Shown here in pieces: positions 1 through 64,000 of a stretch of 64,000 nucleotides of DNA. The notes under the pieces were generated by a model, which was not told the DNA's origin, did no database searches, and saw only the letters and a list, made by a program, of their open reading frames with translations. The position numbers and the translations under genes were made by a program. How positions within the stretch are numbered: position 1 is the first letter of the stretch; each line of letters opens with the position of its first letter. Source of the DNA: Glycine soja (taxonomy: Eukaryota > Streptophyta > Magnoliopsida > Fabales > Fabaceae); NCBI RefSeq assembly GCF_004193775.1, contig NC_041021.1, forward strand, positions 22,784,632-22,848,631, in the 5' to 3' direction.

Positions 1-527
1 TGAACCTTTTTCGTAAAAGCATGGGCTTGGTTCAACCCGATAATCCAAGGAATGGTAATTCTGATTGCCAATACTTCGACAACATTTCATAGAGATGAAA
101 GACTCGGGAATACGTATGCTATGCATGAAAAATGTAATTATGAAATTGAGATGCCCTAGTTAACCATGCATTAGGTACCATGTTCACTCATTTTGTTTTG
201 TTGTTTGTGTTTTTTTTTTTAGAAATGGGTTTATGATCCCAACATGGTTGGCTCCTGGTACCGAATATATGCAACCAAGAATGCATCATGATTTTTCATG
301 CTTCCCTTTTTGTTTTTGTTTTGTAGAGGAAAATGCAAGGATCACGCATGAGCGAACATGAAAACAAAAAGGTACGCAGTTTGTAGAACAAAAAGAATGT
401 TGAACGCATATGCATGATGATGCAATGACTCATGCAAAATGTGATGCTGGAACATGATAACGGACAAACGCAGGAATGATATGTTCATTATGATGCCATG
501 AAGAGATGCTTATGCGATGAATGCATG
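1..527 (-). other. Element II spacer between ORF1 and gag
   Basis: AT-rich DNA with no supportable ORF. It lies downstream of the ORF1 coiled-coil region on the minus strand. From about position 520 upward it matches element I at 15824-15890 (shared words such as ATGCATGCTAGAG). Most of 1-515 has no counterpart in element I, so element I may have lost it. It contains repeated ATG/CAT-rich words and short poly-T runs. I see no gene in it. Confidence 0.5.
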
Positions 528-1061
528 CTAGAGATAAAATGCAGGAGTGATTTGATTCGCATTGATCTTTGGAGTAAAAACACGGGATAAACTCATTTTA
601 TTCAGAAAGTTTATAATTATATGGGCCATTAAGTCTATCATATGCTGACAATAGCTGAGAAGTCTGTGGATCTCCTCGGGGGCAGAGTAGGTGTCTGCCA
701 TTGCTTTGGCCTTGGCTAGCAATCGGGGAAGTTCTTGACTCCCGTTCAAGGTAAGAGCAAATCGGTCCATCCACATTGTTGCCTCTTGATGTAACGAGTC
801 GATCACCCTTCCTCAAGCCTCCTTTTCCGCGTACACTTGGGCATACTCGTCCGCCACTCTATGCTCGTGGGTCGCGGCTAGATTTAGTTCTTCTTGGTAC
901 TTGGTGATGATAGCTAACATGTTGGTCTCTATCTCGCATAACCGCTGAGACAAACTTCTTTTGGACCTCGAGCAAGCCTTCAATTCATCTTTCAAGATCA
1001 AACTGTCTACTCGTGATTGGTCCCTTTCCTTTCTTCGGAGTTTAAGCTCGCTGTTGCTACC
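528..1061 (-). pseudogene. Element II ORF1, C-terminal coiled-coil fragment
   Basis: This is the minus-strand continuation of element II ORF1 after the element I insertion. It shares a charged, heptad-like stretch with element I 15951-16400, including QEATMWMDRFALTLNGSQEL and CQHMIDLMAHII. There is an in-frame TGA at 813-815, between YAEKEA and GRVIDSLHQE, where element I reads through with an arginine codon. The tail also differs: element I ends soon after HIIRNR, whereas here the frame runs on to about 528. The family role of ORF1 in Ogre elements is unknown. It is a decayed fragment and cannot encode a complete protein. Confidence 0.75.
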
Positions 1062-2240
1062 TGTCGCAACCTACCCTTCGGCGGGAGGGCGACGCGTGAC
1101 TCGCGGGATGCGTGTTCCACGAAAGGAATACGTGCAGAGTCGCCACCAACGTTTATTTGAGGAAAACGTCGGAAAAACCGGAAAAGACGCGATCTACGAA
1201 CTTTTTAAGTGAAAGGCTCGGGAGTTGTATTTACGCACGGGGAAGGTATTAGCACCCCACACGTCCGTCACAAGGGACGGCAGCCTTTAATCGAATGTGC
1301 AAACATGACTTTGATTTTTAGTTCCCTTTTATGTCCTTATATCCTTTATACCCTTTTTATATTTTTTCCTTTTTTGTGGTCGACAAGGGTGTTTCCCTTT
1401 GCTCCTACGTATTCCTCAATTTGCGATGAGGAAATCAGACCTACGTAGTTCTTTCTTATCAAGTGATTCTTTTTTACTTAAAAGGTGATCATTTTAAGGC
1501 GTTGGACCTTGAGAATGATCCATTTTACTTAGAAAGAAATTGAAATGACAAACTTCAAGAACCTATTTTTGTGGACGAGCTTGACTAGGCGAGTTGATTT
1601 TAGCCTTAGTTTCACTTTAGTTATTTAGTCAATTCGATTAAGAATGAGAAATCCCAAAGAGAAAACGTCCGTTTGATTTTCCGCTTTATTTTACTAAAGA
1701 TGTTGTTTTTTATTATATTATTTTTTACCTCTTTTTTTGATTTCCAACGTGGTTACGGCACGACCGAACGGTCGGAATTCATTTTAACCGAAGTTAACGG
1801 ATAATACAATTCAAACGTTCGGTGGAAAATTATTTTATTTTTAGGTTAAGCGAGAAATGACTTAAATAAAATGGCTTAAGAACGTCAAAAGGGGGTATAA
1901 AAAGTAAATGAAACAAGAATAAAAATACACGAAACTTACGAATTTCGTAACGATACTTGTTTTCTTTCCGTAATGTTACGGAACCTTGTGGATTACATAA
2001 TCATCCCCTTTTTGACTTACGGAATGTTACGGAACCTCACTAACTGCGCAACGATGCTTCCATTTGATTTCCAGTGTGTCACGGAACCTTACGGATTGTG
2101 CATCAATATTTTCTTTTGTTTTTCGGCACGTCCCGGAATTTCACAAATTGCCTAATGATGGGTGCCAAGCACCTCACAAGGACCAAAGAAAAGTCGCATG
2201 TCATCAAGCAAAGGTCCCCAGATGAAATTAGGGTATGACA
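1062..2240 (-). repeat. Element I 3' LTR (promoter segment deleted)
   Basis: Bounded by TGTCGCAACC at 1062 and GGGTATGACA ending at 2240 on the plus strand. At 1,179 bp it is 470 bp shorter than the 5' LTR. The gap falls after position 1935: this copy goes straight from ACACGAAAC to TTACGAATTTCG, while the 5' LTR carries about 19541-20011 in between. GAAAC at both edges suggests a short-homology deletion. The lost part holds the TATA box, the GC-rich palindrome and the splice donor. The two-stem hairpin module is kept at 1379-1452. Confidence 0.9.
1379..1452. repeat. Two-stem hairpin module in the LTR (copy 1)
   Basis: A conserved block of about 70 nt. First stem: AAGGG with CCCTT. Second stem: CTACGTA with TACGTAG, enclosing TTCCTCA with TGAGGAA. 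Further copies lie at 3361-3427, 3615-3680, 18986-19058, 22930-23000, 25440-25507, 56472-56542, 56701-56770 and 60295-60366, in LTRs (R/U5 side of the TATA box) and in the 3' internal region. The function is unknown. See the finding on paired changes. Confidence 0.75.
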
Positions 2241-2257
2241 GTTGCCCCTCTTTACTT
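2241..2257 (-). promoter_or_regulatory. Polypurine tract of element I
   Basis: Read on the minus strand, the bases just before the 3' LTR are AAGTAAAGAGGGGCAAC, a purine-rich tract. Element IV has the matching AGTAAAGAGGGACAAC at 58327-58342. Its position next to the LTR is where plus-strand DNA synthesis would be primed, which also fixes the minus orientation. Confidence 0.8.
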
Positions 2258-2340
2258 GTCTTTTATTGGAAATAAAAGGAAAGTAAAGATAAGACACTAA
2301 TTTCGTTTCTCTCGGTTGACGAGAGTCGCGGGTGACCATA

Positions 2341-3690
2341 AAATTTCCGCATGCAAATGACTTGTTGTTCCCGACGGAACAAAAGGTGTAGAAGACGATG
2401 TCAGTCTCTGCATGCTATCAAGCGTTCTGTCTTACAGATAGCAAAAGAATGTTTATACGGATAACCACTCGGGTATTTCCGCCCGTCAGCGTGACTCAAA
2501 AGTCAGTATGACAGATCTTGTGAGCGCGGAAGATGATGTAAATCTCCGCATGTCATCGGGCCCGCCGCCTCTGGATGACAAAGGGTGCAGAATGACCAAA
2601 TTTTGTCTCTGCGTGCCATCGGACACGACTGTGTCTGAATGGCAAAGGGGTGCGGAATGACCAAATTTTGTCTCCGCGTGTCATCGGGCCCGCCGCCTCT
2701 GGATGACAAAAGGGTGCAGAATGACCAAATTTTGTCTCTGCGCGCCATCGGACACGACTGTGTCTGAATGGCAAAGGGGTGCGGAATGACCAAATTTTGT
2801 CTCCGCATGTCATCGGGCCCGCTGCCTCTGGATGACAAAGGTGCAGAATGACCAAATTTTGTCTCTGCGTGCCATCGGACACGACTGTGTCTGAATGGCA
2901 AAGGGGTGCGGAATGACCAAATTTTGTCTCCGCATGTCATCGAGTCCACCGCCTCTGGATGACAAAGGGTGCAGAATGACCAAATTTTGTCTCTGCGTGC
3001 CATCGGACACGACTGTGTCTGAATGGCAAAGGGGTGCAGAATGACCAAATTTTGTCTCCGCATGTCATCGGGCCCGCCGCCTCTGGATGACAAAGGGTGC
3101 AGAATGACCAAATTTTGTCTCTGCGTACCATCGGACACGACTCTGTCTGAATGGCAAAGGGGTGCGGAATGACCAAATTTTGTCTCCGCATGTCATCGGG
3201 CCCGCCGCCTCTGGGTGACAAAGGGTGCAGAATGACCAAATTTTGTCTCTGCGTGCCATCGGACACGACTATGTCTGAATGGCAAAGGGGTGCGGAATGA
3301 CCAAACTTTGTCTCCGTATGTCACATGACCTCAGGGTCAGTATGACAGATTTTGTGGGGCGGCCGACAAAAGCAATGCTGTTGCTCCTACGTATCCTCCA
3401 ATGAGGAACTCAGACCTACGTAGTTCTAGATAACTTCTGAGACTTGAAAAAGTCTCCACCGGAAGATGTTGACATCTCCGGAAAGGGTGCGAATGACCAC
3501 ACTGGCCTTTTCTCATCAATCACACTTGGGGTCACTGAATGACGAGGTGCAGATAACCGTAAGGTGTCTCCGCGGGCTACCAGCTCTCGGGTCATGGTAA
3601 CAAAAAGCGGTGCAGTCGACAAAAGCGAGGCTCTTACTCCTACATATCCTCCAATGAGGAACTCAGACCTACGTAGTTCTGGATAACTTG
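2341..3690 (-). repeat. 128-bp tandem hairpin array, 3' region of element I
   Basis: Six near-identical units start at about 2554, 2682, 2811, 2938, 3066 and 3194, flanked by degenerate units back to about 2370 and forward to 3600. Each unit has two related halves of about 64 bp, and each half forms two hairpins. In the first unit these are TGTCATC 2551-2557 with GATGACA 2574-2580; GCAGA 2587-2591 with TCTGC 2608-2612; TGCCAT 2614-2619 with ATGGCA 2639-2644; GCGGA 2652-2656 with TCCGC 2673-2677. Two copies of the two-stem module follow (3361-3427, 3615-3680). The period is not a multiple of 3, so the long minus-strand open frames here are repeat artefacts. Confidence 0.85.
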
Positions 3691-4330
3691 TGAGACTTGA
3701 AAAAGTCTCGGTGTTTTCTCCACTAAAATGAAAACATGCTTTAGCAAAGAGACAAATATTCCAACTGATTTAGAGCAGCATATGCTTTTTTGAGTGACAA
3801 ACAATGCGTCTACCAGGGAAGGAGAGTCTGTTGATGAAATCCCCCATAACCATAAATGAGATTTTGGATATTAGCATTTCGTTTCTAAATGACCATTTAG
3901 AGGAAACACTGGGTTCGACAAAAATTGAAGAAATCCACTCAAGTTGTATCAATCTCGCACATGTAAGTGTTTTATCCTAATTCCGAACCATAGATATGTC
4001 ATGACTTGACTTTGCAAATTATTTCCTATCAAATCAAAAATTACATGTGTGATCATGGATCAATAGGACTTCCCTTGGGAATGGGTTCTTTTGGTGAGTT
4101 TTTCGGCTTTTGATTTTTTGGCTTTTTCCTTTTCTGGTTTGTTTTGCGCGGGGCGAACAAGTCACCGACGCACAGGATTTTGGTTGGTAATCAAAGGGAG
4201 AAGACCACTTTCAGGTCGTGGTTTCCTTTCCTTCCTTTTGTTCATTTGGTGACAATTCCGTATATGTTCAGATATTGTCTGGTCCAAAGACCTTTCTGCA
4301 TATTTCTTCTGTTTTCTTTCGATCCTTGAT
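3691..4330 (-). other. Non-coding 3' region of element I
   Basis: No supportable ORF. The stretch 3700-4330 is homologous to 60390-60960 of element IV; shared words include AACATGCTTTAG and ATAGATATGTCATGACTTGA. It is therefore a conserved part of the family's 3' region, between the hairpin array and the pyrimidine-rich repeat. Confidence 0.6.
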
Positions 4331-4560
4331 CAGGAGCTTTCTTTCCTTTTCTTTCTTCCTTCTTTACTTTCTCCCATTCTTTGATTGGGAATTTTCTTTC
4401 TTTTCTTTTTGCTTTCTCCCACTCTTTGATTGAGAATTTCCTTTCTTTTCTTTTTGCTTTCTCCCACTCTTTGATTGGGAATTTCCTTTCTTTTCTTTTT
4501 TGCTTTCTCCCTCTCTTTGATTGGGAATTTCCTTTCTTTTCTTTTTTTTTGCTCCCGAGG
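4331..4560. repeat. Pyrimidine-rich tandem repeat, about 50-bp unit
   Basis: About five units of CTTTGATTGGGAATTTCC followed by a TTTCTTTTC-rich tract and TTTGCTTTCTCCC. Element IV has the same feature at 61000-61160. The minus strand reads as a lysine-rich open frame, which is a composition effect. Confidence 0.8.
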
Positions 4561-5392
4561 GTAAGGATTGACATTCTCACCCTGGGTCAAGGTTTATGGT
4601 GAGTCAGGATTTTGGCTCAAGGCTTGTAGAATGGCTAGACATGATACATGTCAGGGTTTGGTTTGGTTCAAGGATAAAAGGGATGCCCCACATTATTTCC
4701 ATGACACAAATGCAAGAATGATGATTTGGAAACTTTATGCTAAACTGGTCATGCATGCACCTATGTGGACACTCAAGTGTCAAATTTTTATGGTCATGTG
4801 ATGCTAGGGCTTAGGATTTATTTCCTCTATTTTAAATCAACCCAACGTGTCCAAAATATGTTCTTTTATCAATTTGTGCATTCATCCGAGTCCATTTTGG
4901 GCGTCCGGGGAATTTTCACAGCGTTTACCCTTCGGGTGTACACACACATTTCTTCCAAAAATAGCTATGATCAGCGAATTTTTTTCAAAGAAAAGTTGGA
5001 CGTCATCTCTTTTCAAAAGCATGTTGGTTTTTCAACTAGACAACTTATTTTCCTTTTCTTTTTCCTCTCTTTTTTCTTACTTGCTCTCCCTTTTTTATTT
5101 TCTTATTTGCTCTCTTTTTTTGTTTTGTTTTTGACTTTTATTATTATTATTATTATTATTATTTGGTTTTTTGGACGATGTTCCTAAACGAAGAACTCTA
5201 CACGGTTCCAGAGTTTCAAACGTCATTGATAGTAATGATATAAACACTAACGCAAAAATCCAAACAAAATTGTATGCGTTGTACAAACGACAATCGAGAC
5301 AACAAAAACAAACATTAGTATCTCAAGTCAAAACATAACATAAAAATGATAAACGAAATATGAAAGAAAACATGAATCTGGGGATCTCCCAG
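4561..5392 (-). other. Non-coding region between ORF3 and the pyrimidine repeat, with an ATT microsatellite
   Basis: Homologous to 61170-61640 of element IV (shared GACATTCTCACCCTGGGTCA). A (TTA)n microsatellite lies at about 5138-5164. No ORF can be supported. The region is downstream of ORF3 on the coding strand and probably belongs to the 3' untranslated region. Confidence 0.6.
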
Positions 5393-6643
5393 TCATGTAG
5401 CTCCACTCCCTCCCAAGAAGTCAAGCAAATCGGCCATCTCCTCGTCCTCGTGGGCCTCCTCTCCATCGCCGGGAACTTCCGGTGGTGCCTCTCCTGCTTG
5501 GGCCTCGGGCCAATCCCCGGGCCATGCGACCTCTGCCCTGAACTGGTCTGTAGTAGGGCATGAAAAAGAAGCGAAGCCCTAGCTCTGCATGCTGAGGCTC
5601 ATCTGGTACAGACAATCATGGGTCTGCACATGTGCCCGGTGGTTGGCCGCCTGTTGGTGAACCAAATGCCGTAAATACTGCTCCATGTCAAATGACCCAG
5701 CCTGGCTAGCCTGATGAGGTGGTGGGGGCGCGCCTGCGGCCTGTGGAGCATCACCCTGAGCCTGTCTCTGGGTACAGTACTTCTCAATAAAAGCCCGAGT
5801 GATGGGTGGCCGAATTACCTTGGTAGGTGCAACGGGGACTCCGAACGACTGGTAGAGTCCTGTGATCAGTGCGGGAAATCCCAGGGCCCTGTTGGACTTA
5901 TCTGGGTCCAAAGGGTGCCTAGTAGGCGCCATACCTGCAAAAATATAGATGGCATCAGCGATTAACTGAGCCACATGAACACTCATCCATGTCAGGATGG
6001 CGTACACCAGCTGATACTTCGGCAGGGGGAGGTCGGAATTATGATCGCTGGGCAGGATGTTGCTGAGGAGCAACGTCATCCATATCTGGGTCAGGGTGGT
6101 CATGTTGGTGCGCATGATTCGCACTCGCCTCCCTGCAGCAGTCCGGGCAAAATCCTGCCCCGGTATACATAGCAGTTGGGCGATGGCCTCCTCATCGAAC
6201 CCATCAGACCGGTTCCTCCTCTGGCCATACTCGCACTCTTGGCCCTCTTCCAGCACTAACGGATATCCCAGGAGCTGACCGATAGCATCTGCATCGAACG
6301 GGATCCACTGACCCCTTACCCAGGACCTCATGTCACGCACACCCTCCTCTGTTGGCCAAGCATTGGCATAAAACTCAAGGACTATTTCTGGATCGAACAT
6401 GGCCATGGGAGTAACCAATGATGTCCACTACCGGCGCCCTATTTCCTCCTGGAAATCAGTATACTCGTTGTCCCTGAGCTGGACGCGTCACTCCCGGAGA
6501 AACGACCATCCCTTGATGGCCTCGAAGCGCTGCTGGTGTACCGCGCTCCTAAAACGGTGACTGTCATACTCAGGAGCGGAACTAGTTCCTTTGGCCGCCT
6601 TATCCTTCCTGGACCTCTTTGAGGCAAGCTTCCTCGGGGCCAT
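5393..6643 (-). pseudogene. Accessory ORF3, putative plant transposon protein domain (PF20167-like)
   Basis: A single minus-strand frame of 417 codons starts at ATG 6643 (MAPRKLASKRSRKDKAAK, a basic N-terminus) and ends at TGA 5393. Three in-frame stops lie near 6489, 6429 and 5579. The core (about residues 75-280) includes EIVLEFYANAWP, DADAIGQLLGYPL, LLCIPGQDF, MTTLTQIWMTLLLSNILPSD and LGFPALITGLYQSFGV, which I recognise as the domain called putative plant transposon protein. A Pro/Gln/His-rich linker follows, then AEVAWPGDWPE and an acidic tail. The start follows a splice-acceptor-like TTTGCTCTCGCAG at 6647-6659. It lies downstream of pol in the same orientation. The function is unknown. 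It is related to 43658-45001 (Athila element) and 62134-63064 (element IV). Confidence 0.8.
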
Positions 6644-8592
6644 TTCCTGCGAGAGCAAACATTTGGAAAGTTAGTTTTACCAAGAAATGCTACTCTTAAA
6701 ACAAAAATGGCATACAACATACAAACATCAATGTAAATTTAGAGTAAACTTATACACATACTTCTTTACGAACGTTCACTTGCACAAGACATTCTTATAA
6801 CTAAGAAAAACGCACCCATGTACAATCAAGGCACATCCGTTACCTAGATTATTTATATGTACTTCCAAGGTGTATTTGCTACCTACATCACATGCACTTC
6901 CTTGGCTAAATTTACATACATGCATACTCAAAGCATTTGGGGTACCAAAAATTGCACATGTGCACATTCCGGTATTTCTAATATTTATGCATATACAAAC
7001 TTTGTGATGAATCTTGGCTATCTACACAATAAGGTGATACATTTCATGCTTTATTCAAGTGTTTTTGCTACCTAAAGCCGCATGCGAATTCAAGTATATT
7101 TCCTTTTGCTGACTAAAATTGTATTCAAATTTAAAAGGTATTTTTTTGTAATGTATTTTCTTTACATAACATGCAATATGTATATATTTTTTGTGAGACA
7201 TTTTGACTACCCAAAATTTCATGTACATACACCCTAGTATTTTGCTACCATACCCAAAGTGTAAATTGCCAAAGGTATTTTGCTACCTATTTTAAACCTA
7301 CACATTTATGATGAGCAAAATTCCTAAACATCTAGACGTAGGGAAATTATTGTAGCGTGGCCCATAGCTGATTGCTGGCCAAAAAGGGTAACTTTACCCA
7401 ATATGCACCTCCTCTTGTGTTCTTTTGCATAAAAACTTTGGTTCCTAGGCCTAGGATATATGTGGGGCAATTACTCTAACCTTTTTCGGGAATGAATGCA
7501 TGTCCCAAAAAATAGAAAATATGTGCAAACCAAAATGCCCCATGGGTTGTTTCCTTACAAAGGTCACGTGCTAATGCCATTGAGGCATTTCACCGAACAC
7601 TTGGTGGGCGCGCGTTTAGGTATCAATAGCAAGAGAACGGGGACAATGTGGCATGTCCCATTGCTTCAAAATGCATTATAGGCCTAGGGCCATCCCATAC
7701 AAACCCCCAATCCAACCCAATTAAGCAAGAAAACAAACCAAAATTGCCCCACATATTTGAGCACATTCCCATATTTTAGAGCACCAAAAGGAGATCAAAA
7801 TACACCAATGAAAAGCTAGAAAGCTTAGGGATGGAATACTTACTTGTTGGTGATGAACAAAAGCGCGAAACGGAATCAAAAAATGCGAAAAATGATGACC
7901 CTAGGGCTGCAAACTCGTAAATCCCGTGGGTATGGCTTTTGAAAGGGGGGAAAAGAAGTTTTTGAATGCAAAAACGTCCCCCCTTTCGTCATCCTTATAT
8001 TTTGGTGCAGGGGTGGCTCGCCCAGGCGAGCTAACCTGCATTTTTTTTTTTGAGAGGAACATTAACCATGTCCCCTCCTTCCTTATGGTTTAGCGCTTTG
8101 CCTAACTTGAACTTACTTAAGTTAGAATTAGGCGTTGATTACTTATTTTTAAAACAAACAAATAGTAAGGCAACTACGAATACAAAGGATACGGGGCTGC
8201 CTTGCAGCGACGTTCTCTGCTTGTCTAGCGCAGAGAAAGGGCAACGATCAGTCGGTCGTGACCCCATCCCCACTTGCATCCATTCCTAAGTACCTGCAAG
8301 TAATAAACAACCAGGTATGGCCAATCTTGACCACGTCGTTGTCTTACCTTGATTGGTTGCTGCTTTCCATGTTTGGTCCCTACCCCAGAAGGTAGCTCAA
8401 GATGAACCTGCCCCTGTTTTACCACGACAATATGCATGCGTATGCGTATGCATGAATGTTTTCAAATGCAACAAATTTGAGCGAAAGTTGGTTTAGGTTC
8501 AATTTTGATTAAGCGCTTGGGGCATCCCATGAACCGAGCGAAAGGGCTCAGGTGATCACAAATCAACGCAAGGTTTGAAACCAAGGTGAGGA
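6644..8592 (-). other. Spacer between pol and ORF3; probable ORF3 promoter and intron
   Basis: No coding region is seen. On the minus strand a GC-rich palindrome GCTCGCCCAGGCGAGC (8016-8031) is followed by a TATA-like AATATAAGG (about 7997-8005), then GTAAGTAT (7836-7843), then a pyrimidine-rich CAG acceptor at 6647-6649. The same order of palindrome, TATA and GTAAGT donor occurs in the Ogre LTRs. The stretch 6857-7300 has scattered copies of GGTATTTTGCTACC-like words, also abundant in element IV at 61680-61990. Promoter and intron are inferences. Confidence 0.45.
7836..8031 (-). promoter_or_regulatory. LTR-like promoter module inside element I
   Basis: Contains the 16-base palindrome GCTCGCCCAGGCGAGC (8016-8031), a TATA-like site near 7997-8005 and a donor-like GTAAGTAT at 7836-7843, all on the minus strand. 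In the 5' LTR the same parts lie at 19848-19863, 19812-19820 and 19597-19602. It could drive ORF3 separately from the genomic RNA. This is inferred from layout only. Confidence 0.4.
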
Positions 8593-9302
8593 CTAAAGCC
8601 TCGAATCCACGTTCATTTCTTTGAAAGATTGTAATGAGAGATACAGCAAACGGGAAATCCCTGGGGGAAATCCAGAAAACGCATAAAGATAAAGAACATG
8701 CAGCGACATCCTTAATTGCCCCTTGACGACATCAGAATTCACGGGTGAAGGTAGCTCTTCGCCATCCATGTTGGTAAGCACCAGGGCTCTTCCGGAAAAA
8801 GCCCTCTTCACAACAAAAGGCCCTTCGTAGTTCGGGGCCCATTTCCCTCAATTGTCCTTGACAGCATGGGACATTTTCTTTAGCACAAGGTCTCCCTCAT
8901 GGAACTTGCGCAAGCGTACTTTCTTGTCGAATGCACTCTTCATTCTTTGCTGGTACACGCGCCCATGACTCATGGCCGTTAAGCGCTTACCATTGATGAG
9001 GTTGAGCTGGTCATAGCGCGTTTGAGCCCACTCTGATTCCTTTAATCCAGATTCTGCCAAGATCCTTAATGACGGGACTTCTACCTCAAACAGTAACACA
9101 GCCTCCATCCCATATACCAATGAGAACGGCGTTGCCCCAGTTGACGTTCGCACTGAAGTTCGGTAACCGTGTAATGCGAATGGGAGCATTTCGTGCCAAT
9201 CCTTGTATGACACGATCATCTTTTGGATAATCTTTTTGATATTCTCATTGGCCGCTTCCACGGCTCCATTCATCTTTGGCCGGTAGGGTGTGGAATTGTG
9301 AT
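8593..9302 (-). pseudogene. Integrase C-terminal part, element I
   Basis: Minus-strand continuation of pol after the stop near 9302. It holds the integrase catalytic glutamate region (NGAVEAANENIKKIIQKM), the conserved WHEMLPFALHGYRTSVRTST, GATPFSLVYGMEAVLP-like context and the GDLVLKK block. A TGA near 8846 then interrupts it before GKWAPNYEGPFVVKRAF, and the frame goes on to about 8593. Similarity to Ogre/Tat pol becomes weak beyond about 8700. No chromodomain is visible, as expected for this lineage. The stop is one C-to-T transition away from the arginine codon usual there. Confidence 0.88.
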
Positions 9303-9303
9303 G

Positions 9304-11421
9304 CTAGATTTTAAACTCCTGGCACATTTCCCCCATCATCTTGTTATTCAGGTTGGTGCCGTTGTCCGTGATAATCTTCCTTGACAAACCATATCGGCAG
9401 ATGATCTCTTTCTTAATGAACCTGACTACCACACCCCTTGTGACGTTGGTATAGGAAGCTGCCTCGACCCACTTGGTAAAATAATCTATCGCTACGAGGA
9501 TGAAGCGATGACCATTCGAGGCCTTGGGCTCAATGGCCCCGATGACATCTATTCCCCACATGGAGAAAGGCCAAGGGGCGGACATGACATTCAAAGGAAG
9601 TGGTGGGGCATTGACATTATCTGCGAATGCTTGACATTTGTGGCATTTCCTTACATGGACACAACAATCACTTTCCATGGTAAGCCAGTAATAACCTGCT
9701 CTTAGGATCTTCCTGGCCATAGCATGCCCGTTGGCGTGCGTTCCAAATGAGCCCTCATGGACTTCCTCGATCATGTGATTTGCCTCTCTGGCATCCACAC
9801 ACCGCAGGAGTGTCATGTCGTGATTTCTCTTATACAGTATGCTTCCGCTCATGAAGAAATCGGCTGCCAACCTTCTCAATGTCCTCTTATCATTGTCGGC
9901 AATCTCTGGCGGGTATTCTTTGCTTACGACATATCGCTTGATGTCGAAATACCAAGGCTTTCCGTCTCGTTCCTCTTCTACTTGGCAACAATGCGCGGGT
10001 TTGCCACGACACCAAAATTCAATGTAGGGTAGATCCCCGTGTGGCGTTAGCTGGAACATAGACGCCAAAGTGGCAAGTGCATCTGCCATTTGATTTTCCT
10101 CGCGGGGAACATGATGGAAGGAGATCTCATCGAAGGTTTTAGCCAATTCCTTGATATAGGCTTTGTAGGGTATCAGCTTGGGATCTCTAGTTTCCCATTC
10201 CCCTCTCAGCTGATGGATTACCAATGCCGAGTCGCCGTACACCTTGAGTAGTTTGACATTGGAGTCAATCGCTGCCTGGACGGCTAGGGCACATGCTTCA
10301 TATTCGGCCATGTTGTTGGTGCAGTCGAATCCTAGCCTGGCTGTGAAGGGTACACATTGATTGTCCGGAGAGACCAATACTGCCCCAATGCCATGGCCTA
10401 GAATGTTTGACGCTCCGTCAAACCATACGGTCCATTTGTCCCGATCTTCGTCCAATTTTTCCTCAAACAAGCCCATGATGTCCTCATCCGGGAATTCAGG
10501 ATGCATGGGCTGATAGTCGTTAAGAGGTTGTTGAGCCAAATAATCTGCTAAGGCGCTTCCTTTTATCGCCTTTTGGGTGACGTAGACTATATCAAACTCG
10601 GATAGCAGGACTTGCCACCGGGCGATTCGTCCCGTGAGTGCTGGCTTTTCAAAGATATACTTAACCGGGTCCATCTTGGATATCAACCAGGTAGTATGGC
10701 TCAGCATGTACTGCCTTAGGCGATGGGATGCCCATACTAAAGCACAACACGTTCTTTCGAGCAAGGAGTAATTCATCTCACAGGTCGTGAACTTCTTACT
10801 TAGGTAGTAAACAACGCGCTCTTTCTTCCCGGATTCGTCATGTTGCCCCAGCATACACCCCATTGACTCGTCCAAGATTGTCATGTACAAAATGAGAGGC
10901 CTTCCAGGTACTGGTGGCATAAGCACGGGAGGATTTATAAGGCACTTCTTGATCCTTCCAAAAGCTTCTTGGCAATCCTCATTCCAGCGATCAGTTTGGT
11001 TTTTGCGTAAGAGCTTGAACAACGGCTCACAAATGGCGGTGAGCTGCGATATGAATCTGGCAATATAATTCAAGCGTCCCAGGAAGCCCCGGACTTGTCT
11101 CTCAGTTCGGGGTTCTGGCATCTCAAGGATAGCCTTCACCTTTTCGAGGTCTACCTCTATCCCTTTCTGGCTTACAATGAAACCAAGTAATTTCCCTGAT
11201 TTAACCCCAAAGGTACACTTGGCGGGCTTCAACCTTAATTGATATTTCTTAAGCCTTTCGAACAACTTCCGCAGGTTGACAAGGTGTTCTTCCTCGGATT
11301 TAGATTTAGCAATTATGTCGTCCACGTAGACCTCGATTTCTTGATGCATCATATCATGGAACAAAGCTACCATGGCCCATTGATAAGTTGCCCCGGCATT
11401 CTTGAGTCCAAAGGACATCAC
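9304..11421 (-). pseudogene. pol: pol: RT C-terminal half, two RNase H domains, integrase N-terminal half
   Basis: An open minus-strand stretch of 705 codons. Residues 1-150 are the rest of RT, with catalytic YVDD at about residues 32-35. Residues 175-300 are the first RNase H (YYLSKKF, NYSLLERTCCALVWA). Residues 330-465 are a second, archaeal-type RNase H with its acidic residues in place (WFDGASN, NMAEYEA, VYGDSALV, MADALATLAS); this dual RNase H marks the Tat/Ogre group. From about residue 555 comes integrase: zinc-binding H and C residues (CHKCQ), then catalytic aspartates in WGIDVIGAI and IITDNGTN. It is bounded by a TAG upstream (near 11440) and a TAG downstream (near 9302); both are one transition away from the codons usual at those places. 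Confidence 0.93.
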
Positions 11422-11439
11422 CTTGTAACAGAACGTCCC

Positions 11440-14400
11440 CTATAGGGTGACGAAAGTAGTCTTTTCCATATCCTCGGGCGCCATCTTTATCTGATTGTAA
11501 CCGGAGAAACCGTCCATGAAGGAAAATAAAGCGAAATTGGCCGTGTTATCTACGAGGATATCGATGTGTGGTAAAGGAAAATTGTCCTTGGGACTGGCCC
11601 GATTCAGATCCCGATAATCCACACACATTCGTACTTTCCCATCTTTCTTAGGGACTGGTACAATGTTGGCAACCCATTCTGGATACCAAGCGACGGCCAG
11701 AAACCCAGCGTCAAATTTCTTTTTCACTTCTTCTTTTATCTTCAAGGATGTTTCGGGCTTCATCCTTCTCAGTTTCTGCTTTACCGGGGAACACTCGGGA
11801 CTTAGAGGTAATCGGTGTTGTACAATGTCAGAACTCAAACCGGGCATATCTTGGTATGACCAAGCAAAGATGTCTTGGTAGTTTTTTAGCAGGATTAGTA
11901 ATTCTTCACGGATAGGTGCGGTAATACCTGTGCCTATCTTCACTTCCCTTTTTCCACTGCCAATTCCTAAGTCTACTAGTTCTGTTTCCTCTTGATGAGG
12001 CCCCATTTCTTGGTCCTCATGGGCGACCATCCTTTCTAATTCTGGGGGAAGTCCCACATCCTCGTTCCCTTCATCTTCCGTTTGATTCGTTTCTTGCTCG
12101 AAGTTGATAAGTGGGTCCCAGGTATTAGTACCTTCGGGGGACTCATCATCGGATATTATGCTCGTTGCGTAAATGCCTTGGCGTTCCTCCACTCGCCAAT
12201 TTCCCAGCTGGAAATCAGGAGGGCATGGTCGTACCAAATCCAATGTACTTGGAACATCATCTTCGCATATCGTGACCACTTGACCTTTGTCTCCCAGACC
12301 CACGCTTATAAAGCTTCTACTTATGTGGCAGGGCGGGCTTCCTTCACTTTCTTGTCTCCAACGCGAGCTTTGACCACCGCTCTTCCTTCCCGCGATGCTT
12401 CTCTTCATATCCGCCTGAGTGGGCTTATAGCCTAAACCATACTTCCCACGATTTCCTTTGGCATTTATCAGGCTAGTTATGCAGCCGTTGTCTTTGCCTA
12501 AACCCATTCCGGGTTCGTAACCGTTCCCCAACATAACTCGGGCCATCATTACTGCTGCATCGGACAGGCAAGGCTGCCCAGAGAAGGAGTCCACGGAGGA
12601 AATGTTGACCACCTCAAAAGACTGGAAAGCAGTTTCTAACGATTCTTCTGCGGCTTCTACATAAGGCATAGAGGATGGGCAGCTCACCAAGATGTCTTCC
12701 TCGCCTGACACGATGACCAAACGCCCCTCCACTACGAATTTCAACTTTTGGTGGAGTGTAGAGGGCACAACTCCCACTGAGTGGATCCACGGGCGCCCCA
12801 ACAGACAGCTGTAGGGGGGGTTAATATCCATTATTTGGAAGGTGACTTGACAGGTGTGAGGGCCTATTTGTACTGGGAGATCGATCTCTCCACTAACCTC
12901 TCGGCGAGTGCCGTCGAAGGCACGAACCACCATTGAACTCGGCTTTAAGTGGGAAGCATTAAATGGTAATTTTTCCAAAGTGCTCTTAGGCATCACGTTT
13001 AAACTGGAGCCATTATCGATGAGCACTTTGGCTACGACATGGTCCATACACTTGACTGATACGTGCAAAGCCTTATTATGCCCTCTCCCCTCGGCGGGGA
13101 TTTCTTCTTCGGCGAAGGCAAGATAGTTGTTGGCAGTGATATTGTTGACCAGCCCTCCAAAACCTTCTACCGAGATATCTTGGGCCACATGGGCCTCGTT
13201 CAGAACTTTTACTAGCAGAGCCCGATGAGGCTCGGAGCTCATAAGTAACTCCAACAGCAAGACCCTGGCCGGAGTTTTGTTGAGCTGTTCGATAACCTTG
13301 AATTCGCTCTGTTGAATTATACGGAGGAACTCGCTGGCTTCCTCTAGCGACACCTCCTTTTTACCATCCTTCTTTTCCGAAAGGCCTTTTGCCGGAATAT
13401 CTTTATTCGAAGCGTGGGGTGCTTCGCCATCTTGTTCCTCCACCACTTTTCCTTTTCCTTTGACGTCCGCGGGTTGGACTGATAGGTCCGGAGGCGCGAA
13501 CACACGGCCACTACGGGTCACACCACTCAGTCCCGTGATATTTGTTACTTTAGCTGACAACGAGTTGACGTCGGTGGCTTCTTCTTCCTTCTCCCTCGGA
13601 GGTGTATATCTCCATGGTACTGCGTGGCTACTTTGGTATGGGAAAGGAACAGGTTTGGCTGCTAAGGGGTGTTCGGGCTTTTGCGAAGCTGTGCTTTTAG
13701 TGAAGTATATCACCAAGGGTTTGGGCTTCGCAACACTGCTCCCAACCGTGGACTGCATGCATATATGCTGCTCTTCTTTTCCTTCACTGCCGACTTCCAG
13801 TCGACCTTGATCTATCATCCGCTGTAACAATTCCTCTACTCCCAAACACGTCTCCATGTCATGCAGCTCGCCGAAATGCAGCAAACAGGAATCCTCCTTA
13901 CACCCACTATGGGGAATCACACCTCCCTTTTGTAGGGCCTCAAAGATAAACCTCCTAGGGGTTGCCACATCCCTTAAAGGTTTAGACTCGCGCGGTCTAT
14001 CAGACTCAATGGCGTTAATTGCTCCCCCTCCATGATTGGCGAGCGGGTTGGTTCGCACATTGGGCCGATCCTCTTGGAAGGTCAGCCATCCAGCATCCAT
14101 CAAATGTTGGACCTTGTATTTAAGGGCCAAGCATTTTTCAACGGAATATCCCAGGACACCCCCATGGTACTTGCAAGTTGCATTAGGGTCATACCACTTT
14201 GGGAAAGGGGGTTGGAGGACCCTTCCGGGAGTTACCACGGCCAAATGATTGGCGATGAGGGATGGCAAGAGGTCTTCGTACGTCATTGGGAGTGGGGTGA
14301 ATTCTTGAAATGGCCTCGGAGGGAAGTTCCTTGTCGTGTTGGAATTACCGGCCGGGCGAGTCGTGTTCGGAGTTGGAACTTGGGGAGCTTCCCTCTGGGT

Positions 14401-14946
14401 GGGTGCCTTAGGCTGCACAGGTGCAGAACTAGAGGCGTTCCCGGTATGAGCCGAGAAGCTCGGGTGATGTTGCGCGTACTGATGGGTACCATGAGGTGTT
14501 TGCTGGGGTTTGACCCACGCGGGTGTTGAAGAGATGGCATGGGCATCTCCTTCCTTCCTTTTTGCCCCTGTTGCCCCGATTCTTTTGGCATTCGCACTCG
14601 TGGAGGAAACGTAATCAAACTTTCCTCTTTTCAATCCTACCTCGATTCTTTCCCCGGCGAATACTAGGTCCGCAAAGCTGGACGGCATATAACCTACTAG
14701 CTTCTCATAGTAGAACACTGGCAGAGTGTCTACCATCATGGTGATCATCTCTCTCTCAACCATGGGAGGAGCTACTTGTGCCGCCAAATCTCTCCACCGC
14801 TGCGCGTATTCTTTAAAGGTTTCACCCTCTTTCTTGAACATATTCTGCAGTTGAGTGCGGTCGGGAGCCATATCGGAATTGTACTGATATTGCCTTAGGA
14901 AGGCAGTAATCAGATCTTTCCAAGTACGGATACGGGAAGCTTCCAA
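11440..14946 (-). pseudogene. gag-pro-RT polyprotein, middle part, element I
   Basis: A minus-strand open frame of 1,168 codons. Residues 1-95 are the conserved Ty3-type gag core (TWKDLITAFLRQYQYNSDMA, EGETFKEYAQRWRDLA). Residues 255-290 hold an Ogre-type C/H motif (CKYHGGVLGYSVEKC). Aspartic protease lies at about residues 620-740, with a DNGS active site near residue 644 and LLGRPWIH. A G-patch-like segment at about 807-845 (GYEPGMGLGKDNG) follows. RT begins near residue 1050 (VKQKLRRMKPE, VRMCVDYRDLNRASPKDNFP, FSFMDGFSGYNQI). The frame ends at a TAG near 11440, inside RT. The gag join to the upstream part is broken by a short deletion at 14946-14950. Complete members would make one gag-pol precursor that assembles cytoplasmic particles. 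Confidence 0.92.
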
Positions 14947-14947
14947 A

Positions 14948-15880
14948 TTAGTGTATTAATAGCTTCTCATCCTTAGAGTGTGCGCCCATCTTGCGGCAGT
15001 ACATCTTGAGATGGTTTTTGGGACAAGTCGTCCCTTTATACTTGTCGAAGTCTGGCACTTTGAACTTCGGGGGGATAACAACATCGGGTACTAAGCAAAG
15101 ATCCGTCATGTCTGTGAATGTATAGTCCCCAAATCCTTCCACGGCCCTCAATCTTTCCTCAAGGAGATCGAGCTTCCTCCTTTCTTCAGTTGCCGGGGAC
15201 GGTCCTTCCGTGGACAAAACTATTGGTTGTGTTGCGATGTTGGGCTGAGGCAACGTGCTGGGTGCCAGCTCTTCAGGGATCGGCGGATAGAACTCGACAT
15301 CCCTTCGAGCATAGTCTTGAGGGTCTTTGTGGACATCTTCGGGTTGTTGAGGAGGCTCTCTTTCAAGGACGGGAGAAGCAATATGGCCCGCATCGTCTTG
15401 CAAGACGGGTGGTGAGTAGTTGGGTGGCAATCCATAAGGGTAAGCCGCTCGGTTGTATCCCAGGTGAGGGCTGCCATCGTGTCCCAGTGTGTCCCTTCCC
15501 CGTCCTACTATGTTTGAGGGAGGATGGTGCGCAGTTGCCAAGAGAGTCGGGTCTGCTTCGGCAGCCGAACTGACAGCGGCAGCGGTGGCCGCGTTCTTCT
15601 CCATGAGCTGCCTCATGCCTAACATGGCCTCCATCATGGAGGCCATTTGTTCTTTCAGAGCCGACATGTCGGCTTTCATCTGTTCCTGTGTCTCCTCTTG
15701 ATCACCCATCGTTCTAGATTTGGATCTGGTGCGATAGGGATGCCTTGTGGCGCGTTTAGTTATGGTGTTTTTCCCTAAAAAACCAAACGTGAGGAGTGGG
15801 TAAAGAAAGAAAGAATGCATGCTAGAGATAAAATGCAGGAGTGATTTTTGATTCGCACAAGCTTTTTGGAGTAGAAACAT
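14948..15880 (-). pseudogene. gag N-terminal part, element I
   Basis: Minus-strand open frame. The likely start is ATG 15709 (MGDQEETQEQMKADMSAL), because the 56 codons before it are hydrophobic and unlike gag. A methionine-rich coiled coil follows (about 25 residues), then a Pro-rich region (YPYGLPPNYSPPV) and the conserved ERLRAVEG, TDLCLVPDVVIPPKFKVPDF, YKGTTCPKNHLKMYCRKM and SKDEKLLIH. It stops at a TAA at 14948-14950. Relatives continue here into the gag core, and a few codons appear deleted at the junction with the next open frame. Confidence 0.85.
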
Positions 15881-15950
15881 GGGACCAACTCATTTTATTT
15901 CAAAAAAAAGGGTTGTATCTAGCCAAGGTCTGAGAGACCATACAAGTTTC

Positions 15951-17815
15951 CTAGCGATTTCTAATTATGTGGGCCATTAAGTCTATCATATGCTGACAAT
16001 AGCTGAGAAGCCCATGAATCTCTTTGGGGGCGGAGTAGGTGTCCGCCATCGCCTTGGCCTTGGCTAACAAGCGCGGAAGTTCTTGACTCCCGTTCAAGGT
16101 AAGAGCAAACCGATCCATCCACATGGTTGCCTCTTGGTGTAAAGAGTCGATCACCCTTCCTCTAGCCTCCTTTTCCGCGTATACTTGGGCATACTCATCC
16201 GCGATCCTATGCTCGTGGGCCGTGGCTAGACCTAACTCTTCTTGGTACTTGGCGATGATAGCTAGCATGTTGGTCTCCGTCTCGCATAAACGCTGAGACA
16301 AGTTTCTTTTGGACCTTGAACAGGAAACTAACTCCTCTTTCAAAACCATGCTATGTGCTCGCGACTGGTCCCTCTCTTCCCTTCGCAGCTTGAGTTCATT
16401 GTTGCTACCCCACAGAGCTCCGCGAAATTTGTTACGGCCATACTCTTCCTTGCGAGCCCTCTTGGTCTCTTGTTCAAGGGCTCTTGCGGTAGTTGTATTC
16501 TCTTCCCGTAACCCGGCACACTCCTTCCGGATGTGTGTAGCGGCCAACTTGAACTTCTCTTTGGCAAGTTTCGCCTTTCCTAACTCGCTTTTGAGAGCTT
16601 GGACTTCTTCGTCCTCTTCCGGTGCTTCAAAACTCTCTTCGCTGACGACTTTTAACTTGGCGAGCCAATCTAAACCTCGTATATGAACTTTCAGCCATTC
16701 ATGGTACCCACCAATGATGCATTACGAATGCCCCTAAGTTCTTGATCTTTCCTTAACGGGGTTTCCCATGCCTTATGGATTCTTTGTATAGCCTTGGAAT
16801 TTTGTGCGCCGAAATCCCTCACAAGGAAAGGAGACATGCCTTCTTCCGTCGGTGCTCCCCTCATGGGGTACCCTAGTTGTCTTATAGCGAGCGCGGGATT
16901 GTAGTTAATACAACCCCTCGTTCCTATCAGCGGAATGTTTGGGTATCCTCCACATGAGAAAAGGACTCCTTCTTTTCCTTCCTTCCATCGGGGGAACCAA
17001 TTGATTGTTCTACCTTCTATCCCGGCCAAAAGCCGGTCCCAATCTATTCTCCTCTTTTCAGTACACGAGCGATGGCTCAGGAGTGGACATGGATGCCTTG
17101 TGTCTTGCTGGAACAAGTGCGAAACCAACCAAACATAGAGGGCGGGCAAGCAACAGACGATCCGTGCGCTACTCTTTTCGCACCTTCGGTCAAATGTGTC
17201 AAATAAATCTGCCAGAATAGCTACCACCGGACTTTCCTTGCTATGGTGGTATGCAAGGAAAGCGTCGATTGCTGCTAGGTCCACCAAACCATCCACGTTT
17301 GGAAAGAGGACGACCCCAAAAATTAACAAAGCTAACACATCCATAAACGGGACCCAATCTCCTTGATTGGCCATACCCCTCGCCTTGTCTTCTAGGTACC
17401 TCCGTGGTAGGCCCGCTATGCCGTTTCGAGTCTGTTTTATGCGGTCCAAACCTCTTGCTGAATCCTTGACCACAGTTGCAATTCTACTCAAAGAGGGGAG
17501 ACACCCGGAGGAAAGATATGGTTTTCTTCCCCCGAGAGGACATCCTAGAATTTCCTCAAATTCTTCAATGGTTGGTACTAATTGGAAGTCTCCGAACATG
17601 AAGCATCTCAAAGGCTGGTCGTAGTATTGGGTGAGTGATGCGATGGCTTCTATGGATACCTCTGCTATGGTCAACTCTAAGATCTTTCCGTAAATCTTGC
17701 GGAAAGCTTGCATTTGGAGAGGTTCCATCAACCGCCCTAATTCCTTGATGCTGGTGGTATCTAGGCTTTTAACCTTGACTTGGTAAAACCTCTTGCCGGT
17801 TTGATTTGTTCCCAT
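15951..17815 (-). pseudogene. Ogre ORF1: DUF7745 domain plus coiled coil
   Basis: ORF1 upstream of gag, a hallmark of Ogre elements. It starts at ATG 17815 (MGTNQTGKRFYQVKVKSL). Residues 1-310 match what I know as DUF7745 (TQYYDQPLRCFMFGDFQL, EILGCPLGGRKPYL, WVPFMDVLALLIFGVVLFPN, LVDLAAIDAFLAYHHSKESP, RCEKSSARIVCCLPALYVWL). The following about 230 residues form a long charged coiled coil ending HMIDLMAHIIRNR. A 1-nt frame change near 16705 separates the two parts: the first frame ends in a TGA at 16691-16693, while GGYHEWLKVHIRGLDWLA continues in the neighbouring frame. The biochemical role is unknown. Element II carries a second, more decayed copy. Confidence 0.85.
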
Positions 17816-18649
17816 GCTTACTAAAGTGAGACAAAAAGCTGGTGCAAATCAAAACTCCGATATCTCATGGGTGGGATGGATGAATGCATGAAGGAATGCA
17901 TATGACACAGATGCAATCTAGGAATGCGGGGGCCCGAGGAGTTGTCTCCTTCTTAGATACAATGTCTAGGGGTAGCAAAGTGCCCCAACGTATGTATTTA
18001 AAATGGTGACCCGGACCCTCCATTGATTTGTCTATAGAGAGGATCCAGACAGAACCCCGGTGCGATGCATATGCAAAAGGCGCAACAGCATGACAATATT
18101 CACTGAACATAAGCAAAAGGGTATATGATATTTATGCATGGCAGTGTGAAAAATGGCACGCAGCGTGTTTGCTTCGTGCCCCTATTTAAGGGACCTATAC
18201 GGGAGAGAACTAACTAGGCTTTTAGCAATAATCCCCAAGGTAGTCATATCTCTCTTGATGGTTTCTAGAGGTATCATCCCCTTCGAAGAACATATTGTAG
18301 CAGTAGGGACTACTAGCAACAATAAGTTTTCAAAGAGAAAAGCTCTAGATGAGGGTTCACTGTAATCAAGCAAGTCGGAGACCTAGCATGATCACGAATT
18401 CACCTCCACTCCTTATGTTCCCACGAACCCGGGTATAGGGCCCCTTTTTCAACTCACCGTGTGTGCAAATAGTGTTAGTGTTTGTGTGCATCAAATGAAT
18501 AAATATTTACCTCATGCATACATCTTAAAACGCACTAAAAGCAATAAAGAGTTTATATACACAAGAACATAATGAAGGGAAACCAACAAAGGAGTAAGTC
18601 ATGGTAAAGCATTTGCACAAGATTAAATGGCCTAACTCTCTAAAAATTG
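17816..18649 (-). other. 5' leader of element I between PBS and ORF1
   Basis: No ORF is supported. The region is closely similar to element II 21740-22590 and more distantly to element III 24402-25204. Shared blocks include CTTCGTGCCCCTATTTAAGG, CATCCCCTTCGAAGAACAT and GATGAGGGTTCACTGTAATC. Confidence 0.7.
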
Positions 18650-18667
18650 TCCCCAGTGGAGTCGCCA
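18650..18667 (-). promoter_or_regulatory. Primer binding site, element I
   Basis: The minus strand reads TGGCGACTCCACTGGGGA, starting 2 bases inside the 5' LTR edge. It begins with TGG, as a tRNA 3'-end complement must, and matches the site used by Ogre-type elements (tRNA-Arg, from knowledge of the group). Cognate sites lie at 22591-22607 and 25205-25222. Confidence 0.85.
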
Positions 18668-18669
18668 AC

Positions 18670-20318
18670 TTCGCAACCTACCCTTCGACGGGAGGACGAC
18701 GCGTGACTCGCGGGATGCGTGTTCCACGAAAGGAATATGCGCGGAGTCGCCACCAACGTTTATTTGAGGAAAACGTCGGAAAAACCGGAAAAGACGCGAT
18801 CTACGAACTTTTTAAGTGAAAGGCTCGGGAGTTGTATTTACGCATGGGGAAGGTATTAGCACCCCACACGTCCGTCACAAGGGACGGCAGCCTTTAATCG
18901 AATGTGCAAACATGACTTTGATTTTTAGTTCCCTTTTATGTCCTTATATCCTTTATACCCTTTTTATATTTTTTCCTTTTTTGTGGTCGACAAGGGTGTT
19001 TCCCTTTGCTCCTACATATTCCTCAATTTGCGATGAGGAAATCAGACCTACGTAGTTCTTTCTTATCAAGTGATTCTTTTTTACTTAAAAGGGGATCATT
19101 TTAAGGCGTTGGACCTTGAAAATGATCCATTTTACTTAGTAAGAAATTGAAATGACAAACTTCAAGAACCTATTTTTGTGGACGAGCTTGACTAGGCGAG
19201 TTGATTTTAGCCTTAGTTTCACTTTAGTTATTGAGTCAATTCGATTAAGAATGAGAAATCCCAAAGAGAAAACGTCTGTTTGATTTTCCGCTTTATTTTA
19301 CTAAATATGTTGTTTTTTATTATATTATTTTTTACCTCTTTTTTTGATTTCCAACGTGGTTACGGCACGACCGAACGGTCGAAATTCATTTTAACCGAAG
19401 TTAACGGATAATACAATTCAAACGTTCGGTGGAAATTTATTTTATTTTTAGGTTAAGCGAGAAATGACTTAAATAAAATGGCTTAAGCACGTCAAAAGGG
19501 GGTATAAAAAGTAAATGAAACAAGAATAAAAATACACGAAACACAGTGTGGACCACCACGGGTACATAGAATGAATCGAAAAGCTTGGTTCGAGGTACTT
19601 ACCCGTTGAAGATCGAAGAACGATGAAGAACGAATGAAGAACGTCGAAGAACGGTTGAAACCTTTGCGAAATTCTTCACGGAAAACGTTACGGAAACGTT
19701 TCGGAAGCGCCTCGGCATAGATTTTCTTCACGGAAACAATTTTTCCAAGCAAATTCGAAAGAGAGAGAAGTGCCTAAGGGGCTGAACCCTTTTCTTCTTC
19801 ACTTCCTCCCCTATTTATAGCAAAATAGGGGAGATGCTTGCCGCCCAGCTCGCCCAGGCGAGCAGGGTTGCTTCCTCCAGAAGCAACAGCCTTCTGGAGG
19901 ATTATTCTGGAGGGCCCAAGTGGGCCTGGGTGCTATTTGCACCCCCATTTTTACTAAGTACACCCCCCTCTGCTTTTTTTTTGTGATTCTTTTTTTCGTA
20001 AAGTTACGGAAACTTATGAATTTCGTAACGATACTTGTTTTCTTTCCGTAATGTTACGGAACCTTGTGGATTACATAATCATCCCCTTTTTGACTTACGG
20101 AATGTTACGGAACCTCACTAACTGCGCAACGATGCTTCCATTTGATTTCCGGTGTGTCACGGAACCTTACGGATTGTGCATCAATATTTTCTTTTGTTTT
20201 TCGGCACGTCCCGGAATTTCACAAATTGCCTAATGATGGGTGCCAAGCACCTCACAAGGACCAAAGAAAAGTCGCATGTCATCAAGCAAAGGTCCCCGGA
20301 CGAAATTAGGGTATGACA
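18670..20318 (-). repeat. Element I 5' LTR (1,649 bp)
   Basis: Full-length LTR. One base is missing at the PBS-side end (TTCGC where other copies have TGTCGC). Minus-strand order: a palindrome GCTCGCCCAGGCGAGC at 19848-19863, a TATA box (CTATAAATAG, 19811-19820), a donor-like GGTAAGT near 19597-19602, the two-stem module at 18986-19058, and a conserved U5 block (GGGGAAGGTATTAGCACCCC, 18844-18863). Transcription should start about 30 bases downstream of the TATA box, near 19785. Confidence 0.9.
19811..19863 (-). promoter_or_regulatory. TATA box with upstream palindrome in the 5' LTR
   Basis: CTATAAATAG (19811-19820, minus) lies about 28 bases downstream of GCTCGCCCAGGCGAGC (19848-19863). Matching pairs occur in the LTRs of element II (23898-23949), III (26191-26286, with two palindromes) and IV (57531-57582). 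This is the likely promoter of the genomic RNA. Confidence 0.7.
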
Positions 20319-21739
20319 CTACCCCACAGAGCCCCTCGGAATTTGTTTCGGCCGTGTTCTTCCCTACAAGCCCTCTTGGTTTCCCGTTCCAAGGCTTTGG
20401 TGGTAGCCACATTTACATCTCTCAGTTTGGTATTTTGCATTCGGATTTTTAGAGCCGCTGATTTGATCCTTTCTTTAACTGTTTGGGCTTGCTCGAGTTC
20501 CGCCCTAAGGGCCTGCACTTCTTCGTCTTCCTCCGGTGCCTCAACTTCCTCTCTTTTAGCGGTTCACAAACTTGGAAGCCAATCCAAATCTTGCACGTGG
20601 GCTTTTAATCACTTACGATAGCCACCGATGGGCCCATTGTTACTGCCCCTGAGTTCCTTGTCCTTCTTTTGCAACACCTCCCATGCCTTGCAGACCTTCT
20701 GAAGTGTCTCCACGTTGGTCTTATTGAAACCTCGTGAAATGACAGGTGTGAGCTCATCCTCTAGTGGCGCCCCTTTCATAGGGTAGCCAAGTTATCTTAT
20801 AGCAAGAACGGGATTGTAGCTGATGCAACCCCTCGTCCCCATCAAGGGAACATTTGGAAATCCTCCGCATGAAATAAGAACTCCGGTTCTTCCTTCCTTC
20901 TATCGAGGGAACCAGTTGACAGATGCTTCTTCTTTGCTCGCTAAGAGTTGGTCCCAATTTGCCCCTCCTTTCTCTGGGCATGAACGGTGGCTTTCTAGCA
21001 GGGAAGCGTGCCTCACCTCTTGGCGAAAAAGGTGCGAAACTAACCATACATAAAGAGCTGGAGTACAGCAAACAATCCTTGTAATGCTCTTTTCACATCT
21101 TCGGTCGAAGGTGTCATATAAGTCGGCCAGCATAGCGACAACCGGGCTTTCCTTGTGGTTATGATAGGCAAGAAAAGCGTCAATCGCTGCTAGGTCCACC
21201 AACTCATCCACATTCAGAAAGAGGACTCCTCCGAAGATCAATAGTGCGAGAATATCTATGAACGGGGCCCACTCGCCTTTACCTGCCAAGATTCTTGCTT
21301 TTGCCTCCAAATATTTTCTTGGTATTCCAATCACCCCATTTTTGACTTGCTTCCTGTGGTCTAATTCCTGAGCCAAGATTTGGACTATCTTGGAAATTCT
21401 AGCTAATGAGGGATAGAACCCTGAGAAGAGGTATGGTTTCCTTCCCCCTAGAGGGCATCCTAGGATCTCTTCAAATTCTTCTGCCATAGGTGATAGCTGG
21501 AAGTCCCCAAAGGTGAAGCACCTCAACGGTTGATCATAATACTGGGCAAGGGAGGCAATGGCCTCTGTGGAGACTTCTACCATGGCTAAGTCCCAAATTT
21601 TACCGTAAGCTTTGCGAAAAGCTTGCCGCTGGAGCTAACCCATTAACTGCCCTAACTCCTTTAGACTGGTGGTCCATAGGCTCTTGACCTTGACTTGATA
21701 GAACCTCCTTTTAAGTGAAGGCATTTGACTTGATCCCAT
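20319..21739 (-). pseudogene. Element II ORF1, DUF7745 part
   Basis: Minus-strand start near ATG 21739 (MGSSQMPSLKRRFYQVKVKS). It matches element I ORF1 throughout (ASLAQYYDQPLRCFTFGDFQ, GCPLGGRKPYLFSG, WAPFIDILALLIFGGVLF, DLAAIDAFLAYHNHKESP). Breaks: a TAG after GQLMG near 21636, further stops near 20900 and 20765, and the element I insertion at 20318. It is more diverged than element I ORF1, in keeping with greater age. The coiled-coil remainder is split between 20319-20600 and 528-1061. Confidence 0.82.
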
Positions 21740-22590
21740 GTTTTACTAAAGTGAACAAAAAATCGGTGCGAATTAAAACTCCGACATCTATCATGGGTGG
21801 AATGGATGAATGCATGAAGAAATGCATAAAACACAGATGCGATTTATGAATACGGGAGCCCAAGAAATTGTCTCCTTCTTAGATACAACTTCTTGGGGTA
21901 GCAAAGTGCCCGACGTATGTATTTAAGAAGGTGGTACGGACCCTCCGTTGGTTTGACAAAGAGAGGGGACCAAAACAGAATCCGTGCGTGATGCATACGC
22001 GAAAGGCGCAACACGGGAGTGTACAATATGACAATATTCACAAAATATAAGAAAAAGGGTACATGACACTTATGCATGGCAGTGTGAAAAAATGGCACGC
22101 GTGTCCGCTTCGTGCCCCTATTCAAGGGACCTATATGGGAGAGAGCTAAAAGGGTTTTTAGTGATAATCCCCAAGGTGGTCATATCTCTCTTGATGGTCT
22201 CTAGAGGTATCATCCCCTTCGAAGAACATATTGCAGTAGTAGGGACTACTAGCAACAATATGTTATCAAAGAGAAAAACTCTAGATGAGGGTTCACTGTA
22301 ATCAAGCAAGTCGGAGACCTAGCATGATCACAGATTCACCTCCACTCCTTATGTTCCCACGAACCCGGGTATAGGGCCCTTTTTCAACTCACCGTGTGTG
22401 CAAATAGTGTTTGGTGTTTGTGTGCATCAAATGAATAAATATTTACCTCATGCATACATTTCAAAACGCACTAAAAGCATGAAAGAGTTATATACACAAG
22501 AACATAAGAAAAATAAAGGGAAACCAACAAAGGAGAAAGTCATGATAAAACATCGCACAAGATTAAATGGCCTAACTCTCTAAAAACACT
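21740..22590 (-). other. 5' leader of element II
   Basis: Non-coding and collinear with 17816-18649 of element I. A PBS-like TGGCAACTCCACTAGGG (minus, 22591-22607) follows, with two or three changes from the element I site. Confidence 0.7.
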
Positions 22591-22609
22591 CCCTAGTGGA
22601 GTTGCCAAC

Positions 22610-24401
22610 TGTCGCAACCTACCCTTCGGCGGGAGGGCGACGCGTGACTCGCGGGTGCGTGTTCCAAGAAAGGAATACGCGCGGAGTCGCCACCAACGTT
22701 TATTTGAGGAAAACCTCGGAAAAACTGGAAAAGATGTGATCTACGAACTTTAAGTGAAAGGTTCGGGAGTTGTATTTACGCACGGGGAAGGTATTAGCAC
22801 CCCACGTGTCCGTCACAAGAGACGGTAGCCTTTAATCAAATGTGCAAATATGACTTCAATTTATATTCTTTTCCCGTTTTACGTTCTTATGTTTTTTTTA
22901 TGCCTTTTTATGTATTTATCTTTTTGTGATCGACAAGGGCATTTCCCTTTGCTCCTACGTATTCCTCAATTGTGATGAGAAAATCAGACCTACGTAGTTC
23001 TTTCGTGAACAAATCGTTTTGGTTATTTTTTTATCCCTTTCTGCAAGATATCTTTTTTTTGAATGAAAGGTCATTTAAGGCGTTGGACCATTAGACAATC
23101 TTTCGATTCTTTTGAAAAGTGAGAAAACATTAAGGCATTGGACCATTAATGATTTCTTTATTTTTGAAAGAGGTAACAAAGTTACATATTGATTTTAGGC
23201 TTTTTTAGAAATCTACACTTAACCAATAAAAGCATAAATGACCATTTCAAGGCGTTGGACCTTTGAAAATGGCTTTTTTAGGCTATGACAAAAGTTTGGT
23301 TTATGAATTGATTTTAGCCTTAGTTTCACTTTGGTTATTAGTCGATACGATTTAAGAAAGAGAAATCCCAAAGAAAAATGCCCGATTGATTTCTTATTTA
23401 TTTATTTTACTAAAAGATATTTTTTATTATTATATTATTATTTTACTTCTTTTTGGTTTCCAACGTGGTTACGACATGACCGAACGGTCGGATTTCATTT
23501 TAACAGAAATTAACGGATATTACAATTCAAATGATCGGTGGAAATTTATTTTCTTTTTGATTAGGCGAGAAAATGACTTAAGTAAATGACTAAAGCACGT
23601 CAAAAGGGGGTACGGAAAGTAAATGAAATGAAAATAAAAGCACGTGAAAACAAATGAGGACCACTAAGGGTACATAGAATGAATTAAAAAGTTCGATTTT
23701 GGGAACTTACCGGTTGAAGACCAAAAAACGACGAAGAACGTCGAAGAACGGTTGAAAATCTTCGCGAAATCACCCACAGAAATGTTACGGAAGTGCCTCA
23801 GCTTGGATTTTCTTCACGAAAACAATTTTTCTCACTAATTTTAAGTGAATCTTAGATACCAGGAGGGTTGAACATTTTTGTTCTTCCCTCCTTCCCCTAT
23901 TTATAGGAAAAGGAAGGAGATGCTTGCCACCTTGCTCACCCAGGCGAGCTAGGTTGCTTCCTCCAGAAGCAACCGCCTTCTGGAGAAACATCCTGGAAGG
24001 CCCAAGTGGGCCTGGTTGCTATTTGAACCCCCATTTTTACTAAATACACCCCCTGCCCTTTTTTGGTGATTCTTTTTTCGTATAGTTACGAAAACTTACG
24101 AATTTCGTAACGATACTTGTTTTCTTTCCGTAATGTTGCAGAACCTTATGGATTACGTAATCATCCCTTTTTTGCCTTTCGGAACATTATGAAACTTTAC
24201 AGATTACGCACTAACACTTCCTTTTAATTTTCGGCATGTCACGGAACTTCACGGATTGTGCTAGAACTCTTTTCTTTTGGCTTCCGACATGTCTCGGAAC
24301 TTCACACATTGCCTAACGATGGGTGCCAAATACCTCAAAGTAGTCAAACGAGGGTCGCATCCCAACAACGGATGGTCCCCGGATGAAATTAGGGTATGAC
24401 A
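22610..24401 (-). repeat. Element II 5' LTR (1,792 bp)
   Basis: Runs from TGTCGCAACC at 22610 to GGGTATGACA ending at 24401. TATA box on the minus strand near 23898-23906; palindrome GCTCACCCAGGCGAGC at 23934-23949, one arm changed; donor-like GGTAAGT at 23705-23711; two-stem module at 22930-23000. It is clearly diverged from the element I LTRs. Confidence 0.88.
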
Positions 24402-25204
24402 CCTATGTATACACTTAAGAAGGTGATGCGGACCTTCCGACTTCCCGTGACAAAATGATGGGACAAACGCAATGCATGAGTGACGATGCAATACAAATAT
24501 ACATGCGTGAGAGCACGTGCTTGATAGCACAAAACAAAAACATAATAGATGGACAAGCATGAAAGAAACATACTAGACGAGCAAGCATGGTAATGCCATA
24601 AAATAATGCCGAAATGATATAACAACAAAGCAAGCACATGAGAGACACATACAAACATGACATTATAAAGATATGAATGGTAATGTCATGGAAACAAACA
24701 TAGCGTGTTTGCTTCGTGCCCCTATTTCAGGATCCTAATGGGGGGAACTAAAAGCTCGCTATTTAGTGATAATTCCCAACGTGGTTGCATCTAGCTTTCA
24801 AAGGTTTCTAGAGATATCATCCCCTTTGATATCAAACATTGTGGCGGTAGGACTACTAGTGACAACGTATCATCAAAGAGAAAAGCTCTAGATGAGGTTT
24901 CGCTGTCATCAAGCAAGTCGGAGACTTAGCGTGACCACAGATTCACCTTCACTTCCTATGTTACCATGGACCCGGATATAGGGCCCTTAAAAACTCACAG
25001 TGTGTGCAAAAAAGTGTAGGTGTCGTGTGTGCATGAAATGAACAAATATTTATCAATGCATGTATTAAATAAACAACTTCACTAAAAGCATCAAAAGATT
25101 TATATGAATACAAGAACATAAGAGAAAGCAAGGGAAACAAACAAAAGAGCGAGTCATAATAAAGAATGCATACAAATTAAAATGGCCTAACTCTCTAAAA
25201 AGAG
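24402..25204 (-). other. Leader of element III
   Basis: Non-coding and aligned by eye with 17816-18649: GCTTCGTGCCCCTATTTCAG at 24712 and GAGAAAAGCTCTAGATGAGG near 24880. It is more diverged than the two younger copies. No ORF is supported. Confidence 0.65.
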
Positions 25205-25224
25205 TTCCCAGTGGAGTCACCAAC

Positions 25225-26492
25225 TATCGCAACCTACCCTTCGGCGGGAGGGCAATGCCAGACTCACAGGTGCATCTTCCAAGGAAGTAAGACGTGCATA
25301 GTTGCCACCAACGTTTATTCAAGGAAAACGTTAGAAAAACCAAAAGCGGGGCAGCCTTTAATCAAAAAGTCCAAAATCATGACTTCGAATTTAGTTTAAT
25401 TTTCCCTTTTTTATGTTTTTTTTTTCATTCTTTTGGGGCTGACAAGAGCGAGGCTCTTGCTCTTACATATCCTCAATTGCGATGAGGAACTCAGACCTAC
25501 GTAGTTCTTTAAAGAAAGAAAGTTACACGTAGAGTTGCTTTTAGACTTTTAAAAGGTTCATTTTAACAGATAAAAGTAAAAGAGACCGTTAATGCGTTAG
25601 ACCTTTGAACAAATTGAAGCAATTTTCTGGGATAAAAAGCTTGGTTTATGTGTTGATTTTTGCTTTGGTTTCACTTGGTTACTTTCAAACTCATTAAAGG
25701 AGGACTTGCAAAGTAAATGACCGATTGAAACTTTATTTTTCAATGATTAACCGAGGTTACAGCACAAATGATCAGTTGAATTTTTATTTTACAATTATTG
25801 AGTGAGATTACGGCACAATTAATCGGTGGAAACTCGCTTTACAATGATAAAAATGAGATTACAGCACAATTAATGGGTCGAAACTCGCTTTACACAAGGA
25901 AATGAGATCACTGATTGTAGAAGAATGAAAATGAAGATGCGAAAAGCAAGGATGGCCCCTAGGGTGCATAGAATGAATTCACAACTTCAAAAGTAAAAAC
26001 TAACCGGTCGACAAACGAAGAACAATGAAGAATGGATAAAGAATGGCAAAGAACGATCACGAAATCGATAGCGGAAACATTATGGAAGCACTTCGGCCTT
26101 GTTTTTTCTTCTTCTTTCTCCTCTTTCTCGCTAATTTCACTAAAAACCTCTTGATTTTAGATGATGGACCCTTCTCCTCAGCTCCCTCATGCCTATTATA
26201 GGAAATGAGTGGTGGAGGTTGCACAGCAGCTCGCCCAAGCGAGCTGCTTGCTTCCTCCAGGAGTAACCTTGCTCACCCAGGTGAGCTGGTTACTTCAACC
26301 CTAAGCTTCCTAATGGGCCCAGGGGCTAAAAAATGCCCCAAAAGTGACCCTTTTGCCCCACTTTTGAATATTTTGCACATTTCCTTCTGAAACGTCACAA
26401 AACCCTATGGATTTATATATACAATCAATCACGGGTGGCAAGAATCCAAATGTTGGCAAACGATCGTCCCCGAAAGAAATTAGGGTATGACA
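25225..26492 (-). repeat. Element III 5' LTR (1,268 bp)
   Basis: From TATCGCAACC (a decayed TG end) at 25225 to GGGTATGACA ending at 26492. It carries two palindromes, GCTCGCCCAAGCGAGC (26229-26244) and GCTCACCCAGGTGAGC (26271-26286); the second keeps pairing by changes in both arms. The TATA-like site TATAATAGG lies at 26192-26200. The two-stem module at 25440-25507 has CAAGAGC paired with GCTCTTG. Confidence 0.82.
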
Positions 26493-26720
26493 AACATAAA
26501 AAAGGGAAAATAAATAATATTGAAGTCACATTTTTGCACATTCGATTAAAGGCTACTATCCCTTGTGACGGACACGTGGGGTGCTAATACCTTCCCCTCA
26601 CGTAAACAACTCTCGCATTTTCCTCAGATAAACGTTGGTGGCAACTCCCGCGCGTTTTCCATTTTGGAAGACGTACCTTTTATCTCACCTCGCCCTCCCG
26701 CTGAAGGGTAGGTTCCGTAA
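26493..26720 (+). repeat. Inverted Ogre LTR fragment
   Basis: This reads as the reverse complement of the U5 end of the Ogre LTR (GGGGTGCTAATACCTTCCCC at 26579; CGCCCTCCCGCTGAAGGGTA at 26691). It is the target into which element III inserted. Only the part right of the insertion is in the window. No PBS can be seen after 26720, so it may be a solo LTR or a truncated copy. Confidence 0.75.
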
Positions 26721-27239
26721 ACAACTTCAAAGCATGCAACAACTACAACTACATAATAAAGACTGAGAAAAACTTAAACGCAACACAACAAGAAAATATG
26801 TTAGATTATTCATTCTAATTTCAAGGAATTGTCCAGTTTCTGCTCCATGTCGGCCCAATTGAGGTCATTAACTTGAGTAGATGATAATGAACTATGAACA
26901 TCAACTTTAAGTTCCATACATATTACACTTGGCATATTCACAGATGTATGAAATGTAGAAGCAAGCTTCATGATGTTGAATCAAGATTGATTCAAGTTGT
27001 TTTGATGATAACAAAGATGATGACAAAAAGCCCAAGAGAATGATTTCAAGATTGAGTCAAGAACAATTCAAGAATCAAGAGAAATTGGATTTCAAGGTTC
27101 AAGAAAAGATGAATTCAATTTTCAAAAGAAGAAATCAAGAAGACTTCACAAGGGAAGTATTGAAAAGATTTTTCAAAAAACAAACATAGAACAATTTTGT
27201 TTTTCAAAAGAGTTTTCTCAAAATTTTCTAAGTTACCAG

Positions 27240-27510
27240 AGTTTTTACTCTCTGGTAATCGATTTCCAGATTCCTGTAATCGATTACCAGTGGCAAAGTT
27301 TGTTTTTCAAAAGCTTTTAATTGAGTTTACAATGTTACAATTTATTTTAAAATGGTGTAATCGATTACAAGGATTTGGTAATCGATTACCAGTGACAAGT
27401 TTTGAACAAAAATCAAAAGAAGTAACTCTTCCAATGGTTTTCGGATTTTTCTAAAGGTTATAACTCTTCCAGTGGTTTTCTTGACCAGACTTGAAGAGTC
27501 TATAAAAGCA
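27240..27510 (+). promoter_or_regulatory. Copia-type LTR promoter: palindrome repeats and TATA box
   Basis: At least four copies or near-copies of GTAATCGATTAC(CAG) at about 27255, 27276, 27356 and 27379, followed about 110 bases later by TCTATAAAAG (near 27498). The same layout on the minus strand occurs at 50630-51170 and 53960-54300. Confidence 0.65.
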
Positions 27511-27712
27511 AGACCTTGATTTGCATTTGAACAACACTTACAACCTTTACAAACAACTTTTCCACATATTCTTTTACAACCCTTGAATCTCTTTGAACAT
27601 TTTCTTGAACTTCTTCTTCTTCTTCCTTTGCAAAAGCTTTCTAAAGTTTTCTGGTTTTCCAAACCTTGAAAATAGAAGTGTGCTATAACTTTTATTCTCT
27701 TCTCCCTTTGTC

Positions 27713-28138
27713 AAAAAGAATTTGCCAAGGACTAACCGCCTGAATTCTTTTTGTGTCTCTCTTCTCCCTTTTCCAAAAGAATAAAGGACTAACCGCCTGA
27801 ATTCTTTTGTGTCTCCCTTCTCCCTTGTCAAAGAATTCAAAACAACACAGTCTGAGAATTCTTTTGATTCTTCCCTTTCCCTTATACAAAAGATTTCAAA
27901 GGACTAACCACTTGAGATATCTTTTGTATCCCCTTCACAAAGTTTCAAGGGACTAACTGCCTGAGAACTTTGTCTTAGCACATTGGAGGGTACATCCTTT
28001 GTGGTACAAGTAGAGGGTACATCTACTTGGGTTGTTGTAACTGAGAACAAGAGAGGGTACATCTCTTGTGGATCAGTTCTAGTGGAGGGTACATCTACTA
28101 GGTTGTTCGAAGAGAACAAGGGAGGGTACATCCCTTGT
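27713..28138 (+). repeat. Two tandem hairpin arrays in the LTR leader
   Basis: Array 1: a shared loop core (GGACTAACCGCCTGA) with stems AAAAAGAATT/AATTCTTTTT (27713-27752), AAAAGAAT/ATTCTTTT (27775-27808), AAAGAATTC/GAATTCTTT (27830-27864), ACAAAAGAT/ATCTTTTGT (27886-27927) and ACAAAGTT/AACTTTGT (27937-27973). Array 2: a constant loop GGGTACA with stems CAAGTAGA/TCTACTTG (28007-28029), ACAAGAGA/TCTCTTGT (28047-28069), CTAGTGGA/TCTACTAG (28079-28101) and ACAAGGGA/TCCCTTGT (28116-28138). The third loop of array 1 has lost the core. Confidence 0.85.
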
Positions 28139-28726
28139 GGATCTTTGCTTGTAAAGGATTTTACAAGGTTGAAAAGAAATCTCAAGGACCGCAGGTCGCT
28201 TAGGGACTGGATGTAGGGACGGGTTGTTGCCGAACCAGTATAAATTCTTGTGTTTGTCTTCTTCTTCCCTACACTCTTTATTTTCCACTGTGCACTTTAA
28301 TTATCGCTTTTACTTTTGGTTACGTTTATATTTCTGTTCTTTACTTTCTTAACATTATAGTAAAAGCCTAAGAAGGGTAGATTTTTAATTAGTAAAGGTT
28401 CGTTAATAATTAATTCAACCCCCACTTCTTAATTATTCTGAGGCCACTTGATCCAACATGAAGCATGCACAAAACACCTTCTTCGTCAATAATTTGAACT
28501 GCCCTATATTGAATTTCACCATTGAATTCATATACAGGACAACGATACCAAAGTGCAGTAATTATATGCATAACATCATTATCTGTAATTGATGACTGTA
28601 TTGCGGTGATTATGTTTGGCAGCGTCATTGTAGGATTCAAGAGTAACGATTTTGTCTTGTCACCTTTGAAAACTACCTTTGCACTTGAACTTATATAAAC
28701 GTACGCACAAAGAGGCTTTCACCTTA

Positions 28727-29403
28727 TTTTGCTTGTTGTCTCTGTTTGCTCTCAAGATTTGATTTGACGTAACTATGCAAAGTCTTTGGTGATATGGTGC
28801 ATTTATATATACAATCAATCATGGGTCCATGCTTCACATGAATTAGAATCTCGATGCGTGACACTAGCACAGTCGTGTTAATGTGCTTTGGAATCTCGAG
28901 GCCTTACAATGAGACAAATTATAAATGTGGTTTGGAATCTCGGGGCCTTACAATGAGATAAAGTGTAATGTCGAGCCCATGTAGATTGTTGACAACCACG
29001 TTAATGCAATAAACATACACATGTGAGTGAACAGTGTGCAACAACACACATTCTAATTTCAGGAAATTATGCAGCTTCTGCTCCATTGATTCAATAGTAA
29101 CGATTTTGTCTTGTCACCATTGATATAAACACACTCACAAATTGGCTCTGACCTCATTGCTTTCTCTCTTTATTTACTCTCACAATTTGATTTGACGAAA
29201 TTGTGCAAAGTGTTAGGTGATATGGTACATTTATATATGCAATCAATCACGGGTCAATGGTTCACGTGAATTCGAATCTTGATGCGTGACACTAGCACAG
29301 TCATGTTAATGTGCTTTGGAATCTCGAGGCCTTACAATAAGATAAAGTGTATTTGTGCTTTGGAATTTGAACCCAATTTATATGATAAATAGATGGGAGG
29401 TGC
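28727..29403. repeat. Local duplication with a deleted second gene copy
   Basis: A block of about 230 bp (GTGACACTAGCACAGTCGTG, TTGGAATCTCGAGGCCTTAC) at 28800-29030 recurs at 29225-29370. Between them, 29042-29150 holds a shortened second copy of the minus-strand gene above: its start (MRSEPICECVYINGDKTKS) is joined directly to the other copy's last codons (EQKL-like end, CATTCTAATTTCAGGAAATT). No other gene is seen. Confidence 0.65.
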
Positions 29404-31213
29404 ATGTCAATACCACATTTACATCACCCAACTTCAAATTTTATATCATTTGTACTCGGTTTACCATTTGACATCGTTGTCATGGCTCATAAACCTTTAT
29501 TGCGTCATCAATACATTCATTGTTCATGTACTACGATTAACGACCTAATCACTTCCTATTACCATACAATACCTGAACCAGAACCACAAATCATACAATT
29601 ATTATTGACTACCGGGTTCTAACATATTGCCCTAATCAAACAGTGTATAATTGATCCTACATTGATCACTGCATTGGTTGGACGATGGAGGCCTAAAACA
29701 CACACCTTTCACCTGCCATGGGGTGAGTGCACCATAACACTCGAAGATGTTGCACTGCATCTAGGGGAAGTCCCTCCCAAAATGCACGTAAAGGAGCTGC
29801 ACTGAAGCTGACATGGTTGCTAAGCAACTTGCATGCACCATTTTCTAAAGAACCAACAACACACCAACTATAATGCAGGTGTAGAGCTTACATAATGTAC
29901 ATGATTGGTGGTGCTTTAATTTCTGATAAATTTGGAAATAGAGTTCATTTAATGTATTTGAACCTATTACATGATTCGAACAACATAAAAAAATATAGTT
30001 GGAGTTCAGCTTGTTTAGAAAACCTGTATAGAGAACTATGTCGTGCATCATCAGAGGTTGGTAAAATTATGGGTGGTTGTGCCATACTATTGCAGTCATG
30101 GGCTTGGTACCGCATGCCTTTTATTTCACCAAGAGTCCCACGACCCGAAACAACTTATTCACTGGCTAAAAAGTTATTTACATATAGTGAAATCTAAATT
30201 TTTTAATTTCAATGATGCGTATTATAACATTATAATGAATACTGGTTATGTATGTTTTACATTTCAAATGGAGTGGTGGTAGATTAGAATATAGGACCAC
30301 ACCTCATGGTGACTTGGTAAAATATAGATCTCATATACATCATATGGAGAGCCATGAGGTATAATACTATCATGCACTGCACCATCAATATGTATATTAA
30401 CATTTACTAATGTTGCATTGTTAGCATATATTTCAGTTTTCTTGGGTCCCATATAGAGGATTTGAAGAACACCTACCGAGACATGCATACAGAGACATGG
30501 AGATTTGATCTGCATGTACTGCAATTATTTGTTTCTCGATTATGGAATGGCATCAAACAAGATATCCCTGTTGATCCCATGAATCTTGATCGACTTCACC
30601 AAATTGATATGCGAGGCAATCGTTACAGTGACTGGATGGAATATCATGCGGAGTGGATTAATATTTGGAAAAACAAACGCAATAATGTTTTAACTGGGCA
30701 ATGGGTTCAAGGAATACTGACACATACACCAACGTACATGGAATAGTATAGGAAAAACACTACTATGTTCTTGTCTATTGCACAACTAAATGATCCACGC
30801 ACAACAATTAACCATAATGTTGCAGGGACAAGTGTTGAACAAACACATTTTGAAATTCCACATCCTCAGTCAATGTATTGTACTCCTTGACCTGTTCATC
30901 AAACTTTTGGCCAAACTGGCGAGTCAGTCAGCGCAACCAGCCATGAATGGATGACCAATTTATTTGGTGTCAATTTGAATACACCAAATTCTGTGGCATC
31001 ATATTTAGCTTCTTTACAATAGTTTGATGCACCACATTCGTTTGGAGAACAAGGACAAAGTTCTTCAACTGCAGCAACCCACACTGAATATACTGACATA
31101 GAAGAACAACATCATCATGACATGGGAGAACCAGTCATACAAGAAAGAAGAAATCTTTGACGTAATCAACGTCCACCGCCCTGTGGGACTGGTCATCGTC
31201 TTGGTCATTGAAG
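29404..31213 (+). pseudogene. MAIN-like gene remnant (aminotransferase-like plant mobile domain)
   Basis: A plus-strand decayed copy of the family annotated as serine/threonine phosphatase 7 long-form homologs or MAIN/MAIL. Landmarks in order: HKPLLRHQYIH near 29490; WRPKTHTFHLPWGECTITLE near 29685; YMIGGALISDKFGNRVHLMY at 29895; KIMGGCAILLQSWAWYRMPF near 30065; WRFDLHVLQLFVSRLWNGI near 30500; the R-x-P-P-P-C-G-T-G-H tail near 31170. It is broken by frameshifts and stops throughout, with an unrelated-looking stretch at 30200-30440. This domain (PMD) is found in host genes that silence transposons and is also carried by Mutator-like and Ty3 elements. The neighbouring Mutator-like fragments favour transposon cargo. 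Confidence 0.78.
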
Positions 31214-31275
31214 TATAAAATATTGTAATAATGGGATCAAATATGTTTAAGTACCTCTGTAACGGTTTCATCAAC

Positions 31276-31619
31276 TATGATTTGAACCCTTGCAATTATG
31301 CTTCAGTGCCCATGTTCTGCATTTTTTTAAAAAATTATGTCCAACACAGTAATGATATTCATGACATTCTTTTTCCGTAGTTTGAACGTCAAAGAATCCA
31401 AAACAAAATATATCATGCATCAGTTCCATGGACAACCACCTCAAAATAGAAGCACAAAATCGAAAAAACTATGATTTGGACCCTTGACTCTATGCTTAAG
31501 TGCCCATGTTCTGTATTTTTTTTAAAATTATGTCCAACACATTAATAATATTTGAGACACACGTTTTCCATATTTTGAACATCAAAGAATCCAAAAAAAA
31601 TATATTGTGCACCAGTTCC
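31276..31619. repeat. About 192-bp tandem repeat, left part
   Basis: One unit at 31276-31467 and most of a second from 31468. The units begin CTATGATTTG(A/G)ACCCTTG and include ATTATGTCCAACACA and CAGTTCCATGGACAACC. The second unit is cut at 31624 by the Athila element and resumes at 47793. A third follows at about 47827-48016. No ORF is supported. Confidence 0.75.
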
Positions 31620-31624
31620 ATGGA

Positions 31625-34046
31625 TGTTAGTCGTCTTATACGACTAATTTTTGTATATAAAACTTTTACAAAATGTAAATAAATCCTCAATTTACAGTTC
31701 TTTTTGTAGGATTGTAAATAAATTTTGCTTTGTTTTGATCTATGTTCATTAGAAGCCTCTTTATATGGAATTAATCTTAAATTCTCTTCAATTTCAGGCA
31801 AAAAAGGAGCGAATTTGAAGAAGTGCCAAAGTGGATGTTGCGCTAAGCGAGCTCCGTGCGCTTAGTGTGTATCAACAGCTAAGCCCAGCACAAGAGCGCT
31901 TAGCAAGTCAAGGGAATCTGGAAGGGCATCTGCTATGCAAGCTCGCACTTAGCGCGATATCAGCTCGCTAAGTGAGTCATCTATCGCTTTCCAGGCTCAG
32001 CGCGAGATTGGCGCTAAGCTCAAATTCACTTACTCGCACTAAGTGCAAAAATGGCGCTAAGCAGGACGTCTAGGTTTTCTGAGCCCTTTTAAAGCCTAGT
32101 TTGCACAGAATTGGAGAGTTTTTTGAAGAGAATAATCACCACAGAGAGCTCTTGGTTGTGAACTTTAGAGAACGAGGAAGCAAAGCAAGGAGCCAAGTTT
32201 CCAACTTTTAGAGATATTAAGGAGCTTTTTGAGTGATTGTGAGGTGCCAAGAGGTGGAGGAGAAATCCCCCCCTGTTGAAGCAAACAATTTCTCTTGATT
32301 CCCTTTCTTTATTGTAAAAGGAGCTTCCTTGCCATGGAAGGCTAAAACCCTTAGTTGGGGATTTCTATTGAACAATTGATGTAAAACCTTTTTCATATCT
32401 AATTAAGTGTGTTTTATGTGTTCATTGCTTCTATCGGTGTTTGATTGTTGCATGCTTTTGGTCTGATCACCCATTGATGCAATCCTACCCTACAAGGGCA
32501 TTGGATAGAAGACTCCAAGTAGATTTGGCCAAAGATGCAAGAGAAGGCCCTCGGGTTCTCATGAGCCTTAGGGTAGATTTCAGGCCCATAGGCTAAGTAT
32601 GAGCCCACTTATCTTTGTACATATTAGATTAAGATTTCATTATTTTTGGGCCTTGTATTTAGGGCTCCAAAATATACGTAAGGTACCCTAGAAATGTAGG
32701 ATTTTTCAACCCTTGTATTTTAGGGCACCTAGACTAGTTTTTGTATTAGGGGTAGTTTTGTAATTTCACATGCATTCAGTGAATATTTGATGTGTGTGAT
32801 TGGAAATAAATTTAATTGAATTGGGAGAAGCCCAATCCAATTAAATTTTAGAGGGGGAGGTGAGCATTTGCTTGCTGCACCCCATTACCACATCATATAG
32901 TCACACTTTGCGCATGTCCTTCATGTTTTACATGCCTTATGACACCTAAGCACACTTAGTAGAGAATCTTGGACTTGATCTTGAATTAGAGGACTGAACC
33001 ATAGCTAAAATTCACTAATCATAATTAGTGAAATTTTGGCTCCAAAATTTGGCTCCACAAATTCAATTTCAAATTCAAGTGAAATTTGAATAGAAATTCA
33101 AATTTCTCTCCAATTTTGTGTGACACTTAGGCTATAAATAGAGGCCATGTGTGTGCATTTTTCAACTTTGATCATTTGAGAATTACACTTCAAAGTTCAG
33201 ACCTCTTTTGAGGCACAAAATTTCATGCTCCTTCTCTCCCTCTCTCTCCACTCATTTTCTCCTACCTTCAAGCTCTTATGCATGGCTTCTTATGGTGGTG
33301 AGCTTCTTCTAGACTCATCTTCTCCTTGAAGTGGCGTCTCCAATCATCTTTCTTCCTTCTTCATTCCACTGTATTAAACTTCAAGAAGCAAAGGACTCCA
33401 TTGATGAAGAAGATCCAAGGCCTACATGCTCCAATGAAGCTACTTCACCCATTGGTGTGTGCTATTAGGAGCTTTAGCATTGGGAAATGTACTGTTTCCT
33501 TAGAACTTGATAGAGCAGGGCTAGATAACTGCTTTGCTAGGAATAGGGTGCAGGGTTTTAGTTTTTATTATGTTGTAATTATAATGTTATTTAAATTAAG
33601 CGGAATTCAACAAGAGGGATCAGAGAACGAAGTTTAGTTTAAATTAGTCTAAACTTTCGAGACATTGAGGTTTAGTACTTGAGCCTTTGACATAGAACAC
33701 AGGAACATCCTTAATTAGAGAAACATCTTTAATTGCATCAACTTGTTCAGTAGGAAGACCCAACGCTTTTAGATCACTATTTTCACACTTATTTGCTCAC
33801 GTTTACTGCTTTTCAATTAGGAATATCATACTTTTACTTCAATTCACATTTATTAATTTCTATTTACAAAATGCCTGATTATTGAACAAAATTTTGCTAA
33901 ATAAACAAGTTCCCTATGTTTGATACTCGGATCATTCCATTTTAATTAAATACTTGATGACCCGGTGCACTTGCCGGTTAAACCACTTCCACATAAAATG
34001 AGTAATTGCAAATTTTGGAAAAAGGAACTATAGAACGGGGTCAACA
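31625..34046 (+). repeat. Athila-element 5' LTR, enlarged by a solo LTR
   Basis: TGTTAGTCGTC...GGGGTCAACA. It is 2,422 bp long, of which 978 are the inserted solo LTR plus its duplicated CCCAT; the remainder is collinear with the 1,383-bp 3' LTR. U3 holds many copies of CGCTTAG/CTAAGCG-type words (31835-32065) just before CTTTTAAAGCC (about 32085), the likely TATA element. A 5' splice-like or polyadenylation signal could not be fixed. Confidence 0.88.
32475..33447 (+). mobile_element. Solo LTR inside the Athila 5' LTR
   Basis: A 973-bp LTR, TGATGCAATCC...GCTACTTCA, with target duplication CCCAT (32470-32474 and 33448-33452). Its start matches the reverse complement of the element V LTR (TGATGCAATCCTACC, CAAGGGCATTGGATAGAAGACTCC-like), so the families are related. 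It has TATA box GCTATAAATAGAGG near 33130. An inverted repeat TTCACTAAT/ATTAGTGAA at about 33010-33030 and AAATTTGAAT/ATTCAAATTT-type repeats at 33060-33110 lie upstream. It is absent from the 3' LTR. Confidence 0.88.
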
Positions 34047-34053
34047 AGTATTT

Positions 34054-34071
34054 TGGCGCTGTTGCCGGGGA
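34054..34071 (+). promoter_or_regulatory. Primer binding site, Athila element
   Basis: TGGCGCTGTTGCCGGGGA, seven bases after the 5' LTR. It is one base from the form usual in Athila elements, known for a tRNA-Asp-type primer. Confidence 0.85.
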
Positions 34072-34183
34072 ACTTTTTTCATTTGGAAAGTCTAGTTCAG
34101 TTTGAAGGAATTAATTCATTATTCTTTGATTCATTAATTTTTGTTTTTGTTAATATTTGTTTAGTTCATAATTTATTTTCTTC

Positions 34184-34353
34184 TTGAATTGGTTAACTGT
34201 TGTTCCTGTTAGTGTTTGCATGTGTAGTTCTTCTACAGGTGAATTGGCTCCATTGGATTTAGAAATTGAAGCCACCTTTAGAAGAAACAACACAGAGAGA
34301 AAAAGAAAGCTTTTGCACGAAAGAATAGTAGCATCAATCCTTGAAGAGGCTCT
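34184..34353 (+). pseudogene. Athila gag, N-terminal fragment
   Basis: Plus-strand frame reading SSSTGELAPLDLEIEATFRR then NNTERKRKLLHERIVASILE, the arginine-rich start of Athila gag. It is cut at 34353 by element V (target duplication GGCTC) and continues in the same frame at 39586. The exact start is uncertain; the ATG at 34184 gives a hydrophobic lead-in not typical of the family. Confidence 0.7.
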
Positions 34354-35220
34354 GATGGAAGCTTGCTTGTGGAACTTCTATGGAGGCCGGATCTTTGAGC
34401 TTCAATGAGGTCCTTCAATGGTGATTTTCCACCATGGAGATGCAGCGGAAGACAAAGGAGAAGACGTGAGAGGAGGCGTCATCCACTAGGGAATAAGCCA
34501 TGGAAGAAGGAGCTTCGCCACCAAGAGAGTGCCTTGGATAAGAAGCTTGGAGAGGGTGCTTCAATGGAGGAAAAGAAAGAGAGAGAGAAAGAGAGAGGGG
34601 GGAGCACGAAATTGAAGGAAGAAAAGAGGAAGAGAAGTTGAAATTTGAAGTTTGTCTCACAAGACTCTCATTCATCAAAGTTACCACAAGTGTTACACAT
34701 ACTTCTATTTATAGCCTAGGTAGCTTCCTTGAGAAACTTCCTTGAGAAGCTAAAGCTTAACTACACACACCCCTCTAATATCTAAGCTCACCTCCTTGAG
34801 AAGCTTCCTTGAGAAGATTCCTAGAGAAGCTAGAGCTTAGCTACACACACCTCTCTAATAAATAAGCTCACCTCCTTGAGATGAGAAGCTAGAGCTTAGC
34901 TACACACCCCCTATAATAGCTAAGTTCACTCCCATGCCAAAATACATGAAAATATAAAAAAAGTCCCTACTACAAAGACTACTCAAAATGCCCTGGAATA
35001 CAAGGCTAAAACCCTATACTACTAGAATGGCCAAAATACAAGGCCCAAAAGAAGGAAAAACCTATTCTAATATTTACAAAGAAGAGTGGACCCAACCTTG
35101 GCCCATGGGCTCAGAAATCTACCCTGAGGTTCATGAGAACCCCACGGCCTTCTTTATCAGCTCTAGCCCAATCCTCTTGGAGTCTTCTATCCAATACCCT
35201 TGGGGGGTAGGATTGCATCA
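34354..35220 (-). repeat. Element V 3' LTR
   Basis: 867 bp, TGATGGAAGC...GATTGCATCA on the plus strand. It contains tandem GAGAAGCTTCCTTGAGAAGC-type inverted repeats (34725-34900). A minus-strand TATA box (CTATAAATAG, near 34708-34717) lies just downstream of them. The partner LTR has about 75 bp fewer in this repeat region. Confidence 0.85.
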
Positions 35221-35248
35221 TCCCCTCCACCTTGGAAAGGATTTGACC

Positions 35249-36926
35249 TCAAATCCCGAGGTTCTTCATACTCTGGGCTTTTTCCCTCAACACCTGTAAA
35301 AAGAATAAAAACTTATGTATTAGTGGTGTTGGCATGTTAGAGTAGGGTAAGGTCTGAAAACCCCTTTCATGGACATCTTCCCATGAAGGAACATGGTTCC
35401 TCACCAACTCAATGACTGGTTCTACAAGTATAAAAAAATATGGGACAAACCTTTTGTAAAAGTTTGTTAAGTCATGGTAGCCCCAGATTTCCCTTATACT
35501 CGGTGGAGTGGGCCAATCAGGAATGACCTTTATTCTCTTAGGGTCTGTGGGAACCCCTTGATCACTATTTAAAAAATTAAGGAAAGTAATGCAATAAATC
35601 GTACCTTTTTCTATATTTTCATGTTGATTATTCCTACAAAAAAATACGACAAACCTAAGGTGTCCCATATCAGCACCTAAGTATGTATTAAAACCAAAAA
35701 TAAGAACAAACCTACCTAATGAGTCCCTATGTACATGAATCATGAAGATGTTGGGTGCATGACTGATTTTACAAAAGAGGGTTGCAACACTCAACACATT
35801 CATCATATCACTTATTTTAGGGATTTGGTGCCTAATAATACCTATTTTGGGCACCAACAAAGCACAAGGATTTAAGCTCTTACGAACCAAACCCTCATCC
35901 AACAACTCCTTTACTTGAGGAATAACCTCAAGCCCAAGAGGTGTGGTAGTGCTAACAAGTGTCTTTTTAAAAAGGAGAAGATGTGGAGGTTGTCTAAGAG
36001 GGGAAGTTTCTTTAATATTTGTATTTATTTCAAAATGACTTTCCTTCTTAGCTAACCTCTTAGAGAAGACACTTACCTCTTTACACTCCTCCTTAACCAT
36101 TAAAGGTTGTCCTTCTTCTTGGGGATAGATTTCTTCACTAGATTCTTCCCCCTTTTCTTCTTCACTTTCACTAGAGGAAGGTGAAGTAGTAGCCTCATCT
36201 TGGCTACTATAAATGTCTTGGCCCCTCATAATCATGGTTTTCTTGGTGGGGCATTGAGAAGTAATGTGCCCTCTTCCAAGACATTTAAAGCACTTTATGG
36301 ATCTAGTCTTCTCTTGCATTCTAGCCTTAAGGGGTTGCTTTTCTATTGTCTTCCCCTTATCATCTTTGGGCTTAGAAGGTGTCATCCCTAAGATGCCTTG
36401 ACCTTGGTCTTTCTTTGGATAAGAGTAAGAGCCATAAGATTTTGAAGTAGACTTCCTTTTAAGTTGTTGCTCTACCCTTATTTCCCAATCTAAGTTAGCC
36501 TCTACATTGTCCTTCCCATGGAAGTATGGGAGGTTAATGTTAGTCTCTTGAGGCTTTCTTTCCTTTTCTCACCAATGGGAGTGAGGTCTAAGATTTTCCC
36601 CATGCCTTCCATCATAATAGTCACGATGTTCTTCACTTAGGCTCTTGCAAGAGTTATGACTACTATAGGAGACATGTTTTTCTTTTCTTAACTCTTTTAG
36701 TATTTTCCTTCTTTCTTCTTCCCTTATTTTCTCTTTTCCATCTTGACTTATTTCTTCCACTCTTTTTTTTTTCCTTTTTCTTTTCTCTCTTGTTTTTCTT
36801 TCCACAACTTAAGGGATCTCAACTCATCTAATATCTTATACAAGGGGTCCTTAGGAGTAGAACCCTCACCATTATACTAGATGAAGAATGAAGACTCATG
36901 TTGGTTTCTAAGTTGTGGTTCTTTCT
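35249..36926 (-). pseudogene. Element V gag and RT remnant
   Basis: A minus-strand remnant. The charged gag start (GSTPKDPLYKILDELRSL) is near 36870. Lys/Arg/Glu-rich sequence, FHGKDNVEAYLDWE-like traces near 36500 and a CCHC knuckle (CFKCLGRGHITSQC, near 36285) follow. After an acidic linker there are scraps of RT: QVKELLDEGLVRKSLNPCAL, the HAPNIFM region, a decayed YFDD region reading LIFGFNTYLG, and IKVIPDWPTPPSIREIWGYH. The frame 35249-36385 is open for 378 codons, but large parts of gag, all of protease and most of RT are deleted, so it is a relic. Confidence 0.75.
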
Positions 36927-38793
36927 TGTTGGGGGTTTGAAAACAAAAGGTAAAAGAAACTATGATTGAAACTAGCCAAAATAAACACTAAAAGAGGTGT
37001 GAAAGATAAGGTAACTAATTGGTAAAAGGCAAGCTATCTAGGCGGTTTGACAATGGAAGGTAAAGGAAATAAGCAATCAAAGTAAGCAAGAAATGTAAAC
37101 TAGGCGAATCCTAAGAGTGTTTGGATGACCACATTTAAGGTTCCCAACAAAACACTCACAATTCTAAGGGAAAATTGCCTAAAATTATTACACACAAATG
37201 GAAGTAGGGTGACCTATTGGAGGCTCCCAACTTACTTCCAATGAAAGGCCTTTTCGTTACAAAATTTGAAAGCAATGAAAGTAAGTAAATTGTCAATTAC
37301 AAAATTGCAAAGAGACCTTTTGGTGGTTTTTCTCTCTTTGGTGATTCACTCAATTTGGAGTGCTTCTTAGTCCAATAACTCTTAAGGTGGTTGGCCCCTT
37401 GCTTCTTGACCCAAATTCTTCAAGGGATGGCACCAATCCTCCTTTCCAATTCCCCTATATGGCAACTCACAAACAAGGAAACAAAGAGACAAACAATAAC
37501 CAAAGACAAAAAAAATGAAATGAAAGCTAAACCAATGGAGTTTTAACAAGAAAATTTTTCAAGGATTATTCAACAATTAAAGCAATGAAAGGGACATAGA
37601 AGCAAGCTAGGACTCAAAGAGAAACTTAGAATGGCTCTAGAGTAGAGTAAAAAAACTAAAAAAAGACTCAACAAACCTCTAGCTTTGGAACTTGTTTTCA
37701 CACTAATTTTCAATTGAAATTTTGTAACTAAGATTGGTATGAAATAGACACCAAGATTGGTATGAGCAAAAACAACAAGCACACTTCCCTTTCACCTTTT
37801 TTTTTCTGGATACTAATTTTTCTGCCAACTTGTGTGATTTTTCTTATTTTTTCCTTTTATCCAAATCACTTGGTTCTTTTTTAATAAATTTTTTCCAGAT
37901 GTCTAGAAAATTTAGTAAACATTTCAGCTCAAAATTCGCAGTGACCAATTATCAGTAAGTTTAACAAGTTCGTATGTCCAAGCTGCCAGCACCAGCAAAT
38001 TTAGACTTCAAATTTTTTTAGCATGGAATATTGATTGCCTTGGGCTTACTTTTAACCTTCCTATGTATGTTGAACTCACTAGGCTTGTTTACCACAGTTT
38101 TAGGAGTTCAATATTCACTTAGGATCAAAACTTCAGCCAGCAATTCATTCACCAAAACTCAAATTCACAATAGACACAATCATAAGGAAACCTAAAAGTT
38201 CAAGAAAAGGTTCAAATCAAAGACTCTCTAAGAATTTTGCATGAACATGATAAGGACTAATTAACATGCAAGATTTGACTCAAATCAAATAATAGGATAA
38301 AATAATTTCATACACTCATGAAAAAATGAGTTAGACAAAGAAACAAGAAAAATAAAATTCAGCACAACATCAGAAATCTTATGTGACAAGTTTCATGACT
38401 AGACATGACTTTTATGAAAAAACTACAATAGGTGAACAAGTCACTCTAGATTTTTGAGGTTTTATTCTACTTTAATGTTTTTGTAAGAATTTTATGGTTT
38501 AGGTTTCAGCCACAAAAAATATCAAGACAAAACTCAAAGAAACCTAAACTCAACACAACTCATGGTTCAAGAACATGAACAAGAAATTTGAACCATAGAA
38601 AATCAAATCTAGCTTCTATAGCAAGATTAATCGGTGGAAATTCTAAAGAATCATATTAACAACATTTAACACAAGACATGTGAGGAGATACATGTAGAAA
38701 ATGAAGAAACAACAATGGAGGAGAAGGTAAAGTTGAAAATTAATGGAGGTTTAAGGAGCACCTACTTGAAGCTCTTATGCTCTAATTATCACT
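36927..38793 (-). other. Element V leader region
   Basis: AT-rich, non-coding. It would be the untranslated leader between the 5' LTR (38794) and gag. Next to the LTR the minus strand reads AGTGATAATTAGAGCATAAG. This is in the PBS position and loosely resembles a tRNA-iMet-type site, but it is too degenerate to call. Nothing else is seen. Confidence 0.5.
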
Positions 38794-39585
38794 TGATGGA
38801 AGCTTGCTTGTGGAGCTTCTATGGAGACTGGATCTTTGAGCTTCAATGAGGTCCTTCAATGGTGATTTTCCACCATGGAGATGCCGCGGAAGACAAAGGA
38901 GAAGAGGTGAGAGAAGGCATCATCCACTAGGGAATAAGCCATGGAAGAAGGAGCTTTGGCACCAAGAGAGTGCCTTGGAGAGGGTGCTTCAATGGAGGAA
39001 AAGAAAGAGAGAGAGAAAGAGAGAGGGGGGAGCACGAAATTGAAGGAAGAAAAGAGGAAGAGATGTTGAACTTTTAAGTTTGTCTCACAAGACTTTCGTT
39101 CATCAAAGTTACCATAAGTGTTACACATACTTCTATATATAGCCTAGGTAGCTTCCTTGAGAAACTTCCTTGAGAAGCTTCCTTGAGAAGATTCCTAGAG
39201 AAGCTAGAGCTTAGCTACACACACCTCTCTAACAGCTAAGCTCACCTCTTTGAGATAAGAAGCTAGAGCTTAGCTACACACCCCCTATAATAGCTAAGTT
39301 CACCCTCATGCCAAAATATAAAAAAAAGTCCCTACTACAAAGACTACTCAAAGTGTTCTGAAATACAAGGCTAAAACCATATATTACTAGAATGGCCAAA
39401 ATACAAGGTCCAAAAGAAGGAAAAACCTATTCTAATATTTACAAGGAAGAATGGACCCAACCTTGGCCCATGGGCTCAGAAATCTATCCTGAGGTTCATG
39501 AGAACCCCAGGGCCTTCTTTAGCAGCTTTAGCCCAATCCTCTTGGAGTCTTCTATCCAATACCCTTGGGGGGATGGATTGCATCA
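38794..39585 (-). repeat. Element V 5' LTR
   Basis: 792 bp, collinear with 34354-35220 apart from a deletion of about 75 bp among the inverted repeats near 39150. The minus-strand TATA-like site CTATATATAG lies near 39133-39142. Differences from the 3' LTR are easy to find by eye, so the insertion is not very recent. Confidence 0.85.
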
Positions 39586-40717
39586 GGCTCACTTTTGTGA
39601 GTCATCATCTTCTAACTCACCTACATCCAGGGAATCTAAAACAATAGAATTTGAAGCCGAAGTCATGGCTGAAGAGCAACCTCGAAGAGTGACCTTCGAA
39701 GATTACTCAAGTACTTCGGTGCTGCAATATTTCTCAAGTGTTGCGCGGCCAGAGGTTCAGGCACAAAACTTAACTTACCCACCTTCATTGATATAGCTAA
39801 TACAGAGAAATGTGTTACATGGTTTACCAAATGAAGATCCATACTCACAGTTGGCAATGTATATTGAGATTTGTAATATTGTTAAGCTTGTCGGTGTACC
39901 TGAAGATGCTATTAGGCTCAGCCTATTTTCGTTTTCTTTACCTGGGGAGGCCAAGAGATGGTTGCATTCATTCAAGGGCAATAGTTTAAAGACCTGGGAT
40001 GAGGTTGTTGAGAAGTTTCTAAAAAAATATTTCCCCGAGTCTAAAACTACAGAGGGAAAAGCTATAATTTCTTCATTCCATCAGTTTCCCAACGAATCTT
40101 TGAGTGAAGCATTAGAAAGATTCTGTAGCTTGCTGCAGAAAACTCCCACTCATGGTTTTGCAGAGCCTATACAGCTGAACATCTTCAGTGATGGGTTACG
40201 GTCGCAGTCAAAGCAGTTACTCAATGCTTCTGTAGGAGGAAAAATTAAGTTGAAGACACCTGAAGAAGCCATGGACTTAATTGAAAATATGGCTACCAGT
40301 GACCACACAATTTTGCATGATAGAGTTCATATTCCTACCAAGAAGAGTTTATTGGAGCTTTCATCACAAGATGCCTTGTTGGCCCAAAATAAGTTGTTTT
40401 CCAAGCAACTTGAAGCTTTAACTGAAACACTAAGTAAGTTGCCAACTCAATTGCATGCTAGTCAACCTTTACCTTCATCTGTATTGCAGGTTACAGGTTG
40501 CACACTTTGTGGTGGAGCTCATGGGTCAGGCTTGTGTATTCCCACTGAAGAAACATCTCATGAAGTTAATTACATTGGAAACCAGCCTAGACAAAATTTT
40601 AATGCAGGTGGATTTTCTAGATTTCAACATGGCCAACCTTACCAGCAACATAATCAATGGAGAACTCACCCTGGTAATCAGTTCAATAAAGAACATGGTG
40701 GGCTACCTAACAGGCCA
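39586..40717 (+). pseudogene. Athila gag, main part
   Basis: Plus-strand frame continuing from 34353. It reads EQPRRVTFEDYSS, a TAG near 39795, then the conserved gag core: GLPNEDPYSQLAMYIEICNI, LSLFSFSLPGEAKRWLHSFK, WDEVVEKFLKKYFPESKT, FHQFPNESLSEALERFCSLL and IFSDGLRSQSKQLLNASVGG. A degenerate C/H motif follows (CTLCGGAHGSGLC, near 40500), then a TAG at 40718. This is the capsid-forming region of Athila elements. One further stop separates it from the following segment in the same frame. Confidence 0.88.
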
Positions 40718-41992
40718 TAGCAACAAGGGCCTAGCTTATCTGAGAGAACAACAAAGCTGGAAGAAACTTTTGCTCAGTTTATGCTGGTCTCATTGACTAA
40801 TCATAAGAGCACAGAGTCAGCCATCAAAAATCTAGAGGTCCAGGTAGGGCAGCTAGCCAAACAACTTGCAGAAAAATCTTCTAGTACTTTTGGAGCTAAC
40901 ATCGAGCAGAATCCAAAAGAAGAATGCAAGGCTGTGATGACCCGAGGAAGGAAGGTAACCATGGAGAAGGATAAAATGGTGGAGGATGACAAACAACTGC
41001 TGGTAATTGAACCAGCACCTGAACCAGTGTAACCCTTTTGTGACCTTATAGAGGAGGAAGAAGAAGAGAAGGATGAACAGATGAGAGAGACACCAATAAT
41101 TTTGAGTGAAAAAGAAATAAATGAAAAAGGAAAGAAAGAAAAAGATAAAGAAAAATAAAATGAGAAAAATGAAAATGAAAAAGAGAGAAAAGAAGAGAAG
41201 AGAAAAAGCAAGAGTGAGTGTGCTAGAGAGAAATAGAAAGAAGCATCTTCAGCTGAAGGGAGATAAGTACCATATCCTTTGGTACCTTCTAGGAAAGACA
41301 AAGAAAGACATCTAGCTAGATTTCTAGATATTTTCAAGAAGCTAGAAATTACCATGCCCTTTGGAGAAGCTCTACAACAGATGCCACTCTATGCTAAATT
41401 TCTGAAAGACATGCTAACTGGGAAGAACAATTACATCCATAGTGACACCCTAGTTGTGGAGGGAAACTGCAGCGTTGTGATTCAATGTATCCTTCCACTG
41501 AAACATAAAGATCCAGGCAGCGTCACCATTCCATGTTCTATAGGTGAAGTTTCTTTTGGAAAAGCTCTTATTGATTTGGGAGCCAGCATTAATTTGATAT
41601 CGTTTTCCATGTGCCAGAGACTAGGAGAGTTGGAGATAATGGCTACTAGGATGCCTTTACAGTTAGCAGATCGCTCCATCACCAGACCTTATGGAGAGAT
41701 TGAGGATGTTCTGGTTCAGGTCAAGCATCTTATCTTTCCTGCTAACTTCATTGTAATGGACATTGAGGAAGATGTAGATATTCCCTTAATTTTGGGATGT
41801 TCATTTATGTATACTGCAAGCTGTGTAGTAGACATGGGAAAGAAAAAGTTAGAAATGGGTATTGAAGACCAAAAGATCAGCTTTGATCTATTTAATGAAG
41901 AAAGAAAATTATTGGACCAGAATGTTTGTTTACAGGTGAAGGAGTTAGATGAGAAGGTTCTAAAGGAGAGAACCAAGGTTGATCCAGGATAA
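40718..41992 (+). pseudogene. Athila gag C-terminus and aspartic protease
   Basis: Same frame as gag. It reads ETFAQFMLVSLTNHKSTESA, a coiled-coil-like NLEVQVGQLAKQL segment, then a Glu/Lys-rich low-complexity tract with several stops (41030-41250). From 41279 it is open for 237 codons: HLARFLDIFKKLEITMPFGE, LPLKHKDPGSVTIPCSIG, the protease active-site motif ALIDLGASINL (about 41570-41600), and PLILGCSFMYTASCVVDMGK. It ends in a TAA at 41990-41992. In complete relatives RT would follow; here it is absent. Confidence 0.88.
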
Positions 41993-42000
41993 CAAAGAGC

Positions 42001-43657
42001 TATGCGTCAAGCTAATGACGTTAAATGAGCGCTTACTGGGAGGCAACCCAACCCTTTTTAATTTTGTTTTTTTCTTGCATTTAGTCTAGTTTGATTGCTT
42101 GTGATTGTGTGATATTCAACATGTTTGGTATTGAAGAAAGGGGATTCATGAGCTTTTGTGAAGAAGTGGACAGAAAAAGAACTTAGAAAAATTTTCAGTT
42201 GTTCACTTGCTAAGCGCAACACTCGTGCTAAGCACCAAGTCTTCATGCGCTAAGCGCTTGGACCCCTGACTAGTGGTTGGATGGTCATGCTAAGCATGCT
42301 TTGCCGCGCTCATCCCAAATACCTCTCTGGATTTTAATTCTTTCGAATTGGGCTTAGCGAGGTGATGCGTTAAGCGCAATTTCTTCTCTGTTTTGAAAAT
42401 CTTTGGAATAGCGCTAAGCGCCAGAGAAGCGCTAAGCGCGGGCCATCACTGCATTTAGAAGCATGTTTATGTGCTAAGCGCCACCTTTGGCGGCTAAGCA
42501 CAAGTTGCAAGACCAACCAAGTATCCGCTAAGCGCGACCTTGCGCGCTAAGCCCAAAAGCTTCTCTGGAATTTTAAAATTTTGAATTGGGCTTAGAGATC
42601 AGACGCGCTAAGCGCATGGGCTTTAAAACTCAAACGTAATATTGTCTCACTAAGAGCGGTTGTGCGCTAAGCAAGCAATAAGAAACTGCTAAAATGAAAT
42701 GGGAACTGCTTAAGCTGTTACCATTTTCACTCAAAGAGCATTTTCCCCTCATGTGTCCATTTGCCCATTTCTTGCATTTCCTATGTGTTGTGAATCAAAG
42801 CTCCTAACTTTCCCTGCATTTCCTGCTTCTTCTTGCATCTGACACCTCAATCCAAGTAAGCTTTTACTTTGTTTCAGTTTCTTTCAAAGTTTCAAACTTT
42901 AGGATAGTGGATTTAGTGATTGTTAGGTAGAATTTCTATTTAGGTTTAGTGTTATTAGGTTAGTCATAGTTAGAATAGACTTAGGGTTTTACTGTAGGAG
43001 TAATGTAGTTGTTCTGATTAGGGTTTAGTGGCCTAATAGAGGCCTTAGTCGAAAGGGGTGAGAAACCCCAGGTTTTTCTGGAAATCACAATGAACGCGCT
43101 AAGCGTCATGCTACGCTAAGCGAGTTCATCACTTCTGCTGAAGATTTTGATTCCCAAATGAACACGCTAAGCGTGGCCCTGTCGCACTAAGCGCGTTCAT
43201 CTTCTCTATTGAATATCAATGTTGAACTCACTAAGCGCGCCTGGGCGCTAAGTGAGGGATGTGTTTCAGACACTTAAAATTGTCTTTGTTTTGATCGCTC
43301 AGCGTGCCTGTCACGCTAAGCGCTATTTTGTCTCTGCTTTTCAAATTTTTTGGAATTGGGCTTAGCGAGCCTGCTCGCTAAGCCTGTGCTTTCTTTTTGA
43401 GTGGTTGCGCTAAGCGCTAATCCCTCTCTGTTTTGAAAAATTGTGGAATTGGGCTTAGCGAGCCTACTTGCTAAGCCTATTCTGCAAAAAAAAGATTTGT
43501 TGTGTTCTCGTGCTAAGGGCATGGCTATCGCGCTTAGCCCATGAGTAAATTTTCATAAGGTGCGCTAAGCGCCCAGTCTTATTTCTAGTTTTATTTTCTA
43601 CTTTTCTTTTTGAATAAATCCCGTGTAATCTTATCTTATGCTTCTATTGTTTTACAG
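42001..43657 (+). repeat. GCTAAGCGC palindrome spacer and probable ORF3 intron
   Basis: Non-coding. Dozens of CGCTAAGCG/GCGCTTAGC words, many fully palindromic (for example GCGCTAAGCGC near 42410-42440), at 42195-42680 and 43095-43570. The same words fill U3 of this element's LTRs. Between the two clusters is a TTTAAAAC stretch near 42620 and a donor-like CCAAGTAAGC with GT at 42856. The spacer ends in TTGTTTTACAG (43647-43657) directly before the ORF3 ATG. Intron and promoter are inferred. Confidence 0.6.
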
Positions 43658-45001
43658 ATGGCTTCACGAAAGAGGAAGGCAACAACTTCAATACCCCAGG
43701 CCAGATATAACAGATCTAGATTTACATCCCAAGAGGCCTGGGACCACTACACAGATAATGTAAAGTTGTATGTCACTGAGTTTGATGAATTCAGAAGGGA
43801 ATTGGAGAGGAGAAATTGGCATCAGGAGCTTACAAACTTCATAGATGGGAGCATAGATGTGGCAGTAGTGAAGGAGTTTTATGCAAATCTCTATGACCCG
43901 GAAGACAAATCGCCCAAGCAAGTAAGGGTTATGGGGCATCTAATTAAATTTGATGTTGATGCCCTCAACACCTTCTTCCATACACCGGTGATCATTGAGG
44001 AAGGGGAGAGCCTCCCAGCTTACTCCAGATTTACCAGGTTAAGGCTAGATCCGTAAGAGCTGGCAGCCCACTTATGTATCCCTGGAAGGGGATTTGAGGT
44101 GAATGCAGATGGGCTGCCTCTGAAGATTCTGAGGAAGAATTTGACTACACTAGCCCAAACATAGAGTGTACTATCTTTTTCTAACTTGGCCCCTACGTCC
44201 CACACTTCAGATATTACTTTGGACAGGGCCAGGTTAATATATGGGATTATTCAAAAGATGGACATGAACCTTGGGTACCTCATCTCGAGTCAGATTACTC
44301 TTATTGCTCAGCAAGACTCCCTGAGGCTAGGTTTTCCTGCCCTCATCACTGCCTTGTGCAAGGCCCGGGGAGTCACCTCTGACTCTTTGACTTTCGAGAA
44401 CTTGAGCCAAGCCATTAATTTGGCATATGTTAAAAAGAACTACCGGAACCTGGATGACCCTCGGTCACTTTTCGGGGAACCCAAAAATCCAAGGTTAGGA
44501 TATCTGAGGCCCTATCTACTTCAGCTCCCCCTATCTCAGCTCCTTCTACCTCTCCCCTCCCTCTAGCACTAGCAGCTCCAGTTCTTACAGGTTTGCTCAG
44601 AGCTCAGAGCATTTCTTATCTATGCTACAGAGCCTGCATCAAGGCCAGCTCTTGATCATTCAAAGCTTGCAAAATGTGGTCCACCAATGGCTAGTTATGA
44701 GCGTTGAAGAATTTATGCAGAAGGTGGCCTGGCCAGGAGTCTAGCCTTCTCCTTCAAGAGGGGTTGAGGCCTCTGCAGCTTAGGAGCCTCAGCCTGCACA
44801 GGAGGATGCTTCTAGTGACATCTCAGAGCCCTCTCCACCTGAGCCCTTCATTTTTTAGGAGGATGTTGCAGTACCCGAGCCATCTCCTCAACCTGAGCCT
44901 GAGCCTGAGCCATCTCCACCAGTGCCGGACTTGCCTATTTCTCAGGATCCACCATCTGCACCAGCACTAGACCTGAACGAGCATGCAGAGGATCATTCAT
45001 A
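43658..45001 (+). pseudogene. Athila-element ORF3, putative plant transposon protein domain
   Basis: Starts at ATG 43658, directly after a splice-acceptor-like sequence. A basic start (MASRKRKATTS) is followed by SQEAWDHYTDNV, VVKEFYANLYDPED, VRVMGHLIKFDVDALNTFFH, a TAA near 44054, LCIPGRGFEVN, KNLTTLAQT, a stop near 44162, ITLIAQQDSLRLGFPALITA and LCKARGV. After about 44500 the frame shifts into a Ser/Pro-rich segment, then EEFMQKVAWPG near 44710, and a Pro/Glu-rich tail ends in EHAEDHS and a TAG at 44999-45001. It shares domain order and the VAWPG motif with the Ogre ORF3 at 5393-6643. It occupies the place of the env-like gene of Athila elements; I see no signal peptide or membrane segment. 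Confidence 0.8.
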
Positions 45002-46390
45002 GGATGGTTGACAGGATCTTTATTTTCTTACACTTTGAAAAATTTATATTATTCTGTCTTCAGTACATTTTATGTTTATGTTTCAATTTTTAAATTTCAG
45101 TTCATAGTTATATTTTGTTTGGTAGCTTGTATAAAAGCTTGATTGAACAATGCACTTATTTTATTCAGGGGTTGATGTTTGATTTTGGAAATCAGTGTTT
45201 GTTGATTGGCTTGAATGAATCAATTGTATGATTTGAGTGGATTGGAATGCATAGATCATATGCCTTGAATGAGCATGCAATCATTAGAAGAGAAAGAACA
45301 TGAAATTAGGATTATGACTGAAAATGCTAGTCGGTTGGTCAGATTGATTGTGAAGGAATACATTAACCGTAACCCGGTGAGAGTGTGATCTTTAATTGTG
45401 AGAGAACGACTAACATTAAGTAATGATTTTTTGCATGAATCTTTGAAGTATGGAATGAATGCATGAAATTCAGGATGATGAAAACCATGTTTTGATTGAA
45501 AGTAGCCACTTAGCCAAAAAGCTTACCTTGTGTATGAATGAATTATCCTTTGCACCCAGTTGGAGCTGAAAGTATGGTTGTTTGATTGAACCTTGAGCCT
45601 GTACAATTCATCTCCTGCTACCTTGTCTTAGGTTGTAGGAGAGCATCATTCATAGAAAGAATCTTGGTTCAAGGCAAATTTGCTCCAAATTTGGGGGAGT
45701 TACGTTTCAAGTTAAATTTGTCCCAAATTTGGGGGAATCACTGGGCAAAAGATTGAAATGGTAAGAAAAGAGCAGCACACACAGTCAGTTAATAAGTATG
45801 TGTTAAAAAAACAGAAATTATAAAATAAAAATGTGTGTGCTGCTATTCAAGAAAAAGAAAGCTAAGTGCAAAAAATGGCAAGTAATAAGGTTGAAACAAA
45901 AAGAAAAAGGTTCATCTATGGATGAATGCTCTCCTAGAACTTAAGTTTTACATCCTAGAAAAACCATGATTTGTTTGCAGCCCAGCCTCATTACAAGCCT
46001 AGTAAAGTCCTTCGGATTTAGATTGTGTGTTCTTGACTATATGATATGAGATGAAGTGCAAAGGTTGAGACTTGTGTTAGTTGTTGATTGATAGATAACC
46101 TAAACACTTGTGCTTGAGTGAAACAGTGACCGTGAGGCTTTGCTTAATGACCCTTCCTTGATATCTGTCATTCTTACTAGCTTATTTCAGTTATGAGGCC
46201 TAATAAATATGTTGATATCTTTGAAAAGCTGCATGTCTTGTGAGAAGCTGTTGGTTGAAGCATTAAATGCCATTCATTTCATGTGATTGAATTCTTTGGA
46301 ACAAACTTTGTTTTTGAATAACCACTGTGATTCTGTCACTTGAGGACAAGTGAGTTGTTCTTTCTTTTCTTGAGGACAAGCAAAATTGTA
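45002..46390 (+). other. 3' untranslated region of the Athila element, with extra PPT-like copies
   Basis: No ORF. CAAATTTGGGGGAG-type tracts occur at about 45685-45700 and 45720-45735, besides the true PPT. TTGAGGACAAG occurs twice near 46341 and 46369, a motif typical of the 3' end of Athila elements. Confidence 0.7.
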
Positions 46391-46404
46391 AATTTGGGGG
46401 AGTT
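46391..46404 (+). promoter_or_regulatory. Polypurine tract, Athila element
   Basis: AATTTGGGGGAGTT directly precedes the 3' LTR at 46405. It is the standard plus-strand primer position and sequence type for this lineage. Confidence 0.88.
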
Positions 46405-47787
46405 TGTTGGTCGTCTTATACAACTAACTTTTGTATAGAAAACTTTTACAAAATGTATATAAATCCCCAATTTATAGTTTTTTTGTAGGATTGTAAATAA
46501 ATTTTTCTTTGTTTTGATCTCAGTTCATTAGAAGCCTCTTTATATGGAATTAATGTTGAATTCTCTTCAATTTCAGGCAAAAAAGGAGAAACTTTGAAGA
46601 AGTGCCAAAGTGGATGTCGCGCTAAGCAAGCTCTGTGCGCTTAGTGCATATCAGCGGCTAAGCCCAGCACAAGAGCGCTTAGTGAGTCAAGGGAATCTGG
46701 AAGGGCATTTGCTATGTAAGCTCACACTTAGCGCGATATCAGCTCGCTCAACAAGTCATCTGCTGTTTTCCAGGCTCAGCACGAGATTAGTGCCAAGCTC
46801 AAATTCACTTACATGCGCTAAGCGCGAAAATGGCGCTAAGCGCGATGTCTAGGTTTTTTTAGCCCTTTTAAAGCCTGATTTGCACAGAATTGGAGATTTT
46901 TTTTAGGGAGCAAAGCAAGGAGCCAAGTTTCCAACTTTTAGGGAGCTTTTGAGTGATTGTGAGGTGCCAAGAGGTGGAGGAGACATCCCCCCTGTGTAAG
47001 CAAACAATTTCTCTTGATTCCCTTTCTTTATTGTAAAAGGAGCTTCCTTGCCATGGAAGGCTAAAACCCTCAGTTGGGGATTTCTATTGAACAGTTGATG
47101 TAAAACCTTTTTCATATCTAATTAAGTGTGTTTTATGTGTTCATTGCTTGTATCGGTGCTTGATTGTTGCATGCTTTTGGTCTGATCACCCATTGGTGTG
47201 TGTTGTTAGGAACTTTAGCATTGGGAAATGTACTATTTCCTTAGAACTTGATAGAGCAGGGCTAGATAATTGCATTGCTAGGGATAGGGTGTAGGGTTTT
47301 AGTTTTTATTATGCTGTGATTATAATGCTGTTTAAATTAAGCCGAGTTCAACAAGAGGGATCTAAGAATGAGGTTTAGTTTAAATTAGTCTAAACTTGCG
47401 AGACATCGAGGTTTAGTACTTGAGCCTTCAGCATAGAACACAAGAACATCCTTAATTAGAGAAACATCTATAATTGCATCAACTTGTTTAGTAGGAAGAC
47501 CCAATGCTTTTAGATCACTATTTTCACACTTATTTGCTCACGTTTACTGCTTTTCCATTAGGAATATCATACTTTTACTTCAATTCACGTTTATTAATTT
47601 CTTTTTACAAAATGCTTGATTATTGAACAAAACTTCGCTAAATAAACAAGTTCCCTGTGTTCGATACTCAGATCATTCCATTTTAATTAAATACTTGACG
47701 ACCCGATGTACTTGCCGGTTAAACCACTTCCGCATAAAACGAGTAATTGCAAATTTTGGAAAAAGGAACTGTGGAAGGGGGTCAACA
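46405..47787 (+). repeat. Athila-element 3' LTR
   Basis: 1,383 bp, TGTTGGTCGTC...GGGGTCAACA, collinear with the 5' LTR minus its solo insertion. It has CGCTTAG/CTAAGCGC palindrome words at 46615-46845, then CTTTTAAAGCC near 46865. Followed by the ATGGA target duplication. Confidence 0.9.
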
Positions 47788-47792
47788 ATGGA

Positions 47793-48120
47793 CAACCACC
47801 ACAAAATAGAAGCACAAAATCATAAAAACTATGATTTGGACCTTGCAACTATGCTTAAGTGCTCATGTTCGGCATTTTTTTAAAATTATGTCCAACACAT
47901 TAATGATATTCATGGCACACTTTTTCCAGAGTTTGAACATCAAAAAATCCAAAAAAAAAGTATCGTGCACCAGTTTCATGCACAACCACCTCAAACTAGA
48001 AGCACCAAATCGAAAAAACTGAGTCGAAAAAAATATATCGTGCACCAGTTTTACTAAACATTGAACCACGAAAACATATCCAACATCTCCACTTTTGGTG
48101 CCTTATGTTTGATTCAGGAC
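47793..48120. repeat. About 192-bp tandem repeat, right part
   Basis: The rest of the interrupted unit (to about 47826), one further unit (about 47827-48016) and a partial copy ending near 48060. It continues the array of 31276-31619 once the Athila element is removed. No gene is seen. Confidence 0.7.
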
Positions 48121-48411
48121 AATGTTATATGTACACATTTTTATTCTACAAGATGATGCTGATGTTCGACAAATATTCAACATTTTTTACAACAACCCAT
48201 CATTACCATTTGTGGAGTTATTTGCCATAATCTATGACAATAATAACCCACCAAGCAACCAACATGGCTCAACCTCCAATCTTGAGGACTTATCCGATGA
48301 ATACGAGACTTGTTGGGTCAAAAACCATGATAGTGATACTGACTCCTCTTCCGGACCTGATGGAAGTAACATGTCTCCATCCCACGAAACAATATTCAAA
48401 CGGGATTGGTA
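48121..48411 (+). pseudogene. Mutator-like N-terminal region fragment
   Basis: A plus-strand open stretch reading DDADVRQIFNIFYNNPSLPF, VELFAIIYDNN and then an acidic, Ser-rich segment (LEDLSDEYETCW, DSDTDSSSGPDGS). The D-D-x-D-V...P-x-V-E-L pattern followed by an acidic linker is typical of plant MULE transposase N-termini. No MULE catalytic domain is seen nearby, so it is a fragment. Confidence 0.5.
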
Positions 48412-48589
48412 ATCTATGGATCATTCATGTCTTAGTTATTTCTGCTTTGAGGTTTTCATGTAGTGTGTTATGTCCATGTTCAATGATCACTTTATGTAAT
48501 GAAATAAATTTTTTGTTTAAATTTAAGTTAGCAATTTTTAGTTTACCCACTTCTACTATAGTAGGTGGCATGGTAACATAATTGTCGAA

Positions 48590-49200
48590 ATTCACAACAC
48601 TTTGCAATTTACACTACACTGTTTCAAAAAATTAAATGTCTCACCAGCAAAACTAACATAAAATGGACAACTCATAATCTCTTTTTTCACTCTAAAAATT
48701 ATCATGGACATCTACTGCATTAATTACAAGGGAAAAATTACTGCTCTAAATTGACAACACTCTGCAATTTGCACACGTCTCTAAAAATTAAATGTCTCAC
48801 CAGCAAAACTGACATGAAATGGACAACTCATAATCTCTTTTTTCACTCTGAAAATTATATTGGACGTCTGCTACATTAATTACAAGGGAAAAATCACAGT
48901 CCAAATTGACAACACTCTACAATTTGCACACGTTTCTACAAAATTAAATGTCTCACCAGCAAAACTAACATGAAATGGACAACTCATAATCCTTTTTTCA
49001 CTCTGAAATTATCAGGGACGTCTGCTGCATTAATTACAATGGAAAAATCACAGTCCAAATTCATAACACTCTACAATTTGCACACGTCTCTAAAAATTAA
49101 ATGTTTCACCAGCAAAACTGACATGAAATGGATAATTCAATATCTCTTTTTTCACTCTGAAAATTATAATGGACGTCTTCTACATCTGTTACCAGGGAAA
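48590..49200. repeat. About 155-bp tandem repeat, four units
   Basis: Units begin at ATTAAATGTCTCACCAGCAA near 48631, 48787, 48943 and 49096 (spacings about 156, 156 and 153) and include TGGACAACTCATAATC and CTCTTTTTTCACTCT. Non-coding. Possibly the sub-terminal repeats of a Mutator-like element; that is a guess from context. Confidence 0.8.
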
Positions 49201-49378
49201 AAGAAACATTGGATTCTAGAGAAGCCTTTAGCAAGAACACAACTCTATCCTTATGAAATTCCAATACACATCAACATGGTAAAATGCTCATACAACTATA
49301 AATAACACAAAACACCCTTAATACAAACACATAATTTCACACAACATACCTTCATAAATGAAATTCAATCTTATAACT

Positions 49379-49757
49379 ATGTCATTTTTGGGAGAAACAA
49401 GCAGGAAGACCATTGCTAACTCGAGATTAGCCTTCATTTTTCCAAATAGATCAATCACTCACAACCAAACTGGTGTTTATTTTCAAAGTCCCACTCCAAC
49501 ACCAATGTGAGTTCCTAATAATTGTTCTTTTAATACACTCAAGCGTAGAATGCACAACACCCTTCGGCTAACCATTCATAGATGCAAGTCGACAATATTT
49601 TTTTCAATCTCTACAATTAAAAAATGATGATGATGTTTGCACAATGTTAATTTGCAATGAGCAATACTCATGTGTTGGCCCTATAGAATTATTATTTACC
49701 ATCAATAGAATAGCAGATGTTATACTTAACCTGATTCAATCCACTATCACTCCTACT
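49379..49757 (+). pseudogene. Mutator-like transposase N-terminal fragment
   Basis: From ATG 49379 (MSFLGETSRKT) through QTGVYFQSPTPTPM, an in-frame stop, VPNNCSFNTLKRRMHNTLRL, a frame change near 49595, and then LKNDDDVCTMLICNEQYSCV, GPIELLFTINR and VILNLIQSTITP. This is the pattern of the N-terminal region of soybean-type MULE transposases. It is cut at 49757 by the copia-type LTR. No catalytic DDE or zinc finger part is in the window. Confidence 0.6.
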
Positions 49758-51366
49758 TGTTGGATTAAGTGGCCTCGGAATAATTAAGAAGGAGGGGTTG
49801 AATTAATTATTAATGTGTCTTGACTAATTAAAAAATTTGTCCTTCTTAATGTTACTAGATTTTACTAGGCTTTTACTACTAAGTTAAGAAAGTAAAGAAC
49901 AGAAACAATAACTTAACCAAAAGTAAAAGCGGCAATTAAACGTACACAGTGGAAATTAAAGAGTGTAGGGAAAAAGAAGACAAACACAAGATTTATACTG
50001 GTTCGACAACAACCAGTGCCTACATCCAGTCCCCAAGCAACCAACGGTTCTTGAGATTTCTTTCAACCTTGTAAAATCCTTTACAAGCCAAAGATCCACA
50101 AGGGATGTACCCTCCCTTGTTCTCTTTGAACAACCAAGTAGATGTATCCTCCACTTGAACTGATCCACAAGAGATGTACCCTCTCTTGTTCTCAGTATAA
50201 CAACCCAAGTAGATGTACCCTCTACTTGTACCACAAAGGATGTACCCTCCAATGTATTAAGACAAAGAATTCTCAGGCGGTTAGTCCCTTGAATCTTTGT
50301 AAGGGGGATACAAAAGATATCTCATGCAGTTAGTCCTTTGAAATCTTTCGTATAAAGGGAAATGGAAAAAGATATCTCAGGCAGTTAGTCCTTTGAAATC
50401 TTTTGTAAGAAACAAAAGATATCTCAGGCGGTTATTCCTTTGAAATATTTTGTCAGGAGGGAGAAGGAAAGAAGAAGAAGAATAGCACAAGTTTTTGGTC
50501 AATGAAATTTTCTTGAAAGAGAAAATATTGAACAAAAACTTTTAGAAAGATGAAGAGAAATGAATAAAAGAAATTTGTTATGCATGAAAAGGAATTAGTC
50601 TCATAAATTCGTGCCATGGTCACATATTTATAATCATTTGATGACTCAAGTTAAAGTTTGTGACTCTTGGAAATTTCTTTAAAACTAGTCACTTTTTAAA
50701 AGTTGTGACTCTTTTGAAAACTAGTCACTTTAAAAGTTGTGACTCTTTTGAAAACTAGTCACTTAAAGGTTGTGACTTTTGAAAAACTCTTCAGAAACAA
50801 GTCAATTTAAAAATTGTGACTTTTAGTAATTTATTTTTTGAAATCAGTCACTGGTAATCGATTATCATCATAGTGTAATCGATTACACATCAACAGATGT
50901 GACTCTTCATGTTTAAATTTGGAAATCAAAACGTTTAGAAACACTGGTAATCGATTACAAGTATTGTGTAATCGATTACACAAGTTTGAAATGATTTGAA
51001 AAAGTTTTATCACAAGTTGTGACTCTTGAAATTTGAAATCTAACGTTTTAAAACATTGGTAATCGATTACATGATTATGGTAATCGATTACAGCTTTGTA
51101 AATTAGTTTTGAAAAGAATGCTGGCTACTGGTAATCGATTACTGCCTTCTAGTAATTGATTACCAGAGAGTAAAACTCTTTGGTAAAAGATTTTTCTTTT
51201 TGAAAAATTCTTGTGCTATTCAATGTTTTGAAAAACTCTTTTAATACTTATCTTGATTGAGTCTTCTCTTGATTCGTGAATCTCGAGTCTTGATTCTTTA
51301 CTTGAATCTTGAATCTTGATCTTGATTATTCTTGAATCTTGAATCTTGATCTTCATTCTTGAAACT
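49758..51366 (-). repeat. Copia-type LTR, minus orientation, truncated at its U3 end
   Basis: Starts TGTTGGATTAAG and is collinear with 53020-54591. Minus-strand TATA (TTATAAATATG) lies near 50625-50636, with GTAATCGATTAC palindromes at 50850-51170. Hairpin arrays of the leader are at 50092-50450. It does not reach the expected TTCTACA end but passes into the inverted copy at 51401. It therefore looks like a broken LTR joined to another. Confidence 0.75.
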
Positions 51367-52340
51367 TGTTTGACTCTTGATTCTTTGGCATCATCAAAGG
51401 GGTTTCAAGAATCAAGATCAAGATTCAAGAATAATCAAGATCAAGATTCAAGTAAAGAATCAAGACTCAAGATTCATGAATCAAGAGAAGACTCAATCAA
51501 GATAAGTATTAAAAGAGTTTTTCAAAACATTGAATAGCACAAGAATTTTTCAAAAAGAAAAATCTTTTACCAGAGAGTTTTACTCTCTAGTAATCGATTA
51601 CCAGAAGGCAGTAATCAATTACTAGTAGCCATCATTCTTTTCAAAACTGATTTACAAAGTTGTAATCGGTTACTATAATCATGTAATCGATTACCAATGT
51701 TTTAAAACGTTATATTTCAAATTTCAAGAGTCACAACTTGTGATAAAACTTTTTCAAATCTTCAAACTTGTGTAATCGATTACACAATACTTGTAATCGA
51801 TTACCAGTGTTTCTAAACGTTTTGATTTTCAAATTTAAACATGAAGAGTCACATCTGTTGATGTGTAATCAATTACACTATGATGGTACTCGATTACCAA
51901 TGACTGATTTTGAAAAATAAATTACCAAAAGTCATAATTCTTAAAGTGACTTGTTTCTGAAGAGTTTTTCAAAAGTCACAACCTTTAAGTGACTAGTTTT
52001 CAAAAGAGTCACAACTTTTAAAGTGACTAGTTTTCAAAAGAGTCACAACTTTTAAAGTGACTAGTTTTCAAAAGAGTCACAACTTTTAAAGTGACTAGTT
52101 TTCAAAAGAGTCATAACTTTTAAAAAGTGACTAGTTTTAAAGAAATTGCCAAGAGTCACAAACTTTAACTTGAGTCATCAAATGATTATAAATATGTGAC
52201 CATGACACGAATTTAAGAGACTAATTCCTTTTCATGCATAACGGATTTCTTTCATTCATTTATCTTCATCTTTCATAGAGTTTTTGTTCAATACTTTCTC
52301 TTCCAAGAAAAGTTCATTGTTCAAAAACTTGTGCTACTCC
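50490..52340. repeat. Fold-back of two LTRs, about 0.88 kb per arm
   Basis: The left arm (50490-51366) and right arm (51401-52340) are reverse complements with few mismatches, separated by about 35 bases (51367-51400). The right arm has one extra copy of a 35-bp AGTGACTAGTTTTCAAAAG repeat (51985-52130). If transcribed through, it would form a very long hairpin RNA. Confidence 0.85.
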
Positions 52341-52343
52341 TCA

Positions 52344-52721
52344 ATGCAAGAAGAAGAAGAAGAAGAAGAAGAAGAATATGATGATGAAGAGGAATTCTCA
52401 CTCTTTGTGAAGAAGTTTCATAAATTCCTCAAAAATAGAAGAATGGAGAGAAGCCATAACTTCAACAATGGGAAGAGATCTCAAGAAGTTTCTCCAACAC
52501 TTAAATGCTATAAGTGTAATCAACCCGGTCACATAAAGGCAAACTTCCCCTCAAATGAGTCATGGCCCGAGAAGAATGAGAAGAAAAGCTATAAAGAAAG
52601 AAGATCCAAGAAGGCGTATATTTCTTGGGATGACAATGACTCATCCGATGGTTCGGAGAAGGAGATCAACCTTCTATCCAAGGACTATGAAAATGATGAG
52701 AACATCTCTCAAGAAGTTTAA
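52344..52721 (+). pseudogene. Copia-type gag fragment with zinc knuckle
   Basis: Plus-strand frame beginning with a glutamate run (GAA/AAG microsatellite, 52345-52376), then EFSLFVKKFHKFLKNRR, a zinc-knuckle region CYKCNQPGHIKANF and an acidic SDGSEKEINLL, ending with a TAA at 52719-52721. The knuckle has phenylalanine where the final cysteine should be. The gag N-terminus, protease, integrase and RT are absent. It follows the plus-oriented LTR arm directly; U5 and the PBS are missing. Confidence 0.75.
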
Positions 52722-53014
52722 GCAAGAAAAACAAAAGTCTGACTTCCATCTTTAAAGATCTAAGCACTTGAATCATGAAAAAGGTAACATCAAAACCATT
52801 ATCTTTTAAATTAAGTTGATTGAAATTTTTCTTTCATTTAACTTGTTTATATGATGACTAACAAAATTTTATTTGTTTGTCTTGTTTGATTGTTATAATG
52901 AGTTTGTGTTCATATGTTTAGTTGAGTTATCTTCCTTTCTCAAAATATAAAGCTTATCATTAAAATAAATCTAAATGGTTGATGATGCCATGATCTATAA
53001 TTGTTGTACGATTA
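52722..53014. other. AT-rich stretch between gag fragment and solo LTR
   Basis: No ORF. Probably internal DNA of the same broken plus-strand copia-type element; nothing identifiable. Confidence 0.4.
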
Positions 53015-53019
53015 CTTGT

Positions 53020-54591
53020 TGTTGGATCAAGTGGCCTCGAAATAATTAAGAAGAGGGGGTTGAATTAATTATTAATGTGCCTTGACTAATTAAAAATTTA
53101 TCCTTCTTAATGTTACTAGATTTAATTAGGCTTTTACTACAAAGTTAAGAAAATAAAGAATAGAAAAAGAAACTTAACCAAAAGTAAAAGCGATAATAAA
53201 AGTGCACAGCGGAAATTAAAGAGTGTAGGGAAGAAGAAGACAAACACAAGAGTTTTATACTGGTTTGGCAACAACCCGTGCCTACATCCAGTCCCCAAGC
53301 GACCTGCGGTCCTTGAGATTTCTTTTCAACCTTGTAAAAACCTTTACAAGCAGAGATCCACAAGGGATGTACCCTCCCTTGTTCTCTTTGAACAACCAAG
53401 TGGATGTACCATCCACTTGAGCTGATCCACAAGAGATGTACCATCTCTTGTTCTCGATTACAACAACCCAAGTAGATGTACCCTCTACTTGTACCACAAA
53501 GGATGTACCCTCCAATGTGTTAAGACAAAGTTCTCAGGCGGTTAGTCCTTTGAATTCTTTTGTTTAAGGGAAAGGGAAGAATCAAAAGAATTCTCAAACT
53601 GTGTCATTTTGAATTCTTTAAAAGGAAGAAGGGAGACACAAAAGAATTTAGGCAGTTAGTCCTTTGTTCTTTTGGAAAAAAGGAGAAGAGAGACACAAAA
53701 AGAATTCAGGCGGTTAGTCCTTGGCGAATTCTTTTTGGCAAAGGGAGAAGAGAATGAAAAGGATGAATAGCACACTTTTGTTTTTTGTGAAACAAACAAA
53801 GTTTGGAAACCAAAAAACTTAGAAAGCTTTTGGCAAAGGAGGAAGAAGAAGAAGTTCAAGAAGATGTTCAAAGAGATTCAAAGGTTGTAAAAGAATATAT
53901 GAAAAAGTTGTGTGTAAAAGTTGTAATTATTGTTATAGAAATGCAAGTCAAGGTCTTACTTTTATAGACTCTTCATGTCTGGTCAAGAAAACCATTAGAA
54001 GAGTTATAACCTTTAGAAAAACCTGAAAGCCATTGGAAAAGTTATATCTCTTGACTTTAATTCAAAACTTGTCACTGGTAATCGATTACACAAAGCTTTT
54101 TATGAAAGGATATGACTTTTCACAATTGATTTTGAATTTCAACGTTTAGATACACTGGTAATCGATTACCAATATCTTGTAATCGATTACACCATTTTGA
54201 AATCAGTTGGAACGTTGTAAATTCAGTTGAAAGCTTTTGAAATCAAACTTTGCCACTAGTAATCAATTATAGGAAACTGGTAATTGATTACCAGAGAGTA
54301 AAAACTTTGGTAACTTAGAAAATTTTGAGAAAAACTCTTTTGAAAAACAAAACTGTGCTATGTTTGTTTTTTGAAAAATCTTTTCAATACTTCCCTTGTG
54401 AAGTCTTCTTGATTTCTTCTCTTGAATCTTGAATTCATCTTCTCTTGCATCTTGAAATCAAACTTCTCTTGACTCTTTAAACTTGTTGACTCAATCTTGA
54501 AATCATTCTCTTGGACTTTTTGTCATCATCTTTGTTATCATCAAAACTACTTGAATCAACTTGATTCATCATCATGAAGCTTGCTTCTACA
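53020..54591 (-). mobile_element. Solo copia-type LTR, minus orientation
   Basis: 1,572 bp, TGTTGGATCAAG...CTTCTACA, with perfect target duplication CTTGT (53015-53019 and 54592-54596). Minus-strand TATA (TCTATAAAAG) lies near 53961-53970. Palindromes GTAATCGATTAC are at 54075-54300. Hairpin arrays are at 53360-53491 and 53525-53740. Sister of 26954-28458. Confidence 0.88.
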
Positions 54592-54596
54592 CTTGT

Positions 54597-54941
54597 ATGA
54601 TATGTTTAGAAGTATTTGATTGATTTCTCATGTTTTTTCAAAACCATTATATTATATAAAATTATTTTTGATATATTAAAACTTTCTATGTTCATCTGGG
54701 TAAGTGTTGATTTTTTTGTTGTTTTAGAAGTGTCTGGTAATCGATTACCTTCTCATGTAATCGATTACAGGCAGTTAGGCTAAGTGTAATCGATTACAAC
54801 ATTCCTGTAATCAATTACAGAGCGTCTATGTCTATAAATTTGAAATTTCAGAAACTGCGAGAACGTTATTTCTGCAGCAACTCGACCCCAAAATCCCTAA
54901 AACTTCAAAACTCGTTTTCTCCCTAAATTCTCAACCAAATC
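54597..54941 (+). promoter_or_regulatory. Palindrome and TATA region upstream of the 54942 ORF
   Basis: Four GTAATCGATTAC-type words at about 54737-54815, a TATA-like TCTATAAATTTG near 54831, then the ORF start 100 bases on. The layout is that of the copia-type LTR promoters nearby. No LTR boundaries could be fixed. Confidence 0.45.
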
Positions 54942-56097
54942 ATGTCCCACAAAGCCCAAAATTCATCATTTTTCATTCTCTTTCATCTCCACCAATTAAA
55001 ACTTCCAAAAACACCTCCAAATGGCAGAACCATTGAAGAAGTGAAAGGGGCTTGCGACTTCATCCGCAGTCACTGGAACTCGAAGCCACGGAACACCCAA
55101 AGCGCAGACATCTCAAATTCCTCCCTCCATATTATCTCCTATGTTGTTTTCCTCGGAAGAACAACGTATCCGGTACAATTGTCTTTTCTCTTCTCATTTC
55201 ATTATCGACCCTAAGTTTGTAGACTTAGCTTTCTTTGATGATGAAGTGTTTGATTGCTTTCAAGCATTTCAAAATTCTTGTTTAATTCAGTTTATCTCCA
55301 TGAAACTTCCTTTTTACCCTGAATTGGTTAAATCCTTTTATTCTAACTTGGAAATTCAAGAAGATTCCTTGATTTTCAAAGTTTATGGGATAAAGATGGT
55401 CATAGACCAGTCCCTTCTCTTTGAACTCACTCAATTATCCAATGACAGTGTACCATTTGAGGGTACACTTGATGATGAGTGGAAGTTTGATTTTTCTGTG
55501 TCTGATGCCCGCTGGATGGTTTGCACCAACCAAGTGGATATGACCAGAAGGCTTCTTGCCAGTTCATTGGCATTCGAATGCCGCATCATGCACTACTTGA
55601 TTGTGCACATCCTACTCCCTAGATCTTCCAACCTTGCACAGGTTTCTGAGGAAGATTTGATAATCATGTGGGTTTTCTTAACCGGTCGTCAAATTGACTA
55701 GGCCCATCTTGTGAGATATCGCATGCATAAGGCATTGACTGAGCCCTTTGTCAAAGTCAAGAGATCCTTCTCTATCAGTGCAAATGTAGTCTCTTCCTTC
55801 GGATACCGCGAAGAGAGGGATGGCTCTTGGGTGAAGAAGGATGCTCCAGTACAGGCCGTTGAAGACCATTCTCCATCACCACATTCTCAAAGAGATGACT
55901 CTTCATCTCTTATGCACAATATTCTTGAAAGACTGGATGGACTCCACACCTTTTTCGGAGAGCGCTTTGACTTGCTGGACAGCCGTATTGATGCCATGGA
56001 TGCATTATTTGCAGGGATGGATACACGTATCACCAAGCTTGAGGAGGATGTTAGTTTTGTTCGTCAGTGCTTTGATCTTCCACCACCATCCTCATAG
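54942..56097 (+). pseudogene. Putative plant transposon protein domain ORF (PF20167-like), broken
   Basis: ATG 54942 (MSHKAQNSS). The frame changes near 55190, after which FVDLAFFDDEVFDCFQAFQN, YPELVKSFYSNLEIQE, VIDQSLLFELTQL, RIMHYLIVHILLPRSSNLAQ and EEDLIIMWVFLTGRQID are read. A TAG lies at 55699-55701, after which the frame goes on (HLVRYRMHKALTEPFVKVKR, SFGYREERDGSWV). The C-terminus is a coiled-coil-like segment (ILERLDGLHTFFGERFDLL, MDTRITKLEEDVSFVRQCF) ending at a TAG at 56095-56097. The family is common in soybean-type retroelements; its role is unknown. Probably internal to the retroelement that element IV entered at 56150/56151. Confidence 0.7.
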
Positions 56098-56150
56098 ATT
56101 TAGATTATTACTATATTTTGTTTCTAAAGCCTTGTATTTGGCTATATTAT

Positions 56151-58326
56151 TGTCGCAACAAACCCTTCGATGGGAAGGCGACGCGAGGGCTCACGGGTGC
56201 GTCTTCCAAGAAAGGAAAATGCGCGAAGTCGCCACCAATGTTTATTCAAGGAAAACGTCGGAAAAATCGGAAAGGTGTGGTCTACGAACTTTAAGTGTGA
56301 AAGGTTCGGGAGTTGTATTTACGCACAGGGAAGGTATTAGCACCCCACGCGTATGTCACAAGGGACGGCAGACTTTAATCAAATGTGCAAATACGACTTC
56401 AAAATGTTTTATTTTCCCTTTTTTATGTCTTTTTGTGTTTTAATGCTTTTTATGTTTTTAATTTTGGTGTGGTCGACAAGGGTGTTTCCCTCGCTCCTAT
56501 GTATCCTCAATTGCGATGAGGAAATCAGACCTACATAGTTCTTTTAGAACTAAACGTTGGTTAAGTTGTTTTGATCTTTTTTCGCAAGATAGATTTTAAT
56601 TGAACAAAGGTCATTAAAGGCATTGGACCATTAAACGATCTTTTGATTTTGAAAGGAGAGAAACGTTAAGGCATTGGACCATTAACGATCTCTTGGGTTG
56701 GTCGACAAAAGCGAGGCTTTTGCTCCTATGTATCCTCAATTGCGATGAGGAAATCAGACCTACGTAGTTCTTGCAAAAGCGGTAAAGTTACATGTTGATT
56801 TTATGCTTTTGAACGGTCCATGTTAACCGATAAAAGCAAAGAGGACCGTTTAAGGCATTTGACTTTAAAATGATTTTTAGTGATTTTTGCGGACAAAGCT
56901 TGGTTTGTGAGTTGATTTTAGCTTTAGTTTCACTTTGGTTATTAGTCAATTCATCCAAGGAAACTTCCCAAGAAAAACGTCCGATTCATTTTTTTATTAT
57001 TTTATTCAAAGATATTTTGATTATTTTATTATTATTTTTTTAAGATATTTTTATTATTTTATTATTGTTATGCTTTTTTTGGTTTAACCGAGGTTACAGC
57101 GTGAACGATCGGTTAGATTTTGCTATAACAGTGATTAAATGAGATTACAATGCAAATGATCGGTTGAAATTCATTTTATCATTTATTAGGCGAGATAACG
57201 GCTTAAAGGATCGGTTAAAACTCGTTAAAAACGGAAGAAAAGAAAACCGAAAGTGAACGAAATAAAGATGAAAGCTAACAAAAAAAGAAATGAATTGAAA
57301 GTCTTGGATTCGAAAACTTACCAGTTGAAGAACGAAGAACGAATGAAGAACAAATGAAGAACGGTGAAGAACGACGGAAAACCTTCACGGATTTGCTCAC
57401 GGAAACGTCTCGGAAACGTTACGGAAGCACCTTGGCTTGGATTTTCTTCACGGAAATAATTTTTTCACCCAAAACAGCTGAATGCATAGCCAAGGGGGTT
57501 AGGGACCAATTGGAACAACCTCCCTTCGCCTATTTATAGGAAAATGGGGGAGGAGGTTGCTGCCCAGCTTGCCCAGGCGAGCTGGGTTGCTTCCTCCTTA
57601 AGTAACCCAGCTTCCAAAATGTTTTGGAAGGCCTAAATTCGAAAATTTGAAAATTTCTATTTGCACCCCCATCTTGATAAGTTCACCCCCCCTTCTTTTG
57701 TAATTTATGAAAAATTTACAGAAGCATATAGGACATGACTTTCTTCTTTTTTTTCTCTTCCTTCTCACCCATATTAAGTGAAATATGCTTATTTAGAGTT
57801 ATGGGAATTTTACGAAAGCATTACGGAAGCCTTACGGAAGTATATAGGATTTGATTTCCCTCTTTTTCCTCTTCCCTTTCACCAATATTAAGTGAAATAT
57901 GCTTACCCAAGGTTTTTGAAAATTTTATGGAAGCATTACGGAAGCCCCAGAAGCCCTGGAAACCATTTTTCAACAAAACGTGGAGGATCTTGATAAGTTC
58001 ACCCCCCCTTTGCTAAATACACTCCCATTTTTGTGTTTTTTTACCAGTTTCTTCCCGAAACATCTCGAAACTTTATGGATTATGCAAAGATACTCTTTTT
58101 GCCCTCTGGAATGTTGTGGGACTTTACGGATTATGCAACAATGCTCTTTTTGACTTCTGGAATGTTGCGAAACTTTACGGATTGCGCAACAATGCTTGTT
58201 TTGACTTCCGGAATGTTGCGAAACTTTACGGATTACTCAGCGATGCTTGTTTTTAGGGTTTTGAAGGGAGAAAATAAGGTTCAAGGACCGACTGCAAGCA
58301 CTCCTGGATGAAATTAGGGTATGACA
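56151..58326 (-). repeat. Element IV 3' LTR (2,176 bp)
   Basis: TGTCGCAACA...GGGTATGACA. The longest LTR of the family here. It has two copies of the two-stem module (56472-56542 and 56701-56770). TATA (CCTATAAATAGG, minus) is at about 57529-57540, and the palindrome GCTTGCCCAGGCGAGC at 57567-57582. The donor-like GGTAAGT is near 57315-57321. Locally repeated GGAAGCATTACGGAAGCC blocks lie at 57720-57960 and GGAATGTTGCGAAACTTTAC blocks at 58080-58240. Confidence 0.88.
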
Positions 58327-58342
58327 GTTGTCCCTCTTTACT
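58327..58342 (-). promoter_or_regulatory. Polypurine tract, element IV
   Basis: The minus strand reads AGTAAAGAGGGACAAC next to the 3' LTR. It is one base different from element I over this stretch. Confidence 0.78.
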
Positions 58343-58379
58343 AATCTTTTATTAGTGATAAAAGGGAAGTAAAGACAAG

Positions 58380-60294
58380 ACACTAATTTCGTTTGAGCGG
58401 AACATCACTTGGCCGATGAATATCCCAACCAGCGGAACATGCTATCGAACTCGATCGTCCCCGCCTAGCAAAGAAGAATCTCGAGCGTCGTCAGGCTGGA
58501 ATGTCTCCGGATGATGAAAGTGAAAATCTGCAAAAATTTCAAAATAATCAGAATCAAACGACCAACATCATCCCGATACCATCGACCTCGTTCGCCCTGG
58601 TTGACAAAAGGTGCGAATAACGATAAGGTATTCCCTGCATGTCACCAGACTCGTTGTCTCTAGATGACAAAAGGTGCATAAGACGATGTTAGTCTCTGCG
58701 CGTCAACGGGCTCGTTTGCCCCTATTTGACTAAAGCTGCAGAAGACGACGTTAGTCTCTGCGTGTCAATGGGCTCGTTTGCCCCAGGTTGATGAAAGGTG
58801 CAGATAACCATACGGTACCCCCGCCTGCCACCTGACTTCCCGGGTCAGGGTAAATAGAAATCGTTTGTATAGATAGTCGCTTGGGTATCTCCACATGTCA
58901 TCGAACTCGCTATCTCTGGATGACAATAGGTGCAGAAGACAACGTTAGTCTCTGCGTGTCAATGGGCTCGCTTTCCTCTGCTTGACAAAAGGTGCAGAAG
59001 ACAATGTTAGTCTCTACGTGTCAACGGGCTCGTTTGCCTATGGTTGACAAAAGGTGTGGATAACCATAAGGTACCTCCGCCTGCCGCCTAACTTCACAGG
59101 TCAAGATTAACAGAAATCATTTGTAAGGATAACCACTTGGGTATCTTCGCCTGCCACCTGACTTCCCGGGTCAGGATTAACGAAAATTGTTCCTACGGAT
59201 AACCGCTTGGGTATCTCCGCCTGTCACCCGACTTCCCGGGTTAGGATTAACAGAAATCGTTTGTACGGATAACCGCTTTGGTATCTTCGCATGTCACCGG
59301 ACTCGCCGTCTCTAGATGACAAAAGGTGCAGAAGACGACGCTAGTCTCTGTGTGTCAATGGGCTCGCTTGCCCCTGGTTGACAAAAGATGTAGAAGATGA
59401 TGTTAGTCTTTGCGCATCAACGGGCTCGCTTGCCCCTAGTTTACGAAAGGTGCGGATAACCATACGGTACCCCCGCCTGCCACCTGACTTCCCGGGTTAG
59501 GGTTAACAGAAATTGTTTGTACGGATAACCACTTGTGTATCTCCGCATGTCACTAGACTCGCCGTCTCTGGATGACAAAAGGTGCAAAAGACGACGTTAG
59601 TCTCTGCATGTCATTGGGCTCGCTTGCCCCTGGTTGACAAAAGGTGCAGAAGACGATGTTAGTCTCTGCGCATCAATAGGCTCATTTGCCCCTGGTTGAC
59701 GAAAGGTGCGGATAACCCTACGGTACCCCCGCTTGCCACCTGACTTCCCAGGTTAGTGTTAATAGAAATCATTTGTACGGATAACCGCTTTGGGTATCTC
59801 CACATGTCACCCGACTTGCCGTCTCTGGATGGCAAAAGGTGCAGAAGACGACGTTAGTCTTTACGTGTCAATGGGCTTGCTTGCCTCTGGTTGACAAAAG
59901 GTGCAGAAGACGATGTTAGTCTCTGGGCGTCAACGGGCTCGTTTGCCCCTAGTTAACAAAAGGTGCAGATAATCATACAGTACCCCCGCCTGCTACCTGA
60001 CTTCCCAGGTCAGGGTTAATAGAATTCGTTTGTACGGATAACCGCTTAGGTATCTTCGCATGTCACCGGACTCGCCATCTCTGGATAACAAAAGGTGCAG
60101 AAGACAACGTTAGTCTCTGCGTGTCAACAGGCTCGCTTGCCCCTGGTTGACAAAAGGTGCAGAAGACAACGTTAGTCTCTGCATGCTACCGGACTTTGAG
60201 TCTGATGGATAGCAAATGAGTGTGTGCGGGTTACCGTATAGGGCGTCTCCGCGCGCCAACGGACTCACAGGTCGTGATAGCAAAAGGTGGGGCG
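58380..60294 (-). repeat. Diverged tandem hairpin array, 3' region of element IV
   Basis: About 30 monomers of 60-66 bp, related to the 64-bp half-units of element I but much more varied. Typical hairpins: TGTCAA 59353-59358 with TTGACA 59378-59383, inner GGGC with GCCC; GCAGA with TCTGC; GCGG with CCGC; CCTGAC with GTCAGG. Higher-order order: cGGATAACC-type units alternate with GAAGACGACGTTAGTC-type units. No coding frame. Confidence 0.85.
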
Positions 60295-60366
60295 GTCGAC
60301 AAAAGCGAGGCTTTTTCTCCTACGTATCCTCAATTTCTGATGAGGAACTTAGACCTATGTAGTTCT

Positions 60367-61840
60367 TTCTGTTGTGATGTGTGAGACTAAAATTGTCTCG
60401 ATGTTCTTTCACTAGAATACGAACATGCTTTAGTAAAGAAACAAAACTTCCAATTGATCAGAGCAACATATAATTTTTGGTGAAAAACAATGTGTCTATC
60501 GGGGAAGGAGAGTATACTGATGAAATTTTCTCATAACCATAAATGAGATTTTGGATGTTAGCGTTTCATTTCTAAATGACCATTTAGAGGAAACACTGGA
60601 TCCAACAAAGTATAAGAAAATCACTCAAAGTGTATCAATCTCACACAGGTAAGTGTTTTATCCTAATTACTAACCATAGATATGTCATGACTTGATTTTG
60701 CAAATCATTTCCCATTAAATCAAAGATTACATGCGTGATCATGGTTCAATAGGACTTTTTTGGGAATGGTGTTTTGGTGAGGAATTTGGCTCTGAGTGTT
60801 TGGGCCTTTTCCTTCTCTGTTTTTGTTTAGTGCGGGGCGTGAAAGTCGCTAGCGCACAGGATTTTGGTTGGCGATCAAAGGGAGAGGACCACTTCAAGTT
60901 GTGGTTTCCTTTCTTTTCTTGTTTACTTGTGACAATTCTGTATTGTTCAGATATTGTCTGGTCCAAAGACCTTTCTGTATATTTCTTTTGTTTTCTTCCA
61001 GTCTTTGATCGGGAATTTTCTTTCTTTTTTTGTTTTCTCCCAATCTTTGATCGGGAATTTTCTTCTTTTCTTTTTTGTTTTCTTCCGACCTTTGATTGGG
61101 AATTTTTTTCTTTTGCTTTCCTCCGATCTTTGATCGGGAACTTTCTCTTCTTTTTTATGTTTTCTTCCGAGGGCAAGGATGGACATTCTCACCCTGGGTC
61201 AAGGTTTATGGTGAGTTGGGATTTTGGCTTAAGGCTTGTAGAACGGCTGGACATGATATATGTCTGGGTGTTGGTTTGGCCAGTGGTTCAGGGATAAAGG
61301 GGATGTCCCACATTATTTCCATGACACACTTGCAACAATGATGATTTGGAAATTTTATGCAAAACTGGTCCTGCATGCACCCATGTGGACACTCAAGCAT
61401 CAAGTTTTTTTGGTCATGTGACACTAGGGCTCAGGATTCATTTTTCCTATTTAAGTCAACCCAGTGTTTCCAAAACATGTTTTTTCATCAATTCATGCAT
61501 TCATCTGAGTCCATTTTGGGTGATCGGGAAAATTTTCACAGCATTCACCCTTCAGGTGCATACACATTTTTCTTCAAAAACCTTGTGTTCTGAATGGCAA
61601 GTTCATTTCCTTTCAAAAGCATGTTGGCTTTTTAGCTAACCAACTTTATTTTTATTTTACTTTTTCTATTTTATTCATGAGGTATTTTGCTACCTAAACA
61701 TATGCATATTTTTGTGAGGTATTTTTGCTATATACATGCGTATCCAAGGTATCTTGCTACCTAAACATACATACATATATTTTGTGAGATATTTTTGCTA
61801 TATACATGCATATCTAAGGTATCTTGCTACCTAAACATAC

Positions 61841-61906
<66 letters not shown>

Positions 61907-62133
61907 TTGTGAGGTATTTTTTTTGCTACCTAAATTACATACATGCATATCTAAGGTATTTTCGCTACCTAAACACACATACATATATTTTGTGAGGTAT
62001 GACTACCTTCCGAGCTTGTGCTTGTTTTATTTAAATTCCTAGGATCATGAGCAACTAGGTGTGTCCTACTATGACTTGAGAAACAAAGGTGATCAAATAA
62101 TAAGCAGAGATTTAAAAGGTACTAGGTTGCTTC
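60367..62133 (-). other. Non-coding 3' region of element IV
   Basis: The stretch 60390-61640 is collinear with 3700-5050 of element I, including the pyrimidine-rich repeat at 61000-61160. The stretch 61680-61990 has about six GAGGTATTTTTGCTACC-type repeats around a (GT)n(AT)n microsatellite (about 61848-61907). No gene can be supported. Confidence 0.65.
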
Positions 62134-63064
62134 CTAGTAACGCTTCTTTAACATCTGGAGTTGGACGCGTGATGACTTGTCGGTCACGGACCTAGTACTT
62201 TTGCTTACCTTTGGCTTTGGACTTGGTCGCTTACTGGTCGGCCACGGGTCGTAGGCAAAGCTCCGGCCTTTGTAGATGAGCTGAGGGGCTCTAGAGGTGG
62301 CAGCAGTGCGTCTATTGCCCGCTGCCGGCCATCCCCATGCTATTGTGGTGTCTTGCCCTACGCCTGCCTGGAGGCACAATACTTCTTGATGAAAGCTCGG
62401 TTAGTACGGGGTCTGATGACCATGCTGGGGGCGACGAGCACTCCGTAGAACTGACAGAGGCCCGTAATCAGAGCTGAAAACCCCAGGACCCTGTTGGACT
62501 TCTTCAGGTCTACTAGGTGTCTTGCAGGCGCAATCCCTGCAAACAATAGATGACATCAGAAATCAATTGAGCGATGTGCATACTTACTTATGTCATGATG
62601 GCGTGACCTTGCTGGGGGGACGGGCACCTGGTAGGACTGACAGAGGCCCATAACCAGAGCTAGAAACCCCAGGGCCCTGTTGGACTTCTCCGGGTCCACT
62701 GGGTGTCTTGTGGGCGTGATCCCTACAAATAGTAGATGGCATCAGAAATCAGTTGAACCATATGCATACTTACCTATGTCGGGATGGCATAGACCAACTG
62801 ATACTTTCGCAGGGGGAGTCGGCATTGCGGTCGCTAGGCAAAATGTTGCTAAGTAGCAACGTCATCCATATCTATGTAAGAGTGGTCATGTTGGTGTGCA
62901 TGATCCGCACTCGTCTCTTTGCAGCGGCACGGGTGAAATCTTGCCCCGGTATGAATAGTAGCTGCGCGATAGCCTCCTCCTCTAGTTATGCTCACACAGT
63001 TGGCCCTCCTCTAGGATCAGGGGGTGGCCCAGGAACTAATAAAAGGAAACTACTGGCCCCTTAA
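62134..63064 (-). pseudogene. Element IV ORF3 remnant with an internal tandem duplication
   Basis: Minus-strand similarity to 5393-6643: EEEAIAQLLFIPGQDFTRAA and RVRIMHTNMTTLT near 62990-62870, LLLSNILPSD near 62850, then ISWSMPS..., and SNRVLGFSALITGLCQFYGV near 62450. A stretch of about 170 bp (from about 62525) is duplicated at 62600-62760, with the copies carrying different changes. Many stops and frameshifts. The N-terminal third is missing, and its place is taken by the minisatellite to the right. Confidence 0.72.
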
Positions 63065-63119
63065 CCGGGAGCGCAAGTCTCGATTAAGCATTAAGGGCAG
63101 AGGACCTTAAATTCTCTTA

Positions 63120-64000
63120 AGGTGTGGATATGGAGTCCACTAAAAGTGAGGACGCGTAGCCCTCTAAAGGTGAGGGTGTGCAGCCCTCTGAAGTTGAGGA
63201 CGTGTCGCCCTTTGAAGGCAAGGGCGCGCAACCCTCTGAAGGCGAGGGTGTGCAGCCCTCTGAAGGCGAGGGCGTGCAGCCCTCCGAAGGTGAGGACGTG
63301 TAGTCCTCTGAAGGCGAAGGCGTGCAGCCCTTCGAAGGTGAGGACATGCAGTCCTCTGAAGGTAAGGATGTGCAGTCCTCTGAAGGCGAGGATGTGTAGT
63401 CCTCTGAAGGTGAGGGCGTGTAGCCCTCTGATGGAAAGGATGTGTAGTCCCCTGAAGGTGAGGACGTGTAGTCCTCCGATAGCGAGGGCGTGCAGCCCTC
63501 TAATGGCAAGGACGTGTCACCCTTTGAAGGCGAGGGGGTGCAGCCCTCTGAAGCTGAGGATGTGTAGTCCTCTAAAGACGAGGGCGTGCAGCCCTCTGAA
63601 GGCAACGGCATGTAACCCTCTAAAGACGAGGACGTGTAGCCCTATGAAGGCGAGGGCGTGCAGCCCTCTGAAGGTGAGGACGTGTATGCAGCCCTCTGAA
63701 GGTGAGGGCGTGTAGCCCTATGAAGGTGCGGGCGTGTAGCCCTATGAAGGTGAGGACGTGTAGCCCTCTGAAGGTGAGGACGTGTAGTCCTCTAAAGACG
63801 AGGGCGTGCAGCCCTCTGAAGGTGAGGGCATGTAGCCCTATGAAGGTGAGGGCACGTAGCCCTATGAAGGTGAGGACATGTAGCCCCTATAGGTGAGGAC
63901 GTGTAGCCCTCTGAAGGTGAAGGCATGTAGCCCTATAAAGGTGAGGACATGTAGTCCTCTAAAGGTGAGGGCGTGTAGCCCTTTGAAGGCGAGGACGTGT
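63120..64000. repeat. 24-bp minisatellite (about 36 units)
   Basis: Unit about GAAGGTGAGGACGTG(T/C)AGCCCTCT, period 24, running off the right edge. As 24 is a multiple of 3, frames stay open on both strands: minus reads octapeptides of the S-E-G-C-T-P-S-P type, plus reads C-S-P-L-K-V-R-T. The element's coding strand is minus, so only the former could belong to an ORF. Changes are mostly transitions. Confidence 0.85.

Follow-up and report, generated by a model that had tools for sequence, protein, structure and literature searches.

Several described systems resemble parts of the locus considered here. Like the array at this locus, the LTRs of Sireviruses (PMC2829016; for maize, PMC10760457 and PMC5311732) carry many short palindromes in the LTR of a plant retrotransposon of the copia lineage. 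The Sirevirus boxes lie upstream of the TATA box, have no spacers or short ones, and mostly share a CGG-CCG core; they have been read as DNA boxes or as sources of small RNAs (PMC2829016, PMC10760457, PMC5311732). In contrast, the array at this locus is found downstream of the TATA box and combines longer constant loops with variable, mostly A/T-rich stems.

Other parallels come from leader RNAs. In the copia-type element Ty1, hairpins of the 5' leader take part in packaging (TIPIRT; PMC5454406). They involve a 7-nt complementarity made up of the loop plus two apical stem pairs, and the type B hairpins described below are likewise complementary to a start-stop element. However, TIPIRT consists of two different hairpins and a pseudoknot and has been tested by compensatory mutation, whereas the repeat array is known here from sequence alone. 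The BARE leader (PMC3735527) belongs to a plant copia RNA that serves both translation and packaging, for which conserved dimerization and packaging signals are mentioned, but BARE has separate RNA pools, and repeated constant-loop hairpins are not mentioned in the passages considered. Outside BARE, fairly little is known about the packaged RNA of plant retrotransposons (PMC3735527). Finally, the AUG-UAA of Arabidopsis NIP5;1 (PMC11915504) is a minimal start-stop uORF in a plant leader, comparable to the AUG-UAG found here; ribosome stalling has been shown for NIP5;1, whereas AUG-UAG is present here as a motif alone. No description of leader hairpin arrays of this kind was found among the open-access papers searched, judged by the titles and abstract openings listed. 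The passages considered from PMC10578108 concern enod40 and have no bearing on the hairpin array.

The LTR family and its hairpin array

The window, meaning the whole 64,000-nt stretch of DNA that was analysed, contains three LTRs of one family (Table 1). LTR3 has the R-U5 part in common with the other two and differs from them in U3. LTR2 is regarded as a solo LTR because its borders carry a 5-bp duplication on both sides (ACAAG on the LTR2 sense strand). The TATA box lies at position 548 of 1505 in LTR1 and 626 of 1572 in LTR2, and its place near the middle of the LTR agrees with a Sirevirus feature; a scan of LTR3 for TATAAAA gave no match.

Table 1. Features of the three LTRs, with positions in the window
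Feature	Positions	Strand	Remarks
LTR1	26954..28458	+	1505 bp; no primer-binding site after LTR end
TATA box TATAAAA of LTR1	27501..27507	+	mid-LTR; hairpins downstream of it
Type A hairpin 1	27712..27753	+	
Type A hairpin 2	27775..27808	+	
Type A hairpin 3	27830..27864	+	decayed loop
Type A hairpin 4	27886..27927	+	folds as hairpin in energy fold; missed by the arm-swap script's pick of four
Type A hairpin 5	27937..27973	+	
Type B hairpin 0 (B0)	27979..28003	+	fixed TT/TT internal loop; absent from first-pass annotation
Type B hairpin 1 (B1)	28007..28029	+	
Type B hairpin 2 (B2)	28047..28069	+	
Type B hairpin 3 (B3)	28079..28101	+	second pair T-A or A-T among copies
Type B hairpin 4 (B4)	28116..28138	+	
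Hairpin C1	28148..28167	+	A-run and T-run lengths vary together among copies
Hairpin C2	28187..28197	+	outer pair G-C or A-T among copies
Hairpin C3 (GGTT/AACC)	28222..28236	+	
Start-stop element AUG-UAG	28211..28216	+	leader's only regular AUG
LTR3	49758 to about 51403	-	U3 different; B array same; A array different; 5' border approximate
LTR2	53020..54591	-	solo LTR; array as in LTR1, with A4 and A5 fused by deletion

Among 107 copies with an LTR end, 11 continue from it into AGTGGTATCA(G or A)AGC. No primer-binding site was found within 25 nt of the LTR end in the other 96, which are presumably 3' LTRs, solo LTRs or truncated copies. The junction CA-AGTGG-TATCAGAGC equals one variant of the Sirevirus LTR/internal junction, CA-A(T or G)TGG-TATCAGAGC, given in PMC2829016. 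That source also places the polyC-rich integrase signal of Sireviruses about 21 bp from the LTR end, and all three LTRs here have a run of four or five C about 35 nt from it. Downstream of its primer-binding site, one partly deleted copy has a single frame with Pol_BBD, gag_pre-integrs and rve. The internal region was examined to about 1.2 kb; in the Ty1/copia superfamily integrase is encoded upstream of reverse transcriptase, which in this copy would lie beyond that part. Sireviruses are also marked by multiple polypurine tracts ahead of the 3' LTR and, in some members, by an envelope-like gene. Because of the LTR/primer junction, the mid-LTR TATA box and the domains of this copy, the element can be called, on its sequence, a very high-copy, Sirevirus-like copia LTR retrotransposon.

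Palindromes centred on AATCGATT were also found in U3, in a scan that covered boxes of this center only. Many lie at 27257-27390, 50855-51161 and 54079-54289, often as GGTAATCGATTACC or TGTAATCGATTACA and often with asymmetric flanks, and they resemble the Tnd-1 Sirevirus box (PMC2829016).

The window holds further repeats. An inverted partial copy of LTR3's own U3 faces LTR3 (50477-52342; arms of 291-343 nt, 93-96% complementary). This copy has no hairpin leader and continues into a remnant in which a zinc-knuckle-like stretch of gag was recognised by eye near 52500. Long open frames on the minus strand at 9304-15889 resemble, again by eye, the gag-pol of another LTR element. An array with a period of 24 nt occupies 63028-63967, with a stop-to-stop frame of 206 codons at 63095-63715, and the repeats at 2453-3323 and 58637-60101 have periods of about 128 nt (6 register copies) and mostly 256 nt (5 register copies).

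The first-pass annotation of this DNA had described five type A hairpins with different complementary stems, one with a decayed loop, and their arms and loops are all present. The type B hairpins that it listed are present as well, but LTR1 has five of them rather than four. It had further reported that a related LTR repeats the array on the other strand, with both arms of one stem changed; those arms exist, but CTAGTGGA/TCTACTAG contains a G.T pair, as does its LTR3 counterpart. Because the same pair is G-C in 101 of 107 aligned copies (G-T in 3), these G.T pairs look like private C-to-T changes, and the change common to many copies is instead that of the next-to-outermost pair of B3, T-A versus A-T. 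Three smaller hairpins (C1-C3) sit 3' of the type B array, so that about a dozen short hairpins stand in a row. Since the array begins some 210 nt 3' of the TATA box at 27501, it presumably lies in the RNA leader. In each of the three LTRs it folds more stably than its dinucleotide shuffles do (200 shuffles; fold-energy z-scores of -2.63, -4.24 and -3.54).

The type A loop core GGACTAACCGCCTGA has 12,920 exact copies (6465 + 6455) in the 1,013,641,977-base assembly, where its reversed form has none (0 + 0), and a 28-mer of U5 has 1284 + 1253 exact copies genome-wide. Searches of the window with Rfam at gathering thresholds and with ARAGORN each returned 0 matches. The loop core also occurred in 22 stretches of viral contigs with one match each, which was taken as chance.

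Paired change between sister hairpins and between copies

Each type B arm pairs well with its own partner and poorly with those of its sisters. When 3' arms were exchanged among sisters, the orders that matched the Watson-Crick count of the true pairing numbered 1, 1 and 2 of 120 for the three LTRs; with G.U allowed, they numbered 2, 2 and 4. The three LTRs are related sequences, and these results are not independent. Of the 24 possible orders for the four type A hairpins picked out by the script in LTR1, the true one paired best. It was not the best in LTR2 (2 of 6), where two hairpins are fused by deletion, and in LTR3 one hairpin was found, too few for swapping. Own type A arms had a clear energy advantage over swapped arms at u5 only (-11.96 versus -9.78 kcal/mol; u4, -11.02 versus -10.30; u2, -8.68 versus -8.19). 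Across twelve B hairpins of the three LTRs (7 distinct), 100% of cells are paired versus 76.1% when shuffled, and the covariation score is 0.738 versus 0.273, with 0 of 500 shuffles reaching either value; slid partners are 33.9-55.1% paired. One inserted base pair shifts several B columns, so the changed-pair count overstates the number of events.

By inspection, the minimum history of the B hairpins comprises the gain or loss of a base pair between B1/B3 and B2/B4, an A-U to G-C change in two hairpins, and the B3 flip. B1 and B2 differ by one base pair inserted in both arms, and A-U to G-C changes in both arms separate B1 from B3 and B2 from B4. The A-run and T-run are of equal length in 274 of 310 A-type matches (3/3 in 81, 4/4 in 145, 5/5 in 48). 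Folding is kept, yet stem perfection is not, because the two T/T mismatches of B0 persist in 102 and 103 of 107 copies and the common u4 and u5 hairpins retain a mismatch or bulge.

Comparison between copies covers one genome, one family, and mostly one chromosome. The sample comprises 130 distinct segments, all of one family: chromosome 1 supplied 107, the window 3, and other chromosomes 20, the last selected for the GAACCGTTGG variant. Chromosome-1 segments were the first among the matches listed and were selected by exact match to the loop core or to a U5 motif; 52 chromosome-1 loci of the loop core were clustered by hand, and 40 of them were taken in. Four or five B loops are present in 93 of the first 110 segments, and in 1 there is no B loop. 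Pair changes were counted in 124 of the 130 segments, after 6 that kept <70% of the pairs were dropped. The U5 tree has 108 rows, and a hand-picked subset of 26 rows contains 3 from the window, 16 from chromosome 1, and 7 with the A-T variant.

Three bilateral changes separate copy lineages, namely a T-A/A-T flip, a G-C/A-T exchange, and a coordinated change in run length. In B3 (pair 1 of the count), 61 of 122 rows are changed on both sides, 60 of them to Watson-Crick pairs, and 1 on one side; intermediates are nearly absent, with this one-sided change and 1 non-pairing double among the 62 changed rows. The T-A form has 878 exact copies genome-wide. At the outer pair of C2, change on both sides is seen in 40 of 123 rows, always to a Watson-Crick pair, and change confined to the 3' side in 13, whereas 0 rows have changed on the 5' side only. 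This count includes 20 rows preselected for A-T at that pair; without them (n=108) the states are G-C 73, A-T 22, G-T 11 and other 2. The C1 runs with loop GGA are 3/4 in 45 copies and 4/5 in 41, and the ten next forms sum to 19. Since B3 and C1 states co-occur in more than one combination (T-A with 4/5 in 34, A-T with 3/4 in 34, T-A with 3/4 in 2), the two changes look like separate events. On supported branches of the U5 tree, B3 yields 1 independent pair and C2 yields 2, numbers too small to allow a sign test.

For the 26 copies, the RNAalifold covariation term is close to nil (+0.07 kcal/mol), with other pairs preferred over B1 and B2, and 97.6% of cells are paired versus 96.5% when shuffled (37.6-47.7% for slid partners). 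The first-pass annotation had made the structure claim depend on paired changes in excess of a shuffled null. In these 26 of the 130 segments the excess is clear in cells changed on both sides (16 versus 5.6, reached by 0 of 500 shuffles), but slight in the number of pairs with both-side change (3 versus 1.8, 69 of 500 reaching) and absent in further pair types (15 versus 16.8, 499 of 500 reaching). The covariation is real, yet it is thinner than the heading of that annotation suggests, and it is thin between copies. Similarly, the contrast between diverging arms and fixed loops holds between sister hairpins of one LTR but not between copies, where the mean minor-allele frequency in the B region is 0.040 for stems, 0.039 for loops and 0.059 for linkers.

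One-sided changes over all pairs number 222, with 110 on 5' arms and 112 on 3' arms; their states include 84 G.U cells (C2 G-T cells included) and 66 A.C cells. In dead copies these changes have no preference that betrays structure. Outside the two lineage pairs, 16 cells are changed on both sides versus 2.17 expected under independent arms, and 8 are Watson-Crick; 12 of the 16 fall in two poorly aligned rows, and 3 of the remaining 4 are Watson-Crick. Overall, change in dead copies is close to neutral decay, with neither clear selection nor clear chromosomal repair. Arms that change independently had been named as evidence against structure. They do so in dead copies, which is read here as decay and is no test of the active element.

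AUG content of the leader

AUG counts cover 80 of 110 copies, in which a TATA box is present and the leader measures 480-800 nt. Between TATA+30 and the U5 motif, these hold a mean of 1.21 ATG versus 10.56 CAT, with 10.37 expected from base composition; 29 have no ATG and one outlier has 20. The U3 of 26 locus stretches, some overlapping, has 15.62 ATG and 7.35 CAT. AUG avoidance is weaker when judged against dinucleotide shuffles, being marked for LTR1, whose 0 ATG are reached by 3 of 1000 shuffles (mean 5.08), but not for the decayed LTR2, whose 3 ATG are reached by 152 of 1000. The LTR3 leader, whose start is uncertain, has 4 ATG and 14 CAT.

ATGTAG sits in a highly conserved block of U5, and each of its bases is 97-100% conserved in the 130 segments, which were partly chosen by this block. 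A TATA box is present in the stretch examined for 8 of the 11 copies with a primer-binding site, and 7 of these 8 keep ATGTAG; any other ATG before the gag-like frame is absent from 2 of the 8, and the rest have one or two. Counted from the LTR end, ATG first occurs at +50 in 10 of the 11 copies and at +28 in the other. All 11 frames opened by it begin MAS or MAF; 7 continue as copia gag, read by eye, and 4 look like deletion derivatives. Because the leader is AUG-poor and has one start-stop AUG, and the next ATG opens a gag-like frame, the array looks to be placed in a leader of about 0.9-1.0 kb apparently made for scanning. The AUG-poor leader and its start-stop AUG-UAG are new here, beyond the observation made in the first pass.

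Probable selection on leader RNA and alternative readings

In this Sirevirus-like copia element, the arrays probably make up a structured 5' leader (R-U5) whose stems have been kept by selection on RNA folding. Transcription would start near the TATA box, and the transcript would fold into the hairpins. For as long as the element was active, selection would have kept the stems pairable, their letters mattering little, and the repeated loops would be the recognised part. By analogy with Ty1, the likeliest reader of the loops, though a tentative choice, is the element's own Gag, which might so mark the RNA for packaging. Several weak hairpins could mark the RNA jointly while scanning ribosomes could still melt each one, and the chromosomal copies would now mostly decay without repair.

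The first-pass annotation had offered either selection on a leader structure or template switching. Selection is favoured by the position of the array 3' of the TATA box, by the paired differences between sister hairpins, and by the scarcity of AUG, as expected if ribosomes scan this leader. Template-switch repair is the less likely of the two, given that stems with imperfections retain them. Such switching, during reverse transcription or DNA replication, would copy one arm into the other with no need for RNA selection. The mechanism has been described for RNA genes (PMC8794818) and yields paired changes in one step, in keeping with the scarcity of B3 intermediates and with the surplus of both-side cells outside the lineage pairs, most of them in the two poorly aligned rows. 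As the second-ranked reading it is nevertheless unlikely, since switching would tend to perfect the stems, and yet the B0 mismatches have been kept and bulged u5 and mismatched u4 forms are common. Inverted loops were found in 0 of 557 B-like hairpins, which is weak evidence since PMC8794818 also calls them extremely rare. Furthermore, one-sided changes far exceed doubles outside the lineage pairs, which argues for little chromosomal repair. The C2 G-T forms (11 of 108) point to a stepwise path, but the C of this pair lies in a CpG and may simply decay.

It is also improbable that the palindromes act as DNA, in the manner of cis-regulatory boxes, or as small-RNA sources. Palindrome-rich Sirevirus LTRs are siRNA hotspots in maize (PMC10760457, PMC5311732), and the U3 palindromes here are like the Tnd-1 motif (PMC2829016). 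However, the published boxes are upstream of the TATA box and these hairpins are downstream; DNA boxes bound by a protein should keep the letters of their arms and not pairing alone; and a yield of small RNAs would harm the element and leave the constant loops unexplained.

There is a slim chance that the type B hairpins, as antisense to the one regular AUG of the leader, form a repeat-counted switch between translation and packaging. All five carry UACAUCY, the complement of GGATGTA at 28209-28215, and could pair with the GGAUGUA of the downstream AUG-UAG; being interchangeable, they might control the frequency with which ribosomes encounter or bypass the start-stop element. Each of the three LTRs has 5 TACATC and 1 GATGTA in the leader, and 0.06 TACATCY are expected by shuffling, although the five occurrences amount to one repeated coincidence. 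If G.U is allowed, the start-stop region can also pair over 9 nt with parts of the leader that lie outside the B loops, which counts against this switch.

Ordinary tandem duplication of an old inverted repeat that has no present function, with the paired differences as a few historical accidents, is quite improbable: B1B2 and B3B4 do look by inspection like one duplicated dimer, 69-72 nt apart, and independent paired events are few, but at least three separate paired differences exist among B1-B4 (by inspection), run lengths are coordinated in the A and C1 hairpins, and the leader is AUG-poor.

With selection on leader folding as the preferred reading, the repeated loops and the different yet pairing stems seem to indicate an RNA structure that is maintained because it serves the element itself, and not the usual decay of repeats. 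The array, which exists in thousands of copies, offers a large natural data set for separating selection from template-switch repair in the evolution of stems. Little is known about the marks by which the RNAs of plant LTR retrotransposons are packaged, and this array is a concrete candidate for one.
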